NCBI RefSeq assembly: GCF_001429395.1
Contig: NZ_LMJT01000023.1
Location: 203,631-267,630 of the forward strand
DNA: 64,000 nucleotides
Reading direction: 5' to 3'
From: Allobosea sp. Root381
GTDB lineage: Bacteria > Pseudomonadota > Alphaproteobacteria > Rhizobiales > Beijerinckiaceae
This document shows positions 1 through 64,000 of this stretch, piece by piece; positions within the stretch are counted from its first letter, which is position 1; every line of letters begins with the position of its first letter. The notes under the pieces are model-generated. The model was not told the DNA's origin. It did no database searches and saw nothing but the letters and a program-made list of their open reading frames with translations. Made by a program: the position numbers and the translations under genes.

Positions 1-1167
1 AAGGGCACGCGCCTCGGCTACATCGCACTGACGGACGCCTCGCCGCTGATCATCGCCAAGGAGAAGGGCTTCTACGCCAAGCATGGCCTGCCCGACATGG
101 ATATTGCCAAGCAGGCGAGCTGGGGCGCGACGCGCGACAACATGGCGCTCGGCTTCAAGGCCAACGGCATCGACGGCGGCCACATCCTGCGACCCAAGAC
201 GCATCTCTACACCACCGGCAAGGTGATGCAGAACAGCCAGCCTCTGCCGATGTATACGCTGCTCAACCTCAACGAGGACGGGCAGGCGATCTCGGTCTCG
301 AACGAGTACAAGGACCTCAACGTCCAGAAGGACGCCTCGCCGCTGAAGCAGGCCTTCGAACGCAAGAAGGCCGCCGGCAAGGAACTGACCGCCGCCATGA
401 CCTTCCCGGGCGGCACCCACGATCTCTGGATCCGCTATTGGCTTGCCGCCGGCGGAATCGATCCCGACACCGATATCAAGGTCATCGTCGTGCCGCCGCC
501 GCAGATGGTGGCGAACATGAAGGTCGGCAACATGGACTGCTTCTGTGTCGGCGAGCCCTGGAACGAGCAGCTCGTCAACCAGAACATCGGCTACACCGCG
601 CTGACGACGGGCGAACTCTGGTCACGCCATCCCGAGAAGATCCTCGGCATGCGGGCCGACTTCGTCGATGCCAATCCCAAGGCGACGCAGGCCATCCTGA
701 TGGCCGTGATGGAAGCTCAGGCATGGGCCGACAAGCGGGAGAACCGCCAGGAGCTTGCCGAGATCGTCGGCAGGCGGCAGTGGTTCAACGTGCCTGTGGG
801 CGACATCAACAAGCGCCTGCTCGGCGACATCAACTATGGCAACGGCCGCGAGGCGAAGGGCACCGATCTCCAGATGAAGTTCTGGGGCGAGGGCGGTTCA
901 TCCTCCTATCCCTGGAAGTCGCTCGATACCTGGTTCGTTACCGAGAACATCCGCTGGGGCAAGTTCGAGCCGACGATCGACATCAAGGCGCTGGTCGACA
1001 AGACCAACCGCGCCGACCTCTGGCGGGAGGCCGCCAAGACGCTCGGCGTCACAAACGCGCCGACGGCCGACTCCCGCGGCGTCGAGACCTTCTTCGACGG
1101 CGTGAAGTTCGACCCGGCCGCGCCGCTGGACTACCTCAAGGCCCTCAAGATCAAGCGGGTCGCCTGA
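1..1167 (+). CDS. nrtA: Nitrate ABC transporter substrate-binding protein, NrtA/CmpA family (5' truncated)
   Basis: Periplasmic binding protein of a nitrate/nitrite-type ABC importer. The reading frame is open from base 1, and residues before the first ATG at 97 (GYIALTDASPLIIAKEKGFY) already match the family N-terminal lobe, so the gene starts upstream of the window and the ATG at 97 is internal. The visible part shows the ligand-lobe stretch MDCFCVGEPWNEQ and a C-terminal region typical of NrtA. The signal peptide is not in view. The next gene starts 4 bases after the stop. The cognate permease and ATPase genes lie 3.9 kb downstream, separated from nrtA by two enzyme genes. Nitrate rather than cyanate or bicarbonate is inferred from the nitrate and nitrite reductase genes around it. 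Confidence 0.9.
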   Translation, partial: KGTRLGYIALTDASPLIIAKEKGFYAKHGLPDMDIAKQASWGATRDNMALGFKANGIDGGHILRPKTHLYTTGKVMQNSQPLPMYTLLNLNEDGQAISVSNEYKDLNVQKDASPLKQAFERKKAAGKELTAAMTFPGGTHDLWIRYWLAAGGIDPDTDIKVIVVPPPQMVANMKVGNMDCFCVGEPWNEQLVNQNIGYTALTTGELWSRHPEKILGMRADFVDANPKATQAILMAVMEAQAWADKRENRQELAEIVGRRQWFNVPVGDINKRLLGDINYGNGREAKGTDLQMKFWGEGGSSSYPWKSLDTWFVTENIRWGKFEPTIDIKALVDKTNRADLWREAAKTLGVTNAPTADSRGVETFFDGVKFDPAAPLDYLKALKIKRVA

Positions 1168-1170
1168 GCC

Positions 1171-2385
1171 ATGGCCGAGCCGCTGATCATTGTCGGAAAG
1201 GGAATGGCGGCGACGCGGCTGGTCGACGAGCTCAGCCAGCGCGCCCTCGGGCGTTACTCCATCGCGGTGATTGGCGCCGAGCCAAGGCTCGCCTATAACC
1301 GCGTGCTGCTCTCGCCGCTGCTCGCCGGCGAAATCGCCGTGCCCGATATCGAGCTGAAGCCCGCCGCGTGGTGGCAGGCACGCGGCGTCTCGACGCTCTA
1401 TGGCCGCGCCGTCTCCGCTATCGACCGCGCGGCGAAGACGATCACGTTGGAGGACGGGCTGAGCCTGCCCTACGCCAAGCTCATCCTTGCGACCGGCTCG
1501 AGCCCTCTAAAGCCGCCTTTCCCCGGCATTGATCTCCCCGGCGTCGCCACCTTTCGCGATACGGCCGATGTCGACCTGCTGCGCGCCCATGCCGAGCGCG
1601 GTTCGAGGATCGTGGTGATCGGCGGCGGCCTGCTCGGGCTTGAGGCGGCCTATGGCCTCGCAAAGGCCGGCGGCAAGGTCACCGTGCTGCATCTCGTCGA
1701 CCGGCTGATGGAGCGCCAGGTCGACGCCGAAGGCGCGGCGCTGCTCGCTGCGGAGATGGGCAGGCGCAACATCACGATCCGGCTCAACGCCGCGACCACG
1801 GGCTTCGTCGGCAACGGCAAGGTCGAGGGCGTCGAGCTCGCGGATCGTTCCGTGGTGCCGGCCGATCTCGTCGTCATTGCCATGGGCGTGCGCCCGAATG
1901 CCGGGCTCGCCAAGGCGGCCGGCGTCGCGGTCAACCGCGGTGTCCTGGTCGATGACGGCATGGCGAGCGACGATCCCTCGATCTTCGCCATCGGCGAATG
2001 CGCCGAGCACCGCGGCCAGGTCTACGGGTTGGTCGAGCCCGCGTATGAGCAGGCGCGCGTGCTCGCTGCCCGGCTCGCCGGCAAGGAGGCGAGCTATGTC
2101 GGTTCGTTGCTTTCGACCAACCTCAAGGTTTCCGGCGTCGGTGTCTTCTCAGCCGGCGATTTCGAGCCCGGCGCGGGGAACGAAATCGTCGTACTGCGCG
2201 ATCGCGCCGCTGGCATCTACCGAAAGTTCGTGCTGCGCGAGGGGCGTCTCGCTGGCTGCATCCTCGTCGGTGAGACGAGCGGGGCGCTTTTCTATCTCGG
2301 CCTGATCCGCTCCGGCCAGGACATCACCGCGATTCGCGCCGATCTGCCGTTCGGCGAGGCCTATTGCGTCAGGGAGGCCGCCTGA
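1171..2385 (+). CDS. NAD(P)/FAD-dependent oxidoreductase, NasB/NirB N-terminal type
   Basis: Flavoprotein of 404 residues that probably passes electrons from NAD(P)H to the nitrate reductase encoded next. Two Rossmann motifs are visible: GKGMAATRLVDEL near residue 8 for FAD and VVIGGGLLGLEAAYGLA near residue 150 for NAD(P)H. The motif IFAIGECAEHRG near residue 270 is the second FAD-contacting segment of this fold. It resembles the N-terminal reductase part of NirB and the small subunit NasB of assimilatory nitrate reductases, but has no siroheme or Fe-S domain. It sits between nrtA (4-base gap) and nasA (2-base gap), so it is almost certainly cotranscribed. The electron-donor role is inferred from context; a generic ferredoxin or rubredoxin reductase is the alternative. 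Confidence 0.85.
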   Translation: MAEPLIIVGKGMAATRLVDELSQRALGRYSIAVIGAEPRLAYNRVLLSPLLAGEIAVPDIELKPAAWWQARGVSTLYGRAVSAIDRAAKTITLEDGLSLPYAKLILATGSSPLKPPFPGIDLPGVATFRDTADVDLLRAHAERGSRIVVIGGGLLGLEAAYGLAKAGGKVTVLHLVDRLMERQVDAEGAALLAAEMGRRNITIRLNAATTGFVGNGKVEGVELADRSVVPADLVVIAMGVRPNAGLAKAAGVAVNRGVLVDDGMASDDPSIFAIGECAEHRGQVYGLVEPAYEQARVLAARLAGKEASYVGSLLSTNLKVSGVGVFSAGDFEPGAGNEIVVLRDRAAGIYRKFVLREGRLAGCILVGETSGALFYLGLIRSGQDITAIRADLPFGEAYCVREAA

Positions 2386-2387
2386 CC

Positions 2388-5078
2388 ATGCGCCACGACT
2401 CCCCACTCGCCGGCACCGTCCGCACGACCTGCCCCTATTGCGGGGTGGGCTGCGGCGTGCTGGCGAAGCCGGACGGCGCAGGTGGCGCGGCGATCGCGGG
2501 CGATCCGACGCATCCTGCCAATCTCGGCCGCCTGTGCTCGAAAGGTTCGGCTCTCGGCGAGACTCTGGGCTTGGGAAACCGCGTTCTCCATCCGATGAAG
2601 CGCAACGCGGCAGGGGGTTATGACCGCGTGTCGTGGGATGTGGCGCTCAATGCGGTCGCGGCGGGTTTGAGAGGCACGATCCGCGAGCACGGCCCGGGCG
2701 CCGTCGCCTTCTACCTTTCCGGCCAGCTCCTGACCGAGGACTATTACGTCGCCAACAAGCTGATGAAGGGCTTCATCGGCTCAGCCCATGTCGACACCAA
2801 TTCGCGGCTCTGCATGTCCTCGACCGTCGCCGGCCAGCGCCGCGTCTTCGGTTCCGATACAGTGCCGGGGAGCTATGAGGATCTGGACTGCGCCGACCTG
2901 ATCGTGCTGGTCGGCTCCAATACTGCATGGTGCCATCCGATCCTGTTCCGCCGCATCCAGCAGAATCGGGCCGAGCGTGGCGCCAAGGTCGTGGTCATCG
3001 ACCCGCGCGTCACCGCGACCGCCGAGGATGCCGATCTTGTCTTGGCCCTGAAGCCGGGCTCGGACAGCACGCTCTTCGCCGGCCTGCTCGTCGACCTCGC
3101 CGAGCGCGACCTGATCGACGCGAGCTATCTCGCCAACCACACGGCAGGCTTCGAGGAGACGCTGGCCAATGCGCGTGCCATAGCGCCGGACCTTGCTACC
3201 GTCGCCATCCGCACTGGCCTGAGCATGCCCGCTATAGCCGCCTTCTACGTGCTGTGGGCCTCGACGCCAGCCGTGGTCACGGCCTGGAGCCAGGGCGTAA
3301 ACCAGTCGGCCCAGGGGACGGACAAGGTCGCGTCTATCCTGCACTGCCATCTCGCTACCGGCCGCATCGGCCGGCCCGGCGGTGGGCCTTTCTCCCTGAC
3401 GGGCCAACCCAACGCCATGGGCGGGCGCGAGGTCGGTGGCCTCGCCAACATGCTGGCCGCCCATATGGGCTACTCGCCGGCCGAGATCGACCGCGTCGGG
3501 CGGTTCTGGCAGGCACCGAACATGGCCAGGCAAGAGGGCCTGAAGGCGGTCGCGATGCTCGATGCCGTGGCCGGCAGGACCATCCGCGCGCTCTGGGTGA
3601 TGGCGACCAACCCGGCCGTGTCGCTGCCGCGCGCCGATCAGGTCCTGGCGGCATTGAAAAGGCTCGACCTCTTCGTCGTTTCCGAGAACGTCCTCTCCAA
3701 CGACACGCTGCGAGGTGAGCCGGACTTCATCCTGCCAGCCGCAGCCTGGGGCGAGAAGGACGGCACGGTCACCAATTCCGAGCGCCGCATCTCGCGCCAG
3801 CGCGCCTTCCTGCCGCTGCCCGGCGAGGTGAAGCCGGATTGGTGGATCGTCTGCGAGGTCGCCAAGCGTCTCGGCTTCACCACCGCCTTCGACTATTCCG
3901 GCCCGGCCGACATCTATGCCGAGCATGCCACGCTCTCGGCCTTTGAGAACGAGGGCAGCCGCGATTTCGACATCGGCGGCCATTCCACACTCGGCCCCGC
4001 CGCATATGACGCGCTGGGTCCGGTGCAATGGCCAGTCCCGGCGGGGCGGCCGCTCGGCACGCCGCGCCTTTTCGCCGATGGCGGCTTTTACACGGCGGAC
4101 CGCCGCGCGGCCTTGATGCCGCTGGCGATCCCGGCGCTCGCTGCGGCCGTCAGCGAGACGTTTCCGCTGCTGCTCAACACCGGGCGCGTCCGCGACCAAT
4201 GGCACACGATGACCCGTACAGGCCTGAGCCCCAGGCTCGGCGCCCATGTCAGCGAGCCCTCGGTCTATGTGAATCCGGCCGACGCCACCCGTTACGGCCT
4301 GAGCGAGGGCAGTTTCGCCCGCGTCGAGAACGGCCATGGCGCGGTCGTGCTGAAGGTCGCGCTCGATCCCGGCATCCAGGAGGGCGCTCTCTTCGCTCCG
4401 ATCCACTGGTCGGGCGAGACGGCCTCGCATGCTCGCATCGGTGCGGCGGTGCAGCCGCTCTGCGATCCCTATTCCGGCCAGCCCGAGATGAAGGCGACGC
4501 CCTCGCGCATCCTCCCGGTCGCATATGCGTCGCGCGGCTTCGTGCTCTCGCGCGCTGCGGTCGCGCTTCCCGTCGAGAGCTGGTGGGCTTCCGTGGCCGT
4601 CGAGGGCGGGCACGGCAAGCTCTTTGCGAGCAATGCCTCGGCCGAGCATCTGATGGCGCATTGCCGCACAGTCTTCGGCGAGGACGGGCTGGTCGAGATG
4701 ATCGACTGCGAAGGCGGCATCTATCGCTGTGCCGCGACGCAGGGTGGCAAGCTGGTCGCGGCGCTGTTCTTCGGTCCGGCCGAACGAGCGCCGCTTTGGG
4801 ACACCGTCAAACGCGCCTTCGCCGATCCCGACTTCGCTCCCGAGAACCGGCTCGCCCTGCTGGCAGGGTACCGGCTCGACGGCGCGACCGATGCAGGGCC
4901 GGTGGTTTGCGCCTGCTTCGGGGTGGGCCTGAACGCCATTCGCGCCGCCTTCGCCTCGGGCCAGGCGGTCAGCACCGACGATATCGGCCGACAGCTCAGG
5001 GCCGGCACGAATTGCGGTTCCTGCCTACCGGAGATCCGGCGCATCGGACTGGGCTCCCGCCAGGAGACCGCGGCATGA
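2388..5078 (+). CDS. nasA: Assimilatory nitrate reductase catalytic subunit (Mo-bis-MGD), with C-terminal BFD-like [2Fe-2S] domain
   Basis: Cytoplasmic molybdenum enzyme that reduces nitrate to nitrite. The N-terminus has the [4Fe-4S] ligands C15, C18, C22 and C50 (TCPYCGVGCGV, then RLCSKG), followed by the molybdopterin oxidoreductase domains and a molydopterin-dinucleotide-binding region near residues 590-700. The last 60 residues form a BFD-like [2Fe-2S] module with C841, C843, C876 and C879 (CACFG, NCGSC), the usual electron entry point in NasA of this type. I chose the ATG at 2388 because AGGGAGG lies 10 bases upstream; an in-frame TTG at 2364 is less likely. The stop overlaps the next start (ATGA). 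Mo cofactor demand links this gene to the mod genes near 60 kb. Confidence 0.95.
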   Translation: MRHDSPLAGTVRTTCPYCGVGCGVLAKPDGAGGAAIAGDPTHPANLGRLCSKGSALGETLGLGNRVLHPMKRNAAGGYDRVSWDVALNAVAAGLRGTIREHGPGAVAFYLSGQLLTEDYYVANKLMKGFIGSAHVDTNSRLCMSSTVAGQRRVFGSDTVPGSYEDLDCADLIVLVGSNTAWCHPILFRRIQQNRAERGAKVVVIDPRVTATAEDADLVLALKPGSDSTLFAGLLVDLAERDLIDASYLANHTAGFEETLANARAIAPDLATVAIRTGLSMPAIAAFYVLWASTPAVVTAWSQGVNQSAQGTDKVASILHCHLATGRIGRPGGGPFSLTGQPNAMGGREVGGLANMLAAHMGYSPAEIDRVGRFWQAPNMARQEGLKAVAMLDAVAGRTIRALWVMATNPAVSLPRADQVLAALKRLDLFVVSENVLSNDTLRGEPDFILPAAAWGEKDGTVTNSERRISRQRAFLPLPGEVKPDWWIVCEVAKRLGFTTAFDYSGPADIYAEHATLSAFENEGSRDFDIGGHSTLGPAAYDALGPVQWPVPAGRPLGTPRLFADGGFYTADRRAALMPLAIPALAAAVSETFPLLLNTGRVRDQWHTMTRTGLSPRLGAHVSEPSVYVNPADATRYGLSEGSFARVENGHGAVVLKVALDPGIQEGALFAPIHWSGETASHARIGAAVQPLCDPYSGQPEMKATPSRILPVAYASRGFVLSRAAVALPVESWWASVAVEGGHGKLFASNASAEHLMAHCRTVFGEDGLVEMIDCEGGIYRCAATQGGKLVAALFFGPAERAPLWDTVKRAFADPDFAPENRLALLAGYRLDGATDAGPVVCACFGVGLNAIRAAFASGQAVSTDDIGRQLRAGTNCGSCLPEIRRIGLGSRQETAA

Positions 5079-6019
5079 GCATCACCAGCATCGAAACCAT
5101 CGAAAGGAATAACGGGATGGGTCAGGCCGCCTTGAAGGAGGCCCAGGCGAAGGTCGTCGCACTGCCGGCCGCGACCGCGCAAGTCGTCAGCCTGCCGCAG
5201 GCGGAGGCCAAGTCGCTTCCGGCGCTGCTCTCGGCCTGGCTGAAGCCGGTGCTGCAGAACGTCGTTCCGCCGTTGATCACGGTCGCGCTGATCCTGCTGT
5301 TCTGGCAGATCGCGGCCTCGGGGCCGCAGTCGTCGCTGCCGCCGCCAACCAGAATCTGGGAAGAGGCGAAGGACCTCATCGTCGAACCGTTCTATTGGGC
5401 GGGCTCGCAGGATATCGGGCTCGGCTGGCGCATCCTGGTCTCCCTCCAGCGCGTCGCCATCGGCTTCAGCCTCGCGGCGGTGGTCGGCGTCCTGCTCGGT
5501 GCGCTGATCGGCCAGTCGGTCTGGGCGATGCGGGGGCTGGATCCGGTCTTCCAGGTGCTGCGCACCGTGCCGCCGCTGGCCTGGCTGCCGCTTTCGCTGG
5601 CCGCCTTCCGCGACAGCCAGCCCTCGGCGATCTTCGTGATCTTCATCACCGCGATCTGGCCGGTGATCATCAACACGGCGGTCGGCATCCGCAACATCCC
5701 GCAGGATTATCGCAACGTCGCCAAGGTGCTGCGGCTCAACCAGATCGAGTTCTTCTTCAAGATCATGGTGCCCTCCGCGGCACCCTACATCTTCACGGGG
5801 CTTCGGATCGGCGTCGGGCTGTCCTGGCTCGCCATCGTCGCGGCCGAGATGCTGACCGGCGGCGTCGGCATCGGCTTCTTCATCTGGGACGCGTGGAACT
5901 CCTCGCGCCTCTCCGACATCATCGTGGCGCTCGTCTATATCGGCGTGGTCGGCTTCGTGCTCGACCGTCTCGTCGCCGGTATCGGCAGCGTCGTCACCCG
6001 TGGCACGGCGCAAGGCTGA
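5075..6019 (+). CDS. nrtB: Nitrate ABC transporter permease
   Basis: Inner-membrane permease of 314 residues for the NrtA-type importer. The N-terminal 60 residues are soluble; a first membrane segment (LITVALILLFWQIAAS) is followed by about five more, with the EAA-type cytoplasmic loop around YRNVAKVLRLNQIEFFFKIMVPSAAPYIF. The start overlaps the nasA stop, with AGGAG 8 bases upstream. A second in-frame ATG at 5117 has its own AAGGA and could be the true start, which would remove 14 residues. Position between nasA and the ATPase gene supports nitrate as substrate; homologues also transport taurine or sulfonates, but those contexts differ. Confidence 0.9.
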   Translation: MSITSIETIERNNGMGQAALKEAQAKVVALPAATAQVVSLPQAEAKSLPALLSAWLKPVLQNVVPPLITVALILLFWQIAASGPQSSLPPPTRIWEEAKDLIVEPFYWAGSQDIGLGWRILVSLQRVAIGFSLAAVVGVLLGALIGQSVWAMRGLDPVFQVLRTVPPLAWLPLSLAAFRDSQPSAIFVIFITAIWPVIINTAVGIRNIPQDYRNVAKVLRLNQIEFFFKIMVPSAAPYIFTGLRIGVGLSWLAIVAAEMLTGGVGIGFFIWDAWNSSRLSDIIVALVYIGVVGFVLDRLVAGIGSVVTRGTAQG

Positions 6020-6029
6020 GGAGCGAGCG

Positions 6030-6821
6030 ATGGGCTATCTCAAGATCGATCATGTCGACAAGCGCTTCCGGCGCGGCAGCGCGAGCACGGAGGTGCTCAA
6101 GGACATCAGCCTCGTGATCGACAAGGGCGAATTCGTCTCGATCATCGGCCATTCCGGCTGCGGCAAGTCGACCCTGCTCAACATCATCGCGGGGCTCACC
6201 CCAGCCACCACCGGCGGCATCCTGCTCGAGGGCAAGGAGGTCAATTCGCCGGGGCCGGACCGCGCCGTGGTCTTCCAGAACCATTCGCTGCTGCCATGGC
6301 TCTCCGTCTACGACAATGTGGCGCTCGCCGTGAACAAGGTTTTCGGCCGGTCGAAGTCGCGCGCCGAGCGGCATGACTGGATCATGCACAACCTCGACCT
6401 CGTCCAGATGGGCCACGCCAAGGACAAGCGCCCCGCGGAGATATCGGGCGGCATGAAGCAGCGCGTCGGCATCGCCCGCGGCCTCGCGATGGAACCGAAA
6501 ATCCTGCTGCTGGACGAGCCTTTCGGAGCGCTCGACGCGCTGACCCGTGCGCATCTGCAGGACTCGGTGATGCAGATCCACGCCGCGCTGGGCAACACCA
6601 TGATCATGATCACCCATGACGTCGACGAGGCGGTGCTGCTCTCCGACCGCATCGTGATGATGACCAATGGCCCCTCCGCCCGCATCGGCGAGGTTCTGGA
6701 TCTCAAACTGGCGCGCCCGCGCAAGCGCCTCGAACTGGTCTCCGACCGCAGCTATATCGCGGCGCGCGAAGCCGTCCTGAAATTCCTCTACGAGCGGCAC
6801 CGCTTCGTCGAGGCAGCGTGA
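6030..6821 (+). CDS. nrtD: Nitrate ABC transporter ATP-binding protein
   Basis: ATPase of 263 residues that powers the nitrate importer. Walker A is GHSGCGKST near residue 43, the Q-loop is VVFQNHSLLPW, the ABC signature is EISGGMKQRVGIARGL, Walker B is ILLLDEPFGALDAL, and the switch histidine is in MIMITHDVDEAV. It has only the single ATPase domain, as in NrtD, and lacks the fused NrtA-like C-terminal domain of cyanobacterial NrtC. The ATG at 6030 is preceded by GGAGCGAG; an in-frame GTG at 6000 lies inside the nrtB coding region and is less likely. The 10-base gap after nrtB and 13-base gap before nirA indicate one operon. Confidence 0.9.
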   Translation: MGYLKIDHVDKRFRRGSASTEVLKDISLVIDKGEFVSIIGHSGCGKSTLLNIIAGLTPATTGGILLEGKEVNSPGPDRAVVFQNHSLLPWLSVYDNVALAVNKVFGRSKSRAERHDWIMHNLDLVQMGHAKDKRPAEISGGMKQRVGIARGLAMEPKILLLDEPFGALDALTRAHLQDSVMQIHAALGNTMIMITHDVDEAVLLSDRIVMMTNGPSARIGEVLDLKLARPRKRLELVSDRSYIAAREAVLKFLYERHRFVEAA

Positions 6822-6834
6822 TGCGGGCGCGGCA

Positions 6835-8631
6835 ATGAGCAGCGATTTCACCCCCGACCAGAAGCGCTACCTGGAAGGCTTCATGAGCGGCCTGCAGTCG
6901 GCTCGCGCCGCGCGCGGCCTGGGCCCGCTCGGCAACCCCGGCGGCAATGGCAGCGCCGCGCCCTCCGGCCCGGACAAGGAGCATGCCGAGGCGCAGGCGC
7001 GTACCGTCGCCAGCGGCGGCAAGCTGGTCGACCAGGAGAAATGGAAGCAGGCGGAGCACCCATTCGATGCCTATGCCCGCTTCAAGGAGCAGGCTTCATC
7101 GGGCATCTATCCCAAGCCCGAGGACAATTTCCGCTGGCGCTATCACGGCCTGTTCTATGTCGCCCCGGCGCAGGACAGCTACATGTGCCGGCTGCGCATA
7201 CCGAACGGCATCCTCAAGGCCTGGCAGTTCGAGGGCGTCGCCGATCTCGCCGAGCGGTATGCTGGCGGCTACAGCCACGTCACCACCCGCGCCAACCTGC
7301 AGGTCCGCGAGATCACGGCCGAGAATGCGCCGCTCCTGCTCGAAGGCCTCGCCGATCTCGGCCTCACCGCGAAGGGCTCCGGCGCCGACAACATCCGCAA
7401 CGTCACCGGCTCGGCCGCGGCCGGCATCGACCCGCTCGAGCTGCTCGACACGCGGCCACACGCACGGGCCTGGCACCACCACATCCTCAACGACCGCTCG
7501 CTTTATGGCCTGCCGCGCAAGTTCAACGTCGCCTTCGACGGCGCCGGCTCGATCGCGACCCTGGAGGATACCAACGACATTGGCTTTCAGGCGGTCGAGA
7601 TCGGCGAGGGGGCTTCGTTCGAAGGGGCTGCGATAGAGCCCGGCATCTGGTACCGGCTCGCGCTCGGCGGCATCACAGGGCACCGCGACCTTGCCCGCGA
7701 CACCGGGATCGTCGTCGCGCCGAGCGATGCGGTCGCTGTCGCCGATGCGATCGTCCGCGTCTTCAGCGCCAACGGCGACCGCACCAGCCGCAGCAAGGCC
7801 CGGCTCAAATACGTGCTCGACGCCTGGGGCTTCGATAAGTTCCTCGCAGCCGTCGAGGAGAAGCTCGGCCGTCGGCTGGTCCGCGTCGAGGGAGCCTTCG
7901 TCAAGCCGCGCCCAAGCTATGACCGGCTTGCCCATATCGGCGTGCATGCCCAGGTGCAGCCGGGCCTGAACTGGGTCGGCGTCGCGCTGCCGGTCGGCAA
8001 GCTCACGGTCGCGCAGATGCGGGTTCTGGCCGCGATCGCCAACCAATGCGGCGACGGCGACATCCGCCTCACCGTCTGGCAGAACCTGCTCGTTTCCGGC
8101 GTGCCCGACGCAAAGGTCGACGACGTTCTGGCCAATCTGGAGGCTTGCGGCCTCTCGGCCCGGACATCGGTACTGAGTGCCGGTCTGGTCGCCTGCACCG
8201 GTGCGACGGGCTGCAAGTTCGCCGCGGCCCATACCAAGGAAGACGCGCTCGCCATTGCCGCCCATTGCGACGGGCGGCTCACGCTGGAGACGCCGGTCAA
8301 CATCCACCTGACAGGCTGCCACCACTCCTGCGCACAGCATTACATCGGCGATGTCGGGCTGATCGGCGCCAAGGTTCCGGTCAACGAGGAGGGCGACACC
8401 GTGCCGGGCTATCATCTCCTGGTCGGCGGCGGCTACGGCGTCGACGGGGGGATGGCGCGGGACTTCCAGGCCAATGTGAAGGCGGAGGATGCGCCTGCGC
8501 TCGTCGAGACCATCCTGCGCACCTGGCAGACGCATCGCGACAGCCCCGAGGAGACGTTCGCCGCCTTTGCCCGCCGGCACGAGATCACGGAGCTGAAGGC
8601 TTTGGTCGACGCCATCGGAGAGGCCGCATGA
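6835..8631 (+). CDS. nirA: Siroheme [4Fe-4S] nitrite reductase, NirA family
   Basis: Cytoplasmic nitrite/sulfite reductase family enzyme of 598 residues, expected to reduce nitrite to ammonium with six electrons. The siroheme-[4Fe-4S] ligands are visible as C454-x5-C460 (ACTGATGCKFA) and C495-x3-C499 (TGCHHSCAQH). Two ferredoxin-like half domains occur near residues 105-180 and 350-420. The N-terminal segment FTPDQKRYLEGFMSGLQS (residues 5-22) has a counterpart in the next gene and in the CysJ N-terminus. Placement directly after nrt and nasA genes favours nitrite over sulfite as substrate. The stop overlaps the start of the flavoprotein gene, so the two are probably translated together and may form one enzyme complex. 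Confidence 0.9.
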   Translation: MSSDFTPDQKRYLEGFMSGLQSARAARGLGPLGNPGGNGSAAPSGPDKEHAEAQARTVASGGKLVDQEKWKQAEHPFDAYARFKEQASSGIYPKPEDNFRWRYHGLFYVAPAQDSYMCRLRIPNGILKAWQFEGVADLAERYAGGYSHVTTRANLQVREITAENAPLLLEGLADLGLTAKGSGADNIRNVTGSAAAGIDPLELLDTRPHARAWHHHILNDRSLYGLPRKFNVAFDGAGSIATLEDTNDIGFQAVEIGEGASFEGAAIEPGIWYRLALGGITGHRDLARDTGIVVAPSDAVAVADAIVRVFSANGDRTSRSKARLKYVLDAWGFDKFLAAVEEKLGRRLVRVEGAFVKPRPSYDRLAHIGVHAQVQPGLNWVGVALPVGKLTVAQMRVLAAIANQCGDGDIRLTVWQNLLVSGVPDAKVDDVLANLEACGLSARTSVLSAGLVACTGATGCKFAAAHTKEDALAIAAHCDGRLTLETPVNIHLTGCHHSCAQHYIGDVGLIGAKVPVNEEGDTVPGYHLLVGGGYGVDGGMARDFQANVKAEDAPALVETILRTWQTHRDSPEETFAAFARRHEITELKALVDAIGEAA

Positions 8632-10211
8632 CCGTCCAGACCGCGAACCCGCTCGTCCAGGTTCTGCCGGAGGCGGCGCCCTTCAGCGAGGAGCAGCGCT
8701 CCTGGCTCAACGGCTTCTTCGCGGGGCTGCTCTCGCTCGACAATGCCGGCGTCACCGCTCTCTCCCCCGCCGAAAGCGCCGCGATGCTGGGCGAGGCTGA
8801 TGATGGCGCGCCCTGGCACGATCCGGCGATGGACATCGGCGAGCGCATGAGACTCGCCGAGGGGAAGCCGCTGAAGCGAAAGCTCTTCGCCGCCATGGCG
8901 CAGCAGGATTGCGGCCAGTGTGGCTATGTCTGCGAGACCTATTCGGCCGCGATCGCCGAGGGCGGGGAAGCGAGGCTCAATCTTTGCGCGCCGGGCGGCA
9001 AGGACACGCTGCGCATGCTGAAGACGCTGACGGAGGAGGCCGGCAGTGCGCCGGCGGCTGCAACGCCCGAAGTTACGGCACCTGCACCGGCTGGCCCCGC
9101 CGGCCGGTCGCGCGAGAATCCGGCGCTGGCCACCTTCCTCTCGCGTAGGAAACTGAACGGCGAGGGCTCGGAAAAGGAAACCTACCATGTCGAGTTCGAC
9201 CTGACGGAAAGCGGGCTCGACTATGTCGTCGGCGATGCCTTCGGTATCGTCGCGCAGAACGATACCCGCCTCGTCGATGCCGTCGTCGCCCTGCTGGGTG
9301 CGCGGCCCGACGCCGATGTTGGCGGCAAGTCCCTGCGGGAGGCGCTGCTCGCCGACCGCGCGCTCGGCCCGGCACCGGATGCACTGTTCCAGCTCATCTC
9401 CTATGTCACGGGCGGGGAGACACGCCAGAAAGCCAAGCGTCTCGCGGCGGGCGAGGACCCGGATGGCGATCTCGACCGGCTCGACGTGCTCGGCGCGTTG
9501 CACAAGTTCGGCGGTGCGCGGCTCTCGCCCGAGGCCTTCGTCGAGGCGCTCGACGAGCTGCAGCCACGGCTCTATTCGATCTCGTCTTCCTGCAATGCCA
9601 TGCCCGGCCGGATCTCGCTGACGGTGGACACGGTGCGCTACAGGATCGGCTCGCGCCTACGCTGGGGGGTTGCCTCGACTTATCTCGCCGAGCGCGTCAA
9701 CCCCGGCGACAAGGTCAAGGTCTATGTCCAGCGCGCGCATGGCTTCGGCTTGCCGGAAAAACCGGAGACGCCGGTCATCATGTGCGGCCCCGGCACCGGC
9801 ATAGCCCCGTTCCGCGCCTTCCTGCACGATCGAAGAGCGACGAAGGCGCCGGGCAAAAACTGGCTCTTCTTCGGCCATCAGCGCCGCGCCAGCGACTTCT
9901 TCTACGAGGAGGAGCTGCAGGCGATGAAGGACGCAGGCTTCCTCAGCAACCTTACGCTCGCCTGGTCACGCGATGCCGGGGAGAAGGTCTACGTGCAGGA
10001 CCGTATGCGCGAGCGCGGAAACGAGCTCTGGGCATGGCTGGAACAGGGTGCGCATTTCTATGTCTGCGGCGATGCCAGGCGCATGGCCAAGGACGTCGAA
10101 CGGGCGCTGGTCGATGTCATCGCAGAACATGGCGGCCGTTCCAGCGAGGACGCCGTTGCCTATGTCGCCTTGCTTCGGAAAACGGGGCGCTACCAGGCCG
10201 ACGTCTACTAG
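8628..10211 (+). CDS. CysJ-like NADPH flavoprotein with N-terminal Fe-S motif and no flavodoxin domain
   Basis: Predicted NAD(P)H-oxidising flavoprotein of 527 residues. It begins with FSEEQRSWLNGFFAGLLS (residues 19-36), like the CysJ N-terminus. Four cysteines follow at C95, C98, C102 and C120 (DCGQCGYVCETY, NLCAPGG), which look like a [4Fe-4S] site. From about residue 185 it has the CysJ/CPR FAD and NADPH domains, with RLYSISSS (FAD) and MCGPGTGIAPFRAFLHDR (NADPH), and ends in the typical YQADVY. The FMN-binding flavodoxin domain of CysJ is absent; the Fe-S site may replace it. It overlaps nirA by 4 bases, so I infer it donates electrons to NirA. A true sulfite reductase subunit is the alternative. 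Confidence 0.85.
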   Translation: MTVQTANPLVQVLPEAAPFSEEQRSWLNGFFAGLLSLDNAGVTALSPAESAAMLGEADDGAPWHDPAMDIGERMRLAEGKPLKRKLFAAMAQQDCGQCGYVCETYSAAIAEGGEARLNLCAPGGKDTLRMLKTLTEEAGSAPAAATPEVTAPAPAGPAGRSRENPALATFLSRRKLNGEGSEKETYHVEFDLTESGLDYVVGDAFGIVAQNDTRLVDAVVALLGARPDADVGGKSLREALLADRALGPAPDALFQLISYVTGGETRQKAKRLAAGEDPDGDLDRLDVLGALHKFGGARLSPEAFVEALDELQPRLYSISSSCNAMPGRISLTVDTVRYRIGSRLRWGVASTYLAERVNPGDKVKVYVQRAHGFGLPEKPETPVIMCGPGTGIAPFRAFLHDRRATKAPGKNWLFFGHQRRASDFFYEEELQAMKDAGFLSNLTLAWSRDAGEKVYVQDRMRERGNELWAWLEQGAHFYVCGDARRMAKDVERALVDVIAEHGGRSSEDAVAYVALLRKTGRYQADVY

Positions 10212-10236
10212 CGCCATCGGGTCGCCCGGCATCGCC

Positions 10237-11157
10237 TCAGTAGCCGCGCGCGCGATGGACGACGCCGCGCGGCTGCTGGCCGGCGCGAAGGGCGGCGATC
10301 GCCTCGACGACATGCCGCGCGGCGGTAGACGGCTCGGTCCAGCCGGCGATATGCGGCGTGACCGTCACTCCGGGCGCGGTCCAGAACGGATTATCCGAGG
10401 GCAGCGGCTCCTTGCGAAAGGCGTCGAGCATGGCGCCGGAGAGGTGGCCTTCGGCGATCAGGGCCAGAAGGTCGTCATCGACCAGATGCTCGCCGCGCCC
10501 GGCATTGACGAGATAGGCCCCCTTGGGCAGCTGACCGAGCGTGTCGCGGCTGAGGATGCCGGCGGTCTCACGCGTCTGCGGCAGCAGGCAGACCAGCACG
10601 TCGCTGCGCGAGAGGAACATCGGCAGGCCCTGTTCGCCGCCATGGACCTCGACGCCGGCGAGCGGCTCGCCGCGCCGGCTCCAGCCGCTGACCTGATAGC
10701 CGAGCGCCAGGCATTGCTGCGCGCAGGCGCGACCGATCTCGCCTAGCCCCATGATGCCGACGCGCAGATCGGGGAAGGCCGGGCGCTTCCACAGCCCCTG
10801 CGCCTGGTTGGCGCGCATCTCCTCGACGCGGCGATGACGGCTCAGCACCGCATGGACGACGTACTGGACCATCCGGCGTGTCAGCGACTCGTCGATCATG
10901 CGGATCACGGGCAGATCGGACGGCACCGTCGCATCGCTCAGGACGTGATCGACGCCGGCGCCCAGCGAGAAGATCGCCTTCAGATTGGGGAAGCCGGCGA
11001 TCACGCCGGGGTCCGCTGCCCAGCTCAGCACGTATTCCACCTCGTCGACCGGGCCGGTCTCCGGCCAGACATGAACGATGAGTTCGGGCGCCCGCTCCGC
11101 CAGTGCCTGGATCCAGATTTCGGCAGGTGCGGATTTGCGAATGATGACGAGGCTCAC
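10237..11157 (-). CDS. D-2-hydroxyacid dehydrogenase, GhrA-like (glyoxylate/hydroxypyruvate reductase type)
   Basis: NAD(P)-dependent reductase or dehydrogenase of 306 residues for a short 2-keto/2-hydroxy acid. The Rossmann motif GIMGLGEIGRACAQ is near residue 140, and the catalytic histidine is in TPHIAGWTEPS near residue 275; the C-terminal region matches GhrA-type proteins. I chose a GTG start at 11157 with AAAGGA about 8 bases upstream. It is the last gene of a minus-strand set that runs binding protein, GlpD-like, DAO-like, then this gene. The exact substrate is unknown; in this context it probably handles a keto or hydroxy acid released from the imported compound. It is convergent with the nitrate operon, 25 bases away. 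Confidence 0.85.
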   Translation of the reverse strand: MSLVIIRKSAPAEIWIQALAERAPELIVHVWPETGPVDEVEYVLSWAADPGVIAGFPNLKAIFSLGAGVDHVLSDATVPSDLPVIRMIDESLTRRMVQYVVHAVLSRHRRVEEMRANQAQGLWKRPAFPDLRVGIMGLGEIGRACAQQCLALGYQVSGWSRRGEPLAGVEVHGGEQGLPMFLSRSDVLVCLLPQTRETAGILSRDTLGQLPKGAYLVNAGRGEHLVDDDLLALIAEGHLSGAMLDAFRKEPLPSDNPFWTAPGVTVTPHIAGWTEPSTAARHVVEAIAALRAGQQPRGVVHRARGY

Positions 11158-11173
11158 GGATCGGTCCTTTGCG

Positions 11174-12292
11174 TCATGGTAAGGCGGTGTTGGCGAAACG
11201 GTCGGGGCGGAAGGCGTCGAGTGGAGTCGGGCTTGCGCCGTCGCAGACGAGCTCGGCGAGAATCAACCCGACGGCCGGGGCGATCTGGAAGCCGCCGCCG
11301 CTGAAGCCGAAGGCGTGGAAGAGGCCGGGCAGCGTCGAGCTCTCCCCGATGAAGGGGCTCTTGTCTGGCGTATAGCCCTCGATGCCGGCCCAGACGCGAA
11401 TGATCTGGGCACCGCGCATCGCCGGCAGGATCGCGGCTCCACGGCTGCCGATGCGCGCGAGCGCCTCGCCATCCGGCCTGGCCGTGTCATTGCCGCCGTC
11501 GTGGCCGAAACCGCCACCCATCACGAGATTGCCGCGTTCGACCTGCCGGCCGTAGAAGCCGCCGCCCTCGATGCCGAGGCTGACCGAGAGCAGCGGCGGC
11601 AGGGGCTCGGTGACGAGAATGGTCGGATAGTCTATGCGCATCGGCAGCGTGTCGTCGAAGGCGGCGGCGACCTCGCTGCCCCATGCGCCTGCGGCGTTGA
11701 TCATGACCGGGGCGCGGATCTCGCGCCCGTCATCGGCGTGCAGGCGAAAGCGGCTGCCGGAATGAGCGAACTGCGAGATACGGCATTGCTCGATGAGCTC
11801 CGCGCCCGCCATGCGTGCAGCAGTGGCATAGCCGGCCGCGACGAGCCGCGGATTTGCGTGGCCGTCGCCGGGACAGAGCGAACCGCCGATGATCTCCGGG
11901 CCGAAATCGGGGAAGCGGGCGCGGAACGCCGGACCTTCGAGGATCTGGAGTCCGAGCCCGAAGGCCTCGACGCGCTGGGCATACGCCGCGAGCGAGACGA
12001 GGTCGGCCGCGCTGCGGGCGAGCTTGAGATGGCCCGAAGGCACGAACTCGCCGTCGATGCCGATATGGCGCTCAAGATCGGTCCAGACCGGATGCGCGCG
12101 CGCCGAAAGATGAAGCTGCGCCACAGAGCGACCCTGCCGTCGCACGCCGCCGAAATTCACGCCGCTGGCGCGCGAGCCGCCATAGTCGCGCTCGATCAGC
12201 GCGACGGATAGGCCGCGGCGGCGTATGGCGAGGGCGGCAGAGGCGCCGACGAGGCCGGCGCCCAGGATCGCGACATCCGTCTCCATGACCAT
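11174..12292 (-). CDS. FAD-dependent amine/amino-acid oxidase, DAO family
   Basis: FAD enzyme of 372 residues in the D-amino-acid oxidase/sarcosine oxidase fold. The N-terminal dinucleotide motif is AILGAGLVGASAALAIRRRG and the C-terminal FAD contact is YTPDKSPFIGES. Such proteins oxidise secondary amines or amino acids to imines that hydrolyse to a keto acid. That would pair well with the hydroxyacid dehydrogenase encoded 16 bases downstream. The start at 12292 gives MVMETD; a second ATG 6 bases in is equally possible. The gap to the upstream GlpD-like gene is 8 bases. The specific substrate cannot be read from sequence; opine, glycine-like and sarcosine-like amines are all possible. Confidence 0.85.
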   Translation of the reverse strand: MVMETDVAILGAGLVGASAALAIRRRGLSVALIERDYGGSRASGVNFGGVRRQGRSVAQLHLSARAHPVWTDLERHIGIDGEFVPSGHLKLARSAADLVSLAAYAQRVEAFGLGLQILEGPAFRARFPDFGPEIIGGSLCPGDGHANPRLVAAGYATAARMAGAELIEQCRISQFAHSGSRFRLHADDGREIRAPVMINAAGAWGSEVAAAFDDTLPMRIDYPTILVTEPLPPLLSVSLGIEGGGFYGRQVERGNLVMGGGFGHDGGNDTARPDGEALARIGSRGAAILPAMRGAQIIRVWAGIEGYTPDKSPFIGESSTLPGLFHAFGFSGGGFQIAPAVGLILAELVCDGASPTPLDAFRPDRFANTALP

Positions 12293-12300
12293 GGCATGCG

Positions 12301-13872
12301 TCAGCCCGTCACGGGCTCCGAGGGAGCCAGCGCGACTGGCGGCACGCCATGAAGATGGGCCATGCTTTCCTCATAGGCCGCGACCTCGCTTGCGATGCGC
12401 GCCTCGTCCCAGCCGAGCAGCGGCGCCATCGCCTGGGCGACCGGGCGGGCCGCCGCGAGGCCGAGATCGCCCGACCAGGCGAGGCCGGTGCGGCGCGACA
12501 GGACATCGCCGAGATTGCGGGCCTGTTCGCGGGTCACGGCCTCGACGATGTCGGCACGGGTCACCGGGTGCTCCGGGTCGAGACGCGGGCTGTTCTGCCG
12601 GTCGGGCGCAGGCGCCATGGTGCGTGACAGCGGGGCGGGCGGATGCGACGGCCGGACATGGCGCGCTGCGGCCGCAAGCACGTCCCGGCCGGTGGCGCGA
12701 TGCGCGCCGAGCGAGCCGTTCGACAGCGTCACCAACCCGGGTGCGCCTTCGCTCGCCGCATCTCCGATCATGCGCGCGCGGGCGCCCATGGGCTGGTCTG
12801 CCGCGAAGGTTAGAGGCCGGATGCCGGCCCAGGTCGAGACGATGTCGCTGTGCCGGATGGCAAAGCCGGGCAGCAGGTGGCTGCTCTCGGCCAGCAGGAA
12901 ATCGAGATCCGCATCGTCGACGAAGACGTTGTCCGGATCACCCTCGTAGAGCGTCTCGGTCGGCCCGAAGAAATGCAGGTCGCGCCAAGGCATGCAGTAG
13001 AACGGGCGCCCGACCCGGTTGACGCCGGCGACACCATGACCGCGGCACTCCGGCGGCAGGCGCAGCACGATATGCGCGCCCTTGGTGCCGGTGATCTTCC
13101 GCGACACAGGCTGCGGCATCAGCGCATTGACGCGATCGACCCAGACGCCGGCGAGGTTGAGCACGACGGCGGCTCGAATCTGCGCCTTCTCGCCGGTCTC
13201 GGCATCCGCCACGGTGACGTTCCAGCCAGCCGTGTCGCGGGCGAGCCCGATGACGGGCGAATAGTTGCGGGCGAAGCCGCCGAGGCGCTCGAGATCGAGC
13301 ATCATGTCGATCGCGACCCGCTCGGGCCAGTCGATCTGGTATTCGGTATAGCAAGCGACTGCGCGCAGCTTCTCCTGGTCGCGCAGCCACGGAATGAAGG
13401 GCTGTTCGGCGCGGGCCTGCGCGGCCGAAACCCGCTCGTAATCGAGCGGAACGCCCCCTTCGCCGAGGCTGCGCAGCAGCAGGAAGGCGCTGTCGACCTG
13501 CCAAGGCGCATAGGGGCCGTCGGCATAGATCGGATAGTGCATCCGGATCGGCTTTACCCGCTCCGGTTGCGTCTTCACGAAGTCGCTGCGCGCCGCCATC
13601 GACCGGCGCACCGTCATGACGGCTTTCAGGAGGCGATCGGGATGGCGCAGGAAGGTGGTCAGTGGCCCGCCGGGCACGAGGTAGCGCAGCCCGCAATGCA
13701 GCAGCCGGCTCGAGCGCGCGGTGGCGCCCGAGCCGAAATCGCCTTTCTCGAACAAGGCGACGCTGTAGCCTTCGGCCGCGGCCGCCTGGGCGGTGGCCGC
13801 ACCGTTGATGCCACCACCCACGACGACGATGTCGAAGCTGCGGCCTTCGAGCGAGGTGAGGGGGCTGCGCAT
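12301..13872 (-). CDS. Glycerol-3-phosphate dehydrogenase-type FAD oxidoreductase (GlpD-like)
   Basis: FAD protein of 523 residues with the aerobic GlpD architecture: N-terminal FAD motif DIVVVGGGINGAATAQAAA near residue 14, the GlpD signature FGSGATARSSRLLHCGLRYL near residue 47, and the C-terminal GlpD cap domain from about residue 400 (ADIVEAVTREQARNLGDVL). The ATG at 13872 starts 5 bases after the binding-protein stop. No glycerol kinase or glycerol transporter gene is near; instead it sits among oxidoreductases of an ABC-linked catabolic locus. It may therefore use a different alcohol or phosphorylated substrate than glycerol-3-phosphate, so I do not assign the glpD symbol. Confidence 0.8.
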   Translation of the reverse strand: MRSPLTSLEGRSFDIVVVGGGINGAATAQAAAAEGYSVALFEKGDFGSGATARSSRLLHCGLRYLVPGGPLTTFLRHPDRLLKAVMTVRRSMAARSDFVKTQPERVKPIRMHYPIYADGPYAPWQVDSAFLLLRSLGEGGVPLDYERVSAAQARAEQPFIPWLRDQEKLRAVACYTEYQIDWPERVAIDMMLDLERLGGFARNYSPVIGLARDTAGWNVTVADAETGEKAQIRAAVVLNLAGVWVDRVNALMPQPVSRKITGTKGAHIVLRLPPECRGHGVAGVNRVGRPFYCMPWRDLHFFGPTETLYEGDPDNVFVDDADLDFLLAESSHLLPGFAIRHSDIVSTWAGIRPLTFAADQPMGARARMIGDAASEGAPGLVTLSNGSLGAHRATGRDVLAAAARHVRPSHPPAPLSRTMAPAPDRQNSPRLDPEHPVTRADIVEAVTREQARNLGDVLSRRTGLAWSGDLGLAAARPVAQAMAPLLGWDEARIASEVAAYEESMAHLHGVPPVALAPSEPVTG

Positions 13873-13877
13873 GCGGC

Positions 13878-15437
13878 TTACTTCGTCAGCGTGGTCTGCT
13901 CGGTGATGAGCGGGCCGTAGGAGAGCGAGCCGTCGAGCTTGTAGCCGTAGTCCAGCCCCTTGCGGCGGCCCCAGATCAGCTTCTGCTCGAAGAGCGGCAC
14001 GGCGCAGAGCTGCGCCACGATCTTCTCCTGCGCCGCCTTCCAGAGCGCGATCTGGCGCGCCTGGTCGACCTCGTTGGCGGCGGCGTCGATATCGGCGTCG
14101 CCCGCATTGCAATGGGAGAAGTTGGTCACGGCCGTCGGCGTGCCGACCGTGCTGCGGGAGTGATAGAACTCCTTTAGGTAGTTGCCGGCCACCGGGAAGC
14201 GCGCCGCGCCATAGACGACGATGGCGCTGAGGTTCTGGCGGATCTGCTGGTGGTAGGTCGCGTGTTCGACCACATCCATTTCGATCTCGATGCCGACCTT
14301 CTTGAGCTGGGCCTGTACGATCTGCGCCGGGCCGAGGCTGGTGATGTTCTGGCTGGCGATGACCCTGAGCTTCAGGCCCTTCTCGAAGCCGGCCTCCTTC
14401 AGCAGCGCCTTGGCCTTCTCGGGATCATAGGCCGGCAGCTTGGCGTCGAGATCCGCCCCCAGCGTCGCGGCCGGGAAGATGGTCTTCGGCGGGTTCGAGA
14501 CGAGGGCGCCCTTGTAGGCGACGACCTGCTTGACGTCGATCGCATGGGCGATGGCCTGGCGCACGCGCAGGTCGTCCAGAGGCTTCTGCGACATGTTGAG
14601 ATAGGCGGCGCCCTGATAGGCCGGCTCGATGACGTCGAGGACCGTGTCCTTCACCGTCTGCATGCGCTCGGCCCATTTCTGGTCCTGGCGGCCATAGACG
14701 AGGTCGATCTCGCCGGAGGTGTAGGCGAGGTCGCGGCTCGCATCAGAGCGGATGTAGCGATAGACGATCTGGCCGATCTTCGGCGTGCCGCGGAAATAGC
14801 CCTCATGTGCCGTGAGGGTGACCGACTGGCTGGCCTTGTAGTCGGAGAAGGCGAAGGGGCCGGTGCCGACCGCCTTCAGCTTGAAGTCGGCGCCGTACTC
14901 TTCGACAGCCTTCTTGCTGACGATGTAGCCGCCCTGGAAATCGACCAGCGCATAGAGCAACGAGGCCGAAGGGTTCTTCAGCGTGATCTTTACAGTCTGA
15001 GGATCGACCGCCTCGACCGTGTCGATGTTGGCGAAATCGGCCGAGAAGACCGATTGCTTCGGATCGGCGGCGCGCTTGAGCGAGAATACCACGTCGTCGG
15101 CGGTCATCTCGCCGAAATCGCCGTGGAACTTGACGCCCTGGCGCAGCTTGAAAGTCCAGGTCTTCTTGTCGTCGGAGATGGTCCAGCTCTCTGCCAGGTC
15201 GGGCTCGATCGAGTCGAGGCTGACCGAGCCGGGCTTCAGGCGCACCAGCCCGTTGAACATCCAGGCCAGCACGATCTTTTCCTGGGTCGCCGCGCCGCGA
15301 TGCGGATCCAGCGTGCCGAGATCGGAGGCGGCCATGCCGACATTGAGGGTAGGGCCGTTCGCGAGGGCCTGCGAAAGCGGCAGACCGGCCAGCGCCGTGG
15401 CGAGACCGAGCGCGGCGAGGGAGGAACGTAGAGTCAT
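13878..15437 (-). CDS. ABC transporter substrate-binding protein, dipeptide/oligopeptide/opine class (SBP_bac_5)
   Basis: Periplasmic solute-binding protein of 519 residues. It opens with a signal peptide (basic MTLRSS, then an Ala/Leu core, ALANG cleavage region). The mature part has the family 5 pattern: SDLGTLDPHRGAATQE, ADDVVFSLKRAADP, and DLRVRQAIAHAIDVKQVV near residue 290. I chose the ATG at 15437, with AGGGGA about 10 bases upstream, because the longer frame adds residues that precede the signal peptide. It is expected to deliver substrate to the permease pair encoded divergently from 16277. The class covers di/oligopeptides, nickel, opines and glutathione; the ligand here is unknown. 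Confidence 0.9.
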   Translation of the reverse strand: MTLRSSLAALGLATALAGLPLSQALANGPTLNVGMAASDLGTLDPHRGAATQEKIVLAWMFNGLVRLKPGSVSLDSIEPDLAESWTISDDKKTWTFKLRQGVKFHGDFGEMTADDVVFSLKRAADPKQSVFSADFANIDTVEAVDPQTVKITLKNPSASLLYALVDFQGGYIVSKKAVEEYGADFKLKAVGTGPFAFSDYKASQSVTLTAHEGYFRGTPKIGQIVYRYIRSDASRDLAYTSGEIDLVYGRQDQKWAERMQTVKDTVLDVIEPAYQGAAYLNMSQKPLDDLRVRQAIAHAIDVKQVVAYKGALVSNPPKTIFPAATLGADLDAKLPAYDPEKAKALLKEAGFEKGLKLRVIASQNITSLGPAQIVQAQLKKVGIEIEMDVVEHATYHQQIRQNLSAIVVYGAARFPVAGNYLKEFYHSRSTVGTPTAVTNFSHCNAGDADIDAAANEVDQARQIALWKAAQEKIVAQLCAVPLFEQKLIWGRRKGLDYGYKLDGSLSYGPLITEQTTLTK

Positions 15438-15487
15438 CGGTGGTGTCCCCTGTTGTTGATTGTCGGGCTGTAAATGTCCTGCAAGCG

Positions 15488-16093
15488 TCATTCGCCGAGC
15501 GGCACGGCGGCCACCACCCAGATGACCTCGGCTCGTGCGGAGCCGGGATTGCGCCAGCGATGCGGCACCTTGCTGTGGTAGCGGAAGCTGTCGCCGGGAT
15601 TCAGGAAGAAGGCCTTGTCGTCGAGCCAGAGTTCGAGCTGGCCCTGCAACACGAGGCCGACCTGCTCGCCGCGCTCGATCGTGAAGAGTTCTTCGCCGGT
15701 CGAGCCGCCTGGCTCGATGAAGGCGCGGTAGACATTGATCCCGGCCGACGGCTGGGGCGTCACGATCACCTTCTCGATGCCCTTTTCAGGCGCGTTGAGG
15801 GAAGGGTGGCTGCCGGCGCGGGCGACCACGCCCTTCTCGTCGGCCGCCGGAGCCTCGCCGAATTTCAGCAGCGTCTCCGATGGCACCTGCAGCGCATCGG
15901 CGATCAGCCGCAGCACCCGCACAGAGGGCGAGCTCAGGCCGCGCTCGATCTGGCTGATCAGCCCGACGGAAAGCTCGCACTGCTTGGCAAGGCTCGCGAT
16001 CGGCATGCCCAGCCGCTTGCGTGCCTGCCGGATCTGCTGGCCGAGCCAGAGATCGGCCACGCTGCGCGCTTCGAAACTCGCGGGTTTGTTCAT
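15488..16093 (-). CDS. XRE-family transcriptional regulator with C-terminal cupin domain
   Basis: Predicted local regulator of 201 residues. An HTH_3 domain lies at about residues 15-72 (LGQQIRQARKRLGMPIASLAKQ, then SVGLISQIERGLSSPSVRVL) and a small cupin at about 115-195 (GEELFTIERGEQVGLVLQGQ, FRYHSKVPHRWRN). This two-domain form, as in PuuR and related proteins, usually senses a small metabolite through the cupin. I chose the ATG at 16093; a TTG at 16150 would add 19 residues. It lies 50 bases upstream of the binding-protein gene and is divergent from the permease genes, with two short palindromes in between. It probably controls both halves of the locus. Confidence 0.88.
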   Translation of the reverse strand: MNKPASFEARSVADLWLGQQIRQARKRLGMPIASLAKQCELSVGLISQIERGLSSPSVRVLRLIADALQVPSETLLKFGEAPAADEKGVVARAGSHPSLNAPEKGIEKVIVTPQPSAGINVYRAFIEPGGSTGEELFTIERGEQVGLVLQGQLELWLDDKAFFLNPGDSFRYHSKVPHRWRNPGSARAEVIWVVAAVPLGE

Positions 16094-16151
16094 CGTCCAG
16101 CCATCGCCCCTCGGAGCAGAAAAGCTGGCATTCCTGATCGCATCACACAAG

Positions 16152-16182
16152 TGAAATTTTCATATTGACGATGACATCATCG
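16152..16182. promoter_or_regulatory. Divergent promoter region with two short palindromes (candidate XRE-cupin operators)
   Basis: Between the regulator and permease genes lies a locally AT-rich stretch with two inverted repeats: TGAAA-T-TTTCA at 16152-16162 and CGATGA-CA-TCATCG at 16169-16182. The arms are perfect in both. HTH_3 regulators bind short palindromes of this size near their own promoters, so these are reasonable operator candidates for the adjacent regulator. Binding is inferred, not seen. Confidence 0.4.
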
Positions 16183-16220
16183 GACCGCTAGCGTTCGGGC
16201 TCTCCAGCGAGCGGTGAGAT

Positions 16221-16283
16221 ATGTCCACGATTGCAGCGATCCTTGCCGGCTGCCCCGGCATCCATGGCGGCAAGCCATGCTGA
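16221..16283 (+). CDS. Possible 20-residue leader peptide overlapping the permease start
   Basis: A short open frame starts with ATG at 16221 and ends at a TGA (16281-16283) that overlaps the permease ATG at 16277. GCGAGCGGTGAGAT just upstream could serve as a weak ribosome site. The peptide is MSTIAAILAGCPGIHGGKPC and I recognise no family. The overlap geometry would allow translational coupling to the permease. It could equally be a chance frame in the 5' leader. Confidence 0.25.
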   Translation: MSTIAAILAGCPGIHGGKPC

Positions 16284-17218
16284 GCTACACGCTGAAGCGT
16301 CTGCTGTTCGCGATCCCGTCGCTGCTCGGCGTGCTCACGGTCGTCTTCTTCATCGTGCGGATCGCGCCGGGCGATCCGGCTTATGTGATCCTCGGCGAGT
16401 CCGCGAGCGCGGAGGCCTTGGCGGCCCTGCGCGAGCAGCTAGGCCTGAACAAGCCGCTGCATCTGCAGTATGTCGAGTTCCTCTGGTCGGTGATGCAGGG
16501 CGATCTCGGCCGCTCGATGATCAGCAACCAGCCGGTGCTGAACGAAGTCTGGCGGGTGCTGCCCTACACGATCGAGCTGACCGCGGCCGCGATGCTGATC
16601 GGCGTGGTCTTCGGCGTGCCGCTCGGCGTGCTCTCGGCGCGCTATCGCAATGGCGCCGCCGACTATGTCGTCCGCTTCTTCTCGCTGCTGGGCCTGTCCT
16701 TCCCGGCCTTCATCTCGGCGATCCTGCTGCTGCTCGCCTTCGCGATCACCATCCCGCTCTTCCCGGTGATCGGCGAGGCCGCCTATGACGATCCCGTCCA
16801 GCGGCTGCGGGCGCTGGTGCTGCCCGCGCTCAATCTCGGCTTGATCATGGTCGCCTACATCACGCGCGTCACACGCTCGAGCATGCTCTCCGTGATCGGG
16901 CAGGATTACATTCGCACCGCCCAGGCCAAGGGCGCTGCGCCGGGCCAGGTTCTGCGGGTGCACGCGCTCGGCAATGCGCTGCTGCCGATCGTCACCGTGG
17001 TCGGGCTCTATCTCGGCGTGATGATCGGCAACTCCGTGCTGACCGAGATCGTCTTCAACCGTCCCGGCCTCGGCAAGCTGATCGTCACCGCGCTCAACCA
17101 GCGCGACTACCCGACGCTCCAGGCGATGCTGGTGATCTATGCGCTGTTCATCGTGCTCGCCAACATCATCACCGACCTGACCTATGGCCTGATCGACCCG
17201 AGGGTGCGCAACCAATGA
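16277..17218 (+). CDS. ABC transporter permease, DppB/OppB type
   Basis: Inner-membrane permease of 313 residues, first of a DppB/DppC-type pair. It starts with the family N-terminus MLSYTLKRLLFAIPSLLGVLT, including TM1, then a periplasmic loop and five further membrane segments. The cytoplasmic loop includes YIRTAQAKGAAPGQVLRVHALGNALLP, the typical EAA-like contact site for the ATPase. I chose the ATG at 16277 because it matches the family start; a GTG at 16214 would add a non-conserved 21 residues. The stop overlaps the next gene by 4 bases. No ATPase gene of the DppD/DppF type is present in the window. Confidence 0.92.
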   Translation: MLSYTLKRLLFAIPSLLGVLTVVFFIVRIAPGDPAYVILGESASAEALAALREQLGLNKPLHLQYVEFLWSVMQGDLGRSMISNQPVLNEVWRVLPYTIELTAAAMLIGVVFGVPLGVLSARYRNGAADYVVRFFSLLGLSFPAFISAILLLLAFAITIPLFPVIGEAAYDDPVQRLRALVLPALNLGLIMVAYITRVTRSSMLSVIGQDYIRTAQAKGAAPGQVLRVHALGNALLPIVTVVGLYLGVMIGNSVLTEIVFNRPGLGKLIVTALNQRDYPTLQAMLVIYALFIVLANIITDLTYGLIDPRVRNQ

Positions 17219-18084
17219 ACGCCGCCACCGTCGCCACACGCCCGTCGCTCCCGCGCCGTCTAGGCCACTTCGCCCGCAAGCAGAAGGCCGCGAGCTTCGG
17301 CCTCGTCGTCCTCTTCGCGATGATCTTGTGCGCAGTGTTCGCGCCGTGGATTTCGCCCTACGATCCGAACGAGCAGAACATCATCCTGAACCTCGCCGCG
17401 CCCTCGGCCGAGCACTGGTTCGGCAACGATACCTTCGGCCGCGACACGCTCTCGCGCGTGATCTGGGGGGCACGGGTCTCGCTCTTCGTCGCCTTCACCT
17501 CGATACTGCTGGCGATGGTGGTCGGCGGGCTGCTCGGTGTCATCGCCGGCTATTTCGGCGGCCGCACCGACCGCGTCATCATGGCGGTGATGGATGTGCT
17601 GCTCTCCTTTCCCAGCCTCGTCATGGGCCTGCTCGTCGTCGCGGTGCTGGGTCCGACGCTGGTGAACCTGATCGTTGCCATCGCCTTCACGGCGGTTGCG
17701 CCCTTCGCCCGTATCGCCCGCGCGCCGACGCTCTCGATCCGTAACCGCGAATTCGTCGATGCGGCACGCTCCTTCGGCATGTCCGACTGGCGCATCATGC
17801 TGCGCTACATCCTGCCGAACATCGCCGACGAGGTCGTGGTGCTCGGCACGCTCTGGCTCGCGACGGCGGTGCGCACCGAGGCCTCGCTGAGCTTTATCGG
17901 GCTGGGCGTGCGTCCGCCGACGCCGACCTGGGGCGGCATGATCCGCGACGGCTTCGAGAACATGCTCGATTCGCCCTGGCTCGTCGTGATGCCGAGCCTC
18001 GCCATTCTCGCCGTGATGATCGCGCTCAACATGATCGGCGACGGGCTGCGCGACGCGACCGACCCCCGCCTGCGCCAGGAATGA
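17215..18084 (+). CDS. ABC transporter permease, DppC/OppC type
   Basis: Second inner-membrane permease, 289 residues. TM1 (ASFGLVVLFAMILCAVFAPW) is followed by the conserved periplasmic stretch HWFGNDTFGRDTLSRVIWGAR that marks DppC/OppC proteins, then five membrane segments. The ATPase-contact loop is NREFVDAARSFGMSDWRIMLRYILPN. The start overlaps the DppB-like stop (ATGA). The two permeases with the binding protein at 13878-15437 make an importer that lacks its own ATPase gene here; it presumably uses ATPases encoded elsewhere. Confidence 0.92.
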   Translation: MNAATVATRPSLPRRLGHFARKQKAASFGLVVLFAMILCAVFAPWISPYDPNEQNIILNLAAPSAEHWFGNDTFGRDTLSRVIWGARVSLFVAFTSILLAMVVGGLLGVIAGYFGGRTDRVIMAVMDVLLSFPSLVMGLLVVAVLGPTLVNLIVAIAFTAVAPFARIARAPTLSIRNREFVDAARSFGMSDWRIMLRYILPNIADEVVVLGTLWLATAVRTEASLSFIGLGVRPPTPTWGGMIRDGFENMLDSPWLVVMPSLAILAVMIALNMIGDGLRDATDPRLRQE

Positions 18085-18111
18085 GCGGCGGCGCGTAACG
18101 GAGCCTGCAGG

Positions 18112-19458
18112 ATGTCATCCGGGAACGACAGCATCGCAGACGCGCTGGTCGATTTCGCACTGGCGCTGACGCCGGAGGCGATCCCGCAGCCGGTGATCGA
18201 ACGCGCCAGGCTGCTCATTCTCGACGGCGCCGGCGTCGCGCTGGCGGCGGTGGCGCGCGGGATGGACCGCCCCTACGCCGCGGCGATCCGGGCCGGCGCG
18301 GCGAGCGGAACGCATCGCGTCATCGGCCGATCCGACCTCTGGTCGATGCGTGATGCCGCCTTCCTCAACGGCGTGCTGATCCATGCGATCGAATTCGACG
18401 ACACCCATATGGAAGCGGTGCTGCATCCCACCGCCACGGCCCTGCCGGCGGCGTTGGCGGTGGCGGAGCATGTCGGCGCCTCGGACGACGAATTGCTCGC
18501 CGCCTATATTGCCGGCGTCGAGGTTTCGGCCCGGCTCGGAGCGCTCGCGCCCGGACGGTTCCAGGCCAGCGGCTTCCATCCCACTGGCGTGATCGGCTGC
18601 TTTGCCGCCGCCATCGCCGCCGGGCGCCTGCTCGGCCTCGACAGGGCGCGGCTGCTCTCCGCTATCGGGATCGCGCTGTCGACGGCGTCGGGGTCTATGC
18701 AGTTCCTTCAGGGCGGCGGCATCGGCAAGAGCCTGCACGCCGGCTGGGCAGCCCAGAGCGGGCTGACCGCCGCGTTGCTCGCAGCAGAAGGTCTCGCGGG
18801 AGCCCGGCTACCGCTGACGGGGCGCCACGGGCTGTTCGAGAGTTTTGCGCGCGGCTTGCCCGATGCCGACAGGGTCGACGCGAAGCTCCGCAATCTCGGC
18901 CGGGATTGGGAGACGCTGGTCGTCGCGGTGAAGCCGTACCCGGCCGCCTTCTACAGCCATGGCTGCATCGAGGCCGCGATCCATCTCGCCGCGTCGCATG
19001 AGTTGAGCCCGTCGGACATCGCATCGGTCGAGGTCCTCGTGCCGCCGCCCGTCCTGCCCAAGCTGGCGGAGCCGTTTGCGGCGAAAGCCGCCCCGGCCAG
19101 CGTCAGCGAGGCGCAGTTCGCCCTGCCTTTCCTCGTCGCGCGCGCGCTTGTCGCGCGCCGCTTTGGCCTGGGGCAGCTCGATCCGGAGACGTTGGCGGAT
19201 CCGGCCACCCTCGACCTCGCGCGACGCGTCGTCTGCCGCGGCGATGCCGGCATGGACTTTCCGCGTGTCTATTCCGGCGAGGTCAGCGTCACCTGCCATG
19301 ACGGCCGGCGCCTTGGCCATCGCGTCGAGGTCAATCTCGGGGCGATCGAGCGCCCGGTCGATCCGCGCTTCATCCTGGCGAAGTTCCGCGACAATCTCGG
19401 CGCGAGCGATCCGGATCGGCTCGGTCGCGCCCGCAGCCTGCTTGGCTCGTTGCTCTGA
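18112..19458 (+). CDS. MmgE/PrpD family protein
   Basis: Protein of 448 residues in the MmgE/PrpD fold, which includes 2-methylcitrate dehydratase, cis-aconitate decarboxylase and iminodisuccinate epimerase. Family features include LLILDGAGVALAAVARG near residue 34, the segment IHAIEFDDTHMEAVLHPTA near residue 88 and KPYPAAFYSHGCIEAAIHLA near residue 268. No prp genes are nearby, so methylcitrate metabolism is unlikely. As third gene after two permeases (27-base gap), it probably acts on the imported compound as an isomerase, epimerase or lyase. The iminodisuccinate-type precedent is interesting because an amine oxidase is also in the locus, but that link is inference. Confidence 0.85.
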   Translation: MSSGNDSIADALVDFALALTPEAIPQPVIERARLLILDGAGVALAAVARGMDRPYAAAIRAGAASGTHRVIGRSDLWSMRDAAFLNGVLIHAIEFDDTHMEAVLHPTATALPAALAVAEHVGASDDELLAAYIAGVEVSARLGALAPGRFQASGFHPTGVIGCFAAAIAAGRLLGLDRARLLSAIGIALSTASGSMQFLQGGGIGKSLHAGWAAQSGLTAALLAAEGLAGARLPLTGRHGLFESFARGLPDADRVDAKLRNLGRDWETLVVAVKPYPAAFYSHGCIEAAIHLAASHELSPSDIASVEVLVPPPVLPKLAEPFAAKAAPASVSEAQFALPFLVARALVARRFGLGQLDPETLADPATLDLARRVVCRGDAGMDFPRVYSGEVSVTCHDGRRLGHRVEVNLGAIERPVDPRFILAKFRDNLGASDPDRLGRARSLLGSLL

Positions 19459-19953
19459 CGAGCCAGGGCGCACCCGCGCCAGAGGGATAACCCGCTCTCG
19501 CGGTACGATTTTCCTCGGAAACGCAGCGACATTCGGCTTGCCGCAGGATCCCTCGGAGGGCTCCGGAACTCTACGATGAATGGTGACGCGCCATAGATTT
19601 TAATGAGCTGGGCGTGGCCGATGCGGCGTTGAAGGCCCGCAGGCCCTAGATCATCGGACCGAAGATCGTATTCGGCCCGATGATCCAGGGCTTTGATCTC
19701 GCATCGGCTTTTTCCGAAAACCGCACGCCACTTTTCGGGCCGATGCCCTGATGTCTTGATCGCGCGTATCCGGTCAAGGCGCGCTCGATCTTGCTCCGCC
19801 GCCAGCCGCCGCGGCATGATCCCTGTCATGAGCGATGTCTTTTTGGCGGTCGATGGCCTTAGCTGTCTTTGACGGGGGTGGCGGACGGTTACAGGCCTGA
19901 GAGTTCCGCCACAGGGTAGCCTATCATCTCCTCTCACCGACAGGGTGTTTCCC
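19459..19953. other. Intergenic region of 495 bases with two palindromic elements
   Basis: No convincing gene is present. It holds an inverted repeat with perfect 9-base arms (GATCATCGG at 19649-19657, CCGATGATC at 19677-19685) and the dispersed repeat at 19701-19746. Codon-like structure is absent and the region is flanked by two genes on the plus strand, so the promoter of the patatin gene is probably in its last 150 bases, though no clear -35/-10 pair stands out. Confidence 0.6.
19701..19746. repeat. Dispersed palindromic repeat, copy 1
   Basis: A 46-base element with perfect outer arms GCATCGGC and GCCGATGC. A second copy at 23834-23879 matches at 39 of 46 positions by my count. The element resembles the short extragenic palindromes that are frequent in Hyphomicrobiales genomes. 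Confidence 0.7.
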
Positions 19954-21117
19954 ATGACCAACCGTCCGCCATTCGAACGGATCGCGCTGTTGCTGCAGGG
20001 CGGGGGAGCACTCGGATCGTATCAGGCCGGGGTCTATCAGGCGCTGGCAGAGGCCGGCCTGCATCCCGACTGGGTGGCGGGCATTTCGATCGGCGCGATC
20101 AACTCCGCCCTGATCGCCGGCAATCCGCCCGAGAAGCGGGTGGAAGCGCTGCGGACCTTCTGGGAAGCGGTGACCGCGCCACCTCCGGGGCTCCCCGCCA
20201 TGATCTCGTCGATGATCGGCGCAGTTCCCGTGAGCAACGATCTCGCCCATGGCTGGCTCAACCAGACGCAGGCCTTCGCCACGCTGATGGGCGGCGCGCC
20301 CGACTTCTTCAGCCCGCGCCTCGTTCCGCCCTTCCTGTCGCTGCCGGGCACCCCATCCGCCGAAAGCTTCTACGATGTCCGCCCCCTCAGGGCGACGCTC
20401 GAACGGCTGGTCGACTTCGATCGCATCAACGCCGGCCCAATGCGCTTCAGCGTCGGGGCCGTGAATGTGAGGACCGGAAATTTCGCCTATTTCGACACGA
20501 CGACGCACATCATCGCTCCGGAGCATGTGATGGCCAGCGGCGCCCTGCCGCCGGGCTTCCCGGCGGTCGAAATCGATGGCGAGCACTACTGGGATGGCGG
20601 GCTGGTTTCGAACACCCCTCTGCAATGGGTGCTGGAAAGCCGACCCCGTCAGGACACGCTGGCTTTCCAGGTCGATCTCTGGAGTGCGAAGGGCGCATTT
20701 CCCCACGATCTGGCGGGCCAGGATTCGCGCCTGAAAGACATTCGCTTCTCGAGTCGGACCCGCGCAGCGACCGACCAGTTCCGGAAGAGCCAGAGCCTTA
20801 GGCGGGCGCTGGGCCATCTCATCAAACATGTCCCGAAATCGGCGCTCGTCGCCGCCGATCCCGATATTCTCGGCCTGATCGCCGAGGCCGACGAGAAGAT
20901 CTACAACATCGTCCATCTGATCTACCGCTCGAAGAGCTATGAAGGCGCCTCCAAGGATTACGAGTTCTCACGCGCGACCATGGAGGAGCACTGGGCATCG
21001 GGCTACGCGGATGCCTCCCTGACCCTGAGCCATCCCGAGGTGCTGCAGCCGGCGGATGCTCCCGATGGCGTCGCCACGTTCGACCTGGCGGAACTGGTGC
21101 AGCGGAGCCGCCCGTAG
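19954..21117 (+). CDS. Patatin-like phospholipase family protein (DUF3734-type)
   Basis: Predicted serine acyl hydrolase of 387 residues with the patatin Ser-Asp dyad. The oxyanion loop [11 protein letters not shown] starts at residue 16, the nucleophile is S45 in GISIG, and the Asp is D214 in [11 protein letters not shown]. The C-terminal third matches the DUF3734 extension typical of this bacterial group. I chose the ATG at 19954 with CAGGG about 9 bases upstream; an in-frame GTG at 19945 is the alternative. It is followed by acetoacetate decarboxylase, a pair often seen with 3-hydroxybutyrate dehydrogenase in rhizobial poly-3-hydroxybutyrate loci, so a role in storage polymer or lipid turnover is plausible. 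Confidence 0.88.
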
Positions 21118-21178
21118 CGGCCGGTCGCCCTCTCTCGACATACTCCCGACAGCTGCCGAACAACGAGGACACAGGCTC

Positions 21179-21949
21179 ATGAAGATCGCCGATGTGCGGG
21201 CCAATGCTTTCGCGATGCCGTTGAACAATCCCGCCTATCCGAGGCCGCCCTACAAGTTCTACAACCGCGAATTCGTCGTCATCAATTACCGGACCGACCC
21301 TGAGCGGTTGCGGGCGCTGGTTCCGGAGCCACTGGAGGTCATCGGCGATACGGTGGCCTATGAATTCATCCGCATGCCGGATTCCACCGGATTCGGCGAC
21401 TACACCGAGACCGGGCAGGTCATCCCGGTGCGCTTCACCACCACTTCGGGCGAGGTGCAGGAGGGTGGCTACGTGCACGCCATGTATCTCGACGACAATT
21501 CACCCATTGCCGGTGGGCGCGAGATCTGGGGCTTTCCGAAGAAGCTGGCGACGCCGAAGTTGACGCATGAGCAGGAGACCCTCGTCGGCACCCTGCATTA
21601 CGGCTCCGTCCTCTGCGTCACCGCCACCATGGGCTACAAGCATCGTGAGCTCGATCTGGCGCCGCTGGCCAAAGCGATGGCCAAGCCTGCCTTCATGATC
21701 AAGATCATCCCGCATGTCGACGGCTCGCCGCGCATCTGCGAGTTGGTGCGTTATTACATGCAGGACATGACCCTGAAGGGCGCCTGGTCCGGCCCGGCTG
21801 CCCTGCAGCTCTTCGAGCACGCGATGTGCGACGTGGCGCGGCTGCCGGTCCGCGAGGTCGTTTCGGCCAGCCACTATGTCGCCGACCTGACGCTGGGTCT
21901 CGGCGAGGTGGTCTTCGACTATCTGGCGGCCGGTGAAGATGCTGATTGA
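21179..21949 (+). CDS. adc: Acetoacetate decarboxylase
   Basis: Cytoplasmic enzyme of 256 residues that converts acetoacetate to acetone and CO2 through a Schiff base. The catalytic lysine pair is visible as K121-K122 in [14 protein letters not shown], and the family residues [20 protein letters not shown] are near the N-terminus. GAGGA lies 10 bases before the ATG at 21179. It is 61 bases downstream of the patatin gene and probably cotranscribed with it. The usual partner 3-hydroxybutyrate dehydrogenase is not adjacent. Confidence 0.92.
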
Positions 21950-22092
21950 AGGCCTTGCCGAACGCGCTTGTCCGCTTCGGGTATTACCATGATGCTGCAG
22001 CCTGCCGGGCTTGAAGGCGGCATCATGGATACGTCATCGTCATCATCCGCCGCCGGAAGAATTCGCGTCAGTCCCCTTGTAGCGAGGCCGCC

Positions 22093-23826
22093 ATGTCCAG
22101 AAACGTCGCCGAACTCATTGTCGAGACCCTCGGGCACGCCGGCGTGGAACGCATCTACGGCGTGGTCGGCGACAGCCTTAACGGCCTGACCGAGGCGTTG
22201 CGGAAAACGGGCACGATCCGTTGGGTGCATGTCAGGCACGAGGAGGTGGCGGCCTTCGCCGCCGCCGGCGAGGCGCAGATCACCGGCAAGCTCGCCGTCT
22301 GCGCCGGATCCTGCGGGCCGGGCAATCTCCACCTGATCAACGGCCTCTACGATGCCCAGCGCAGCCGCACGCCGGTGCTTGCCATTGCCGCTCAGATTCC
22401 CTCGGCGGAGATCGGTGGCGGCTATTTCCAGGAGACACACCCGCAGAACCTCTTTCAGGAATGCAGCGTCTATTGCGAGCTCGTCTCCGACCCGCAGCAG
22501 ATGCCCTACGTCCTGGAGAATGCGATCCGGGCGGCCGTCGGCCAGCGCGGCGTCGCGGTCATCGTCGTTCCCGGCAATGTCGGCCTCAGCCCGGCCCCGC
22601 AGCGCGAGGTCTCACCCTTGAAGGGGCTGCTTCCGCCTGTGCCTGTGGTGACGCCGGCAGAGACCGAACTCGGCGCACTGTCGGAATTTCTCAACGAGGC
22701 CCAGCGTGTCACCTTGTTCTGCGGACGCGGCTGCGCGGGGGCGCATGGGCAACTCATGGCATTGGCGGAGGCGCTCAAGAGCCCGATCGTCCATGCCCTC
22801 GGCGGCAAGGAATACGTCGAGTACGACAATCCCTACGATGTCGGCATGACAGGATTCATCGGCTTTGCCTCTGGCTACGAGGCCATGCATGCCTGCGACA
22901 CGCTGCTGATGCTCGGGACGGATTTCCCCTACAAGCAATTCCTGCCGACGGGCATCCGCATTGCTCAGGTCGATATCCGGCCAGCCAATCTTGGCCGGCG
23001 ATGCAAGCTCGATCTGGGCATCGTGGGCGACGTGCGAGCCACGATCGACGCGCTGCTGCCACGCCTGGCGGTGAAGTCGGACAGGTCGCATCTCGATGAC
23101 TGCCTCGAACGGCATGTGCAATCGCGGCAGGGGCTCGACGCGCTCGCCAAGGGCACGCCGGGCCGCAAGCCGATCCATCCGCAATACCTCGCCAAGCTGG
23201 TCAGCGATCTCGCGACCGAGGATGCAGCGTTCACCTTCGATGTCGGCACGCCGACGATCTGGGCTGCGCGCTATCTGGCGATGAATGGCAGGCGTCGCCT
23301 CGTCGGCTCGCTCGTCCACGGCTCGATGGCCAATGCGCTGCCGCAGGCGATCGGCATCCAGGCCGCGCAGCCCGGACGGCAGGTCGTTTCGCTCTCCGGC
23401 GATGGCGGCTTCACCATGCTGATGGGTGACCTGATCACGCTGACGCAGGAGAAGCTGCCGGTGAAAACCGTGATCTTCAACAATGGCGTTCTCGGTTTCG
23501 TCGCTCTGGAAATGAAGGCTGCCGGCTTCGTCGAGCTGGGCACGAACCTTCAGAACCCCGATTTCGCCGCGATGGCCAGTGCCATGGGCATTTTGGGGGT
23601 GCGGGTCGAGGACCCGGGCGATCTTCCGGACGCGATCCGGCGGGTGCTTGCGCATGACGGGCCTGCCGTCCTCGACGTCGTCACCGCGACGCAGGAACTG
23701 TCGATGCCGCCGACGATCGAACTCGAACAGGCCAAAGGCTTCGGGCTCTGGATGCTGCGCGCGGTCATGACCGGACGCGGCGACGAGGTCGTCGATCTCG
23801 CGCGCACCAATCTGCTGCCGCGCTGA
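22093..23826 (+). CDS. Thiamine-diphosphate-dependent enzyme, pyruvate oxidase/dehydrogenase (PoxB)-like
   Basis: ThDP enzyme of 577 residues with the full three-domain layout: N-terminal PYR domain with the activating glutamate in [16 protein letters not shown] near residue 51, a central domain with [14 protein letters not shown], and the PP domain with the GDG...N cofactor motif in [17 protein letters not shown] to IFNNG. The closest known type is PoxB, which oxidises pyruvate to acetate and CO2 with electrons to the quinone pool. The C-terminus is close to PoxB in length, but I cannot confirm the membrane-binding helix. Acetolactate synthase and oxalyl-CoA decarboxylase relatives are alternatives. 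It lies 143 bases after adc with an unclear promoter. Confidence 0.8.
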
Positions 23827-23833
23827 GCAGCAT

Positions 23834-23879
23834 GCATCGGCTTTTCCGGAAAACCGCGCGTCGCCTTTCGGGCCGACGC
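23834..23879. repeat. Dispersed palindromic repeat, copy 2
   Basis: Second copy of the 46-base element at 19701-19746, with arms GCATCGGC and GCCGACGC. It lies between two convergent genes and ends 2 bases before the CinA-type stop codon. It may act as a bidirectional transcription barrier, but there is no U-tract. Confidence 0.65.
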
Positions 23880-23880
23880 C

Positions 23881-24378
23881 TTAAACCGGCGCCAGCGCGG
23901 CGTGCCGTAGCAGGTCGAGCGCTTCCAGAACGCTGAGGCGGCGAATCTCGTCGCGACCCGGGTCGCCGAAGCGCTTCTCGCGATGCAGCGTGCCGGAAGG
24001 CCCGGCGCAGGCGAAATGGACGAGCCCGACCGGCTTGGCCTCGCTGCCGCCGCCCGGCCCGGCCACCCCGGTGATCGACACCGCCAGATCGGCGCCGAGC
24101 TTTTGGCGCCCGCCCTCGGCCATGGCGCGGGCCACGGGTTCGCTGACGGCGCCATGGGCGTCGAGCAAGGCCTTCGGCACGCCGGCCAGCGCGGTCTTGG
24201 CCTCGTTGGAATAGGTGACGAGGCCGCCGAGCACCACGCTGGACGATCCCGCAATCGCCGTCAGCGCGCCGCTGACGAGGCCGCCGGTGCAGGATTCGAC
24301 GGTCGCGACCGTCAGGCCGCGCTCGCCGCCGATTGTCAGCACGTCTACGGCGGCCGCGCGGATTTCGGCATCGAACAT
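23881..24378 (-). CDS. pncC: CinA-family nicotinamide-nucleotide amidohydrolase (PncC-type)
   Basis: Stand-alone CinA C-terminal domain of 165 residues. Motifs include TVATVESCTGGLVSGALTA near residue 24 and ITGVAGPGGGSEAKPVGLVHFA near residue 105, both family hallmarks. Such proteins deamidate nicotinamide mononucleotide to nicotinate mononucleotide in pyridine-nucleotide recycling. AGGAG lies 8 bases before the ATG, inside the end of ispDF, and the two genes are 5 bases apart, so they are cotranscribed. This ispDF-cinA pairing is common in alphaproteobacteria. Confidence 0.9.
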   Translation of the reverse strand: MFDAEIRAAAVDVLTIGGERGLTVATVESCTGGLVSGALTAIAGSSSVVLGGLVTYSNEAKTALAGVPKALLDAHGAVSEPVARAMAEGGRQKLGADLAVSITGVAGPGGGSEAKPVGLVHFACAGPSGTLHREKRFGDPGRDEIRRLSVLEALDLLRHAALAPV

Positions 24379-24383
24379 GGCAG

Positions 24384-25586
24384 CTACTCCTGTTCCGGCA
24401 GCCGGATCGTCGCGGTGGCGAGTGCCGCCAGCCCCTCTTTACGTCCGGTGAAGCCCATCCGTTCCGAGGTGGTGGCCTTGATCGCAACCTGGCCCACCCG
24501 AACTCCGGCTGCGCCCGCGATCACCTGGCGGATGGCCTCGCGATGCGGCCCGATCTTGGGGGCCTCGCAGACGATGGTCAGGTCGAGGAAATCGATGCGC
24601 CCACCGCGCTCGCGGACGCGGCTCGCGGCGAAGCTCAGGAAGCGGTCGGAGGAGGCGCCCTTCCATTGCGGGTCGCTCGGCGGGAAATGCGTGCCGATGT
24701 CGCCTTCGGCCAGCGCGCCGAGCAGAGCGTCGGTGAGGGCATGCAGCGCCACGTCTCCGTCCGAATGCGCCAGGACGCCCCGTTCATGCGCGATCCTGAC
24801 GCCGCCGAGCCAGACATGATCGCCCCCCGTGAAAGCGTGGACGTCGTAGCCGGTGCCGACGCGCACCGTGAGCGGCGCCGTGGCGGCGCCTGTACGGGCG
24901 AAGTCCTCGGGATAGGTGAGCTTCAAATTGGCCGGCTCCCCGGGAAATGTCATGACGGGATGCCCGGCCCATTCCATCAGCGCGGCATCGTCGGTGAAGC
25001 CGGCCTGACCGGCTGCGAGGGCAGCGCGATGCGCGGCGAGCAGGGCGCCGAAGCGGAAGGTCTGCGGCGTCTGCACGCTGACGAGGCGGTCCCGCGGCGG
25101 CGTCTCGGCGATGGTGCCCGTGGCATCGATGCGCTTGATCGTGTCGGTCACCGGCAGCACTGGGATCGCCGCGATGCTCTCGGGGCCGACTGCGCCGGCT
25201 GCCGCCTCGATGAGGGCCGTGCTCGCGAAGGGGCGGGCCGCGTCGTGCACCAGCACGACGCCGTCGAAGCCGGAGGCCGCGAGCGCCTCGAGGCCGAGCC
25301 TGACGGAGTCCTGCCGCGTCTGCCCTCCCGGCGTCGGCGGGTGGAGACGGGCGTCGCGGAGGGTCGCGGTCGCGTCGGCGTAACGGGCCTCGTCGCCCGC
25401 GCCGATGACCACCATCACATGCGAAACCGCCGGCAGCGCCAGGAAAGTCCAGAGCGCGCGGGCCAGCACCGGCTGCCCGTCCAGAAGGCGATACTGCTTA
25501 GGCGCATCGCTTCCGGCGCGCAGGCCTCGGCCGGCGGCAACGAGGAGCGCGGCTACGGGCAAGGGAGCGTCTGGGAGAGCGGGCAC
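24384..25586 (-). CDS. ispDF: Bifunctional IspD/IspF (MEP cytidylyltransferase and MEcPP synthase)
   Basis: Fused enzyme of 400 residues for two steps of the non-mevalonate isoprenoid pathway. The IspD domain (about 7-230) has the nucleotide loop [21 protein letters not shown] and [10 protein letters not shown]. The IspF domain (about 240-395) has [29 protein letters not shown] and [11 protein letters not shown], with zinc ligands D and H in DVH. I chose a GTG at 25586: AGGAA lies 8 bases upstream and the IspD fold begins right after; the frame remains open for another 54 codons upstream without family similarity. It is divergent from dusB, a classic arrangement in this order. Confidence 0.95.
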
Positions 25587-25732
25587 GGCAAGGGTTCCTG
25601 GAGCAGGCCCCGGTGATAGTCGCCGGCGCCCGGATCGCCAAGCCCGAGCCGCTGCTGGGTGCGACGATGTTGCGCTGCAATATTGCTGCAATGCACTTGC
25701 GTTCGACCCGTCATGTCCAATAAATATGCATA
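25587..25732. promoter_or_regulatory. Divergent promoter region ispDF / dusB-ntr operon
   Basis: A 146-base region between divergent start codons. It contains the palindrome GCAATATTGC at 25677-25686 flanked by repeated TGCA units. A weak sigma70-like pair facing dusB is TTCGAC (25702-25707) and TATGCA (25725-25730), spaced by 17. If real, the dusB message would begin very close to its ATG. I found no convincing NtrC or sigma54 site. Confidence 0.35.
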
Positions 25733-26755
25733 ATGGAGACTGCTGCAAATTCAGGCACCGACCTGGCCGTTTCGGTTCTGCCGGGGCTGATTTCGCGTGC
25801 CGTGCTGGCGCCGATGTCGGGCGTCACCGACATCGTCATGCGTCGCATTGCGGCACGCCATGGCGCCGGCCTCGTCGTGTCCGAGATGGTGGCGTCGGAC
25901 GAATTCGTGCGCGGCAGCGAGGAGGCACGTATCCGGGCGGAAGGTGCCGGGATCTCGCCGCATGTCGTGCAGCTTGCCGGCTGCGACCCGCATTGGCTGG
26001 GGGAAGCGTCGCGGCTCGCGGAGGCGAACGGCGCTGCCATCATCGACATCAACATGGGCTGCCCGGCCAAGAAGGTGACCGGCGGCTGGGCTGGCTCGGC
26101 GTTGATGCGCGATCTCGACCATGCCCTCGCGCTGGTCGAGGCGGCGGTCGCGGCCGTGAAGGTGCCGGTAACGGTGAAGATGCGGCTCGGTTGGGACGAC
26201 GCCTCGCGCAACGCGCCGGAGCTTGCGCGACGCGCGGTCGCCTCCGGAGCGCAGTTGATTACGGTGCATGGGCGCACCCGCCAGCAATTCTACAAGGGCA
26301 GTGCCGACTGGTCGGCGATCCGCGCGGTGCGCGAGGCCGGCAACTTCCCGCTCGTCGCCAATGGCGACATCCACGACATCGACGATGCCCGGGATTGCCT
26401 GTCGCGGTCCGGCGCCGGCTTCGTCATGGTCGGCCGGGCGGCACTGGGGCGGCCCTGGCTGGTCGGTGCGATCGGCGCCGCGCTCGACGGTCGGCCCGTC
26501 CCGACGCTCACGTTGGCGCAGAAGCTCGCGATCGCGCAGGAGCATTACGAGGGCTTGCTGAGCCTGATGGGCCAGGCCCATGGCGTGCGCCATGCGCGCA
26601 AGCATCTGGCCGCCTATGCCGACGACGCGGCCGAGAGCGGTGCCGATCCCGACGCCGAGCTGCGCCGGACCCTGCTGACCTCCGACCAGCCGCGGCAGGT
26701 GCTCGAAGCCCTGGCCGGCCTCTTCTCCACAGAACGCAGCCGCGCCGCGGCCTGA
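25733..26755 (+). CDS. dusB: tRNA-dihydrouridine synthase DusB (NifR3)
   Basis: FMN-dependent enzyme of 340 residues that reduces uridine to dihydrouridine in tRNA. The N-terminal FMN loop is [15 protein letters not shown], the catalytic cysteine is C110 in [13 protein letters not shown], and [13 protein letters not shown] plus VANGDI follow. In alphaproteobacteria this gene was named nifR3 because it heads the ntrBC operon, exactly as here. No strong ribosome site precedes the ATG at 25733, and the first 20 residues are not conserved, so the true start is uncertain by a few codons. Confidence 0.93.
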
Positions 26756-26771
26756 ACCGAAGGTCAAGCCT

Positions 26772-27914
26772 ATGACGATGGCGTTCGCCGATAGTGGCGC
26801 GATGGGCGGGAACGAGTTCCTGCTCGATCCGATCGAGATGCAGGCGCTGAACGTCCTGCCGATGCCGGTCGTGGTCGTCGGCGAGGGGCACAGCATCCTT
26901 TACGCCAACACCGCGGCGGAAGGCTTCTTCCAGGCGAGTGCAGTCGTGCTCAAGCGCCAGCGCATCGACGACCTGATCGCCTTCGGCTCGCCGGTGCTCG
27001 CCCTCGTCGAGGAGGTGCAGCGCCGCGGCGCGAGCGTCAGCGAGTACCGCCTCGACCTCGGCTCGCCCCGGCTGGGCGCCGACCGCGTGGTGGATGTTTT
27101 TGCATCACCTTTGCCCGGACAGGGCGAAACGGTAGTGCTTATGCTGCAAGAACGGACAATTGCCGAAAAAATGGACAGACAGCTGACCCATAGAGGGGCA
27201 GCGCGGTCGATCACGGCACTCGGTGCGATGCTCGCCCATGAGATCAAGAACCCGCTTTCCGGCATCCGCGGCGCGGCCCAGCTCCTGGAAGCGACTGTGC
27301 CGGACGAAGAGCGGGTCCTCACCCAGCTGATCTGCGACGAGACGGACCGGATCGTGAAGCTCGTCGAGCGGGTCGAGCTGTTCGGCGACGAGCGACCGAC
27401 CGAGCGCGACGCGGTGAACGTCCATGACGTGCTCGACCATGTGAAGCGGCTGGCGCAATCCGGCTTCGCGCGCCATATCCGCTTCGCCGAGGTCTACGAT
27501 CCCTCGCTGCCGCCGGTCTCCGGCAATCGTGATCAGCTCGTCCAGGTCCTGCTCAATCTGGTCAAGAACGCCGCCGAGGCGATCGGCCCTGATGCGATCG
27601 ACGGCGAGATCACCCTGACCACCGCCTATCGGTCGGGCATCCGCATGCAGCTCGCCGGGTCCTCAGACAGGATCGCGCTGCCGCTCGAGATCGGCATCCG
27701 TGACAACGGGCCGGGCGTGTCGGCGGACCTGCTGCCGCACCTCTTCGATCCCTTCGTCACTACCAAGGCTCAGGGCAGTGGCCTTGGACTTGCACTCGTC
27801 GCCAAGGTGATCGGCGATCACGGCGGAATCGTCGAATGCGAATCCGTCCCTCGCCGCACCACGTTCAGAATTCTGCTGCCGCTGCACCAGCTCCGGGCAC
27901 GGCAGGCAGTTTGA
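26772..27914 (+). CDS. ntrB: Nitrogen-regulation sensor histidine kinase NtrB (GlnL)
   Basis: Soluble sensor kinase of 380 residues that phosphorylates NtrC under nitrogen limitation and is controlled by PII proteins. It has an N-terminal PAS domain (about 22-130), the phosphorylated H156 in [20 protein letters not shown], an N box in [16 protein letters not shown], and G boxes in RDNGPGV and [13 protein letters not shown]. There are no membrane segments. It starts 16 bases after dusB and ends 20 bases before ntrC, so the three are one operon. It would be the main nitrogen-status input to the nitrate operon at the start of the window. Confidence 0.96.
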
Positions 27915-27934
27915 GGCGCACAGGACCACACTGA

Positions 27935-29383
27935 ATGCCGACCGGAAACATTCTCGTCGCGGATGACGACGCCGCGATCCGCACCGTCCTCAACCAGGCC
28001 CTCGCCAGGGCCGGCTACGAGGTGCGCGCCACGGGCCAGGCGGCGACGCTCTGGACCTGGGCCGCGCAAGGGCTGGGCGATCTGATCATCACCGACGTGG
28101 TGATGCCCGACGGCAATGCCTTCGACCTGCTGCCGCGGATCAAGCGGGTCCGGCCCGAGCTGCCGATCATCGTGATGAGCGCGCAGAACACCTTCATGAC
28201 CGCGATCAAGGCCTCGGAGCGCGGCGCCTACGAGTATCTGCCGAAGCCCTTCGACCTGAAGGAGCTCGTCGCGATCGTCGGCCGCGCGCTGTCGCGACCG
28301 CGCGGCGACGGCGTCCGCTCCCACCCGGCCGAGCCCGACGACATCCCGCTGGTCGGCCGTTCGCCGGCGATGCAGGACGTCTACCGCGCGCTGGCGCGGC
28401 TGATGCCGATCGACCTGACCGTGATGATCAACGGCGAGTCCGGCACCGGCAAGGAGTTGGTCGCCCGCGCCCTGCACGACTACGGCAAGCGCAAGAACGG
28501 CCCCTTCGTCGCGATCAATATGGCGGCGATCCCGAAGGACCTGATCGAATCCGAGCTGTTCGGCCATGAGAAGGGCGCCTTCACCGGTGCGCTGACCCGT
28601 TCGTCCGGCCGCTTCGAGCAGGCGGAGGGCGGCACACTCTTCCTCGACGAGATCGGCGACATGCCGATGGAGGCGCAGACCCGGCTTCTGCGCGTGCTCC
28701 AGCAGGGCGAATACACCACTGTCGGCGGCCGCACGCCGATCAAGACCAACGTCCGGATCGTCGCCGCGACCAACAAGGACCTGCGCATCTCGATTGCGCA
28801 GGGGCTCTTTCGCGAGGACCTGTTCTTCCGCCTGAACGTCGTGCCGATCCGGCTGCCGCCGTTGCGCGAGCGCGTCGAGGACATTCCGGACCTGGCGCGG
28901 CATTTCTTCGCGCTCGTCGAGAAGGAAGGCTTGCCGCGCAAGCAGATCGATTCGGAAGCGATGGACGTGATGCGGCGCTATCGCTGGCCGGGCAATGTCC
29001 GCGAGCTGGAGAACCTCGTGCGGCGCCTCGCTGCGCTCTATCCGCAGGATACGATCACGGCGCCGATCGTCGAGGCCGAACTGCAACCCGCCAACGCGAC
29101 AATGAGCTTTACCGCCAGCGCGGCTCCGGAGCGGGCCGAGACCCTTTCCGGCTCGGTCGAGCGCCATCTCAGCCAGTATTTCAATGGGTTCGGCGACAAT
29201 ATCCCGCCGCCCGGTCTCTATCACCGCATCCTGCGGGAGGTCGAGCCGCCCTTGATCGCGGCGGCGCTGGCGGCGACGCGCGGCAACCAGATCCGCGCGG
29301 CCGAGCTGCTGGGGCTCAACCGCAACACCCTGCGCAAGAAAATCCGCGAGCTCGATATGCAGGTGGTTCGTTCACCGCGCTGA
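27935..29383 (+). CDS. ntrC: Nitrogen-regulation response regulator NtrC (GlnG)
   Basis: Sigma54-dependent activator of 482 residues. The receiver domain has D54 in [10 protein letters not shown]. The AAA+ domain has Walker A in NGESGTGKE and the sigma54-contact loop GAFTGA in [15 protein letters not shown] Fis-type HTH is at the C-terminus ([21 protein letters not shown]). Phosphorylated by NtrB, it activates genes for ammonium assimilation and alternative nitrogen sources. A 9-base-pair stem lies just after the stop (29389-29410) and may lower read-through into ntrY. Confidence 0.97.
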
Positions 29384-29388
29384 TTTCC

Positions 29389-29410
29389 GGGGAAGGCGCC
29401 TGCCTTTCCC
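29389..29410 (+). terminator. Stem-loop between ntrC and ntrY (possible weak terminator or attenuator)
   Basis: GGGGAAGGC (29389-29397) pairs with GCCTTTCCC (29402-29410) over 9 base pairs with one G-U, loop GCCT. The following bases are ATGTCATATTTTGAC, only mildly U-rich, so termination would be partial. TTGACA at 29421-29426 could be the -35 of a separate ntrYX promoter, but no good -10 follows. Confidence 0.4.
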
Positions 29411-29508
29411 ATGTCATATTTTGACAACACCGTTGCGCCGGCGCATCAGTGGTGCGTCGCGGATCGTTCTCGCCTTCGAGTCCGGCCGCACGGGAGTTGT
29501 TTAGAATC

Positions 29509-31812
29509 GTGTCTGCTTCTGCCAGCGACCCCAGGATCGTGCCGCGCGCCGATGACACGCCGCGCCGGGTCTCGGGCTGGCTCGGGGCGACCGTCGTCGT
29601 CTTCGCGCTGGTCTCGGCGCTCGTCACCTTTCTGGTGCTTTCGGGCGTCACGCCGGTCGTTCCGATCCACGAGGTCGTGGTCGGCGTCTTCGTCCTCAAC
29701 GCGCTGCTGATTCTGCTGCTGCTGGTCGTCGTCGCTTTCGAGGCGGCCGTGCTGATCCGCGCGCGGCGCGCCGGAGCTGCGGCGGCGGGCCTGCATGTGC
29801 GCATCGTCGGTCTGTTCAGCATCATCGCGGCGCTGCCGGCGGTACTCGTGGCCGTGATTGCGACCGTCACCATCGAGCGCGGCCTGGAGCCCTGGTTCTC
29901 CGACAGGATGCGCGACGCGATCTTCCGCTCCGTCAATGTAGCCGACGCCTATGCGGCCTCGCAATGCCAGCAACTCGGCCGCGAGATCCGCCTGCTCGCC
30001 GACGACCTGACGCGGGCCAAGGCCGCCTATGACGTCGACCGGAAATGGTTCGATAGCTTCCTGACAGCGCGCGCGACCGCGTTGGGCGTGCCGGTCGTGG
30101 CACTCGTGCAGCCGCCCGACAAGGTGCTGGCGCGGGCGAATATCGACGTCCTGAAGGACGCCCCCAAGCCCGATTCTGCCGCCTTCGAGGATGCCCAGTC
30201 GGCGCCGGAGCCGATCTGCGTCATTCCCGCCAAGGGCCGTATCTTCGGCGCGCTGATGAAGCTGCCGACCTATGACAACACCTTCCTGCACATTGCCCGT
30301 GAGGTCGATCCGATGGCGGTCGAGTTCCCCACGGTGGCGCGGGCCGCGGCGGCCGAGTATCTGTCCATCGACGCGCGCCGCAAGGGCGTGCAGGTCGCCT
30401 TCGCCTCGATGTACGCGCTCATCTCGCTGATCCTGCTGCTCTCGGCGAGCTGGCTCGGCCTGAGCTTCGCAAATGGGCTCGTAGCGCCGATCCGGCGCCT
30501 GATCCACGCCACGGACCAGGTTTCGAGCGGCAATTTCTACGTGCAGGTGCCGATCCGCCGATCCGAGGGCGACCTCGCCCATCTCGGCGAGACCTTCAAC
30601 AAGATGACGGCCGAGCTGCGCCGCCAGCGCGACGGCCTGGTCACCGCAAGCGAGGTGATCGACCGCAGGCGGCGCTTCACCGAAGCAGTCCTCTCGGGCG
30701 TTTCCTCGGGCGTCCTCAGCCTGGACGGCGACGGCCACATCACTATCGTCAACCGTTCGGCCGAAAGCCTCCTCGGCAGTGGCGGGCGCCTGCTGGGCGA
30801 GCCGATCGCGTTGGTGGCGCCGGAGATCGCGGCCTTCGTCGCTGATGCTCTGCACGGGCGGCAGCGCCAGAGTTCCGGGCAGATCGCCATCACCCGCGGT
30901 GGGCGCGACCGGATGGTCAATGTTCGGGCGGTGCGCGAAGGCGAGGGCGCCGGAGCCGGCCTCGTGATCACGCTCGACGACATCACCGACCTCGTTTCCG
31001 CCCAGCGCACCGCGGCCTGGGCCGATGTGGCGCGCCGCATCGCCCACGAGATCAAGAACCCGCTGACCCCGATCCAGCTCTCGGCCGAACGCATCCGGCG
31101 CAAGTTCGGGCGCGTCATCGTCGACGACAAGGAGGTCTTCGACCAGTGCACGGCGACGATCGTGCGCCAGGTCGAGGACATCCGGCGCATGGTCGACGAG
31201 TTCTCCTCCTTCGCCCGGATGCCGAAACCCTCGCTGACGCGCGACGACATCGCAGAGACGGTGCGCCAGATCGTCTTCCTGATGCGGGTCGGGAATCCGG
31301 AGCTGACGATCGCGGAGGAGCTTCCGGAGGGGCCGGTGATCGCCCGGTTCGACCGACGGCTGATCTCCCAGGCGCTGACCAACATCATCAAGAACGCCAC
31401 CGAGGCGATCGAGGCCGTGCCGATGGACGAGCGCGGGCCGGGCCGCATCGACGTCTCCTTCGAGCGGCGCGAGGATGGCCGGATCGTCATCGAGGTGATC
31501 GACAATGGCAAGGGGCTGCCGGCGGACCAGCGCCAGAAGCTGCTGGAGCCCTACATGACCACCCGCGAGGGCGGCACGGGGCTGGGTCTCGCCATCGTCG
31601 GCAAGATCCTGGAAGACCATGGCGGTGGCATCGACCTGCTCGATCGGGCTGATGCAGGCGAAGGCAGCCGCGGTGCGCGCATCAGGCTCTGGTTTCCGGA
31701 GACTGGGCCTTCAAACGAAGAGAACCCCGAGAGCAACCGCAGCGACAAAGCATTCGGGCGAGGGTCGGACGCTGTGGCGGGACGGGAAACGAAAGATGGG
31801 ATACGCGTATGA
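29509..31812 (+). CDS. ntrY: Membrane sensor histidine kinase NtrY
   Basis: Transmembrane sensor kinase of about 767 residues, partner of NtrX. Two to three N-terminal membrane segments (WLGATVVVFALVSALVTFL and the next two hydrophobic stretches), a periplasmic or extracytoplasmic loop, another segment near LISLILLLSASWLGLSFA, then HAMP, PAS, HisKA (H in [20 protein letters not shown]) and HATPase (GTGLGLAIVGKILEDHGG). I chose a GTG at 29509; a GTG at 29449 would add 20 residues. The stop overlaps the ntrX ATG. In this order NtrYX affects nitrogen metabolism, nitrate use, redox response and envelope functions. Confidence 0.93.
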   Translation: MSASASDPRIVPRADDTPRRVSGWLGATVVVFALVSALVTFLVLSGVTPVVPIHEVVVGVFVLNALLILLLLVVVAFEAAVLIRARRAGAAAAGLHVRIVGLFSIIAALPAVLVAVIATVTIERGLEPWFSDRMRDAIFRSVNVADAYAASQCQQLGREIRLLADDLTRAKAAYDVDRKWFDSFLTARATALGVPVVALVQPPDKVLARANIDVLKDAPKPDSAAFEDAQSAPEPICVIPAKGRIFGALMKLPTYDNTFLHIAREVDPMAVEFPTVARAAAAEYLSIDARRKGVQVAFASMYALISLILLLSASWLGLSFANGLVAPIRRLIHATDQVSSGNFYVQVPIRRSEGDLAHLGETFNKMTAELRRQRDGLVTASEVIDRRRRFTEAVLSGVSSGVLSLDGDGHITIVNRSAESLLGSGGRLLGEPIALVAPEIAAFVADALHGRQRQSSGQIAITRGGRDRMVNVRAVREGEGAGAGLVITLDDITDLVSAQRTAAWADVARRIAHEIKNPLTPIQLSAERIRRKFGRVIVDDKEVFDQCTATIVRQVEDIRRMVDEFSSFARMPKPSLTRDDIAETVRQIVFLMRVGNPELTIAEELPEGPVIARFDRRLISQALTNIIKNATEAIEAVPMDERGPGRIDVSFERREDGRIVIEVIDNGKGLPADQRQKLLEPYMTTREGGTGLGLAIVGKILEDHGGGIDLLDRADAGEGSRGARIRLWFPETGPSNEENPESNRSDKAFGRGSDAVAGRETKDGIRV

Positions 31813-33176
31813 GCGCTGACATTCTGGTCGTGGACGACGAGGCCGACATCCGCGAACTGGTGGCCGGCTTGCTCGAGGACGAAGGCTACCGCACCCGCAA
31901 GGCGAGCTCCGCCGACGAGGCTCTGGCCGCCATCGCGGCGCGGCGCCCGAACCTGGTCTTCCTCGACATCTGGCTGCAGGGCAGCCGCCTCGATGGGTTG
32001 CAGGTGCTCGAACTGGTCAAGCAGAGCCATCCCGACCTCGCGGTCGTGATGATCTCGGGCCACGGCAACATCGAAACCGCCGTCTCGGCGATCAAGAGCG
32101 GCGCCTACGACTTCATCGAGAAGCCATTCAAGGCCGACCGGCTGGTGCTCGTCGCCGAACGCGCGCTGGAAGCCTCGCGGCTGCGGCGCGAGGTGCGCGA
32201 GCTCAAGAAGGGTTTCGTCCAGGCGAGCCGCATCGTCGGCCGGTCGACCGTCGTCAACCAGCTGCGCCAGACGATCGAGCGCATCGCGCCCACCAACGCC
32301 CGCGTGCTGATCACCGGCGAGCCGGGCTGCGGCAAGGAACTGGCGGCGCGCACGCTGCACGAGGCCTCGACGCGCTCCTCCGGGCCGTTCGTGGTGATCA
32401 ACGCCGCGACGATCACCCCCGACACGATGGAGGAGGAACTCTTCGGGATCGAGGCGAGCGAGGGCCGCTCGCGCCGCGTCGGCGCGCTCGAGGAGGCGCA
32501 TGGCGGCTCGCTCTATATCGACGAGATCGGCGACATGCCGCGGGAAACCCAGAACCGCATCCTGCGCGTGCTGGTCGACCAGAATTTCCAGCGTGTCGGC
32601 GGCGCTACCCGCGTCCATGTCGATGTCCGCATCGTCTCCTCGACCAGCCGGGACCTTGCCCAGCTGATCAGCGACGGACATTTCCGCGAGGACCTCTATC
32701 ACAGGCTCTCGGTGGTGCCGGTGAAGGTGCCGGCCCTCTCCGAGCGCCGCGAGGACGTGCCGGAGCTGATCGAGTTCTTCATGGAACAGATCTCTGTTGC
32801 GTCGGGGCTGCCGAAACGTCGGATCGGCTCCGATGCGATGGCGGTGCTGCAGTCGCATGAATGGCCGGGCAACGTCCGGGAGCTGCGCAACAACGTCGAG
32901 AGGCTGATGATCCTGACGAAGGGGGACCCGACCGCCGACATCACCGTCGACATGCTTCCGGCCGAGGTCGGCGCCATGGTGCCGACCACGCCGTCCGGTA
33001 CGGGCGGCGAGCGGCTGATGAGCCTGCCGCTGCGCGACGCGCGCGAAATCTTTGAGCGTGAGTACCTGATCGCCCAGATCGCGCGCTTCTCGGGCAATAT
33101 CTCCCGCACTGCCGAATTCATCGGCATGGAGCGCTCGGCGCTGCACCGCAAACTGAAGTCGCTCGGGGTCGGCTGA
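31809..33176 (+). CDS. ntrX: Nitrogen-regulation response regulator NtrX
   Basis: Response regulator of 455 residues with a receiver domain (D53 in LVFLDIWLQGS), an AAA+ domain (Walker A GEPGCGKE) and a C-terminal Fis-type HTH (GNISRTAEFIGMERSALHRKL). The sigma54-contact GAFTGA loop is replaced (LFGIEASEGRSRRVGALEEA), as known for NtrX of alphaproteobacteria, so it probably acts at sigma70 promoters. It overlaps ntrY by 4 bases. The gene is followed by palindromic repeats rather than by trkA, which is found at this place in some relatives. Confidence 0.95.
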   Translation: MSADILVVDDEADIRELVAGLLEDEGYRTRKASSADEALAAIAARRPNLVFLDIWLQGSRLDGLQVLELVKQSHPDLAVVMISGHGNIETAVSAIKSGAYDFIEKPFKADRLVLVAERALEASRLRREVRELKKGFVQASRIVGRSTVVNQLRQTIERIAPTNARVLITGEPGCGKELAARTLHEASTRSSGPFVVINAATITPDTMEEELFGIEASEGRSRRVGALEEAHGGSLYIDEIGDMPRETQNRILRVLVDQNFQRVGGATRVHVDVRIVSSTSRDLAQLISDGHFREDLYHRLSVVPVKVPALSERREDVPELIEFFMEQISVASGLPKRRIGSDAMAVLQSHEWPGNVRELRNNVERLMILTKGDPTADITVDMLPAEVGAMVPTTPSGTGGERLMSLPLRDAREIFEREYLIAQIARFSGNISRTAEFIGMERSALHRKLKSLGVG

Positions 33177-33182
33177 GGCCTG

Positions 33183-33230
33183 GATCACGTCGCATTCGGA
33201 CAGAACCGTCCGAATGCGGAAAACGTGATC
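33183..33230. repeat. Palindromic repeat downstream of ntrX
   Basis: Nested inverted repeat: GATCACGT (33183-33190) with ACGTGATC (33223-33230) outside, and CGCATTCGGAC (33191-33201) with GTCCGAATGCG (33208-33218) inside, loop AGAACC. All arms are perfect. It could fold as a long hairpin in the ntrX 3' region. There is no U-tract, so it is not a standard terminator. Confidence 0.7.
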
Positions 33231-33245
33231 GATTCTGGAAATTTT

Positions 33246-33295
33246 AGAGCATTCTTTCCGCGAAAAACCGGTTCCACTTTTTCGCGCAATGCTCT
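33246..33295. repeat. Palindromic repeat of the AGAGCATT...AATGCTCT class
   Basis: Outer arms AGAGCATT (33246-33253) and AATGCTCT (33288-33295), inner arms CGCGAAAAA (33259-33267) and TTTTTCGCG (33278-33286), around ACCGGTTCCA-type core bases. Elements with this layout and an AACCGGTTCC-like core are scattered through Hyphomicrobiales genomes. The function is unknown to me. Confidence 0.7.
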
Positions 33296-33504
33296 GAGTC
33301 AGTCACGATATGCATGCTCGCCTGCGCGCAGCGCAGGCAGATCGTCCGCCGCTGGACCAATGTTGCACTTGCGTTGTAAGCGGACTCGGCCATCTAATGA
33401 CAAGTCGGTGTCCCGAAGGGGCAGGCATCCGCCTGCGCCGCGAACGGGACGAAATGGATCGCGGGCCTGAACCCGATCAGCGATCCCAACAACAGGGGCT
33501 ACCC

Positions 33505-33753
33505 ATGGCCGCAGAGCGGGCACAAAATCTACAGGACACGTTCCTCAACTATGTACGCAAGCAGAAGATTCCGCTGACGATCTTCCTCGTCAACGGCGTG
33601 AAGCTGCAGGGCGTCGTCACCTGGTTCGACAATTTCTGCGTGCTGCTGCGGCGCGATGGGCATTCCCAGCTCGTCTACAAGCACGCCATCTCGACCATCA
33701 TGCCCGGCCATCCGGTGCAGCTGTTCGAGCCCGAGGAACAGGACAAGGCCTGA
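33505..33753 (+). CDS. hfq: RNA-binding protein Hfq
   Basis: RNA chaperone of 82 residues that forms hexameric rings and pairs small RNAs with mRNAs. The Sm1 motif is [19 protein letters not shown] followed by [20 protein letters not shown], and Sm2 is [10 protein letters not shown] with the conserved YKHA. The ATG at 33505 has AGGGG 9 bases upstream and matches the family start; longer frames upstream are not conserved. It ends 5 bases before hflX. It is the likely partner of the small RNA candidate at 42405-42483. Confidence 0.97.
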
Positions 33754-33758
33754 CATCG

Positions 33759-35141
33759 ATGGGCGCCCGCAGCGATGCGGATGAGGCGCGGGCGGCGACC
33801 AAGCCGCTCGACGCCATCGAGCGCGAGATCGCGGCCAACACCCGCGCCTTCGTCGTCGGTCCTTATCTGCAGCGACGCGGGGCGGCGGACGCCAACCAGC
33901 GCTCCTTCGCCGCGCGGCTCGACGAGGCCGTCGGCCTCGCCGCCGCGATCGACCTTACCGTCGTCGAGCCGATCCAGGTGATGCTGACGGCGCTGCGGCC
34001 CGCGACCTATCTCGGCACGGGCAAGGTCGAGGAGATCGCCGAGCGCATCAAGCTCGAGGAGATCGGCCTCGTCGTGATGGACTGCGCGCTCTCGCCGGTG
34101 CAGCAGCGCAATCTCGAGAAGGCCTTCGGCTGCAAGGTCATCGACCGGACCGGCCTGATTCTCGAAATCTTCGGCCGCCGCGCCCGTACCAAGGAAGGTG
34201 CGCTGCAGGTCGAGCTCGCGCATCTGAACTACCAGAAGAGCCGGCTGGTCCGGTCCTGGACCCATCTCGAGCGCCAGCGCGGCGGTTTCGGCTTCCTCGG
34301 TGGCCCGGGCGAAACCCAGATCGAAGCCGATCGGCGCATCATCCAGGAGCGCATGACCAAGATCGAGCGCGACCTGGAAAGCGTGAAGCGCACCCGCTCG
34401 CTGCATCGCGCCAGCCGCAAACGCGTGCCTTATCCGGTGGTTGCGCTGGTCGGTTACACCAATGCCGGAAAGTCCACGCTGTTCAACCGCCTGACCTCGG
34501 CCGAGGTTCTGGCGCAGGATATGCTCTTCGCCACGCTCGACCCGACGGCAAGGGCGATCAAGCTGCCGCATGGCGCGCGGATCATGCTGTCCGACACGGT
34601 CGGCTTCATTTCCGACCTGCCGACCCAGCTCGTCGCAGCCTTCCGCGCCACACTGGAGGATGCGATCGAGGCCGATGTGCTGCTCCATGTCCGCGACGTC
34701 GCGCATGAGGACACCCAGGCCCAGGCCGCCGACGTGCAGGCGATCCTGCGCGATCTCGGCATCGACCCGGATGACGGGCAGCGCGTCATCGAGGTCTGGA
34801 ACAAGTCGGATTTGCTTGATGCTGCCGAACGCGAGCGCCAGCTCGGCCTCGCCGGGCTCAAGCCGGATGCCTCGCGGCCGGTTCTCGTCTCGGCGCTCAC
34901 CGGCGACGGGGTGGGACGGCTGACCGACTCGATCGAAGCGCGCATCGCGCTTCGCCGGCCGGTCTACCGAGTGCTGCTGGCGCCCGGCGACGGAAAATCG
35001 CTCGCCTGGCTGCATGCCAACGGCGAAATCCTCCATCGCGAGGACGCCGAGGATGGCGAGCTTTCCCTGGAGGTGCGCCTGCCGCCGGAGCGTGAAGGCG
35101 CCTTCGCCGCTCGTTTCCCGCAGGCGCAGCGCCTGAACTGA
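33759..35141 (+). CDS. hflX: GTPase HflX
   Basis: Ribosome-associated GTPase of 460 residues. The N-terminal HflX domain has [12 protein letters not shown] and the glycine-rich [19 protein letters not shown] stretch before the G domain. G1 is [10 protein letters not shown]3 is DTVGF, and G4 is NKSD. Known family members split stalled ribosomes under stress. It follows hfq by 5 bases, the usual pair in proteobacteria. A longer C-terminal part (about residues 385-460) is typical of alphaproteobacterial HflX. Confidence 0.95.
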
Positions 35142-35259
35142 GCCTGCGGCCCGCGGCGGCTTGCCGCACGAATGTTTCGCCGCTTGATCTCGCGCAAGGC
35201 CAGATCGGTTGCCGGCTCTATCCTCCGCCCGTCATGGCAGGGCAGGGAGGGGCCTCGCA

Positions 35260-35769
35260 ATGCAACGCGCCTATACAATCTCGCGCATCACGCCGGTTCA
35301 GGTCGATCCCGCCTATCTGCTCGCGGGCTCGTTCCTGCCTGTCCTGGAGATCGACCGCTGGCGCCGCCATTGCGGCGCGTTGCTGGACGGCGCCACCGCC
35401 GGCAATCGCCGCGACGTCGTCGTCGCGGTGAATTCGCGCGGCTATCTGCAGGGCCTGAGCGTGCATGCGGTCGCCAACCATGCGGTCCATGGCTGCATCC
35501 TCGACGCGCCGATCTTCGCGGTGGCGAGCGCAGCCGACGAGATCGGCGTCGCGGGCGCCCTGTTCCGCCAGCTTTGCATGACGGCGGGGCGCCAGGACTG
35601 TGCCGCCATCCGCATCCGGACCGGCGCTGCCGAGCCCTGGCACCGCAAACTCGTGAACTGTCCGATGGCCGAGTGCCGGTATCGCGTGCCGGTGATCCTC
35701 GACGCCACGCCCTTTCCCGATCTTGCCTGGCTGGAGCCTCAGGACGATGGCCTGCCCGTGAAGACATAG
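35260..35769 (+). CDS. Hypothetical protein
   Basis: A protein of 169 residues that I do not recognise. The start at 35260 has GGGAGGGG about 10 bases upstream and the base usage fits a real coding frame. The composition is mixed, with no signal peptide or membrane segment. The middle (VAVNSRGYLQGLSVHAV, then AAIRIRTGAAEPWHRKL) would fit a compact alpha/beta fold such as an acetyltransferase, but no motif proves it. Its last 31 bases overlap the 3' end of the convergent response-regulator gene. Function unknown. Confidence 0.65.
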   Translation: MQRAYTISRITPVQVDPAYLLAGSFLPVLEIDRWRRHCGALLDGATAGNRRDVVVAVNSRGYLQGLSVHAVANHAVHGCILDAPIFAVASAADEIGVAGALFRQLCMTAGRQDCAAIRIRTGAAEPWHRKLVNCPMAECRYRVPVILDATPFPDLAWLEPQDDGLPVKT

Positions 35770-36470
35770 CCGACGCCGCGGACCGACTTGATCAGTGCAG
35801 GCTGCTTCGGGTCCTGCTCCACCTTCTTGCGCAGCCGGGCGATCTGCGCGTCGATCGTGCGATCAAAAGCCTCCAGGCTGCGGCCATGCGTCAGGTCCAT
35901 CAGGGTCTCGCGGGAGAACACCCGGCCGGGGTGGCGGGCGAGCGTCGCCAGCATGTCGAATTCGCCGGTGGTGAGGACGATCTCGGCGCCCTCGGCCGTG
36001 ACGAGTTGGCGCCGGCCGAGATCCAGCTGCCAGCCCTCGAACCGGATGAGCTCCTGCGCCTGCTTCTGCGGCACCGACGGTGCAGGTTGGCGACGTCGCA
36101 GGACGGTCCGCAGCCGCGCCAGCACCTCGCGGAGATGAAAGGGTTTTGCAATGTAATCGTCCGCACCAACCTCGAGGCCGACGACGCGGTCGACGACGTC
36201 GTTGCGGCCGGTCAGCATGATGATCGGGATGTCCGAGCGTGCCCTGACCTCGCGCGCCAGCATCAGTCCGTCCTCGCCGCCGGGCAGGACGAGGTCGAGC
36301 AGGATGATGTCGATCTCGTGCTTCTGCAGGCCATCGCGCATCGCCTCGCCATTAGCGGCGGCGGTGACGCGATAGCCTTCGTCCTCGAAGTAGCGGATCA
36401 GCATCTGGCGGATACGGACGTCGTCGTCCACGACGAGAATATGCTCTTTGCGGGCTGGCAGCTCAGTCAT
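35739..36470 (-). CDS. OmpR/PhoB-family response regulator, FxkR-like candidate
   Basis: DNA-binding response regulator of 243 residues. The receiver domain has acidic DDD near residue 15, the phosphorylation site D59 in IILLDLVLPGG and the lysine in IAKPF. The C-terminal winged helix (about 140-238) ends with LIKSVRGVGYVFTG, the OmpR/PhoB hallmark. It is divergent from a FixK-like gene that precedes a hybrid FixL-like kinase, and the shared promoter region carries a K-box-like repeat. In Rhizobium etli the OmpR-type FxkR links hFixL to fixK in just this arrangement, so I propose the same role. A general osmotic or phosphate regulator cannot be ruled out. Confidence 0.85.
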   Translation of the reverse strand: MTELPARKEHILVVDDDVRIRQMLIRYFEDEGYRVTAAANGEAMRDGLQKHEIDIILLDLVLPGGEDGLMLAREVRARSDIPIIMLTGRNDVVDRVVGLEVGADDYIAKPFHLREVLARLRTVLRRRQPAPSVPQKQAQELIRFEGWQLDLGRRQLVTAEGAEIVLTTGEFDMLATLARHPGRVFSRETLMDLTHGRSLEAFDRTIDAQIARLRKKVEQDPKQPALIKSVRGVGYVFTGRPSS

Positions 36471-36502
36471 GTCCGGATGCGCCGTCTCCCGCCGCGGTCT
36501 TC

Positions 36503-36518
36503 GTTACAAACCGTCACA
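36503..36518 (+). promoter_or_regulatory. K-box-like direct repeat upstream of the fixK-like gene
   Basis: GTTACA-AACC-GTCACA lies in the 134-base region between the OmpR-type regulator and the FixK-like gene. It fits the GTTACA-N4-GTTACA K-box that I recall as the FxkR target in rhizobia, with one mismatch. Two further GTTACC units are at 36533-36538 and 36555-36560. No FNR/FixK palindrome (TTGAT-N4-ATCAA) is seen here. Confidence 0.5.
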
Positions 36519-36604
36519 ATATCGCACGGAGCGTTACCGTCGCGCCGTTCGCCTGTTACCGGATTCAGTTCAATTGCCTGCGTCGATCATACAGGAAGAC
36601 GCAG

Positions 36605-37360
36605 ATGTTCTCGCAAGCCACCATGTCACAGCCCCGGGACGCTGTCAGGCATTTCCCGGCGATCCCGGCACAGGCGCCGAGCCTGCGCAGCCTCTTCGGC
36701 GGGCAGCCGGTGGAGACTTTCGAGAGCGGAAGCGCGGTGTTCTGGGAAGGCGACGATGCGCGCCACGTCTTCGAGGTCGTCGAGGGCGTCCTACGCGTGT
36801 TCAGGATCATGAGCGACGGCCGCCGCGTCATCACCGGCTTCATCTATCCGGGCGATCTGCTCGGCGTCTCCCTGAAGGACCATTACCTCTACACCGCCGA
36901 GGCGGTGACCCGGACGAAGATTCGCCGCTATGAGCGCGGCCGCTTCCAGGACGAGATCAACCGCTCGCCGGAGCTGCGGCCGCAGCTCTTCGCCCGCCTC
37001 TGCGACGAGATGGCCGCAGCGCAGGACCAGATGATCCTGCTCGCCCGCAAGAGCGCCGAGGAGCGGGTCGCCAGCTTCCTGCTCGTGATCGCCCGCCGGC
37101 TCGGCGCCGTGCAGGCGCAGGCCGTAATCGAAATTCCGATGACCCGGCTCGACATGGCGGATTATCTCGGCCTGACCATCGAGACCGTGTCCCGGACCAT
37201 GACGCGGCTCACCACCTGTGGCGTGATCGCGCCGAGCAGCCGCCACGCCATCGTCATCCGCAAGCTCGGCAAGCTCGTCATGCTTGCGGGCGAGGCCGAT
37301 GACGACGATAACCGCGCGACCGGCATGGGGTCGGTGCAGCAGGCCGTCTGGCCCAACTGA
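36605..37360 (+). CDS. fixK: Crp/Fnr-family transcriptional regulator, FixK-like
   Basis: Regulator of 251 residues with a cyclic-nucleotide-type sensor domain (about 40-155) and a C-terminal HTH ([23 protein letters not shown]) whose E..SR recognition residues match the FNR/FixK class. It lacks the N-terminal cysteine cluster of FNR, as FixK does, so it does not sense oxygen itself. It would activate micro-oxic genes such as high-affinity oxidase genes at TTGAT-N4-ATCAA sites elsewhere. The FixL-like kinase gene begins 5 bases after its stop, so both are one operon. The symbol rests on family plus context. Confidence 0.85.
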
Positions 37361-37365
37361 GCGGC

Positions 37366-39315
37366 ATGGTAAGCGTCGGAGTGGTGCAGGCCATGCGGTC
37401 GACCGTCACCAGTGACTTCAGCCTCGACGAGATCACGCGGGTCCTCGACAGCGCCAACATCATCGTCCACGGCTTCGACGGCATCGTCACGCGCTGGACC
37501 AGCGGCTGCGAGGCGCTCTACGGCTGGACGCGCGAGGAGGCCGTCGGCCGTGTCGTGCACGATCTGCTCGAGACGTCGTTCCCCCAGCCGCTGCGGGATA
37601 TCATCGCCTATCTGCACGAGCACGACATCTGGAAGGGGCAGATCGCCCATCGCCACAAGGACGGCCACGCCATCTTCGTCGCCAGCCGCTGGGTTCTGGC
37701 TCGCTCGGAGGACGCCTCGGGCTTCGTGATCGTCGAGACCAATATCGACGTCAGCGACCTGCGCGCCGTGCAGGCCGACCTCGTGGCCAGGGAAGCGCAT
37801 CTGCGCTCGATTCTCGACACCGTGCCCGAGGCGATGGTGGTGATCGACGATGCGGGGCTGATTTCCTCCTTCAGCGCCGCAGCCGAGCGGCTGTTCGGCT
37901 ATGGCGCGCGCGAGGTCATCGGCCGCAATGTCAGCGCCCTGATGCCGCAGCCGGATCGCGACGCCCATGACGGCTATATCCACCGCTACCTGACCACCGG
38001 CGAGCGCCGGATCATCGGCTATGGCCGCGTCGTCACCGGCCAGAAGAAGGACGGCAGCCTGTTCCCGATGGAACTCGCGATCGGCGAGGCGCAGGCCGCG
38101 GGGCGCCGCATCTTCACCGGCTTCATTCGCGACCTCACGAGCCGCCACCGGATCGAGGAGGAACTGCGCCAGGCCCACAAGATGGAGGCGGTCGGCCAGC
38201 TCACCGGCGGCATCGCCCATGATTTCAACAATCTGCTGACCGTGATCAGCGGCAATCTCGAGATGATCGAGCGGCGGATCACGGACGACAAGCTGCGCGT
38301 CCTGCTCGGCGAGGCGCAGGGAGCGGCCGATGACGGCGCCAAGCTGACCGGTCAGCTGCTCGCCTTCGGACGCCGCCAGCCCCTGAACCCCAAGCTCGTC
38401 GATGTCGGCCAGCTCGTCTCGAACTTCTCCGACCTGCTGCGCCGGGCGCTTGGGGAGGCGGTCGAGCTGCGCACCATCGTCTCCGGCTCGCCGGGCCCGG
38501 CGCTGGTCGATGCTTCTCAGCTCCAGAATGCGCTGCTCAATCTCGCGCTCAATGCCCGCGACGCGATGCCTCGCGGCGGGCGGCTGACGGTCGAGATCGC
38601 GCCGGCCAAGCTCGATGCCGACTATGCCAGCATGTATCCCGAGGTGCGCACCGGCAGCTTCGTGTTGATCTCCGTCACGGACACGGGTGCCGGTATGTCC
38701 GCCGAGGTCAAGCAGCGCGCCTTCGAGCCGTTCTTCACCACCAAGGGCGTCGGCGCCGGCACGGGCCTTGGGCTCAGCATGGTCTACGGCTTCACCAAGC
38801 AGTCGGGCGGCCATGTCCAACTCTATAGCGAGGTGGGGCAGGGCACGAGCGTGCGCCTCTATCTGCCGGTGGCGAGGGCGCTGCCGTCCCAGGTCGCCGG
38901 GGAGGGCTCCGCGCAGCCCGCCGCCGAGGCCAGCTTGCCCGTCGGCTCCGAGACGATCCTCGTCGTCGAGGACGATGCCCGCGTGCGCCGCGTCGCGGTC
39001 GCCCGGCTAGAGGACACCGGTTATCGCGTGCTGCAGGCGGAGAACGCGGCTCAGGCTCTCCGGTTGCTCGAGGTGCATCCGGAGGTCGCACTGCTCTTCA
39101 CCGACATCGTCATGCCGGGCGGCATGTCGGGTGACGAACTGGCGCGCGAGGCGCGGCTGATGCGGCCCGGCGTCAAGGTCGTCTTCACCTCGGGCTTCGC
39201 CGAGCCGAGCGTCGCTGTCCGCGAACTCGCAGCGCATGCGAACTGGCTGAAGAAGCCCTACACCGCGATGGAACTCGCGGTGCGGATCCGCGAACTGCTC
39301 GACGCGCAAGGCTGA
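37366..39315 (+). CDS. Hybrid sensor histidine kinase with heme-PAS domain (hFixL-like)
   Basis: Soluble hybrid kinase of 649 residues. Order: PAS (about 22-130), a second PAS (about 142-262) very like the FixL heme domain, HisKA with H285 in [13 protein letters not shown], HATPase with [14 protein letters not shown], and a C-terminal receiver with D580 in [11 protein letters not shown]. In the second PAS, H201 in [10 protein letters not shown] sits where FixL has its heme ligand, and R221 in [10 protein letters not shown] matches the ligand-contact arginine. So it is probably an oxygen-sensing kinase without membrane segments. The attached receiver is as in R. etli hFixL. It follows the FixK-like gene by 5 bases. 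Confidence 0.88.
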
Positions 39316-39649
39316 GCCGGCTGATTCCGGACGGAAGGACTGCGCGGCTCCGTCAAACCCTCAGCCGCCAAGGAGTCCGTTTCGCGGACATGACCGCCAT
39401 GTCCTGCTGCTTCGTCGGGACAAGCTTGGCCGAGTACTCATGCGTTATGAGCGTGACTGGTCGAGCCGCAATCCCACCCGATCCCAAGCGAATTCTGCGC
39501 CGCGACGTGATGACGCGGGCGTTCGCGACCGCGTGAAACCAACCCTTCGACAGGCCGAAGGGTTGACACGCCGGAGCGGTTGGAAGAGGGCTAGCGCCAC
39601 GCAACTGTTTGGTTGTAAAGCGTTTTTTAATTATTCCAAGGAAGAACTA
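39316..39649. other. Intergenic region upstream of exbB (334 bases)
   Basis: No supported gene. It has a hairpin with perfect 7-base arms (GGACATG at 39386-39392, CATGTCC at 39398-39404) and another with 9-base arms (AACCCTTCG at 39541-39549, CGAAGGGTT at 39556-39564). TTGACA at 39563-39568 overlaps the second and may be a -35 element, but the -10 is poor. The last 50 bases are unusually AT-rich for this genome and hold the exbB ribosome site AAGGAAG. Confidence 0.5.
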
Positions 39650-40804
39650 ATGACGGCCTTCAGGCTCTCGCGCGTCGTCTCTGTCGCGCTGCGTCAGCGG
39701 ACGGGGACGGGATGCGAGCCGCGGACCCGCACTGCGCGCCACGCGCTCGGCGGCGTTCTCCTGGCACTGGCGGTCGCTGCAGGCGACTTCGTGCCCGCGC
39801 ATGGGCAGGAGCCGCAGTCCCAGCCGCAGTCATCTGCGCCCGCGGCCGCTCCTGCGCCTGCTCCGGCGGTGCCCGCGGCACCTGCGGCCGCGGCTCCCAC
39901 TGCGGAGACGGCTGCTCCCGCGACCGCCCTGCCGTCCGTTCCGCCGCAATTCGGCATTGCGCCGCCGACCGCAGCCCATCCGGCGGCGGTTCCGTCGGGA
40001 ATTCCGACACCTGTCGCAGTGCAGCCGGCGGCGCTGCCCGCGCTGCCGCACGACCTGTCCCCCTGGGGCATGTTCATGGCCGCCGATATCGTCGTGAAGG
40101 CGGTGATGGTGGGGCTGGCCTTCGCCTCGCTGGTGACCTGGACGATCTGGCTCGCCAAGGCGCTCGAACTGGCGGCCGCCAAGGCCTCGGCGCGGCGCGC
40201 TGTGCGCCGGCTCGAAGAGGCCGGAAGCCTGCAGGACGCGGCCGGCGCCGTCGCCGGCAAGGGCGGGCGGATGCGCGGCGCAGTGGGGACGCTGCTCGGC
40301 GCGGCGTTGGACGAGACCCGCCGTTCGACCGACCTTGGCGAGGACGGCATCAAGGAGCGCGTCGCCATCGCGCTGTCGCGGATCGAGGCGAGGGCCGGCC
40401 GCTCGATGGCGCGCGGCACCGGCCTTCTCGCAACGATCGGCTCGACGGCGCCGTTCGTCGGCCTTTTCGGCACCGTCTGGGGGATCATGAATTCGTTCAT
40501 CGGCATCAGCCAGGCCAAGACGACCAATCTCGCGGTCGTGGCGCCAGGCATCGCCGAGGCGCTGCTCGCCACCGCGATCGGCCTCGTGGCGGCGATTCCG
40601 GCTGTGATCATCTACAACGTCTTCGCCCGCTCCATCACGGGCTATCGCGCGACGTTGTCGGATGCCTCGGGCGAGATCCTGCAGCATCTCTCGCGCGATC
40701 TGGAGCGCCGGCACCGCGGGCCGGTCCCGGCTCCGGCGCTCTCCCGCGCGCCGCTGCAGGCGGTCCAGCCTGCGCCCGCCATGCCGCGCATGCCGGCGGA
40801 GTGA
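39650..40804 (+). CDS. exbB: TonB-system energizer ExbB
   Basis: Inner-membrane protein of 384 residues that, with ExbD, harvests the proton gradient for TonB. A signal peptide (core [19 protein letters not shown]) leads to an Ala/Pro-rich periplasmic stretch of about 90 residues, then three membrane segments: one at [23 protein letters not shown] and two in the MotA/ExbB domain ([41 protein letters not shown]). The long N-terminal extension is typical of alphaproteobacterial ExbB. The ATG at 39650 has AAGGAAG 5 bases upstream; a longer upstream frame lacks similarity. It is followed by exbD after 3 bases. Confidence 0.93.
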
Positions 40805-40807
40805 GCC

Positions 40808-41275
40808 ATGGCCATTTCGCTCAAGGAATCCCAGGACGGCGACCTCGGCGAGGTCAGCGACATCAATGTCACGCCCTTCATCGACGTCATCCTGGTGCTG
40901 CTGATCATCTTCATGGTCGCGGCGCCGCTCTCGACGGTGGACGTCGCGGTCGATCTTCCGGTCTCGAATGCGCAGCCGCAGCCGCGGCCGGAGGCGCCGA
41001 TCTTCGTCACCGTCAAGGGCGATCTCACGCTGTCGCTCGGCAATGACGGCGTGCCGCGCGAAATGCTCGGCGCCATGCTCGACCGCCAGACCAACAGCGA
41101 CCGTGAACAACGGGTCTTCCTGCGGGCCGACGGCGCCGTGGCCTATCGCGAACTGATGGAGGTGATGAACCTGCTCAGGCAGGCCGGCTACCTCAAGATC
41201 GGGCTGGTCGGACTCGAGGATACGGGGCAGGGCGCCGCGCAGGCTGCGCCGGCCGGCGGAGCGCCTCAGCCATGA
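40808..41275 (+). CDS. exbD: TonB-system protein ExbD
   Basis: Inner-membrane protein of 155 residues with one N-terminal membrane helix (IDVILVLLIIFMVAAPL) carrying the conserved aspartate in NVTPFIDVILV, which takes part in proton flow. The rest is a periplasmic domain (DLTLSLGNDGVPREML, FLRADGAVAYRELMEVMNLLRQAG). It lies between exbB and tonB and overlaps tonB by 4 bases. TolR is the paralogous alternative, but the neighbouring tonB settles the call. Confidence 0.95.
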   Translation: MAISLKESQDGDLGEVSDINVTPFIDVILVLLIIFMVAAPLSTVDVAVDLPVSNAQPQPRPEAPIFVTVKGDLTLSLGNDGVPREMLGAMLDRQTNSDREQRVFLRADGAVAYRELMEVMNLLRQAGYLKIGLVGLEDTGQGAAQAAPAGGAPQP

Positions 41276-42195
41276 GCGCGCTCACGAAGCTGGCCGGCCG
41301 TTCCGACAGTATCGGCTCCAGGTTCTGGCCGGCCGCCGCGCGCTGGGCGCTCGCCGGCCTCATCGTCGCCGGAGCGCATGGCGCAGCCGGTTGGATGATC
41401 GCGACCTGGCAGCGCGCCGAAGCTGCGATGGGAGCCCCTCCGGCGGCGGTGATGATCGAGCTAGCCCCGGTAGCGGTCGCGCCGGAAGCGCCACCCCAGG
41501 AGGTCGCGCCGGGCCCTGAAATGGTCGAGGCCCAGCCCGAGCCGCAGCCGGAACCCGTGATCGAGAAGCCGCCGGAGCCCGAGCCCGAGCCGCCGCCGCC
41601 CGAGCCCGTCGTCGAGCCGCCGCCGATCGAGCCTCCGCCGATCGAGGAGCCGCAGCCCGTCGTGCAGCCAGAGCCCGAGATCAAGATCCCGGAGCTGCCG
41701 CCGCTTCCCGATGCCGCAGCGATCCTTTCGCCGCCTCCGCCTCCGCCACGTCCGAAGGTGGTCGAGCGCAAGCCGCCACCGAAGAAGAGGGTCGTCGAGC
41801 GGCGCAAGCCGATCAATCCGGAAAAGCCGCAGGCCGAACGCACGACGGCGCCCACGGCGCAGGCCCAGGCGGCTCCGAACGCGGCGGCTCCGACGCATGG
41901 CGCATCGTCGGCGCCGTCGGTCTCGCCTGCGAGCTGGCGCGGCACGCTGCTCGCTCATCTCAATCGCTACAAGCGCTTCCCGAGCGGCGCCAACCCCGGC
42001 ACCGTCCAGGTCGCGTTCAGCATCGACCGTTCCGGGCGCGTGCTGTCTGCCCGGCTTCTCAGCGGCTCGGGCAGCCCGGCGCTGGATGAGGAAGCCGTCG
42101 CGATGATCCGGCGCGCGAGCCCTGTTCCGGCCCCGCCAGCGGGGCTGGGTGGCGGTACGATCGCGCTCGCCGTGCCGGTCAGGTTTTCACGCTGA
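41272..42195 (+). CDS. tonB: Energy transducer TonB
   Basis: Protein of 307 residues with an N-terminal membrane anchor (WALAGLIVAGAHGAAGWMIATW), a long Pro/Glu-rich spacer (repeated EPEPE/PPP and later Lys-rich stretches) that spans the periplasm, and a C-terminal TonB domain (LLAHLNRYKRFP, VQVAFSIDRSGRVLSARLLSGSG). It transmits energy to outer-membrane receptors for siderophores, heme or similar ligands. No TonB-dependent receptor gene is in the window. The downstream 589-base region carries a small RNA candidate on the opposite strand. Confidence 0.95.
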   Translation: MSALTKLAGRSDSIGSRFWPAAARWALAGLIVAGAHGAAGWMIATWQRAEAAMGAPPAAVMIELAPVAVAPEAPPQEVAPGPEMVEAQPEPQPEPVIEKPPEPEPEPPPPEPVVEPPPIEPPPIEEPQPVVQPEPEIKIPELPPLPDAAAILSPPPPPPRPKVVERKPPPKKRVVERRKPINPEKPQAERTTAPTAQAQAAPNAAAPTHGASSAPSVSPASWRGTLLAHLNRYKRFPSGANPGTVQVAFSIDRSGRVLSARLLSGSGSPALDEEAVAMIRRASPVPAPPAGLGGGTIALAVPVRFSR

Positions 42196-42404
42196 GGCAT
42201 CGCTTGCGCGGAGCGGCTCGGCTCTGCGCAGCCGTCTCGGCAGAATGCGAGCGGCCATGCCACCTATCGCCCCGGGCCGGGCGCAAGATCATGAAATCGC
42301 CCGCTCCCGGCGTGCCCTCGGATCCTGATCTGCGGCGGCAGTGGCTGGCCGGAAGGGCACATCATTTCGAGGGGCGCGAGATGCGCTCCCCCCTCCCGAA
42401 AGGC

Positions 42405-42431
42405 AAAAAAAAGGGCCGCACGAGGCGGCCC
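42405..42431 (-). terminator. Intrinsic terminator of the minus-strand small RNA
   Basis: On the minus strand GGGCCGC-CTCGT-GCGGCCC forms a 7-bp GC-only stem with a 5-base loop and is followed directly by eight T. It fits a strong intrinsic terminator. No minus-strand protein gene lies to its right that it could serve, which is why I assign it to the small RNA. Confidence 0.85.
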
Positions 42432-42483
42432 AAGTCTAGGGAGGAAACGCCCAAGGAGGGCGACGCAGCATCGCTGCTGCGGT
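42405..42483 (-). ncRNA. Candidate trans-acting small RNA with anti-Shine-Dalgarno loops
   Basis: Reading the minus strand: a sigma70-like promoter with -35 TTGTGA (42513-42518), a 17-base spacer and -10 TATGTA (42490-42495) points to a start near 42483. The RNA would be about 79 bases: stem 1 CGCAGC/GCTGCG (42464-42481), stem 2 GCCC/GGGC with loop TCCTT (42449-42461), a single-stranded GTTTCCTCCCTAGACTT, then a perfect 7-bp terminator stem (42413-42431) and eight U (42405-42412). The CU-rich loop and linker could pair with ribosome-binding sites, as in alphaproteobacterial anti-SD small RNAs such as the alpha-r14 and cuckoo types. It probably depends on Hfq. Expression is not proven. Confidence 0.7.
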
Positions 42484-42784
42484 GCACTCTACATAGGGGC
42501 GGGGGGGCCGCTTCACAAGGGTAAAAGGGCAGCATCATTGTCCTAATTTTCAAGCAGGCTGCCCAAAGGCTTCGCGCCACCCATTCCCGGGCAATCTCAA
42601 CGGCAGGAACCGGTGCCGCCGCCGCCGGGCTCCCGCTGCCGATTAAGCGTTGACAGCCAGTTTGGCCCTATTCAAATTCGTAGGCATACAAATGAGTTTG
42701 CGGGCTGACGCCATGCTGTCGGCATGCGACATCTGTCAAAGAGCGCTGGGGCACCCGCCACCGGGCCAGACATGGGGAACCGCG

Positions 42785-43999
42785 ATGACGATCGACCGTC
42801 GGAGTTTTCTGGCCGCCGCTTCGGCTGGCGCCACCGTATTGGCCGCCCCCTCGGTGCTGCGCGCGCAAGGCGCGGCCATCAGGATCGGCGAGATCAACAG
42901 CTACACCGCCCAGCCCGCCTTCCTGAAGCCCTATCGCCAGGCCTGGGAGCTGGCGATCGAGCAGGCCAACGCCGCCGGCGGCGTGCTCGGCCGCAAGCTT
43001 GAAACCGTGTTCCGAGACGATGGCGGCAAGCCGGAGGATGCCGTGCGCCATGCCGGCGACCTCGTCAACGCGGAGAAGGTCGACATCGTCGCAGGCGGAT
43101 TCCTCTCCAATGTCGGGCTCGCCATCGCCGACTTCGCCGCCCAGAACAAGCGGCTCTATCTTGCCTCCGAGCCGCTTTCGGACGCGCTCGTCTGGGCCAA
43201 GGGCAACCCCTACACCTTCCGCCTGCGCTGCTCGACCTACATGCAGGCGGCGATGCTGGTCGAGGAGGCGGCAAAGCTGCCCGCGAAGAAATGGGCGATC
43301 GTCGCCCCGAACTACGAATACGGCCAGTCGGCGGTGAAGTGGTTCAAGGAGCTGCTCAAGCGGGCCAAGCCCGATGTCGAGTTCGTCGCCGAACAGTTCC
43401 CGGCGCTCGGCCGCATCGATGCCGGCGCGACGGTGCAGGCGCTCGAGGCCTCCAAGCCCGACGCGATCTTCAACGTTACCTTCGCCGGCGACCTCACCAA
43501 CTTCGTCCGCCAGGGCAATACGCGCGGCCTGTTCGAGGGGCGGACCGTCGTTTCCATGCTGACCGGAGAACCGGAATATCTCGATCCGCTCGGGGCGGAG
43601 ACGCCGGTTGGCTGGATCGTCACCGGCTATCCGCATGCCGAGATCACGACGCCGGAGCACGTCAAGTTCGTCGAGGCCTACAAGGCCAAGTACAACGATT
43701 ATCCGCGCCTGGGCTCCGTCGTCGGCTACGACACCGTGCAGTCGATCAGGGCTGCGATCGCCAAGGCCGGCGCAGTCGAGAACGACAAGCTGATCGCGGC
43801 CTTCAAGGGGCTTAGCTTCCCCGGGCTCTTCGGGCCGATCACCTATCGCGCTTCCGACCACCAGTCGACGATGGGCGCCTATGTCGGCAAGACGGCGGTC
43901 AAGGGTGGCAAGGGCGTCATGATCGACTGGCGCTATGCCGATGGCGCCAACTACCTGCCGAGCGACGCCGAGGCGAAGGCGATGCGTCCGGCGGGATAA
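42785..43999 (+). CDS. Branched-chain amino-acid-type ABC transporter substrate-binding protein (Tat signal)
   Basis: Periplasmic binding protein of 404 residues, LivJ/LivK class. The N-terminus TIDRRSFLAAASAGATVLAA is a twin-arginine signal with the AQGA cleavage region. The mature part starts IRIGEINSYTAQPAFLKPY and has the type I periplasmic fold with ANAAGGVLGRKLETVFRDDGGKPEDAV. The ATG at 42785 has GGGGAA upstream and fits the signal peptide; a longer frame to 42650 does not. In this family ligands include amino acids, amides and aromatic acids. With the nearby N-heterocycle genes, a pyridine carboxylate or related compound is possible. Confidence 0.9.
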   Translation: MTIDRRSFLAAASAGATVLAAPSVLRAQGAAIRIGEINSYTAQPAFLKPYRQAWELAIEQANAAGGVLGRKLETVFRDDGGKPEDAVRHAGDLVNAEKVDIVAGGFLSNVGLAIADFAAQNKRLYLASEPLSDALVWAKGNPYTFRLRCSTYMQAAMLVEEAAKLPAKKWAIVAPNYEYGQSAVKWFKELLKRAKPDVEFVAEQFPALGRIDAGATVQALEASKPDAIFNVTFAGDLTNFVRQGNTRGLFEGRTVVSMLTGEPEYLDPLGAETPVGWIVTGYPHAEITTPEHVKFVEAYKAKYNDYPRLGSVVGYDTVQSIRAAIAKAGAVENDKLIAAFKGLSFPGLFGPITYRASDHQSTMGAYVGKTAVKGGKGVMIDWRYADGANYLPSDAEAKAMRPAG

Positions 44000-44113
44000 G
44001 GTCTTCCTCCGCTGTTCAAGATGCTTGCGCCCGATCGTGGGTTCCGGGTTCGGCCTGTCGGTCGCCCGGAATGACGAGATGGTGCGCCCAGAGGTTGCGA
44101 GACCCATAGCCGC

Positions 44114-46000
44114 ATGATCGATCTCATCCTCACGCAGACGCTGAACGGGCTGGCCTCGGCTTCCTCGCTGTTCCTGGTCGCGTCGGGACTCTCGATCATC
44201 TTCGGCGTCACGCGCATCGTGAACTTCGCCCATGGCTCGCTCTACATGCTCGGCGCCTATCTGGCCTGGACGCTGGTGACGCATTTCGGGCCCGCGGATG
44301 CGCTGGGCTTCTGGGGCGGCGTGCTGCTGGCCGCGGCACTCACCGGTCTGGTCGGCGTCGTCATCGAGGTGCTGATCCTGCGCCGGATCTACCAGGCGCC
44401 GGAGCTGTTCCAGCTGCTCGCGACCTTCGGCGTGGTGCTGATGATCCAGGACATCGCGCTTGGCGTCTGGGGCGCGGAGGACAAGCTCGGGCCGCGTGCG
44501 CCGGGCTTCAAGAGTTTCGTCGTCATCTTCGGCAACCGCTTCCCGACCTATGAGCTGTTCCTGATCGCCATCGGGCCGATCGTCCTGCTGATCCTCTGGC
44601 TTTTGTTTCAGAAGACGCGCTGGGGCACGCTTGTCAGGGCTGCGACGCAGGATCGCGAGATGGTCGGCGCGCTCGGCGTCAACCAGCGTCTGCTCTTCAC
44701 CTCCGTCTTCGCCTTCGGCTCGATGCTGGCGGGGCTCGGTGGTGCGCTCCAGCTGCCGCGCGAAGCGGTGACGCTGCACATGGACCTCGCCATGATCTCG
44801 GAGGCCTTCGTGGTCGTGGTCGTTGGCGGGCTCGGCAGCGTCACCGGCGCCTATCTCGCCGCGATCCTGATCGGCATCCTGCATGCCTTCGGCATCCTGA
44901 TCTTCCCCAAGATCACGCTGGTGCTGGTCTTCCTGGTCATGGCCGTGGTGCTCGTGGTCAAGCCCTACGGCTTGATGGGGAAGGCCCCGGTCGGCCATGC
45001 ACGCAGCCATGGCCCGGCCGCGCCGCTGATGCTGCCGGCCGATGGAGCGACCAAGATCGCCGGCCTCATCGCCCTGCTGATCCTGGCGCTCGCGCCCCTG
45101 GTGACGCCCGACCACATCCTGCTGACGCTGACCGAGCTCGTCATCTTCGCGCTCTTCGCGGCGTCGCTGCATTTCATGATGGGGCCGGGCGGCATGGTCT
45201 CCTTCGGCCACGCAGCCTATTTCGGCCTCGGCGCCTATGGCGCGGCGCTGGCCGTGAAATGGCTGGGAGCGCCGATGGAGCCGGCGCTGTTGATGGCGCC
45301 GTTCCTGGCGGGCATCGCCGGCGTCGTATTCGGCTGGTTCTGCGTCCGGCTCTCGGGTGTCTATCTGGCAATGCTGACGCTGGCCTTCGCGCAGATAGCC
45401 TGGGCGACGGCCTTCCAGTCGGTCGATCTCACCGGCGGCGACAACGGCATCCTGGGCGTCTGGCCCTCCGCCTGGGCCGCGTCGAAGGCCGCCTATTACT
45501 ATCTCTCGCTGACGATCTGCGCCGGTGCGGTCCTGCTGCTGCGTCTCACCATCTTCTCTCCCTTCGGCTATGGCCTGCGGGCCGGCCGTGACAATGCCCT
45601 GCGGGCAGAGGCGATCGGGCTCGACGTCGTCCGCCTGCAATGGGTTGCTTTCGTCGTCGCGGCCTTCTGTGCGGGCATGGCGGGGGCGCTCTTCGCCTTC
45701 TTCAAGGGCTCCGTCTTCCCGACCTATATGGCGATCCCGCGCTCGGTCGATGCGCTTCTGATGGTGCTGCTCGGCGGCGTCCAGACCGTTGCCGGCCCGA
45801 TCGTCGGTGCCTTCGCCTATGCCGGTCTCCACGAGCAGTTGATGAAGGCGACGATGTACTGGCGCTTCGTGCTCGGGCTTTCGATCGTGGTGCTCGTCGT
45901 GTTGTTCCCGCGCGGGCTGGTGGGAACAGCGCTGATGCTGCGCGAGCGCCGGCGCCGCAGGGAAAAACCCGCCGCCGCGCTGGCCGAGGCCAGCCGATGA
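44114..46000 (+). CDS. Fused LivH-LivM ABC transporter permease
   Basis: Inner-membrane protein of 628 residues that joins both permease subunits of a branched-chain-type importer. The LivH-like half (1-290) has GLSIIFGVTRIVNFAHGSLYMLGAY and the LivM-like half (about 310-610) has FMMGPGGMVSFGHAAYFGLGAYGAA and GLRAGRDNALRAEAIGLDV. Each half has around eight predicted membrane segments. There is no frameshift or stop at the junction, so the fusion is genuine. It overlaps the ATPase gene by 4 bases. The 114-base gap before it contains a fragment of a GTTCCGGG...CCCGGAATGAC repeat. Confidence 0.9.
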   Translation: MIDLILTQTLNGLASASSLFLVASGLSIIFGVTRIVNFAHGSLYMLGAYLAWTLVTHFGPADALGFWGGVLLAAALTGLVGVVIEVLILRRIYQAPELFQLLATFGVVLMIQDIALGVWGAEDKLGPRAPGFKSFVVIFGNRFPTYELFLIAIGPIVLLILWLLFQKTRWGTLVRAATQDREMVGALGVNQRLLFTSVFAFGSMLAGLGGALQLPREAVTLHMDLAMISEAFVVVVVGGLGSVTGAYLAAILIGILHAFGILIFPKITLVLVFLVMAVVLVVKPYGLMGKAPVGHARSHGPAAPLMLPADGATKIAGLIALLILALAPLVTPDHILLTLTELVIFALFAASLHFMMGPGGMVSFGHAAYFGLGAYGAALAVKWLGAPMEPALLMAPFLAGIAGVVFGWFCVRLSGVYLAMLTLAFAQIAWATAFQSVDLTGGDNGILGVWPSAWAASKAAYYYLSLTICAGAVLLLRLTIFSPFGYGLRAGRDNALRAEAIGLDVVRLQWVAFVVAAFCAGMAGALFAFFKGSVFPTYMAIPRSVDALLMVLLGGVQTVAGPIVGAFAYAGLHEQLMKATMYWRFVLGLSIVVLVVLFPRGLVGTALMLRERRRRREKPAAALAEASR

Positions 46001-46767
46001 GCGCGGCCGAGCCGATCCTCGTCGTACGGGACCTCGCCAAATCCTTCGGCGGCCTGCGCGCGGTCGACGGTGTCAGCTTCTCGGTCCTGCCCGGCCAGAT
46101 GCTCGCGCTGATCGGCCCGAACGGCGCCGGCAAGACCACCTGCTTCAACATGCTGAACGGCCAGCTCAGGCCCGATGGCGGCACGGTGCTGCTCGCGGGG
46201 CAGCCGATCACCGGGCTTAAGCCCCGCACAGTATGGCGCATGGGCGTCGGCCGTACCTTCCAGATCACCGCGACCTTCACCTCGATGACTGTGCGCGAGA
46301 ACGTGCAGATGGCGCTGATCTCCCATGCCGGCGAGATCTGGCGGCCCTTCGGCAGGGCGCGCGACTGCCATCGCGAGGCGGCCGACGCGCTGCTCGCCCA
46401 GGTCGGCATGGCTGAGCAGGCGGAGCGCGCCTGTGGCGTGCTCGCCTATGGCGACCTGAAACGGGTCGAGCTCGCGGTCGCGCTCGCCAACGACCCCAAG
46501 CTGCTGCTGATGGACGAGCCCACGGCGGGCATGGCGCCGCGCGAACGCATCGAGTTGATGGCCCTGACAGCCGGTATCGCCACTGCCCGGGGCATCGCGG
46601 TACTCTTCACCGAGCATGACATGGACGTCGTCTTTACCCATTCCGACAGCGTCATCGTGCTCGATCGCGGCCGCCTGATCGCGCATGGAACGGCCGAAGA
46701 GGTGCGCCGCGACCCGAATGTCCGTGCCGTCTATCTGGGTTCCGGCACGACCTCGGGAGGGCATTGA
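45997..46767 (+). CDS. livG: ABC transporter ATP-binding protein, LivG type
   Basis: ATPase of 256 residues. Walker A is GPNGAGKTT near residue 40, signature VLAYGDLKRVELAVALA (YGD in place of SGG, as usual in LivG), Walker B LLLMDEPTAGM, and switch histidine in FTEHDMDVVF. The start overlaps the permease stop by 4 bases and the next gene begins 2 bases after its stop. The symbol reflects the transporter class, not proof of branched-chain amino acid transport. Confidence 0.9.
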   Translation: MSAAEPILVVRDLAKSFGGLRAVDGVSFSVLPGQMLALIGPNGAGKTTCFNMLNGQLRPDGGTVLLAGQPITGLKPRTVWRMGVGRTFQITATFTSMTVRENVQMALISHAGEIWRPFGRARDCHREAADALLAQVGMAEQAERACGVLAYGDLKRVELAVALANDPKLLLMDEPTAGMAPRERIELMALTAGIATARGIAVLFTEHDMDVVFTHSDSVIVLDRGRLIAHGTAEEVRRDPNVRAVYLGSGTTSGGH

Positions 46768-46768
46768 G

Positions 46769-47479
46769 ATGGGGCCGATGCTCGAGGTCGCGGCGCTCGA
46801 CGCCTATTATGGTCGCGCCCATATCCTTCAGGGTGTCAGCTTCGCGATGAACCGTGGCGAGGTGCTGGCGCTGATGGGCCGCAACGGCGCGGGCAAGTCG
46901 ACGACCATGAAGGCCATCATGGGCCTCGTGCCGCCGGCCGGCGGAACCGTCAGCTTCGAGGGGCAGCGCCTCGATGGCCGCGAGCCCTTCGAGATCGCGC
47001 GGCTGGGCGTCGGTTACGTGCCGGAGGACCGGCGCGTCTTCTCCGAACTCAGCGTCATGGAGAATCTCTCCGTGGCCCAGCGCCCGGCACGGGCCGATGC
47101 GCCGCACTGGACGCCGGAACGGCTGTTCGCGCTCTTTCCCAATCTCGGCCGCATGCGCGACCGGGCCGGCGGGGCGATGTCGGGGGGCGAGCAGCAGATG
47201 CTGACCATCGCCCGCACCTTGATGGGAAATCCGAAGCTCGTCCTCCTCGACGAACCCTCGGAGGGGCTTGCGCCAGTCATCGTCGAGGAGATGGCGAAGA
47301 CGATCCTGGCACTGAAGAGCGAGGGGCTGACCGTACTGATCTCGGAGCAGAACCTGCATTTCGCCGGCAATGTCGCTGACCGCGCCGCCATCATCGAAAA
47401 GGGTGTCATCCGTTTCACCGGGACGATGGACGAGCTCAAGGCGAACGAGGCGATCCGGACTCAGTATCTTTCGGTGTGA
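46769..47479 (+). CDS. livF: ABC transporter ATP-binding protein, LivF type
   Basis: Second ATPase of the importer, 236 residues. Walker A is GRNGAGKST, signature AMSGGEQQMLTIARTL, Walker B LVLLDEPSEGLAPV, and the switch histidine is replaced by asparagine-leucine-histidine in SEQNLHF, as is normal in LivF. The ATG at 46769 follows the livG stop by one base and has GGGAGG about 10 bases upstream; upstream in-frame ATG at 46685 lies within livG. The operon ends here, with a large inverted repeat just downstream. Confidence 0.9.
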   Translation: MGPMLEVAALDAYYGRAHILQGVSFAMNRGEVLALMGRNGAGKSTTMKAIMGLVPPAGGTVSFEGQRLDGREPFEIARLGVGYVPEDRRVFSELSVMENLSVAQRPARADAPHWTPERLFALFPNLGRMRDRAGGAMSGGEQQMLTIARTLMGNPKLVLLDEPSEGLAPVIVEEMAKTILALKSEGLTVLISEQNLHFAGNVADRAAIIEKGVIRFTGTMDELKANEAIRTQYLSV

Positions 47480-47495
47480 CCCGCGCATCGTCATG

Positions 47496-47614
47496 GCGAA
47501 CGTAGCGAAGCAATCTCGGAACACTTTGCATTCAGGCTGACGCGCGAGAACCGCAGATGTTTCCGCATCGCTGCAAATGGAACTAGCCGTTCTGGACTGC
47601 TTCGCTACGTTCGC
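47496..47614. repeat. Large inverted repeat between livF and the UPF0280 gene
   Basis: Perfect 17-base arms, GCGAACGTAGCGAAGCA at 47496-47512 and its complement at 47598-47614, enclose about 85 bases. Elements with GAACGTAGCGAAGCAAT arms are widespread in Hyphomicrobiales. The right arm overlaps the last codons and the stop codon of the convergent UPF0280 gene, so this repeat encodes that protein's C-terminus. It may also act as a transcription barrier between convergent genes. Confidence 0.75.
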
Positions 47615-48465
47615 AATGCCGGGGTGCTGCCGACGCCGCCGACGCTGCGCCATTCGCCGGCCAGCGCCACCAGGGCGCCCTCGATCAGGCCGTCGCGCAG
47701 CAGCCCCTCGGCCGTGCGCACCCCCGCGGCCAATGCTGCTGCGATCGCCTCCGGGGGCAGGGACCCGACATCCACCGTGACCAGCAGGTCCCGGAGATCG
47801 CTGTCGGGATCGAGCTCGCGCGCCGGCCGGCGCCGTATCGACGCATCCTGCACATTCGTCGCATTGGCAATGACGGTCGCCGCGGCATCCGCTTCGGCAG
47901 CGCTGCGCGCCAGCACCGTGACGGCATCGGCTATGCCCCGCGAGAAGGACCGGCCGCGCCAGCCGCTGGTCGCGATCCCGCGCACATGCTGCGACACGTC
48001 GAGGCGGATGAAGCCTTCCGGGCGTGCACGCGCAAGCGACGGCACGACGCCGATATCGAGCGGATGCCGTGCCGTGAGATGGACCGCGATGTCCCCGCCA
48101 TTGTTGACATAGGCCCGTTCCAGCCGGGGCGCGCGTGCCAGCATCGCGGTCATGACGGTGTCGGCTACGGCGCCTGCGACCGCTGCCATCGGGGTGATGT
48201 ACTGGGCGCGAAAAGCCCAGCAGGCGCGCGCCATGCGCTGCGCCGTCGCGCCTTTCAGGGCAGGCGGCTGGGCTGCCAGTGGCTGGCGCAGCGTGCGCAA
48301 TTCTCCGGCGAGTTCCGCCAGCAATCCCTCGAACGCGTCCTCCGCAGCGGCATAGGCTCGCTCGATCTCGGATGGGCCGCCGAAGGCCGCGATCACGAGA
48401 TCGCTCGGCCCTTCCTGCAGATGCAGCCGGTTGCCGGGAAGACGGGCGATGCGGTGCGTTTTCAT
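47605..48465 (-). CDS. UPF0280 family protein
   Basis: Protein of 286 residues with the UPF0280/ApbE-like pattern: AAVAGAVADTVMTAML near residue 96, ERAYVNNGGDIAVHL near residue 116, GIATSGWRGRSFSRGIADAVTVLA near residue 165 and AAATVIANATNV near residue 195. Biochemical role is not established; the fold relates to FMN-transferring ApbE, but the key residues differ. The gene lies in the same orientation as the hydroxylase-reductase gene, 151 bases downstream of it, and such genes recur near 6-hydroxynicotinate-reductase-type genes as far as I recall. The last few residues (PALRT) and the stop lie in a repeat arm. Confidence 0.85.
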   Translation of the reverse strand: MKTHRIARLPGNRLHLQEGPSDLVIAAFGGPSEIERAYAAAEDAFEGLLAELAGELRTLRQPLAAQPPALKGATAQRMARACWAFRAQYITPMAAVAGAVADTVMTAMLARAPRLERAYVNNGGDIAVHLTARHPLDIGVVPSLARARPEGFIRLDVSQHVRGIATSGWRGRSFSRGIADAVTVLARSAAEADAAATVIANATNVQDASIRRRPARELDPDSDLRDLLVTVDVGSLPPEAIAAALAAGVRTAEGLLRDGLIEGALVALAGEWRSVGGVGSTPALRT

Positions 48466-48616
48466 CGCTCTCTCGTGAAACCCGTCGTCAAGCTACGAAG
48501 CGGCGCCGATCCGGACTCCATCGTAGAGCCAAATCCGTTGGAAAGGATCGGCCCTCCGGTGGATTTCGGATTTCCGCTTCGCCGTGCCCGGAACGACGGC
48601 GAGAGATGTGTCGCCC

Positions 48617-51600
48617 CTACCCGGCTTCCCGCCAAAACGGCCAAGGGTTTTCGGCCTCTGCTCTCTCGATCCGCGCCTGCCCGCCATGGTCGCGCACCAC
48701 GTCCTCGACCGGGACGATCTCCGCCGCATGGCCGCCGGCTGCGAGATAGAGCGCGCGCGGCAGGGTGAACTCGATCGGCGCGACGATCGCCGGCGTCGGC
48801 ACGTAGCCGAAGGCATTCTTCGGCATGCGCAGCACATCGACCATCACGGTGATGCCACCGCCCGGCCAGAGATGGACCGGCGCGCCGCCCATCGTGACCC
48901 GTGTCGTGCCCGATTGTACGGAACGCGTCAGCTGTACCGGATTCTCGGTCACGCCCGCGCGCAGCGAGCCGCCGGCACCGGCCATGAACAGCACGGTGCA
49001 GAGCGACGGCTCGCAGTTCTCGCCGATGCGCTCGACCACCTTCCGCACGGCGCCGGGCATTTCGGCTTCGACCGGGACGAGGTTCTCGTCGAGCACGCAG
49101 TAGAGCGAATCCTCGCCGGTCGTGGAGGTCATCAAAAGCCGCATGCCGGGCCAGGCCAGCGCAGGGTCGATCTTCTGGATGATCGAGAGCGGCTCGGTGA
49201 TGTCGGTGCCGCCCCAGCCGAGGCCGGGCTCGGCGACCTGGAAATAGCGGCCCGGCGTCGATTTGCGCCCGCGCACGCGGATACCGGCGGGGCGCATGTC
49301 GAGCACGCGGCCGGCCTGATGTTCGGTCAGCACGCCGGTGATGTGGTCGTCGACGACGATGACCTCGTCGACATGGCCTTGCCACTGCTTGGCGAAGATG
49401 CCGATCGTGGCCGAGCCGCAGCCGACCCTCATACGCTTCTCCGGGTTGCCGTCCACGACGGGCGCGCGGCCCGCCTGCACGACGACGCCATGGCCGCCGT
49501 CGATCGTCAGCTCGATCGGCTCGCCATTACAGAGCTTCAGCATGGTCTCGCAGGTCGTGTTGCCTTCCTTCTTCGAGCCGCCGGTGAGGTGGCGCACGCC
49601 GCCGATGGAAAGCATCTGCGAACCGTATTCAGCCGTCGTGACATGGCCGACCTGCTCGCCGTTCGCCCTGACGGCAGCGGTCTCGGGGCCGAGATGGCGA
49701 TCGGTGTCGATCTTCACCTTGACGCCGCAATAGGAGAAGATTCCCTCGGTGACCACGGTGACCGTATCGACGCCCTCATGCTGCGACGAAACGATGAAGG
49801 GCGCCGGCTTGTAGTCGGGATAGGTCGTGCCCGCGCCAATGCCGGTGACGAAGATGCGGTTCGCCGGCAGCGCGCTGCCGTCCCAATCCTCGGCGTTCCC
49901 GGCGAAGGGCACGACAGGCTCGCCTTCGGCCACTGCCTCCGCGAGCAATACGACCGGATCGGTCCTGATCAGCAGGCCGTCTTCGTTGGCATAGCGCGAG
50001 CAGGCGCCGGCGCGGCCGGGCCGGATGCGGCAGAGCACGGGACAGGCGTCGCAGCGCAGGATGCCGTCCTCGCCCTCGGCGACGCCGAACTGGCGCGAGC
50101 GTTTGGCGAGGGCGGCGTTTTCCATTCTGCCAGGTGAACCCTCATCCTTCGAGACGGCCGCCGAAGCGACCTCCTCAGGATGAGGGCCGAGGAGAGATTC
50201 AGCGTCCTTCGCGCGCAACAACTCCCACAACCGGTGCGGCAGCACCGGGACCTGGCGCGGCGTTACGCCGGCCGCGTGCCGGATCGCGCCGAGGATCGCC
50301 GGTGCCGTCGGCACCAGGGCCGGCTCGCCGATGCCCTTGGCACCGGAGGGGCCGAGCGGTTCGGGGTCCTCGACCAGGATGATGTCGATCGGCGGCACGT
50401 CTCCCGCGGTCGGGATCAGGTAATCGTGCAGGTTCTCGGTGCGGCCGGGGAGATATTCCTCCATCAGCGCGAGCCCGATACCCTGGGCGATGCCACCATG
50501 GATCTGCCCCTCGACGAGCATGGGGTTGATCGCCTTGCCGACATCATGGGCTGCGACGATGCGGTTGAGCCTGATCGTGCCGAGATCGAGATCGACATCG
50601 AGGGAGGCGATCTGCGCGGCGAAGCCATAGGTCGCGTAGGGCACGCCCTGGCCCTTCTCGTCGAGAGGCACTGTCGGCGGGTCGAAATTCCCGATCCCCT
50701 CCAAAACGATACCATTTTTATTTGCCGGCAAATCACTAAGCTCGATTGTCGTGCCGACTCCGTTTTCCTCGATTCGGACGACCGTGCCTTGCAGCGTCAG
50801 TTTCGCCGAGGGGCCCGCATTGGTCAGCCGCAGGATCTTCGATCGCAAAGCGCCGGCTGCGTTCTCGGCCGCCTTGCCGGAGACGAAGGTCTGGCGGGAG
50901 GCCGAGGTCTTGCCCGCGTCGGCGGTTCGCGCCGTGTCTCCGACCACCAGCTCGAACTGTTCGACCGGCAGGCCCAGAGCATCGGCGGCGATCTGCGTCA
51001 GCACCGTGGTTGAGCCCTGTCCGATGTCGACGGCGCCGTTCCAGAAGGTGAGCTTGCCGTCGCGGGAGAGCGTCACGCGCATGGTCGAGGGGTTCGACAT
51101 GCCGGTGTTGCCGATGCCGTACCACATGCAGCCGATGCCGACGCCCCGCCGTATCCGGCGCCCACCGCCGTTGAACGCGGCGGCGTCGGCCAGCAGATCC
51201 TGCCAATGCGGCCTCAGCGCCTCGAGGCATTCTGCCAGGCCAGTGCTTGCCTGGAGGACCTGGCCGCAAGGCGTTGCGTCGCCGGCGCGGATCGCGTTGA
51301 GCAGGCGAAATTCCAGCCGGTCAAGGCCGCAGGCCGCAGCCAGGTCGTCGAACAGACTCTCCTGCGCGATCGCCGCCTGCGGCACGCCGAAGCCGCGAAA
51401 GGCACCGGAGGGCGGGCCGTTGGTGTAGATCGCCCGCGACAGGTTGCGCACATGCGGCACCTTGTACGGGCCCGTCGCATGGACCGGCACGCGGCCCGCC
51501 ACCGTCGGCCCCCAGGAGGAATAGGCGCCAGTGTCGAAATCGCCGTCCATCGCATAGGCGACGAGCTTGCCTGCTGCGTCGCAGGCGGCCTTCGCCTGGA

Positions 51601-52990
51601 TCGAGGAAGGGTGGCGCTTGGTCGAGGAAACCATCGACTCGATGCGCCCGAAGACGCAGCGCACCGGCCGGTCGAGCAGCCAGGCCGCGACCGCGAGCAT
51701 CGGCTGCAGCGAGACGTCGAGCTTGCCGCCGAAGCCGCCGCCGCAGGCCGAGGGCAGGATGCGGACGGCGTCGAGCGGAAGCCCGATGACACGCGCGACC
51801 TCGTCGCGGTCCATATAAGGCGCCTGGGTGCAGGCGAAGACCTCGATGGTCTGGCCTATACGCCGTGCATAGCCGGCTTCGGGTTCGATGTAGGCGTGCT
51901 CGACGAAGCCGGTTTCGAAGACGCCTGACGCGACATGCGCGGCCTCCGCGAAGCCCGTCTCGACATCGCCGCGCTCGACGCGGCCGCGGGTCAGCACATT
52001 GTCAAGTACGAAGTCGTGCAGCGCGAAGGCGGTCTCGGCGAGAGCCGCCTTGCTTCCGATCATCGGGGGCAGCGGTTCCCACGCGATCGGGACCTCATCG
52101 GCGCGCACGGCCTCGACGGCCTCCTTCTCGCCGACGATCGCGAGCGCGCATTCGCCGCGATAGCGTGTTTCGCCGGTCGAGAACACCGGCTGGTCCTTGA
52201 GATGCGGGTAGATGCCGAAGGAATTCTCGCCGGGCACGTCTTTCGCCGTGAAGATGCGCACAAGTCCCGGACGGGCCGCGACGAAGGCGTCGAGGTCGCC
52301 CAGCGTGAAGCGGGCGCGCGGATGCGGCGAGCGCAGCGCGCGCAGCCACAGAGCGTCGCCGGGCGCGGCATCGGCACCGTAGATCTCCGTCCCCGAGATT
52401 TTCGGCTCGCCGTCGAGGCGGGCGATGCGCGCGCCGATCGCCGGCTGTCCCGCCTCCGGCGGCTGGCGGAACGCCACTTCGCCATCCAAGAAGCGATGTG
52501 CGTTACGAACCGCCTCGACGATCTTAAGGTAGCCGGTGCAGCGGCAGAGCACGCCACCCAGCGCATCCAGTGTCTCGCGCTCGCCCGGCTGCGGATTGCG
52601 CTTCAGCAGGTCGTAGCCCGCCATCAGCATGCCGGGCGTACAGATACCGCATTGCGCGGCTCCGTGAAAATGGAAGGAGCGTTGCAGGGCGGTACCCAGC
52701 GCGTCGTGGCCAAGACCTTCCACAGTAACCACGTCGCTGCCGGCAATCTGTCCGACTGGGACGAGACAGGCACAGGCCTGCGCCTGGTCGATCAGGACGG
52801 TGCAGGCGCCGCAATCGCCGGCATCGCAGCCGACCTTGGTCCCGGTCGCGCCGAGATCGCTGCGGAGCGCTTCGCTGAGGCGCGTGTCGGGAGCGACGTC
52901 GAGTTGGACCTCGCGGCCGTTTAGGCGGAAGCCGACGGCCTTCTGCCGCACTGGGCTGGCGGGCAGGGCGGCGCGATCATGGAGGTTCAC
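48617..52990 (-). CDS. Fused molybdenum hydroxylase ([2Fe-2S] + Moco) and 6-hydroxynicotinate-reductase-like protein
   Basis: One frame of 1457 residues. Residues 18-165 form the xanthine-dehydrogenase-type [2Fe-2S] unit (C55, C60, C63, C75; then CGICTPG and CRC). About 170-930 is the Moco domain, with GGGFGGK and the catalytic glutamate in GAKGIGEPAL. Residues 936-951 (PHPEEVASAAVSKDEG) are a translated palindromic repeat. From M956 on, 502 residues match 6-hydroxynicotinate reductase, with cysteines C980, C983, C987 and C997 (CX2CX3CX9C). I chose GTG at 52990: GGAGG is 7 bases upstream and it overlaps the FAD-subunit stop. The protein would hydroxylate, then reduce, an N-heteroaromatic ring. 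Whether the chain stays whole is unknown. Confidence 0.85.
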   Translation of the reverse strand: MNLHDRAALPASPVRQKAVGFRLNGREVQLDVAPDTRLSEALRSDLGATGTKVGCDAGDCGACTVLIDQAQACACLVPVGQIAGSDVVTVEGLGHDALGTALQRSFHFHGAAQCGICTPGMLMAGYDLLKRNPQPGERETLDALGGVLCRCTGYLKIVEAVRNAHRFLDGEVAFRQPPEAGQPAIGARIARLDGEPKISGTEIYGADAAPGDALWLRALRSPHPRARFTLGDLDAFVAARPGLVRIFTAKDVPGENSFGIYPHLKDQPVFSTGETRYRGECALAIVGEKEAVEAVRADEVPIAWEPLPPMIGSKAALAETAFALHDFVLDNVLTRGRVERGDVETGFAEAAHVASGVFETGFVEHAYIEPEAGYARRIGQTIEVFACTQAPYMDRDEVARVIGLPLDAVRILPSACGGGFGGKLDVSLQPMLAVAAWLLDRPVRCVFGRIESMVSSTKRHPSSIQAKAACDAAGKLVAYAMDGDFDTGAYSSWGPTVAGRVPVHATGPYKVPHVRNLSRAIYTNGPPSGAFRGFGVPQAAIAQESLFDDLAAACGLDRLEFRLLNAIRAGDATPCGQVLQASTGLAECLEALRPHWQDLLADAAAFNGGGRRIRRGVGIGCMWYGIGNTGMSNPSTMRVTLSRDGKLTFWNGAVDIGQGSTTVLTQIAADALGLPVEQFELVVGDTARTADAGKTSASRQTFVSGKAAENAAGALRSKILRLTNAGPSAKLTLQGTVVRIEENGVGTTIELSDLPANKNGIVLEGIGNFDPPTVPLDEKGQGVPYATYGFAAQIASLDVDLDLGTIRLNRIVAAHDVGKAINPMLVEGQIHGGIAQGIGLALMEEYLPGRTENLHDYLIPTAGDVPPIDIILVEDPEPLGPSGAKGIGEPALVPTAPAILGAIRHAAGVTPRQVPVLPHRLWELLRAKDAESLLGPHPEEVASAAVSKDEGSPGRMENAALAKRSRQFGVAEGEDGILRCDACPVLCRIRPGRAGACSRYANEDGLLIRTDPVVLLAEAVAEGEPVVPFAGNAEDWDGSALPANRIFVTGIGAGTTYPDYKPAPFIVSSQHEGVDTVTVVTEGIFSYCGVKVKIDTDRHLGPETAAVRANGEQVGHVTTAEYGSQMLSIGGVRHLTGGSKKEGNTTCETMLKLCNGEPIELTIDGGHGVVVQAGRAPVVDGNPEKRMRVGCGSATIGIFAKQWQGHVDEVIVVDDHITGVLTEHQAGRVLDMRPAGIRVRGRKSTPGRYFQVAEPGLGWGGTDITEPLSIIQKIDPALAWPGMRLLMTSTTGEDSLYCVLDENLVPVEAEMPGAVRKVVERIGENCEPSLCTVLFMAGAGGSLRAGVTENPVQLTRSVQSGTTRVTMGGAPVHLWPGGGITVMVDVLRMPKNAFGYVPTPAIVAPIEFTLPRALYLAAGGHAAEIVPVEDVVRDHGGQARIERAEAENPWPFWREAG
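50139..50186. repeat. Palindromic repeat inside the hydroxylase-reductase gene
   Basis: A 48-base element with perfect 10-base arms CCCTCATCCT (50139-50148) and AGGATGAGGG (50177-50186). Its length is a multiple of three and the frame runs through without a stop. Repeats with CCTCATCCTGAGGAG are well known between genes in Hyphomicrobiales; one inside a coding frame at a domain border is unusual. Confidence 0.8.
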
Positions 52991-53871
52991 GCCGCCACCT
53001 CCAGAGTGGATGAAAGCAACCCGGCCAGCGCCCGGCGCACCAGGATGAGCGCGGCCTCGCGCCGATAGGCGGCGCTGGCGCGGACGTCGTCGATCGGCGC
53101 GAGCGGGGCGAGATCGGCCGGTGACACGCTCTCGGCCAATGCGGGGCCGGCGAGTTCTCCTGTCAGCCTTGCCTCCAGCGCGGCCAGCCGCTGCGGCGCG
53201 GCCGAGCACGCACCGACCGCGATCCTGAGCGCCGTGATCCGCCGTTCCGCATCGGTTGCGACCAGGGCAGCGACGGATGCGATCGAGATCACGAGGTAAT
53301 TGCGCGCACCGAGCTTGAGGAAGGCCGAGCGCGCCTGCGCGGGCTGAGCGGGGATATGGATCGCGACCAGGATTTCATCGGCTGCAAGGACGGTACGGCG
53401 ATTGCCGAGAACGAGCTCCGCGAGGGGGAAGCGCCTGCGGCCGCGCAGGCTCGCCAGCTCGACCTGCGCATCCAGTGCCAGCAGCGGCGGCACACCGTCG
53501 GCAGCCGGCGACGCGTTGCAGAGATTGCCCCCAACCGTGGCGCGATTCTGGATCTGCATTCCGCCGATCTGCCGGCTCGCCTGCTTCAGCGCATCGAAGG
53601 CCGACGGCAGCGCGGCGCTTGCGATCGCGCTCCAGGTCACGCCGGCTCCGATGCGCGTGCCGCCTGGGTCATGGCTGATGCCGGCGAGCTCTGGCACAGC
53701 GCCGAGATCGAGCACGTCTCGATCGATGGGCTGGAGCCAGGCGGCACGAGCGGTGCGGACGGGATAGATGTCGGTTGCTCCGGCCAGCAGCGTCAACGGA
53801 GGAGAGACCGGCTCCGCCGCGAGCAGCCCCACAGCCTCGTCCAGTGAATGCGGTCGAAGATAGCGCGTCAT
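52987..53871 (-). CDS. FAD-binding (medium) subunit of the molybdenum hydroxylase
   Basis: Protein of 294 residues of the xanthine dehydrogenase subunit M / CoxM family. The FAD contacts are visible as TLLAGATDIYPV near residue 27 and MQIQNRATVGGNLCNASPAADGVPPLLAL near residue 99. It takes electrons from the [2Fe-2S] domain of the large protein encoded next and passes them to NAD or another acceptor. GGAGGGGAG lies just upstream of the ATG, and its stop overlaps the next start by 4 bases. An operator-like palindrome lies at 53917-53934, so the MarR-type regulator probably controls it. Confidence 0.9.
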   Translation of the reverse strand: MTRYLRPHSLDEAVGLLAAEPVSPPLTLLAGATDIYPVRTARAAWLQPIDRDVLDLGAVPELAGISHDPGGTRIGAGVTWSAIASAALPSAFDALKQASRQIGGMQIQNRATVGGNLCNASPAADGVPPLLALDAQVELASLRGRRRFPLAELVLGNRRTVLAADEILVAIHIPAQPAQARSAFLKLGARNYLVISIASVAALVATDAERRITALRIAVGACSAAPQRLAALEARLTGELAGPALAESVSPADLAPLAPIDDVRASAAYRREAALILVRRALAGLLSSTLEVAA

Positions 53872-53916
53872 GGCCAGGCTCCCCTCCGGGTAGGACGGCT
53901 CAAACCTCGCTGATTA

Positions 53917-53934
53917 TTGTTAGTATACAAACAA
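53917..53934. promoter_or_regulatory. Operator candidate 1 for the MarR-type regulator
   Basis: TTGTTAGTATACAAACAA is an 18-base palindrome with 8 of 9 base pairs matching. It lies 46 bases upstream of the FAD-subunit start, in the gap to the MarR-type gene. A site at 54585-54602 matches it in 14 of 18 positions. MarR dimers bind palindromes of this length. Confidence 0.6.
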
Positions 53935-53978
53935 GTAGGCGCAAGCGGATTTTGCGAGCGGCCCCAAACGGCGCTACC

Positions 53979-54494
53979 TTAGTCGAGGCGCCCGAGCAGC
54001 CCGAGCAGGCGCTCCGCCTCCTCGCGCGAGAGCGGCGACAATGTCGCCGCCGTTATCGCCCGTGCCTTCTCGATCAGTGCCGGCATCGCCTCCAGTCCCT
54101 TGGACGTGAGGCGTACGCGCACGCGGCGCTGGTCGTCCGGGTCCGGGCGCCGCTCGACCATGCCGCGCTCGGCCAGCCGCGCGATCACGCCCTTGATCGT
54201 GGCCGGGTCCATCGCCGTCATCCGGCCGAGCTGGTTCTGTGAAATCTCCTCGCCGCCGCCGAGCTTGGCCATCGCCGCGAACTGCGTCGGTGTCGGCCCA
54301 TCATCGCCCATGATACGCTGGAAGATCGCGATGTGACGCTGCTGCGCCCGCCGCATCAGGAAGCCGACCTGCTCGTCGAGGACATAGCCAGCTGCAGCGG
54401 GATTCGGCCCGCCCGCGGCCTTGCGCTGGCGCGGCATGGCTTCGGTCGGGGCTCCGCTCACGGCCTCTGCGGTGCTGGTGGAACTGCTCGTCAT
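53979..54494 (-). CDS. MarR-family transcriptional regulator
   Basis: Regulator of 171 residues with the MarR winged helix: GPTPTQFAAMAKLGGGEEISQNQLGRMTAMDPATIKGVIARL pattern near residues 65-110 and the wing RPDPDDQRRVRVRLTSKG near residue 118. It lies between the FAD-subunit gene and the divergent amidohydrolase gene. Matching palindromes occur on both sides of it, so it probably represses both arms of the catabolic cluster until a substrate or intermediate binds. The first 30 residues are low-complexity and the true start may be later. Confidence 0.9.
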   Translation of the reverse strand: MTSSSTSTAEAVSGAPTEAMPRQRKAAGGPNPAAAGYVLDEQVGFLMRRAQQRHIAIFQRIMGDDGPTPTQFAAMAKLGGGEEISQNQLGRMTAMDPATIKGVIARLAERGMVERRPDPDDQRRVRVRLTSKGLEAMPALIEKARAITAATLSPLSREEAERLLGLLGRLD

Positions 54495-54584
54495 CGTCTC
54501 TGCAAACGCCTTACGGTAAGTCTTCGCGCAGGCGGCGGAGGGGCGCTCCCTGCCTCTTGCCAGCCGCCGCGGCGCTGTCCATGA

Positions 54585-54602
54585 TTGTTATTACACATTC
54601 AA
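54585..54602. promoter_or_regulatory. Operator candidate 2 for the MarR-type regulator
   Basis: TTGTTATTACACATTCAA lies between the MarR-type gene and the divergent amidohydrolase gene, 53 bases before the latter's ATG. It shares the pattern TTGTTA-N-TA-N-ACA-N2-CAA with the site at 53917-53934. The region around it is the only AT-rich stretch between these genes and probably holds both promoters. Confidence 0.6.
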
Positions 54603-54654
54603 TCGCCGCTTGTCCTGCCGCTCGGGGCAGGCCCGCTCGAAGACGGAGAAGCAG

Positions 54655-55845
54655 ATGGCTCACGACGTCGCGGCGGGACCCGCCAAGGGCAAGTTGGTGG
54701 TCCGCAATATCGGGCTCCTACTCTCGGGCGATCTGGCGAGGCCGATCCTCGACGCCGACGCGATCGTTGCGGTCGATGGCCGGATCAAGGCCATCGGCCG
54801 GGCCGCCGATCTCGATCTGGACAGCGCCGACGTTACGATCGATGCCAAGGGCTCCCCGGTCTCGCCCGGCCTGATCGATTCCCACTGCCATCCCGTCTTT
54901 GGAGACTGGACGCCGCGCCAGAACCAGCTTGGCTGGATCGAGATGGGCGTTAACGGCGGCGTGACCACCCTGGTCTCGGCCGGCGAGGTGCATCTGCCCG
55001 GCCGGCCCAAGGATGCGATCGGCGTCAAGGCGCTGGCCGTCACCGCCCAGCGCTGCTTCCAGAACTTCCGACCGGCGGGAGCCAAGGTCATTGCCGGTGC
55101 GCCCGTGGCCGAGCTTGATTTCGGCCGCGAGGTCTTCGAGGAGCTGAAGGCGCTTGGCATCCGCCATATCGGCGAGATCGGGCTCGGCACCGTCGCCAAG
55201 GGGCAAGATGCCAAGCGCGTCACCACCTGGTGCCGCGAGATCGGCCTCGAGACGATCATGCATACCGGAGGCCCGTCTATCGCCGGGTCGCATTTCGTCA
55301 ACAAGGACGATGTGCTGGAAGCCCAGCCCGATGTGGTGAGCCACATCAATGGCGGCCCGACCTCGATCGCTCATGCCGATATCCGCGTGCTCTGCGAGCA
55401 GGCGAGGGGGGCGCTGGAAGTCGTCCACAACGGCAATGAGAAATCGGCTCTGGTCGCGCTGGAAGCGGCGCTCGCCGCCGGGCGCCTCGCGGATGTCCTG
55501 ATCGGTACCGATGCCCCCGCGGGCTCGGGCGTGCAGCCCAACGGGGTGCTGCGGATGATCACGCTGCTGGCGAGCCTCGGCGGGCTTCCGGCCGAGCAAG
55601 CCTTCTGCCTCGCGACCGGTAATGTCGCCCGGAAGCGCTCACTCGATGCCGGGTTGATCGCGGAGGGCTATCCGGCCGATTTCGTCTTCCTGGACAAGCC
55701 GCAGCATTCGTCCGCCAAGGATCTCCTTGAAGCTGTGTCGCTCGGCGACATTCCGGGCATCGGCATGGTGGTAATCGACGGGCTGGTCCGGACGGGGCGC
55801 TCCCGCTCGACGCCGCCGGCCAACACCGCCCCGACGGTGGGCTGA
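54655..55845 (+). CDS. Amidohydrolase, enamidase-like
   Basis: Metal-dependent amidohydrolase of 396 residues. The first metal site is HxH in LIDSHCHPVFGDW near residue 80, followed by a conserved lysine region (GAKVIAGAPVAELDFG), histidines in RHIGEIGLG and ETIMHTGG, and the late aspartate in VLIGTDAPAGSG. This order matches enamidase of Eubacterium barkeri, which opens 1,4,5,6-tetrahydro-6-oxonicotinate to 2-formylglutarate and ammonia. That step follows 6-hydroxynicotinate reductase, whose homologue is encoded nearby. GGAGAA precedes the ATG at 54655. Other cyclic-amide hydrolases are alternatives. Confidence 0.82.
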   Translation: MAHDVAAGPAKGKLVVRNIGLLLSGDLARPILDADAIVAVDGRIKAIGRAADLDLDSADVTIDAKGSPVSPGLIDSHCHPVFGDWTPRQNQLGWIEMGVNGGVTTLVSAGEVHLPGRPKDAIGVKALAVTAQRCFQNFRPAGAKVIAGAPVAELDFGREVFEELKALGIRHIGEIGLGTVAKGQDAKRVTTWCREIGLETIMHTGGPSIAGSHFVNKDDVLEAQPDVVSHINGGPTSIAHADIRVLCEQARGALEVVHNGNEKSALVALEAALAAGRLADVLIGTDAPAGSGVQPNGVLRMITLLASLGGLPAEQAFCLATGNVARKRSLDAGLIAEGYPADFVFLDKPQHSSAKDLLEAVSLGDIPGIGMVVIDGLVRTGRSRSTPPANTAPTVG

Positions 55846-55857
55846 CGGAAGCGCGCC

Positions 55858-56445
55858 ATGACCGGACTCATCGATATCCGCCGTATCCAGACTTCCGTGG
55901 AGGAGATCTTCCACGAGTTCGGGCCCGCGCCGGGCCGCACCGAGCGCATCGCCTCGGTCTGCGCCGTGCTGACCAACCCTTATGCCGGCCGCTACGAGCC
56001 CGACATCATGCCGATGATGGAGGCCTTGAAGGGCGCAGGCCTCGAAATGGCGACGCGCTGCCTGAAGGCGCTGGGCGGCGATCCGAAGACGGTCGAGGGA
56101 TACGGCAAGGGCGCCGTCGTGGGCTCAGCCGGCGAACTCGAGCATGGCGCGCTCTGGCATGTGCCGGGCGGTTACGCGATGCGCGAAATCCTCGGCAACG
56201 CCAAGGCGATCGTTCCTTCCACCAAGAAAGTGGCGGGGCCGGGGGCGCGCATCGACATCCCCGTCACCCATATCAATGCCTGCTATGTTCGCAGCCATTT
56301 CGGCGCCGTCGAGATCGGTGTTCCCGGCTCGCCTCAGGCCGACGAGCTGGTCTTCATCCTGGTGATGACCACGGGCGCGCGCATCCATGAGCGCGTCGGC
56401 GGGCTGCGTGCCGACCAGATCAGCGTCTGGGACGGGCAGCGGTGA
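55858..56445 (+). CDS. Amino acid synthesis family protein (AA_synth), copy 1
   Basis: Protein of 195 residues of the PF06684-type family, whose biochemical role is not firmly known. Shared features are NPYAGRYEPDIMPMME near residue 39, GKGAVVGSAGELEHGALWH near residue 84 and VPSTKKVAGPGARIDIPVTHINACYVRSHF near residue 118. It follows the amidohydrolase by 12 bases and is probably in its operon. A paralogue is encoded 154 bases downstream. In this setting it may act on a ring-opened intermediate; that is inference from position only. Confidence 0.82.
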   Translation: MTGLIDIRRIQTSVEEIFHEFGPAPGRTERIASVCAVLTNPYAGRYEPDIMPMMEALKGAGLEMATRCLKALGGDPKTVEGYGKGAVVGSAGELEHGALWHVPGGYAMREILGNAKAIVPSTKKVAGPGARIDIPVTHINACYVRSHFGAVEIGVPGSPQADELVFILVMTTGARIHERVGGLRADQISVWDGQR

Positions 56446-56469
56446 TGGAGCGCAGCGCGCGAACCTCAC

Positions 56470-56562
56470 CGTCATGCTCGGCCTCGAGCCGAGCATCCAC
56501 GTCTTGAACACGGATCTCGACCAGCGAAGACGTGGATGGTCGGGACAAGCCCGACCATGACG
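56470..56562. repeat. Nested palindromic repeat between the AA_synth paralogues
   Basis: Outer arms CGTCATG (56470-56476) and CATGACG (56556-56562); inner perfect 11-base arms ATCCACGTCTT (56495-56505) and AAGACGTGGAT (56527-56537), plus small hairpins CTCGGC-type between them. The CGTCATGGTCGGGCTTGTCC-type bases near the right end are a familiar Hyphomicrobiales repeat signature. Confidence 0.7.
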
Positions 56563-56599
56563 CCTTAGCCTATTCGCAGCCTGCCCGGAGCCTTCCACC

Positions 56600-57184
56600 A
56601 TGCCCGCGAACATCCGCAAGATCCTGACGCAGGTCGATGAAACCCTGACCGAAGCCGGCAAGGCGGTCGCGCCGCCGACGCGCCGCGCCGTGGCCGTCGC
56701 CGTGATCGCCAACCCGTTCAGCGGCCGCTATCAGGAGGACCTGTCGGAGCTGACCGAGATCGGCGTCGAGCTCGGCGACCTGCTGACGAAGCGCTGCCTC
56801 GCGGCGCTCGGCATCGAGCCGGCGCAGGCCGAGAGCTTCGGCAAGGCCGCGATCGTGGGCGAGGGCGGCGAGCTGGAGCATGCCGCCGCGATCCTGCATC
56901 CGAAGCTCGGCACGCCGGTTCGCGCCGCGCTCGGCAAGGGGCCTGCGCTCATTCCGTCGGCCAAGAAGCGCGGCGGGCTCGGGACCCCGATCGACGTGCC
57001 CCTCGGACACAAGGACGCAGCCTTCGTGCGCTCGCATTTCGATGCGGTCGAGGTTCGGGTCACGGACGCGCCGCGCGCCGGCGAGATCCTGGTCGCGATC
57101 GCCGTCACCGATTCAGGCCGGCCGCTGCCGCGCATCGGCGGGCTGACGAAGGATCAGATAAAGGGCGAGGACGGGTTGCGTTGA
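56600..57184 (+). CDS. Amino acid synthesis family protein (AA_synth), copy 2
   Basis: Second member of the family, 194 residues. It aligns along its whole length with the gene before it: NPFSGRYQEDLSELTE, GKAAIVGEGGELEHAAAILH, IPSAKKRGGLGTPIDVPLGHKDAAFVRSHF. Identity is moderate, so the duplication is not recent, and the two may form a heteromer or act on successive steps. It keeps the operon orientation but is separated by a repeat element of about 93 bases. Function unknown. Confidence 0.82.
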   Translation: MPANIRKILTQVDETLTEAGKAVAPPTRRAVAVAVIANPFSGRYQEDLSELTEIGVELGDLLTKRCLAALGIEPAQAESFGKAAIVGEGGELEHAAAILHPKLGTPVRAALGKGPALIPSAKKRGGLGTPIDVPLGHKDAAFVRSHFDAVEVRVTDAPRAGEILVAIAVTDSGRPLPRIGGLTKDQIKGEDGLR

Positions 57185-57481
57185 ACTTTTACGCCGAGAA
57201 AACGCGCACCGAGACGAAACTTGCGGGCTCGCTTCGGAGACTATCGAGCGATGCAGGGTCGTTTCGCAGAACGGAGCCCTCTCCAGGGCCCTTCCGCAAC
57301 CACGCCGTCATTCCGGGGCGAACGTAAAGCGCTCGATCCCGGAACCCATAGCCGCTCAGCGGGCAGGAAAACGCGGCCGGCGGCCTCCTTCGTCCCGAAG
57401 CGGCAGTTGTCACGGGTTCCGGGCTCAGGCCTACGGCCTGCCCCGGAATGACCCGTGGTTCCCTGCGGTCGCCGCAGCCAC
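57185..57481. other. Convergent intergenic region (297 bases) made largely of a repeat
   Basis: No gene is seen. About half is the element at 57307-57452. The first 120 bases (short A/T runs, then CTCCAGGGCCCTTCCGC) show no clear terminator. It separates the plus-strand AA_synth genes from the minus-strand M20 gene. Confidence 0.5.
57307..57452. repeat. Large inverted repeat, GTCATTCCGGGG class
   Basis: Perfect 12-base arms GTCATTCCGGGG (57307-57318) and CCCCGGAATGAC (57441-57452) enclose a 122-base interior that has smaller GTTCCGGG-type palindromes. This class is very common in Hyphomicrobiales intergenic DNA. A likely fragment is at about 44040-44085 and a diverged piece at about 48550-48600. 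Confidence 0.7.
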
Positions 57482-58903
57482 TCAACCGCCGAGCGACATC
57501 GTCAGTGGCGGCTTGACCTCGGCCGGCAGCGGCGAGGTGTAGCCTTCCGTGCCGAGGCGCTTCTTGTGATCGGCCTTGGCCGCGGCCATCAGTTCGGGAT
57601 CGAGCAGCACGGCGGCACCCGTGGCCGCCATCGCCTTGGCGACATGCACCATCGCCTTGTGCGCGGCGGGCGACTTGCCCTGCGCGACCACCTGCCAGGT
57701 ATGGAACGGCGTGCCGAGCGCGACCGTCGGCGCATGCGCCTGCACCGTCGGGACGGCCCAGCTGACGTCGCCGATATCGGTCGAGCCGATCGCCGGGTTG
57801 CGCTTGGCGTCGAGCGGCACGGTGAAGTCGGCCAGCGGCGCGCCCGTATCCTCCAGGCCGATCGTCCGCCAGATCGAGGCGATCTCCTGCGGCTGCAGCG
57901 TCTTGCGGATATCGGCGGCGAAGGCGCGGTCGGAATCATCGAAATGCGGCGGGCCGAGCTCTTCCATCACGCCATGCATGGCCTGCTCCAGCGGTGTGTT
58001 GCCGAGCAGATCGGAAACAGCGCTGACGATGCGCATCTCCATCTTGGTTTCGGTCATCAGCGCAGCGCCTTCGGCGATCTTCTTGACGCGCTGGACGAGC
58101 TCCAGCATGCCGCGCAGGTCGCGAGCACGGATCGAGTAGCGCACGCGGGCATGGGCCTGGACGACGTTCGGCGCGATGCCGCCGGTGTCGAGCAAGGCGT
58201 AGTGTACACGCGCATCGCTCGGCATGTGCTCGCGCATGTAGTTGACGCCGACATTCATAAGCTCGACGGCATCGAGGGCACTGCGCCCGAGATGCGGGGC
58301 CGCGGCGGCATGGGCGGTGCGGCCGGTGAAGACGAAATCGGCGCGGGTGTTGGCGAGCGCCAGCGGCGGCGCCACTTCCCAGAAGCTCGACGGGTGCCAG
58401 GAGATCGCCACATCGGCATCGTCGAAGGCGCCGGCGCGGACCATGAAGGCCTTGGCGGCGCCGCCTTCCTCGGCCGGGCAGCCATAATAGCGCACGCGGC
58501 CGGGGATCTTGTTCTCCGCCAGCCAGTCCCGCATCGCGACGGCGGCGAGAAGCGCAGCCGAGCCGAGGAGGTTATGGCCGCAGCCATGGCCATGGCCGCC
58601 GTCCTCGATCGGCTTGTGGCTGGCGACGCCGGCCTCCTGCGACAGGCCGGGCAGGGCATCGTACTCGCCCATGAAAGCGATCACCGGCCCGCCCTCGCCG
58701 GCCTCGCCGATCACGGCGGTCGGGATATCCGCGACGCCTTTGGTGACGCGGAAACCCTGGTGCTCGAGCTCCGCGGCATGCTCGGCTGAGGAGCGAGTCT
58801 CAGTGTAGCAGACCTCGGGCATGCCCCAGACCCGGTCGCTCAGCGCGATCAGCCGCTCCTTGTTCGCATCGACGTGGCGCCAGAGATCGTTTCGATTGTC
58901 CAT
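57482..58903 (-). CDS. M20-family metallo-amidohydrolase, AbgB/aminoacylase-like
   Basis: Zinc-type hydrolase of 473 residues. Visible features are VIAFMGEYDALPGLSQEAG near residue 72, the metal cluster GHGHGCGHNLLGSAALLAA near residue 98, YYGCPAEEGGAAKAFMVRAGAF near residue 134 and the dimerisation domain with GRTAHAAAAPHLGRSALDAVELM near residue 188. It resembles AbgB (p-aminobenzoyl-glutamate hydrolase subunit). The ATG at 58903 has AGGAC 5 bases upstream and fits the family start; the longer frame does not. It may hydrolyse an amide linked to the imported compound, or be unrelated to the neighbouring operon, from which it is separated by a repeat. Confidence 0.87.
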   Translation of the reverse strand: MDNRNDLWRHVDANKERLIALSDRVWGMPEVCYTETRSSAEHAAELEHQGFRVTKGVADIPTAVIGEAGEGGPVIAFMGEYDALPGLSQEAGVASHKPIEDGGHGHGCGHNLLGSAALLAAVAMRDWLAENKIPGRVRYYGCPAEEGGAAKAFMVRAGAFDDADVAISWHPSSFWEVAPPLALANTRADFVFTGRTAHAAAAPHLGRSALDAVELMNVGVNYMREHMPSDARVHYALLDTGGIAPNVVQAHARVRYSIRARDLRGMLELVQRVKKIAEGAALMTETKMEMRIVSAVSDLLGNTPLEQAMHGVMEELGPPHFDDSDRAFAADIRKTLQPQEIASIWRTIGLEDTGAPLADFTVPLDAKRNPAIGSTDIGDVSWAVPTVQAHAPTVALGTPFHTWQVVAQGKSPAAHKAMVHVAKAMAATGAAVLLDPELMAAAKADHKKRLGTEGYTSPLPAEVKPPLTMSLGG

Positions 58904-59020
58904 GATGGTCCTGCCTTGGTCAGGCCGGCATAAGACCAAGGGCTGCCCGATCCGTCCAGCCGCATCGCGCATGGCTGGGGCGATTTCCGGGCGCTACCAT
59001 GCGTAAGATCGGCAGAGGAA

Positions 59021-59434
59021 TCAGCAGCAGGGCTGCTCCCGGCCTGGCGGGGCGGCAAGATCGGCCAGGATCGGGCAATCGGGTCGGGCATTCCCCTGGC
59101 AGTGCTCGGCCAGATGCCGCAGCGTGTCCGCCATCGCCTGCAACTCGGCTGCCTTCGCCTCGAGATCGCGGACATGGCTCATGGCGAGCCGCTTCACGTC
59201 GGCGCTGGCGCGGCTCTTGTCGCGCCACAGCGCCAGCAGCGCGCGCGTCTCTTCGAGTGAGAAGCCGAGATTGCGCGAACGCCTGACGAAGCGCAGCGTG
59301 TGGACGTCGTCAGCCTCGTAGACGCGATACTGCGCCTGTGTGCGCAGCGGCGCCTCGATCAGGCCGATGCTCTCATAATAGCGGATCATCTTGGCGCTGA
59401 CGCCGGAGCGCTTCGCCGCCTCGCCGATGTTCAT
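59021..59434 (-). CDS. MerR-family regulator, CueR/HmrR-like
   Basis: Regulator of 137 residues. The N-terminal HTH is MNIGEAAKRSGVSAKMIRYYESIGLI, typical of the copper-responsive CueR group, followed by the RYRVY-like AQYRVYEADDV and a dimerisation helix. The C-terminal loop has CPILADLA, but the second cysteine is shifted: CC comes 16 residues after the first cysteine. I chose the ATG at 59434 with AAGGGTGA 7 bases upstream, 4 bases after the ModE-like stop; an ATG at 59449 would overlap that gene. No copper ATPase gene is near, so its target is unclear. Confidence 0.85.
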   Translation of the reverse strand: MNIGEAAKRSGVSAKMIRYYESIGLIEAPLRTQAQYRVYEADDVHTLRFVRRSRNLGFSLEETRALLALWRDKSRASADVKRLAMSHVRDLEAKAAELQAMADTLRHLAEHCQGNARPDCPILADLAAPPGREQPCC

Positions 59435-59438
59435 GGTG

Positions 59439-59849
59439 TCACCCTTCATCCTGCGTCGGCATGTCCGTTTCGGTCGCCCGCGGCGTCATGTCGATCATCT
59501 CGCGGAGGGCTTCGATGTGGGGGGCCCCGGCTTCGAGAACCGCGCGCTCGACCGCGCGATAATGCGCGACCACCTCGCGTCCGAGCGGCGTCAGCCTTGC
59601 GCCACCGCCCTTGGCGCCGCCGGGCTGGGCCTCGACCAGGGCCTGGGTGAACATCCCGTTGAGGTCGTCCACCAGGAGCCAGGCCCGGCGGTAGGACATC
59701 TTCATCGCGCGGCCGGCGCCGGAGATCGAGCCGGTCCGGGCGATCGCTTCCAGCAGGTCCGCCTTGCCCGGGCCGAGGCGTCCGCCCGGCAGAAAATCGA
59801 GGCGGAGGCCGAGCTTCAGGGCAGGGCGCTGCTCGGGCGAGGTGGGCAT
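59439..59849 (-). CDS. ModE-like molybdate-responsive winged-helix regulator (single DNA-binding domain)
   Basis: Protein of 136 residues with the ModE N-terminal domain: LKLGLRLDFLPGGRLGPGKADLLEAI, then the HTH GSISGAGRAMKMSYRRAWLLVDDLN near residue 50 and GGAKGGGARLTPLGREVV. The C-terminal molybdate-binding (TOBE) domains of full ModE are absent. Molybdate may be sensed by a partner such as the small Mop protein encoded at 62662, or this short form may bind DNA without a ligand. I chose the ATG at 59849 with AAGGA 9 bases upstream. The likely target is the Mo-box at 62571-62598. It lies 78 bases downstream of modC. Confidence 0.88.
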   Translation of the reverse strand: MPTSPEQRPALKLGLRLDFLPGGRLGPGKADLLEAIARTGSISGAGRAMKMSYRRAWLLVDDLNGMFTQALVEAQPGGAKGGGARLTPLGREVVAHYRAVERAVLEAGAPHIEALREMIDMTPRATETDMPTQDEG

Positions 59850-59927
59850 GTCGGCATCCTTGGGCATTTTGCGCCATGCTAGTGCATCCTGCGCGGAATG
59901 CCCAAGGAGGCCCGGCCCCATGCCGCT

Positions 59928-61022
59928 TCAGGGCGTCTCGACGGAGACGCTCTTTACGACCGCGTGGACGGGGCTGCCGACGGCAAGCCCAAGCGCAGCC
60001 ACCGATTTGCGCGTCAGCCGTGCCGTCAGCATCTCGCCGCCGCAGTCGATGCGGAGGTCGACCGCGCTCGTGCCGCTTTCCGGGATGGCGCCGATCTCGG
60101 TGACCTTGCCCTGCAATTGGTTGAGCGCGCTGATGCCGCTCAGCGGCCCGATGCTGACGAGCACGTCGCTGGCGAGGATGCGGATGCGGAGCTTTCGTCC
60201 GGGTTCGAAGTCACCGCGACCGACGAGCAGCGGGCCCGCGCGCGTTTCGAGCCGCGTCAGGCCGAACTCTCGGTCGAAGCTCACGACCTCGGCCTCGATC
60301 AGCGAGCTGGATTCGGGCGCGCCGGGCAAAGCGGCGAGATCGAGCCGCGACAGGATCTCCGATGTCGGGCCGCAGTTCTTGACCGTGCCGCCGTCCATGA
60401 GGGCGACCGTCGTGGCGAGGCGGGCGACCTCGGTGATGGAATGCGAGACATAGACGATCGGGATTCGGCTCTCGTCGCGCAGGCGCTCGATAAAGGGGAG
60501 GATCTCGGTCTTGCGCGCCTCGTCGAGGGAGGACAGCGGCTCATCCATCAGCAGCAGCCGCGGATTGGCGAGAAGCGCGCGGCCGATCGCGACCCGCTGC
60601 TTCTCGCCGCCGGACAAGGCGCCCGGGCGCCGCGCCAGCAGGTGGCCGATGCCGAGCAGTTCCAGCACGGCCGAAAGCTCGACGCCGTTGCTATCGGAAG
60701 CCTTCGAGAACCAGTGCCCGAACAGCAGGTTCTGGCGCACGCTCAGATGCGGGAACAGCCTGGCCTCCTGGAAGACATAGCCGATCCGGCGGCGATGCTT
60801 CGGCAGGAAGATGCCACGCTCCGTGTCGACCAATGCCTCGCCGTCGAGGCGGACGTGCCCGGCTTGTGGCCGCACCAGCCCGCCGATGACGTTGACGAGC
60901 GAGGTCTTGCCTGAGCCGGATGCGCCGAACAACGCGGTCAGGCGCCCGTCCGAGCGCAGCTCCGCGTTCAACTGGAAGCTGCCGAGCCGGTGCCGCACCG
61001 CGATGTCGAGGACCGGGCTCAT
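59928..61022 (-). CDS. modC: Molybdate ABC transporter ATP-binding protein ModC
   Basis: ATPase of 364 residues for molybdate import. Walker A is GASGSGKTS, the Q-loop is YVFQEARLFPHLSVRQN, signature ALSGGEKQRVAIGRAL, Walker B LLLMDEPLSSLD and switch histidine in VYVSHSITEVA. The C-terminal part (from about 290) is a TOBE/Mop domain (SALNQLQGKVTEIGAIPESG...LTARLTRKSVAALGL), which binds molybdate and is typical of ModC. The start overlaps the modB stop by 4 bases. Confidence 0.95.
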   Translation of the reverse strand: MSPVLDIAVRHRLGSFQLNAELRSDGRLTALFGASGSGKTSLVNVIGGLVRPQAGHVRLDGEALVDTERGIFLPKHRRRIGYVFQEARLFPHLSVRQNLLFGHWFSKASDSNGVELSAVLELLGIGHLLARRPGALSGGEKQRVAIGRALLANPRLLLMDEPLSSLDEARKTEILPFIERLRDESRIPIVYVSHSITEVARLATTVALMDGGTVKNCGPTSEILSRLDLAALPGAPESSSLIEAEVVSFDREFGLTRLETRAGPLLVGRGDFEPGRKLRIRILASDVLVSIGPLSGISALNQLQGKVTEIGAIPESGTSAVDLRIDCGGEMLTARLTRKSVAALGLAVGSPVHAVVKSVSVETP

Positions 61023-61729
61023 GCGGCGGCGATCCGGCGCGCGACGAGCCGGGCCATGACTTCCGAGGCGAAGAGGGCTGCCACCGAGATCGCGATCGAG
61101 ATCAGGGTGAGCCGCATTGCGCCGGCGTCGCCGCCCGGCACCTGGGTGAAGGTGTAAATCGCGGAAGGCAGGGTCTGCGTCTCGCCGGGAATGTTCGAGA
61201 CGAAGGTGATCGTCGCGCCGAATTCGCCCATCGCCTTGGCGAAGCTCAGGATCATGCCGGCGAGGATGCCAGGAAGGCACAAAGGCAGCGTTACCACCGC
61301 GAAGACCCAGACCGGGTTGGCGCCGAGCGTGCCGGCGGCGTCCTCGAGCTTGCGGTCGACCGCCTCGATCGAGAGCCGCATGGCCCGCACCATCAGGGGA
61401 AACCCCATGACCGCGCTCGCCAGCGCCGCCCCCGTCCAGCGAAACGACAGCACGATGCCGAAATGGTCGTAGAGCAGCTGCCCGACCGGTCCGCGACGGC
61501 CGAACCAGATCAGCAGCAGGTAGCCCGTCACGACGGGGGGAAGGATCAGCGGCAGATGCACCGCCGCATCGAGCAGCGAGCGCCCCCAGAACTTTCCACG
61601 CGCCAGCAGGAAGGCGACAGCAAGCCCGAAGGGCAGGCTCGCCAGCATGGCCGTCGTCGCGACCAGCAGACTGAGCCTGACCGCCGTCCACTCATCGGGC
61701 GACAGCCAGGCCCCGGCAGTTTCCAGCAT
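61019..61729 (-). CDS. modB: Molybdate ABC transporter permease ModB
   Basis: Inner-membrane permease of 236 residues. It has about five to six membrane segments, starting with VRLSLLVATTAMLASLPFGLAVAFLLA, and the ATPase-contact loop DRKLEDAAGTLGANPVWVFAVVTLPLCLPGI, which carries the typical EAA-type motif. FAKAMGEFGATITFVSNIPGETQTL is the ModB signature. It lies 15 bases downstream of modA and overlaps modC, so modABC is one operon. Confidence 0.95.
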   Translation of the reverse strand: MLETAGAWLSPDEWTAVRLSLLVATTAMLASLPFGLAVAFLLARGKFWGRSLLDAAVHLPLILPPVVTGYLLLIWFGRRGPVGQLLYDHFGIVLSFRWTGAALASAVMGFPLMVRAMRLSIEAVDRKLEDAAGTLGANPVWVFAVVTLPLCLPGILAGMILSFAKAMGEFGATITFVSNIPGETQTLPSAIYTFTQVPGGDAGAMRLTLISIAISVAALFASEVMARLVARRIAAA

Positions 61730-61744
61730 ATTTGTCAGGAACGC

Positions 61745-62548
61745 TCAGGAGGCGCCGGCCGGCTGGTTCAACACAGTGAAGCCCTGCTTTTCGAACGCGG
61801 CACGGGGCGTGGTGCCACGCAGCCAGGTCAGAAAGCCCTGAGCGTCCGCATTGCTCGACTCCTTCGTCACCGCGATCGGGTAGAGAATCGGCGGGTGCGA
61901 ATCCTGCGGGAAGGTGGCGACGACCTTGACCTTCGGGTCGGCCGCGGCGTCGGTGGTGTAGACGATGCCGAGCGGCGCCTCGCCACGCGAGACCAGAAGC
62001 AGCGCGGCACGCACATTGTCGGCCTGCGCGATCTTGTCCTTTACCTTGTCCCAGGCGCCGAGTTTCTCCAGCGCCGCCTTGCCGTATTTCCCGGCCGGGA
62101 CCGAATCGACATTGCCCATGGCGAGGCGGCCCTCACCGAGGGCGGCGGCGAGATCGACGCCGGGTGCAAGCTTAAGGGTAAGGGGCGACTCCGCTGGAGC
62201 GATCAGGCCGATGCGGTTTGCCAGCAGCGTCACGCGGCTGTCGTTGCGGATAAGGCCCTTGCCGGCGGCATAGTCCATCCAGTCGAGATCGGCCGAGAAG
62301 AAGATGTCGGCCGGGGCGCCCTGTTCGAGCTGCTTCGCCAGCACGCTGCTCGCAGCATAGGAGATCTTCGGGGCCGGCTTGCCGGTTTCCTTCACCCAGG
62401 TCGCAGCGGCGTCGTCGAGCGCGTTCTTGAGGCTGGCCGCAGCGAAGACGACGAGTTCCTTGGACTGCGCGTGGGCCGTATCGACCGCCGTGCCGAAGCC
62501 CATGACCAAGGCCAGGCCGAGGCCCAGCAGCGAACGCCGCGTGTTCAT
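61745..62548 (-). CDS. modA: Molybdate ABC transporter substrate-binding protein ModA
   Basis: Periplasmic molybdate-binding protein of 267 residues. A signal peptide (MNTRRSLLGLGLALVMGFGTA, cleavage near AHAQS) precedes ELVVFAAASLKNALDDAA, where the Ala-Ser-Leu part contacts the oxyanion. Later motifs include KISYAASSVLAKQLEQGAPADIFFSADLDWMDYA and GIVYTTDAAADP. The ATG at 62548 fits the spacing from GGGGAT; ATGs at 62554 and 62557 are alternatives. It is the first gene of modABC, behind a Mo-box. Confidence 0.95.
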   Translation of the reverse strand: MNTRRSLLGLGLALVMGFGTAVDTAHAQSKELVVFAAASLKNALDDAAATWVKETGKPAPKISYAASSVLAKQLEQGAPADIFFSADLDWMDYAAGKGLIRNDSRVTLLANRIGLIAPAESPLTLKLAPGVDLAAALGEGRLAMGNVDSVPAGKYGKAALEKLGAWDKVKDKIAQADNVRAALLLVSRGEAPLGIVYTTDAAADPKVKVVATFPQDSHPPILYPIAVTKESSNADAQGFLTWLRGTTPRAAFEKQGFTVLNQPAGAS

Positions 62549-62570
62549 TTCCATCATCCCCGTAGACAAG

Positions 62571-62598
62571 GCCGCTGTGCATGGCCGTATATAGCGAT
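62571..62598. promoter_or_regulatory. Mo-box (ModE-type binding site) between modA and mop
   Basis: The right half TATATAGCGAT (62588-62598) matches the known ModE half-site (complement ATCGCTATATA) fully. After a 6-base spacer, the left half CGCTGTGCA (62573-62581) matches CGCTATATA in 6 of 9 positions. It sits 25 bases upstream of the modA start and 64 upstream of mop, in the right place to repress both when molybdate is plentiful. Confidence 0.75.
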
Positions 62599-62661
62599 GG
62601 TGGCAGAGCCGGAAGCGCCGAGTCAAGCTGTGACCGTGCGGGCAGGCCTATGGAGACAGTG

Positions 62662-62868
62662 ATGAAGATCAGCGCCCGCAATCAGCTCAAGGGGAAGATC
62701 GTCGAGATCACCAAGGGGGCGACGACCGCCCATGTGCGGCTCGATGTCGGCGGCACGATCGTGACCTCCGCCATCACCAATGCCGCCGTAGACGAGCTGA
62801 AGCTGACTGTGGGGCAGGAGGCCTATGCCGTGGTGAAGGCCTCCGACGTGATGATCGCGATCGACTGA
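62662..62868 (+). CDS. mop: Molybdenum-pterin/molybdate-binding protein Mop (TOBE domain)
   Basis: Small cytoplasmic molybdate-binding protein of 68 residues. It begins MKISARNQLKGKIVEITKGATTAHVRL, the standard Mop/TOBE start, and continues with TIVTSAITNAAVDEL and AYAVVKASDVMIAID. GGAGA lies 6 bases before the ATG at 62662. Mop proteins form hexamers and store or buffer molybdate. Its gene is divergent from modABC across the Mo-box. Confidence 0.93.
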   Translation: MKISARNQLKGKIVEITKGATTAHVRLDVGGTIVTSAITNAAVDELKLTVGQEAYAVVKASDVMIAID

Positions 62869-62891
62869 CGCCTATCGCGGACCGCCGAGCC

Positions 62892-63404
62892 TCAGCCCTG
62901 CGGGTGCTTGTGGATCGGGTCGACCCAGTAGACCGCCTCCGGCGCCTCGACCGGGTCGACATCGGTGATGTTGACGACGACGGCCTCGTTGTCCGAGCGG
63001 ACCAGCACGCATTCGAGCGGGTTGTCGGGATCGGCGTTGATCTCCTGGTGCGGCACATAGGGTGGCACGTAGATGAAGTCGCCGGGGCCGGCCTCGGCGA
63101 CGAATTCGAGCCGCTCGCCCCAGCGCATCCGGGCCTTGCCGCGCACGACGTAGATCACGCTCTCCAGCTCGCCGTGGTGGTGCACGCCGGTCTTGGCGTT
63201 CGGCTGGATCGAGACCGTGCCGGCCCAGATCTTCTGCGCCCCGACCCGGGCGTGGTTGATCGCGGCCTGCCGGAACATGCCCGGCGTCTGCGCAGTGTTC
63301 GAATCGAGCTTGTCGCCGGTGATGACGCGCACGCCGTCATGCTTCCAGCGCGGCTCGTCGCCGTGGTGGTGGTCATGATCATGGGGGTGATCGTGATCGG
63401 TCAT
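62892..63404 (-). CDS. Cupin-domain protein with His-rich N-terminus
   Basis: Protein of 170 residues. The first 15 residues are His/Asp-rich (DHDHPHDHDHHHGDE), likely able to bind divalent metal. The rest is a single cupin: KTGVHHHGELESVIYVVRGKARMRWG gives the first metal motif and GDFIYVPPYVPHQEINAD the second. Function is unknown; enzymes and metal-storage proteins share this fold. I chose the ATG at 63404 because AGGAG lies 7 bases upstream, whereas the ATG at 63410 is too close to it. Convergent with mop, 23 bases apart. Confidence 0.82.
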   Translation of the reverse strand: MTDHDHPHDHDHHHGDEPRWKHDGVRVITGDKLDSNTAQTPGMFRQAAINHARVGAQKIWAGTVSIQPNAKTGVHHHGELESVIYVVRGKARMRWGERLEFVAEAGPGDFIYVPPYVPHQEINADPDNPLECVLVRSDNEAVVVNITDVDPVEAPEAVYWVDPIHKHPQG

Positions 63405-63439
63405 CGTCATGCTCCTATGCCAGGCGTGTCACCGGCAGG

Positions 63440-64000
63440 TTAGAGGACGACGGCGTCCTCCGAAACCGTCTTGGACGGTGCACCCTCTGATCCTGCGGGA
63501 GGCGCGCCGCGCAGCAGGACCAGCGCTGCCAACGCCGTCGCAACGAGGCCGAGCGCCGCGACCAGGGCCGAAAACTGCATGCCGGCGACAAAGGCCTCGC
63601 GCGCGATCGCGATCAGGCTCGCGGCAAGCTCCGCCGGCAGCCGCACCGCTTCCGCGACAGCGCCGGCCAGGGTCGCGGTGGCGATCCGGGCCGATTCCGG
63701 GGGAATCCCGACCGGCAATGCTTGCGCCATCTGGCTGCGGTAGATCGCGGTGACGATGCTGCCGAGGATCGCGATGCCGAGCGCCCCGCCGAACTCGATG
63801 CTGGTCTCGGACATGGCTGCGGCCGAACCGGCGCGCTCCGGAGGCGCGCTGCTCACGATCAGGTCGGTCGTCATCGCCACCACCGGCGTGAAGCCGAGCG
63901 AGAAGATCACGGAGGCTGTGACGACCAGCGCCAGGTTCCCGCCGACCTCGATCCGCGTCAGCAGCGCAAAGCCGGCTGCGGCAACCGCCAATCCGGTGGT
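63440..64000 (-). CDS. MFS transporter, DHA2-type drug efflux (N-terminus outside window)
   Basis: C-terminal 187 residues of a 14-segment-type MFS exporter. Membrane segments are visible at the start (LAVAAAGFALLTRI), at LVVTASVIFSLGFTPVVAMTTDLIV, at EFGGALGIAILGSIVTAIY, and at FSALVAALGLVATALAALVLL. The motif ERAGSAAAMSETSIEFGGALGIA is the motif C-like region of the SmvA/QacA group. The frame continues to the window end, so the start lies beyond 64000; the TTG at 63991 is internal. The substrate is unknown. Confidence 0.82.
   Translation of the reverse strand, partial: TTGLAVAAAGFALLTRIEVGGNLALVVTASVIFSLGFTPVVAMTTDLIVSSAPPERAGSAAAMSETSIEFGGALGIAILGSIVTAIYRSQMAQALPVGIPPESARIATATLAGAVAEAVRLPAELAASLIAIAREAFVAGMQFSALVAALGLVATALAALVLLRGAPPAGSEGAPSKTVSEDAVVL

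Follow-up and report, generated by a model that had tools for sequence, protein, structure and literature searches.

A probable single-chain fusion of a molybdenum hydroxylase and a 6-hydroxynicotinate-reductase-like enzyme through an in-frame palindromic element in Bosea

In 'Rosetta stone' fusions of operon neighbours, consecutive enzymes of a pathway are joined in one chain. REPs, including CGTC-tagged alphaproteobacterial families, are described in excerpts of PMC3733652 as short, dispersed and often paired in opposite orientation; they are mostly intergenic and near the 3′ ends of ORFs, though a number lie in frame within coding sequences, those of uvr genes among them. REPs near stop codons are reported for E. 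coli (PMC12306157, excerpt). Rickettsia palindromic elements (RPEs) of 105–146 bp lie in frame in protein genes (excerpts of PMC2229807 and PMC10969869), and repeats can be joined to pieces of conserved domains, as in a spacer plus RU-3 that follows part of an acetyltransferase (PMC2229807, excerpt). On the enzyme side, the nicotinate cluster of Bradyrhizobiaceae SG-6C covers, according to the excerpted text of PMC3511419, the first three steps of the pathway and also encodes an ABC transporter and two conserved proteins of unknown role; its 6-hydroxynicotinate reductase homologue has 42% identity to the E. barkeri enzyme. Accounts of in-frame palindromic inserts treat them as passengers inside single genes.

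Positions 48617–52990 (minus strand) of the window, the whole stretch of 64,000 nucleotides that was analysed, read through as a single stop-free frame of 1457 codons, in which a [2Fe–2S]/Moco hydroxylase is followed by a palindromic element and a module whose type carries the annotation 6-hydroxynicotinate reductase (HNR-like). A preliminary description of this DNA had proposed that one such frame joins a hydroxylase and a reductase, and both the 1457-residue frame and its domains bear this out. In our moderately confident reading, the ORF encodes a true fusion, in a single chain, of two enzymes that act one after the other in an N-heterocycle degradation operon, with in-frame insertion of the element as the fusing event. 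The features of the fused frame are as follows.

48617..52990, minus: fused ORF, [2Fe–2S]/Moco hydroxylase and HNR-like reductase, 1457 aa (no internal stop; domains)
52505..52927, minus: Fer2 and Fer2_2 [2Fe–2S] domains, residues 22–162 (Pfam)
50393..52393, minus: hammerhead and molybdopterin-binding domains of the hydroxylase, residues 200–866 (Pfam)
50139..50186, minus: 48-bp palindromic element, short single-hairpin form, translated as linker (residues 935–951)
50123..50125, minus: ATG of M956, the sole in-frame ATG, GTG or TTG between the element and the Cys motif; its ribosome site is weak
48620..50125, minus: HNR-like module, residues 956–1457 (relatives and alignment A1)
50000..50053, minus: Cys motif CDACPVLC...GAC of the HNR-like module, a probable Fe–S site (alignment A1)
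Translated sequence at the junction of the two modules: PHPEEVASAAVSKDEG

Within residues 22–866 are Pfam matches to Fer2, Fer2_2, Ald_Xan_dh_C, MoCoBD_1 and MoCoBD_2. Two [2Fe–2S] domains together with Moco-binding domains, and an FAD subunit encoded separately by the preceding gene, place this part of the chain among the molybdenum hydroxylases of the xanthine dehydrogenase family. From the xanthine dehydrogenase superfamily, 20 NCBIfam models hit it below their cut-offs (best 608 against 830), and a named NCBIfam kind, such as Se-dependent XDH or pucD, was not assigned because the curated cut-off is not reached. The computed mass of the whole chain is 153.6 kDa, that of the hydroxylase to residue 930 is 97.9 kDa and that of the reductase from M956 is 53.3 kDa.

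The HNR-like module has at least 447 confirmed genomic relatives, of which the best 80 were kept. Pfam yielded nothing above cut-off for it, nor did NCBIfam at E 0.01; no PDB fold matched it (best E 0.028, with a predicted model of mean pLDDT 77.8), and a PDB sequence search found nothing useful. Invariant in all 43 sequences of alignment A1 (43 of 57; left out were L052, which has a stop, and 13 others) are C25, C28, C32 and C42 of the module. The module is widespread and well conserved, with a mean column identity of 72% across the same 43 sequences. Pairwise dN/dS (not branch-specific, and covering the HNR-like module and only the last 430–480 codons of the hydroxylase) is 0.08–0.16 in both modules, the same for fused and split pairs and without internal stops; the coding sequences thus bear the mark of ordinary purifying selection on both modules.

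Around the fused frame lies a set of genes that, judged by description, resembles that of the SG-6C and E. barkeri nicotinate cluster (PMC3511419, excerpt), for which the excerpted text mentions no fusion. The neighbouring genes in the window are listed here.

42650..47479, plus: branched-chain-type ABC transporter genes (binding protein, permease, two ATPases)
47605..48465, minus: PRK04334 protein, which we take to be UPF0280; distant ApbE similarity below cut-off
52987..53871, minus: FAD-binding subunit of the hydroxylase; its stop overlaps the GTG of the fusion by 4 nt
53979..54494, minus: MarR-family regulator
54610..55845, plus: amidohydrolase, candidate enamidase
55858..56445, plus: AA_synth (PF06684) protein 1
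56600..57184, plus: AA_synth (PF06684) protein 2
57482..58972, minus: M20 amidohydrolase/peptidase, of doubtful membership in the cluster

In flanks of at most 6 kb around the best 80 of the at least 447 relatives, UPF0280 recurs at 76 loci, the FAD subunit at 68, AA_synth at 51–52, the ABC permease at 33, the MarR regulator at 27, the amidohydrolase at 15 and the M20 protein at none. A literature search on UPF0280 found nothing. The gene context that marks a 6-hydroxynicotinate reductase, namely a hydroxylase, an amidohydrolase (candidate enamidase) and a transporter, is present in the window, and by analogy the pathway is probably degradation of an N-heterocycle of nicotinate type. The substrate would be 6-hydroxynicotinate or a similar compound, an assignment that derives from the published annotation of the similar cluster (PMC3511419, excerpt).

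The element between the two modules reads CCCTCATCC...GGATGAGGG. That the linker is a 48-base palindromic repeat, as the preliminary description had it, holds, but its equation with exactly residues 936–951 does not: the element is 16 codons long and lies one base out of codon register. An 80-nt stretch containing it folds at −40.3 kcal/mol. With a relaxed arm pattern, 39 copies were found in this genome and none with the reversed control, so the palindrome is not a product of chance; copies elsewhere number 157 in G003, 2 in G010, 116 in G031, 195 in G006 and 25 in G019 (controls 0), and a stricter pattern occurs in 30 of the 67 genomes of the genus. Dispersed, in many copies and with conserved arms, the element has the properties of a REP or palindromic repeat family. 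Its long form is a cloverleaf-like palindrome of about 108–129 bp, as cut here, with an outer stem and three arms. In 13 long copies, 9 of 45 predicted pairs show compensatory changes, and every one of these pairs belongs to the two side hairpins. Because copies were selected by the arm pattern, the arms are invariant in part through that choice, from which the side-hairpin covariation is exempt.

Like intragenic REPs (PMC3733652, excerpt), the window element is a short dispersed palindrome with some copies in frame in ORFs. GCGTCTCGAAGGATG contains CGTC, the letters that tag one end in the CGTC-tagged families, of which the element is at most a candidate member. It differs from the REPs that the excerpts of PMC3733652 place inside single ORFs in standing at the border of two genes whose ORFs are joined, and the outer stem and three arms of its long form also set it apart. 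From RPEs it differs in sequence and host; in the excerpted accounts, RPEs and MITE-like repeats sit within a single gene or at its end (PMC2229807, PMC10969869), and here the element is a bridge between two whole enzymes. It was not classed as a REP mobilised by a RAYT transposase, since no Y1_Tnp gene was found in its own genome (no match to Y1 transposase, PF01797; control positive in 5 of 14).

All 39 copies are open in two forward frames, none in the third and 37–38 in each reverse frame, so that the element can be read through in five of six frames. Most copies lie outside coding-like frames: among the 30 of 39 for which coding context was scored, three sit in open frames whose codon use looks coding to either side, namely the window copy and those in a UvrC ORF and in an ORF that encodes a glycosyltransferase family 28 C-terminal domain. 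The UvrC copy (Pfam UvrC domains; L166, G000:C34:133165-133202) is an in-frame long form (PHSGEAASAAVSKDAP...QDEGS), in agreement with published REPs in uvr genes; the glycosyltransferase copy (L156, G000:C12:256247-256283) is an in-frame short form (PHPEERRRRASKDEG).

The start signals bear on whether the frame is read as one chain or two, and they are as the preliminary description had stated them, good at GTG 52990 and poor at M956. GTG 52990, which overlaps the FAD-subunit stop by 4 nt, follows a strong Shine–Dalgarno site of −10.6 kcal/mol, a value reached at 0.6% of in-frame positions. The site before M956 (50125) is weak, at −6.1 kcal/mol (reached at 14% of positions), and the remaining in-frame start codons in the hydroxylase tail of the window have −3.0 to −6.8. 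It could be argued that the long frame misleads and that the reductase is mainly produced separately from M956, two enzymes as usual: this ATG is near the expected N terminus of the reductase, G031 has start codons with good sites, and in Phreatobacter (L014) a very good site precedes an ATG. We regard this as improbable, owing to the contrast with the split relatives of the main clade, where 13 of 13 have a GTGA or ATGA stop/start overlap of 4 nt after a ribosome site of −8.9 to −12.2, and to the position of M956, which is out of alignment with the start of the split relatives. The split junctions all read (G/A)TGAACGA (13/13), and the junction alignment gives the window sequence as AAGGACGCTGAATC, with the stop not in frame and the start absent; this alignment holds 13 of 17 main-clade junctions, the other four (L097, L098, L100 and L108) having been missed by the pattern and read separately.

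The linkers of the other fused genes bear on the same point. In G003, the only two GTG codons (−1.7 and −3.8) are inside the hydroxylase end motif and no ATG, GTG or TTG comes afterwards, so that a single chain is close to obligatory there, which also argues against separate production of the reductase from an internal start. The Bosea sp. Leaf344 (G010) linker has one GTG (−1.7). In G031, GTG and TTG codons follow strong ribosome sites (−10.9 to −11.4), and a separate reductase could therefore still be produced; repeat-like stretches in this linker (L113/L134) supply the ribosome-site-like sequence before the in-frame GTG and TTG. For the window, these signals argue for one chain made from the fused ORF, and some separate reductase could arise from M956.

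How common the fused state is was judged in the genus to which the genome collection assigns the window, where the closest named relatives among the matches listed are Bosea. An HNR-like match was found in 40 of 67 genomes, with loci given for 30. Comparison of orthologous loci, proposed in the preliminary description, gave separate genes at 18 of these 30 loci and fused genes at four (window, G003, G010 and G031); the other eight are without an adjacent hydroxylase in the stretch examined, which for L114 is due to the end of the contig. The HNR-like open frames of the other 10 genomes, at 499–531 aa, fall short of the length that a fusion would need. Within the genus, fused genes are in the minority.

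Outside the genus it is rarer still. A hydroxylase lies upstream within 3 kb at 71 of the 80 named loci (the best 80 of at least 447); three of the 80 are Bosea (L010, L011 and L012, the last identical to G055), and among the remaining 77 the hydroxylase lies within this distance at 68, one of which, Phreatobacter L014, has it in frame. A Fisher test of 4/22 (Bosea) against 1/68 gives p 0.012, a value that ignores relatedness. In family and order samples, which overlap (a match in 81 and in 91 genomes, respectively, out of 397 each), every frame of at least 1290 aa outside the genus was checked, and the only in-frame case was G573, taken as Phreatobacter L014. Because L014 keeps an ATG and a strong ribosome site (−11.0), it is not counted as an obligatory fusion. 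Several candidates were discarded: the 1533-aa frame of G250 (L126) is an assembly-gap artefact with NN at the junction and a broken frame; 8 of 10 rows flagged as fused among the named loci are short out-of-frame overlaps, with only L011 and L014 in frame; long frames in G203, G238, G070, G189, G636, G521, G654, G540, G572, G617 and G480 proved split; and the long frame of G151 has no adjacent hydroxylase.

The preliminary description had reasoned that relatives fused through an unrelated linker would speak against a repeat-made fusion, and such relatives exist. Leaf344 is fused through a linker with no recognisable repeat (the best other match there, GC-rich, has E 9e-4), and G031 through a different repeat family (GTGGGGAGGNGTTGGNGGTGGGG), whose tested motif occurs at 18 places in G031, the linker included. 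This element is thus not needed for fusion. The idea of a fusion made by a repeat draws support from the separate genes of most relatives and from the dispersed palindrome at the position of their stop/start overlap, but it does not hold generally.

A gene tree was made from 41 of 51 loci, the other 10 being without an adjacent hydroxylase. Fused genes are scattered in it, with five state changes, of which three (one of them in Phreatobacter) are forced by starred branches; these changes may be gains or losses. A single clade of the five fused Bosea rows (four genomes) is rejected (p-AU 0.0005). Of the pairings, window with G003 as sisters is weakly rejected (p-AU 0.021) and G010 (Leaf344) with G031 is borderline (0.047); G031 with G003 (0.063) and window with G031 (0.18) are not rejected. 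Since the tree rejects one fused clade, Leaf344 and G031 may be independent fusions, and as such are no disproof that a repeat drove the event in the lineage of the window. Grouping all split genes in one clade is weakly rejected (p-AU 0.025), as is grouping them with the window (0.042), whereas grouping them with G003 is not (0.23); the last arrangement leaves the window outside, and the branching of the window is accordingly unsure.

The elements themselves suggest a different history. Those of the window and G003 have a common inner stem, GGTCGC/GCGGCC, found in none of the other 26 inner-stem types (28 types and 55 occurrences in the set, some in overlapping loci), and equal flanks, with nine residues from LWELLR to PHP and seven from DEGS to ALA. 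Near variants, GGCCGC/GCGGCC, occur in the UvrC copy and in G051. The common stem and position hint at one ancestral insertion, in conflict with the gene tree. The bases just before the element are dissimilar in the two genomes, and sliding-window identity in 300-column windows revealed no wider tract shared between them.

This likeness of the two elements is one of the points in favour of an alternative history, in which the ancestor of the Bosea main clade already had the fused gene and later lineages returned to separate genes, in part through recombination. The two earliest-branching main-clade lineages (Leaf344 and G031) are fused, and minimal label changes may be gains or losses. We nevertheless find this doubtful: apart from Phreatobacter L014 the other groups of the tree are split, both split groups have a similar junction (TGAACGA, with the reductase start MNE(L/I)), and the single split clade is weakly rejected, at the p-AU given above. 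From the tree, fusion would have arisen two to four times in Bosea if reversals are excluded, and otherwise fewer times with reversals.

For the window lineage, insertion of the element is a plausible fusing event, and its course may have been as follows. In the ancestor, the hydroxylase and reductase genes would have shared a 4-nt overlap, with translation of the two probably coupled. In this lineage the overlap has gone, and with it the stop of the hydroxylase, the start of the reductase and the Shine–Dalgarno site of the latter; a palindromic element now occupies the gap in an open frame. An element landing on the stop/start overlap would remove both signals at once. With stop and start removed together, the downstream enzyme would be kept only by in-frame survivors, and such survival would be easy for an element open in five of six frames.

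The order of events may also have been the reverse, fusion coming first by loss of the overlapping stop and start and the element landing later in a tolerant linker. Leaf344, with no recognisable repeat, and G031, with another repeat family, imply that the linker tolerates different fillers, and the element family enters other ORFs in frame. This order is possible but rather unlikely in our estimate, because two of the four fused loci have the element at the former junction and because five other genomes have it at the next gene border, downstream of HNR. There it lies directly behind the gene (G019, G031, G013, G046 and G047), followed by UPF0280 in G019, G031, G013 and, by reading, G047; in G046 the contig ends.

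The locus is best filed as a variant both of the known palindromic inserts and of the known operon gene fusions. Like 'Rosetta stone' fusions, it joins consecutive pathway enzymes in one chain; it departs from them in that at least two linkers hold a recognisable dispersed repeat and that the fused genes are not one clade within the genus. Among the papers listed for REPs and gene fusion, Bosea palindromic repeats, palindromic linkers and Rickettsia element fusions, no title or abstract opening concerns a REP-made fusion or a repeat as bridge between two fused operon enzymes, which is weak evidence of absence. A further, speculative step would be that the cloverleaf-like elements of Bosea are recurrent gene-joining linkers acting through operon stop/start overlaps and that the hydroxylase could here hand the hydroxylated ring directly to the reductase; we advance it tentatively.

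An element that bridges two enzymes, in a genus that also has split and differently bridged members, amounts to a natural experiment on how fusions begin. It bears also on whether repeats help fusion and on whether joining a hydroxylase to the next enzyme alters a pathway, and it warns annotators that fused forms are possible for overlapping operon genes.

Two further loci show the variety of arrangements among the relatives. No hydroxylase or FAD-subunit match was found within 18.5 kb around the HNR-like gene of G013 (L135, G013:C1:1645000-1663500), which keeps this gene (86%) along with UPF0280, the amidohydrolase and AA_synth; the link between the reductase and this hydroxylase is thus not universal. 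Short tandem-like units (GATATTGGCGACA...) extend the tail of the hydroxylase immediately before the stop/start overlap in the B. psychrotolerans group (L098, L101, L103 and L106).
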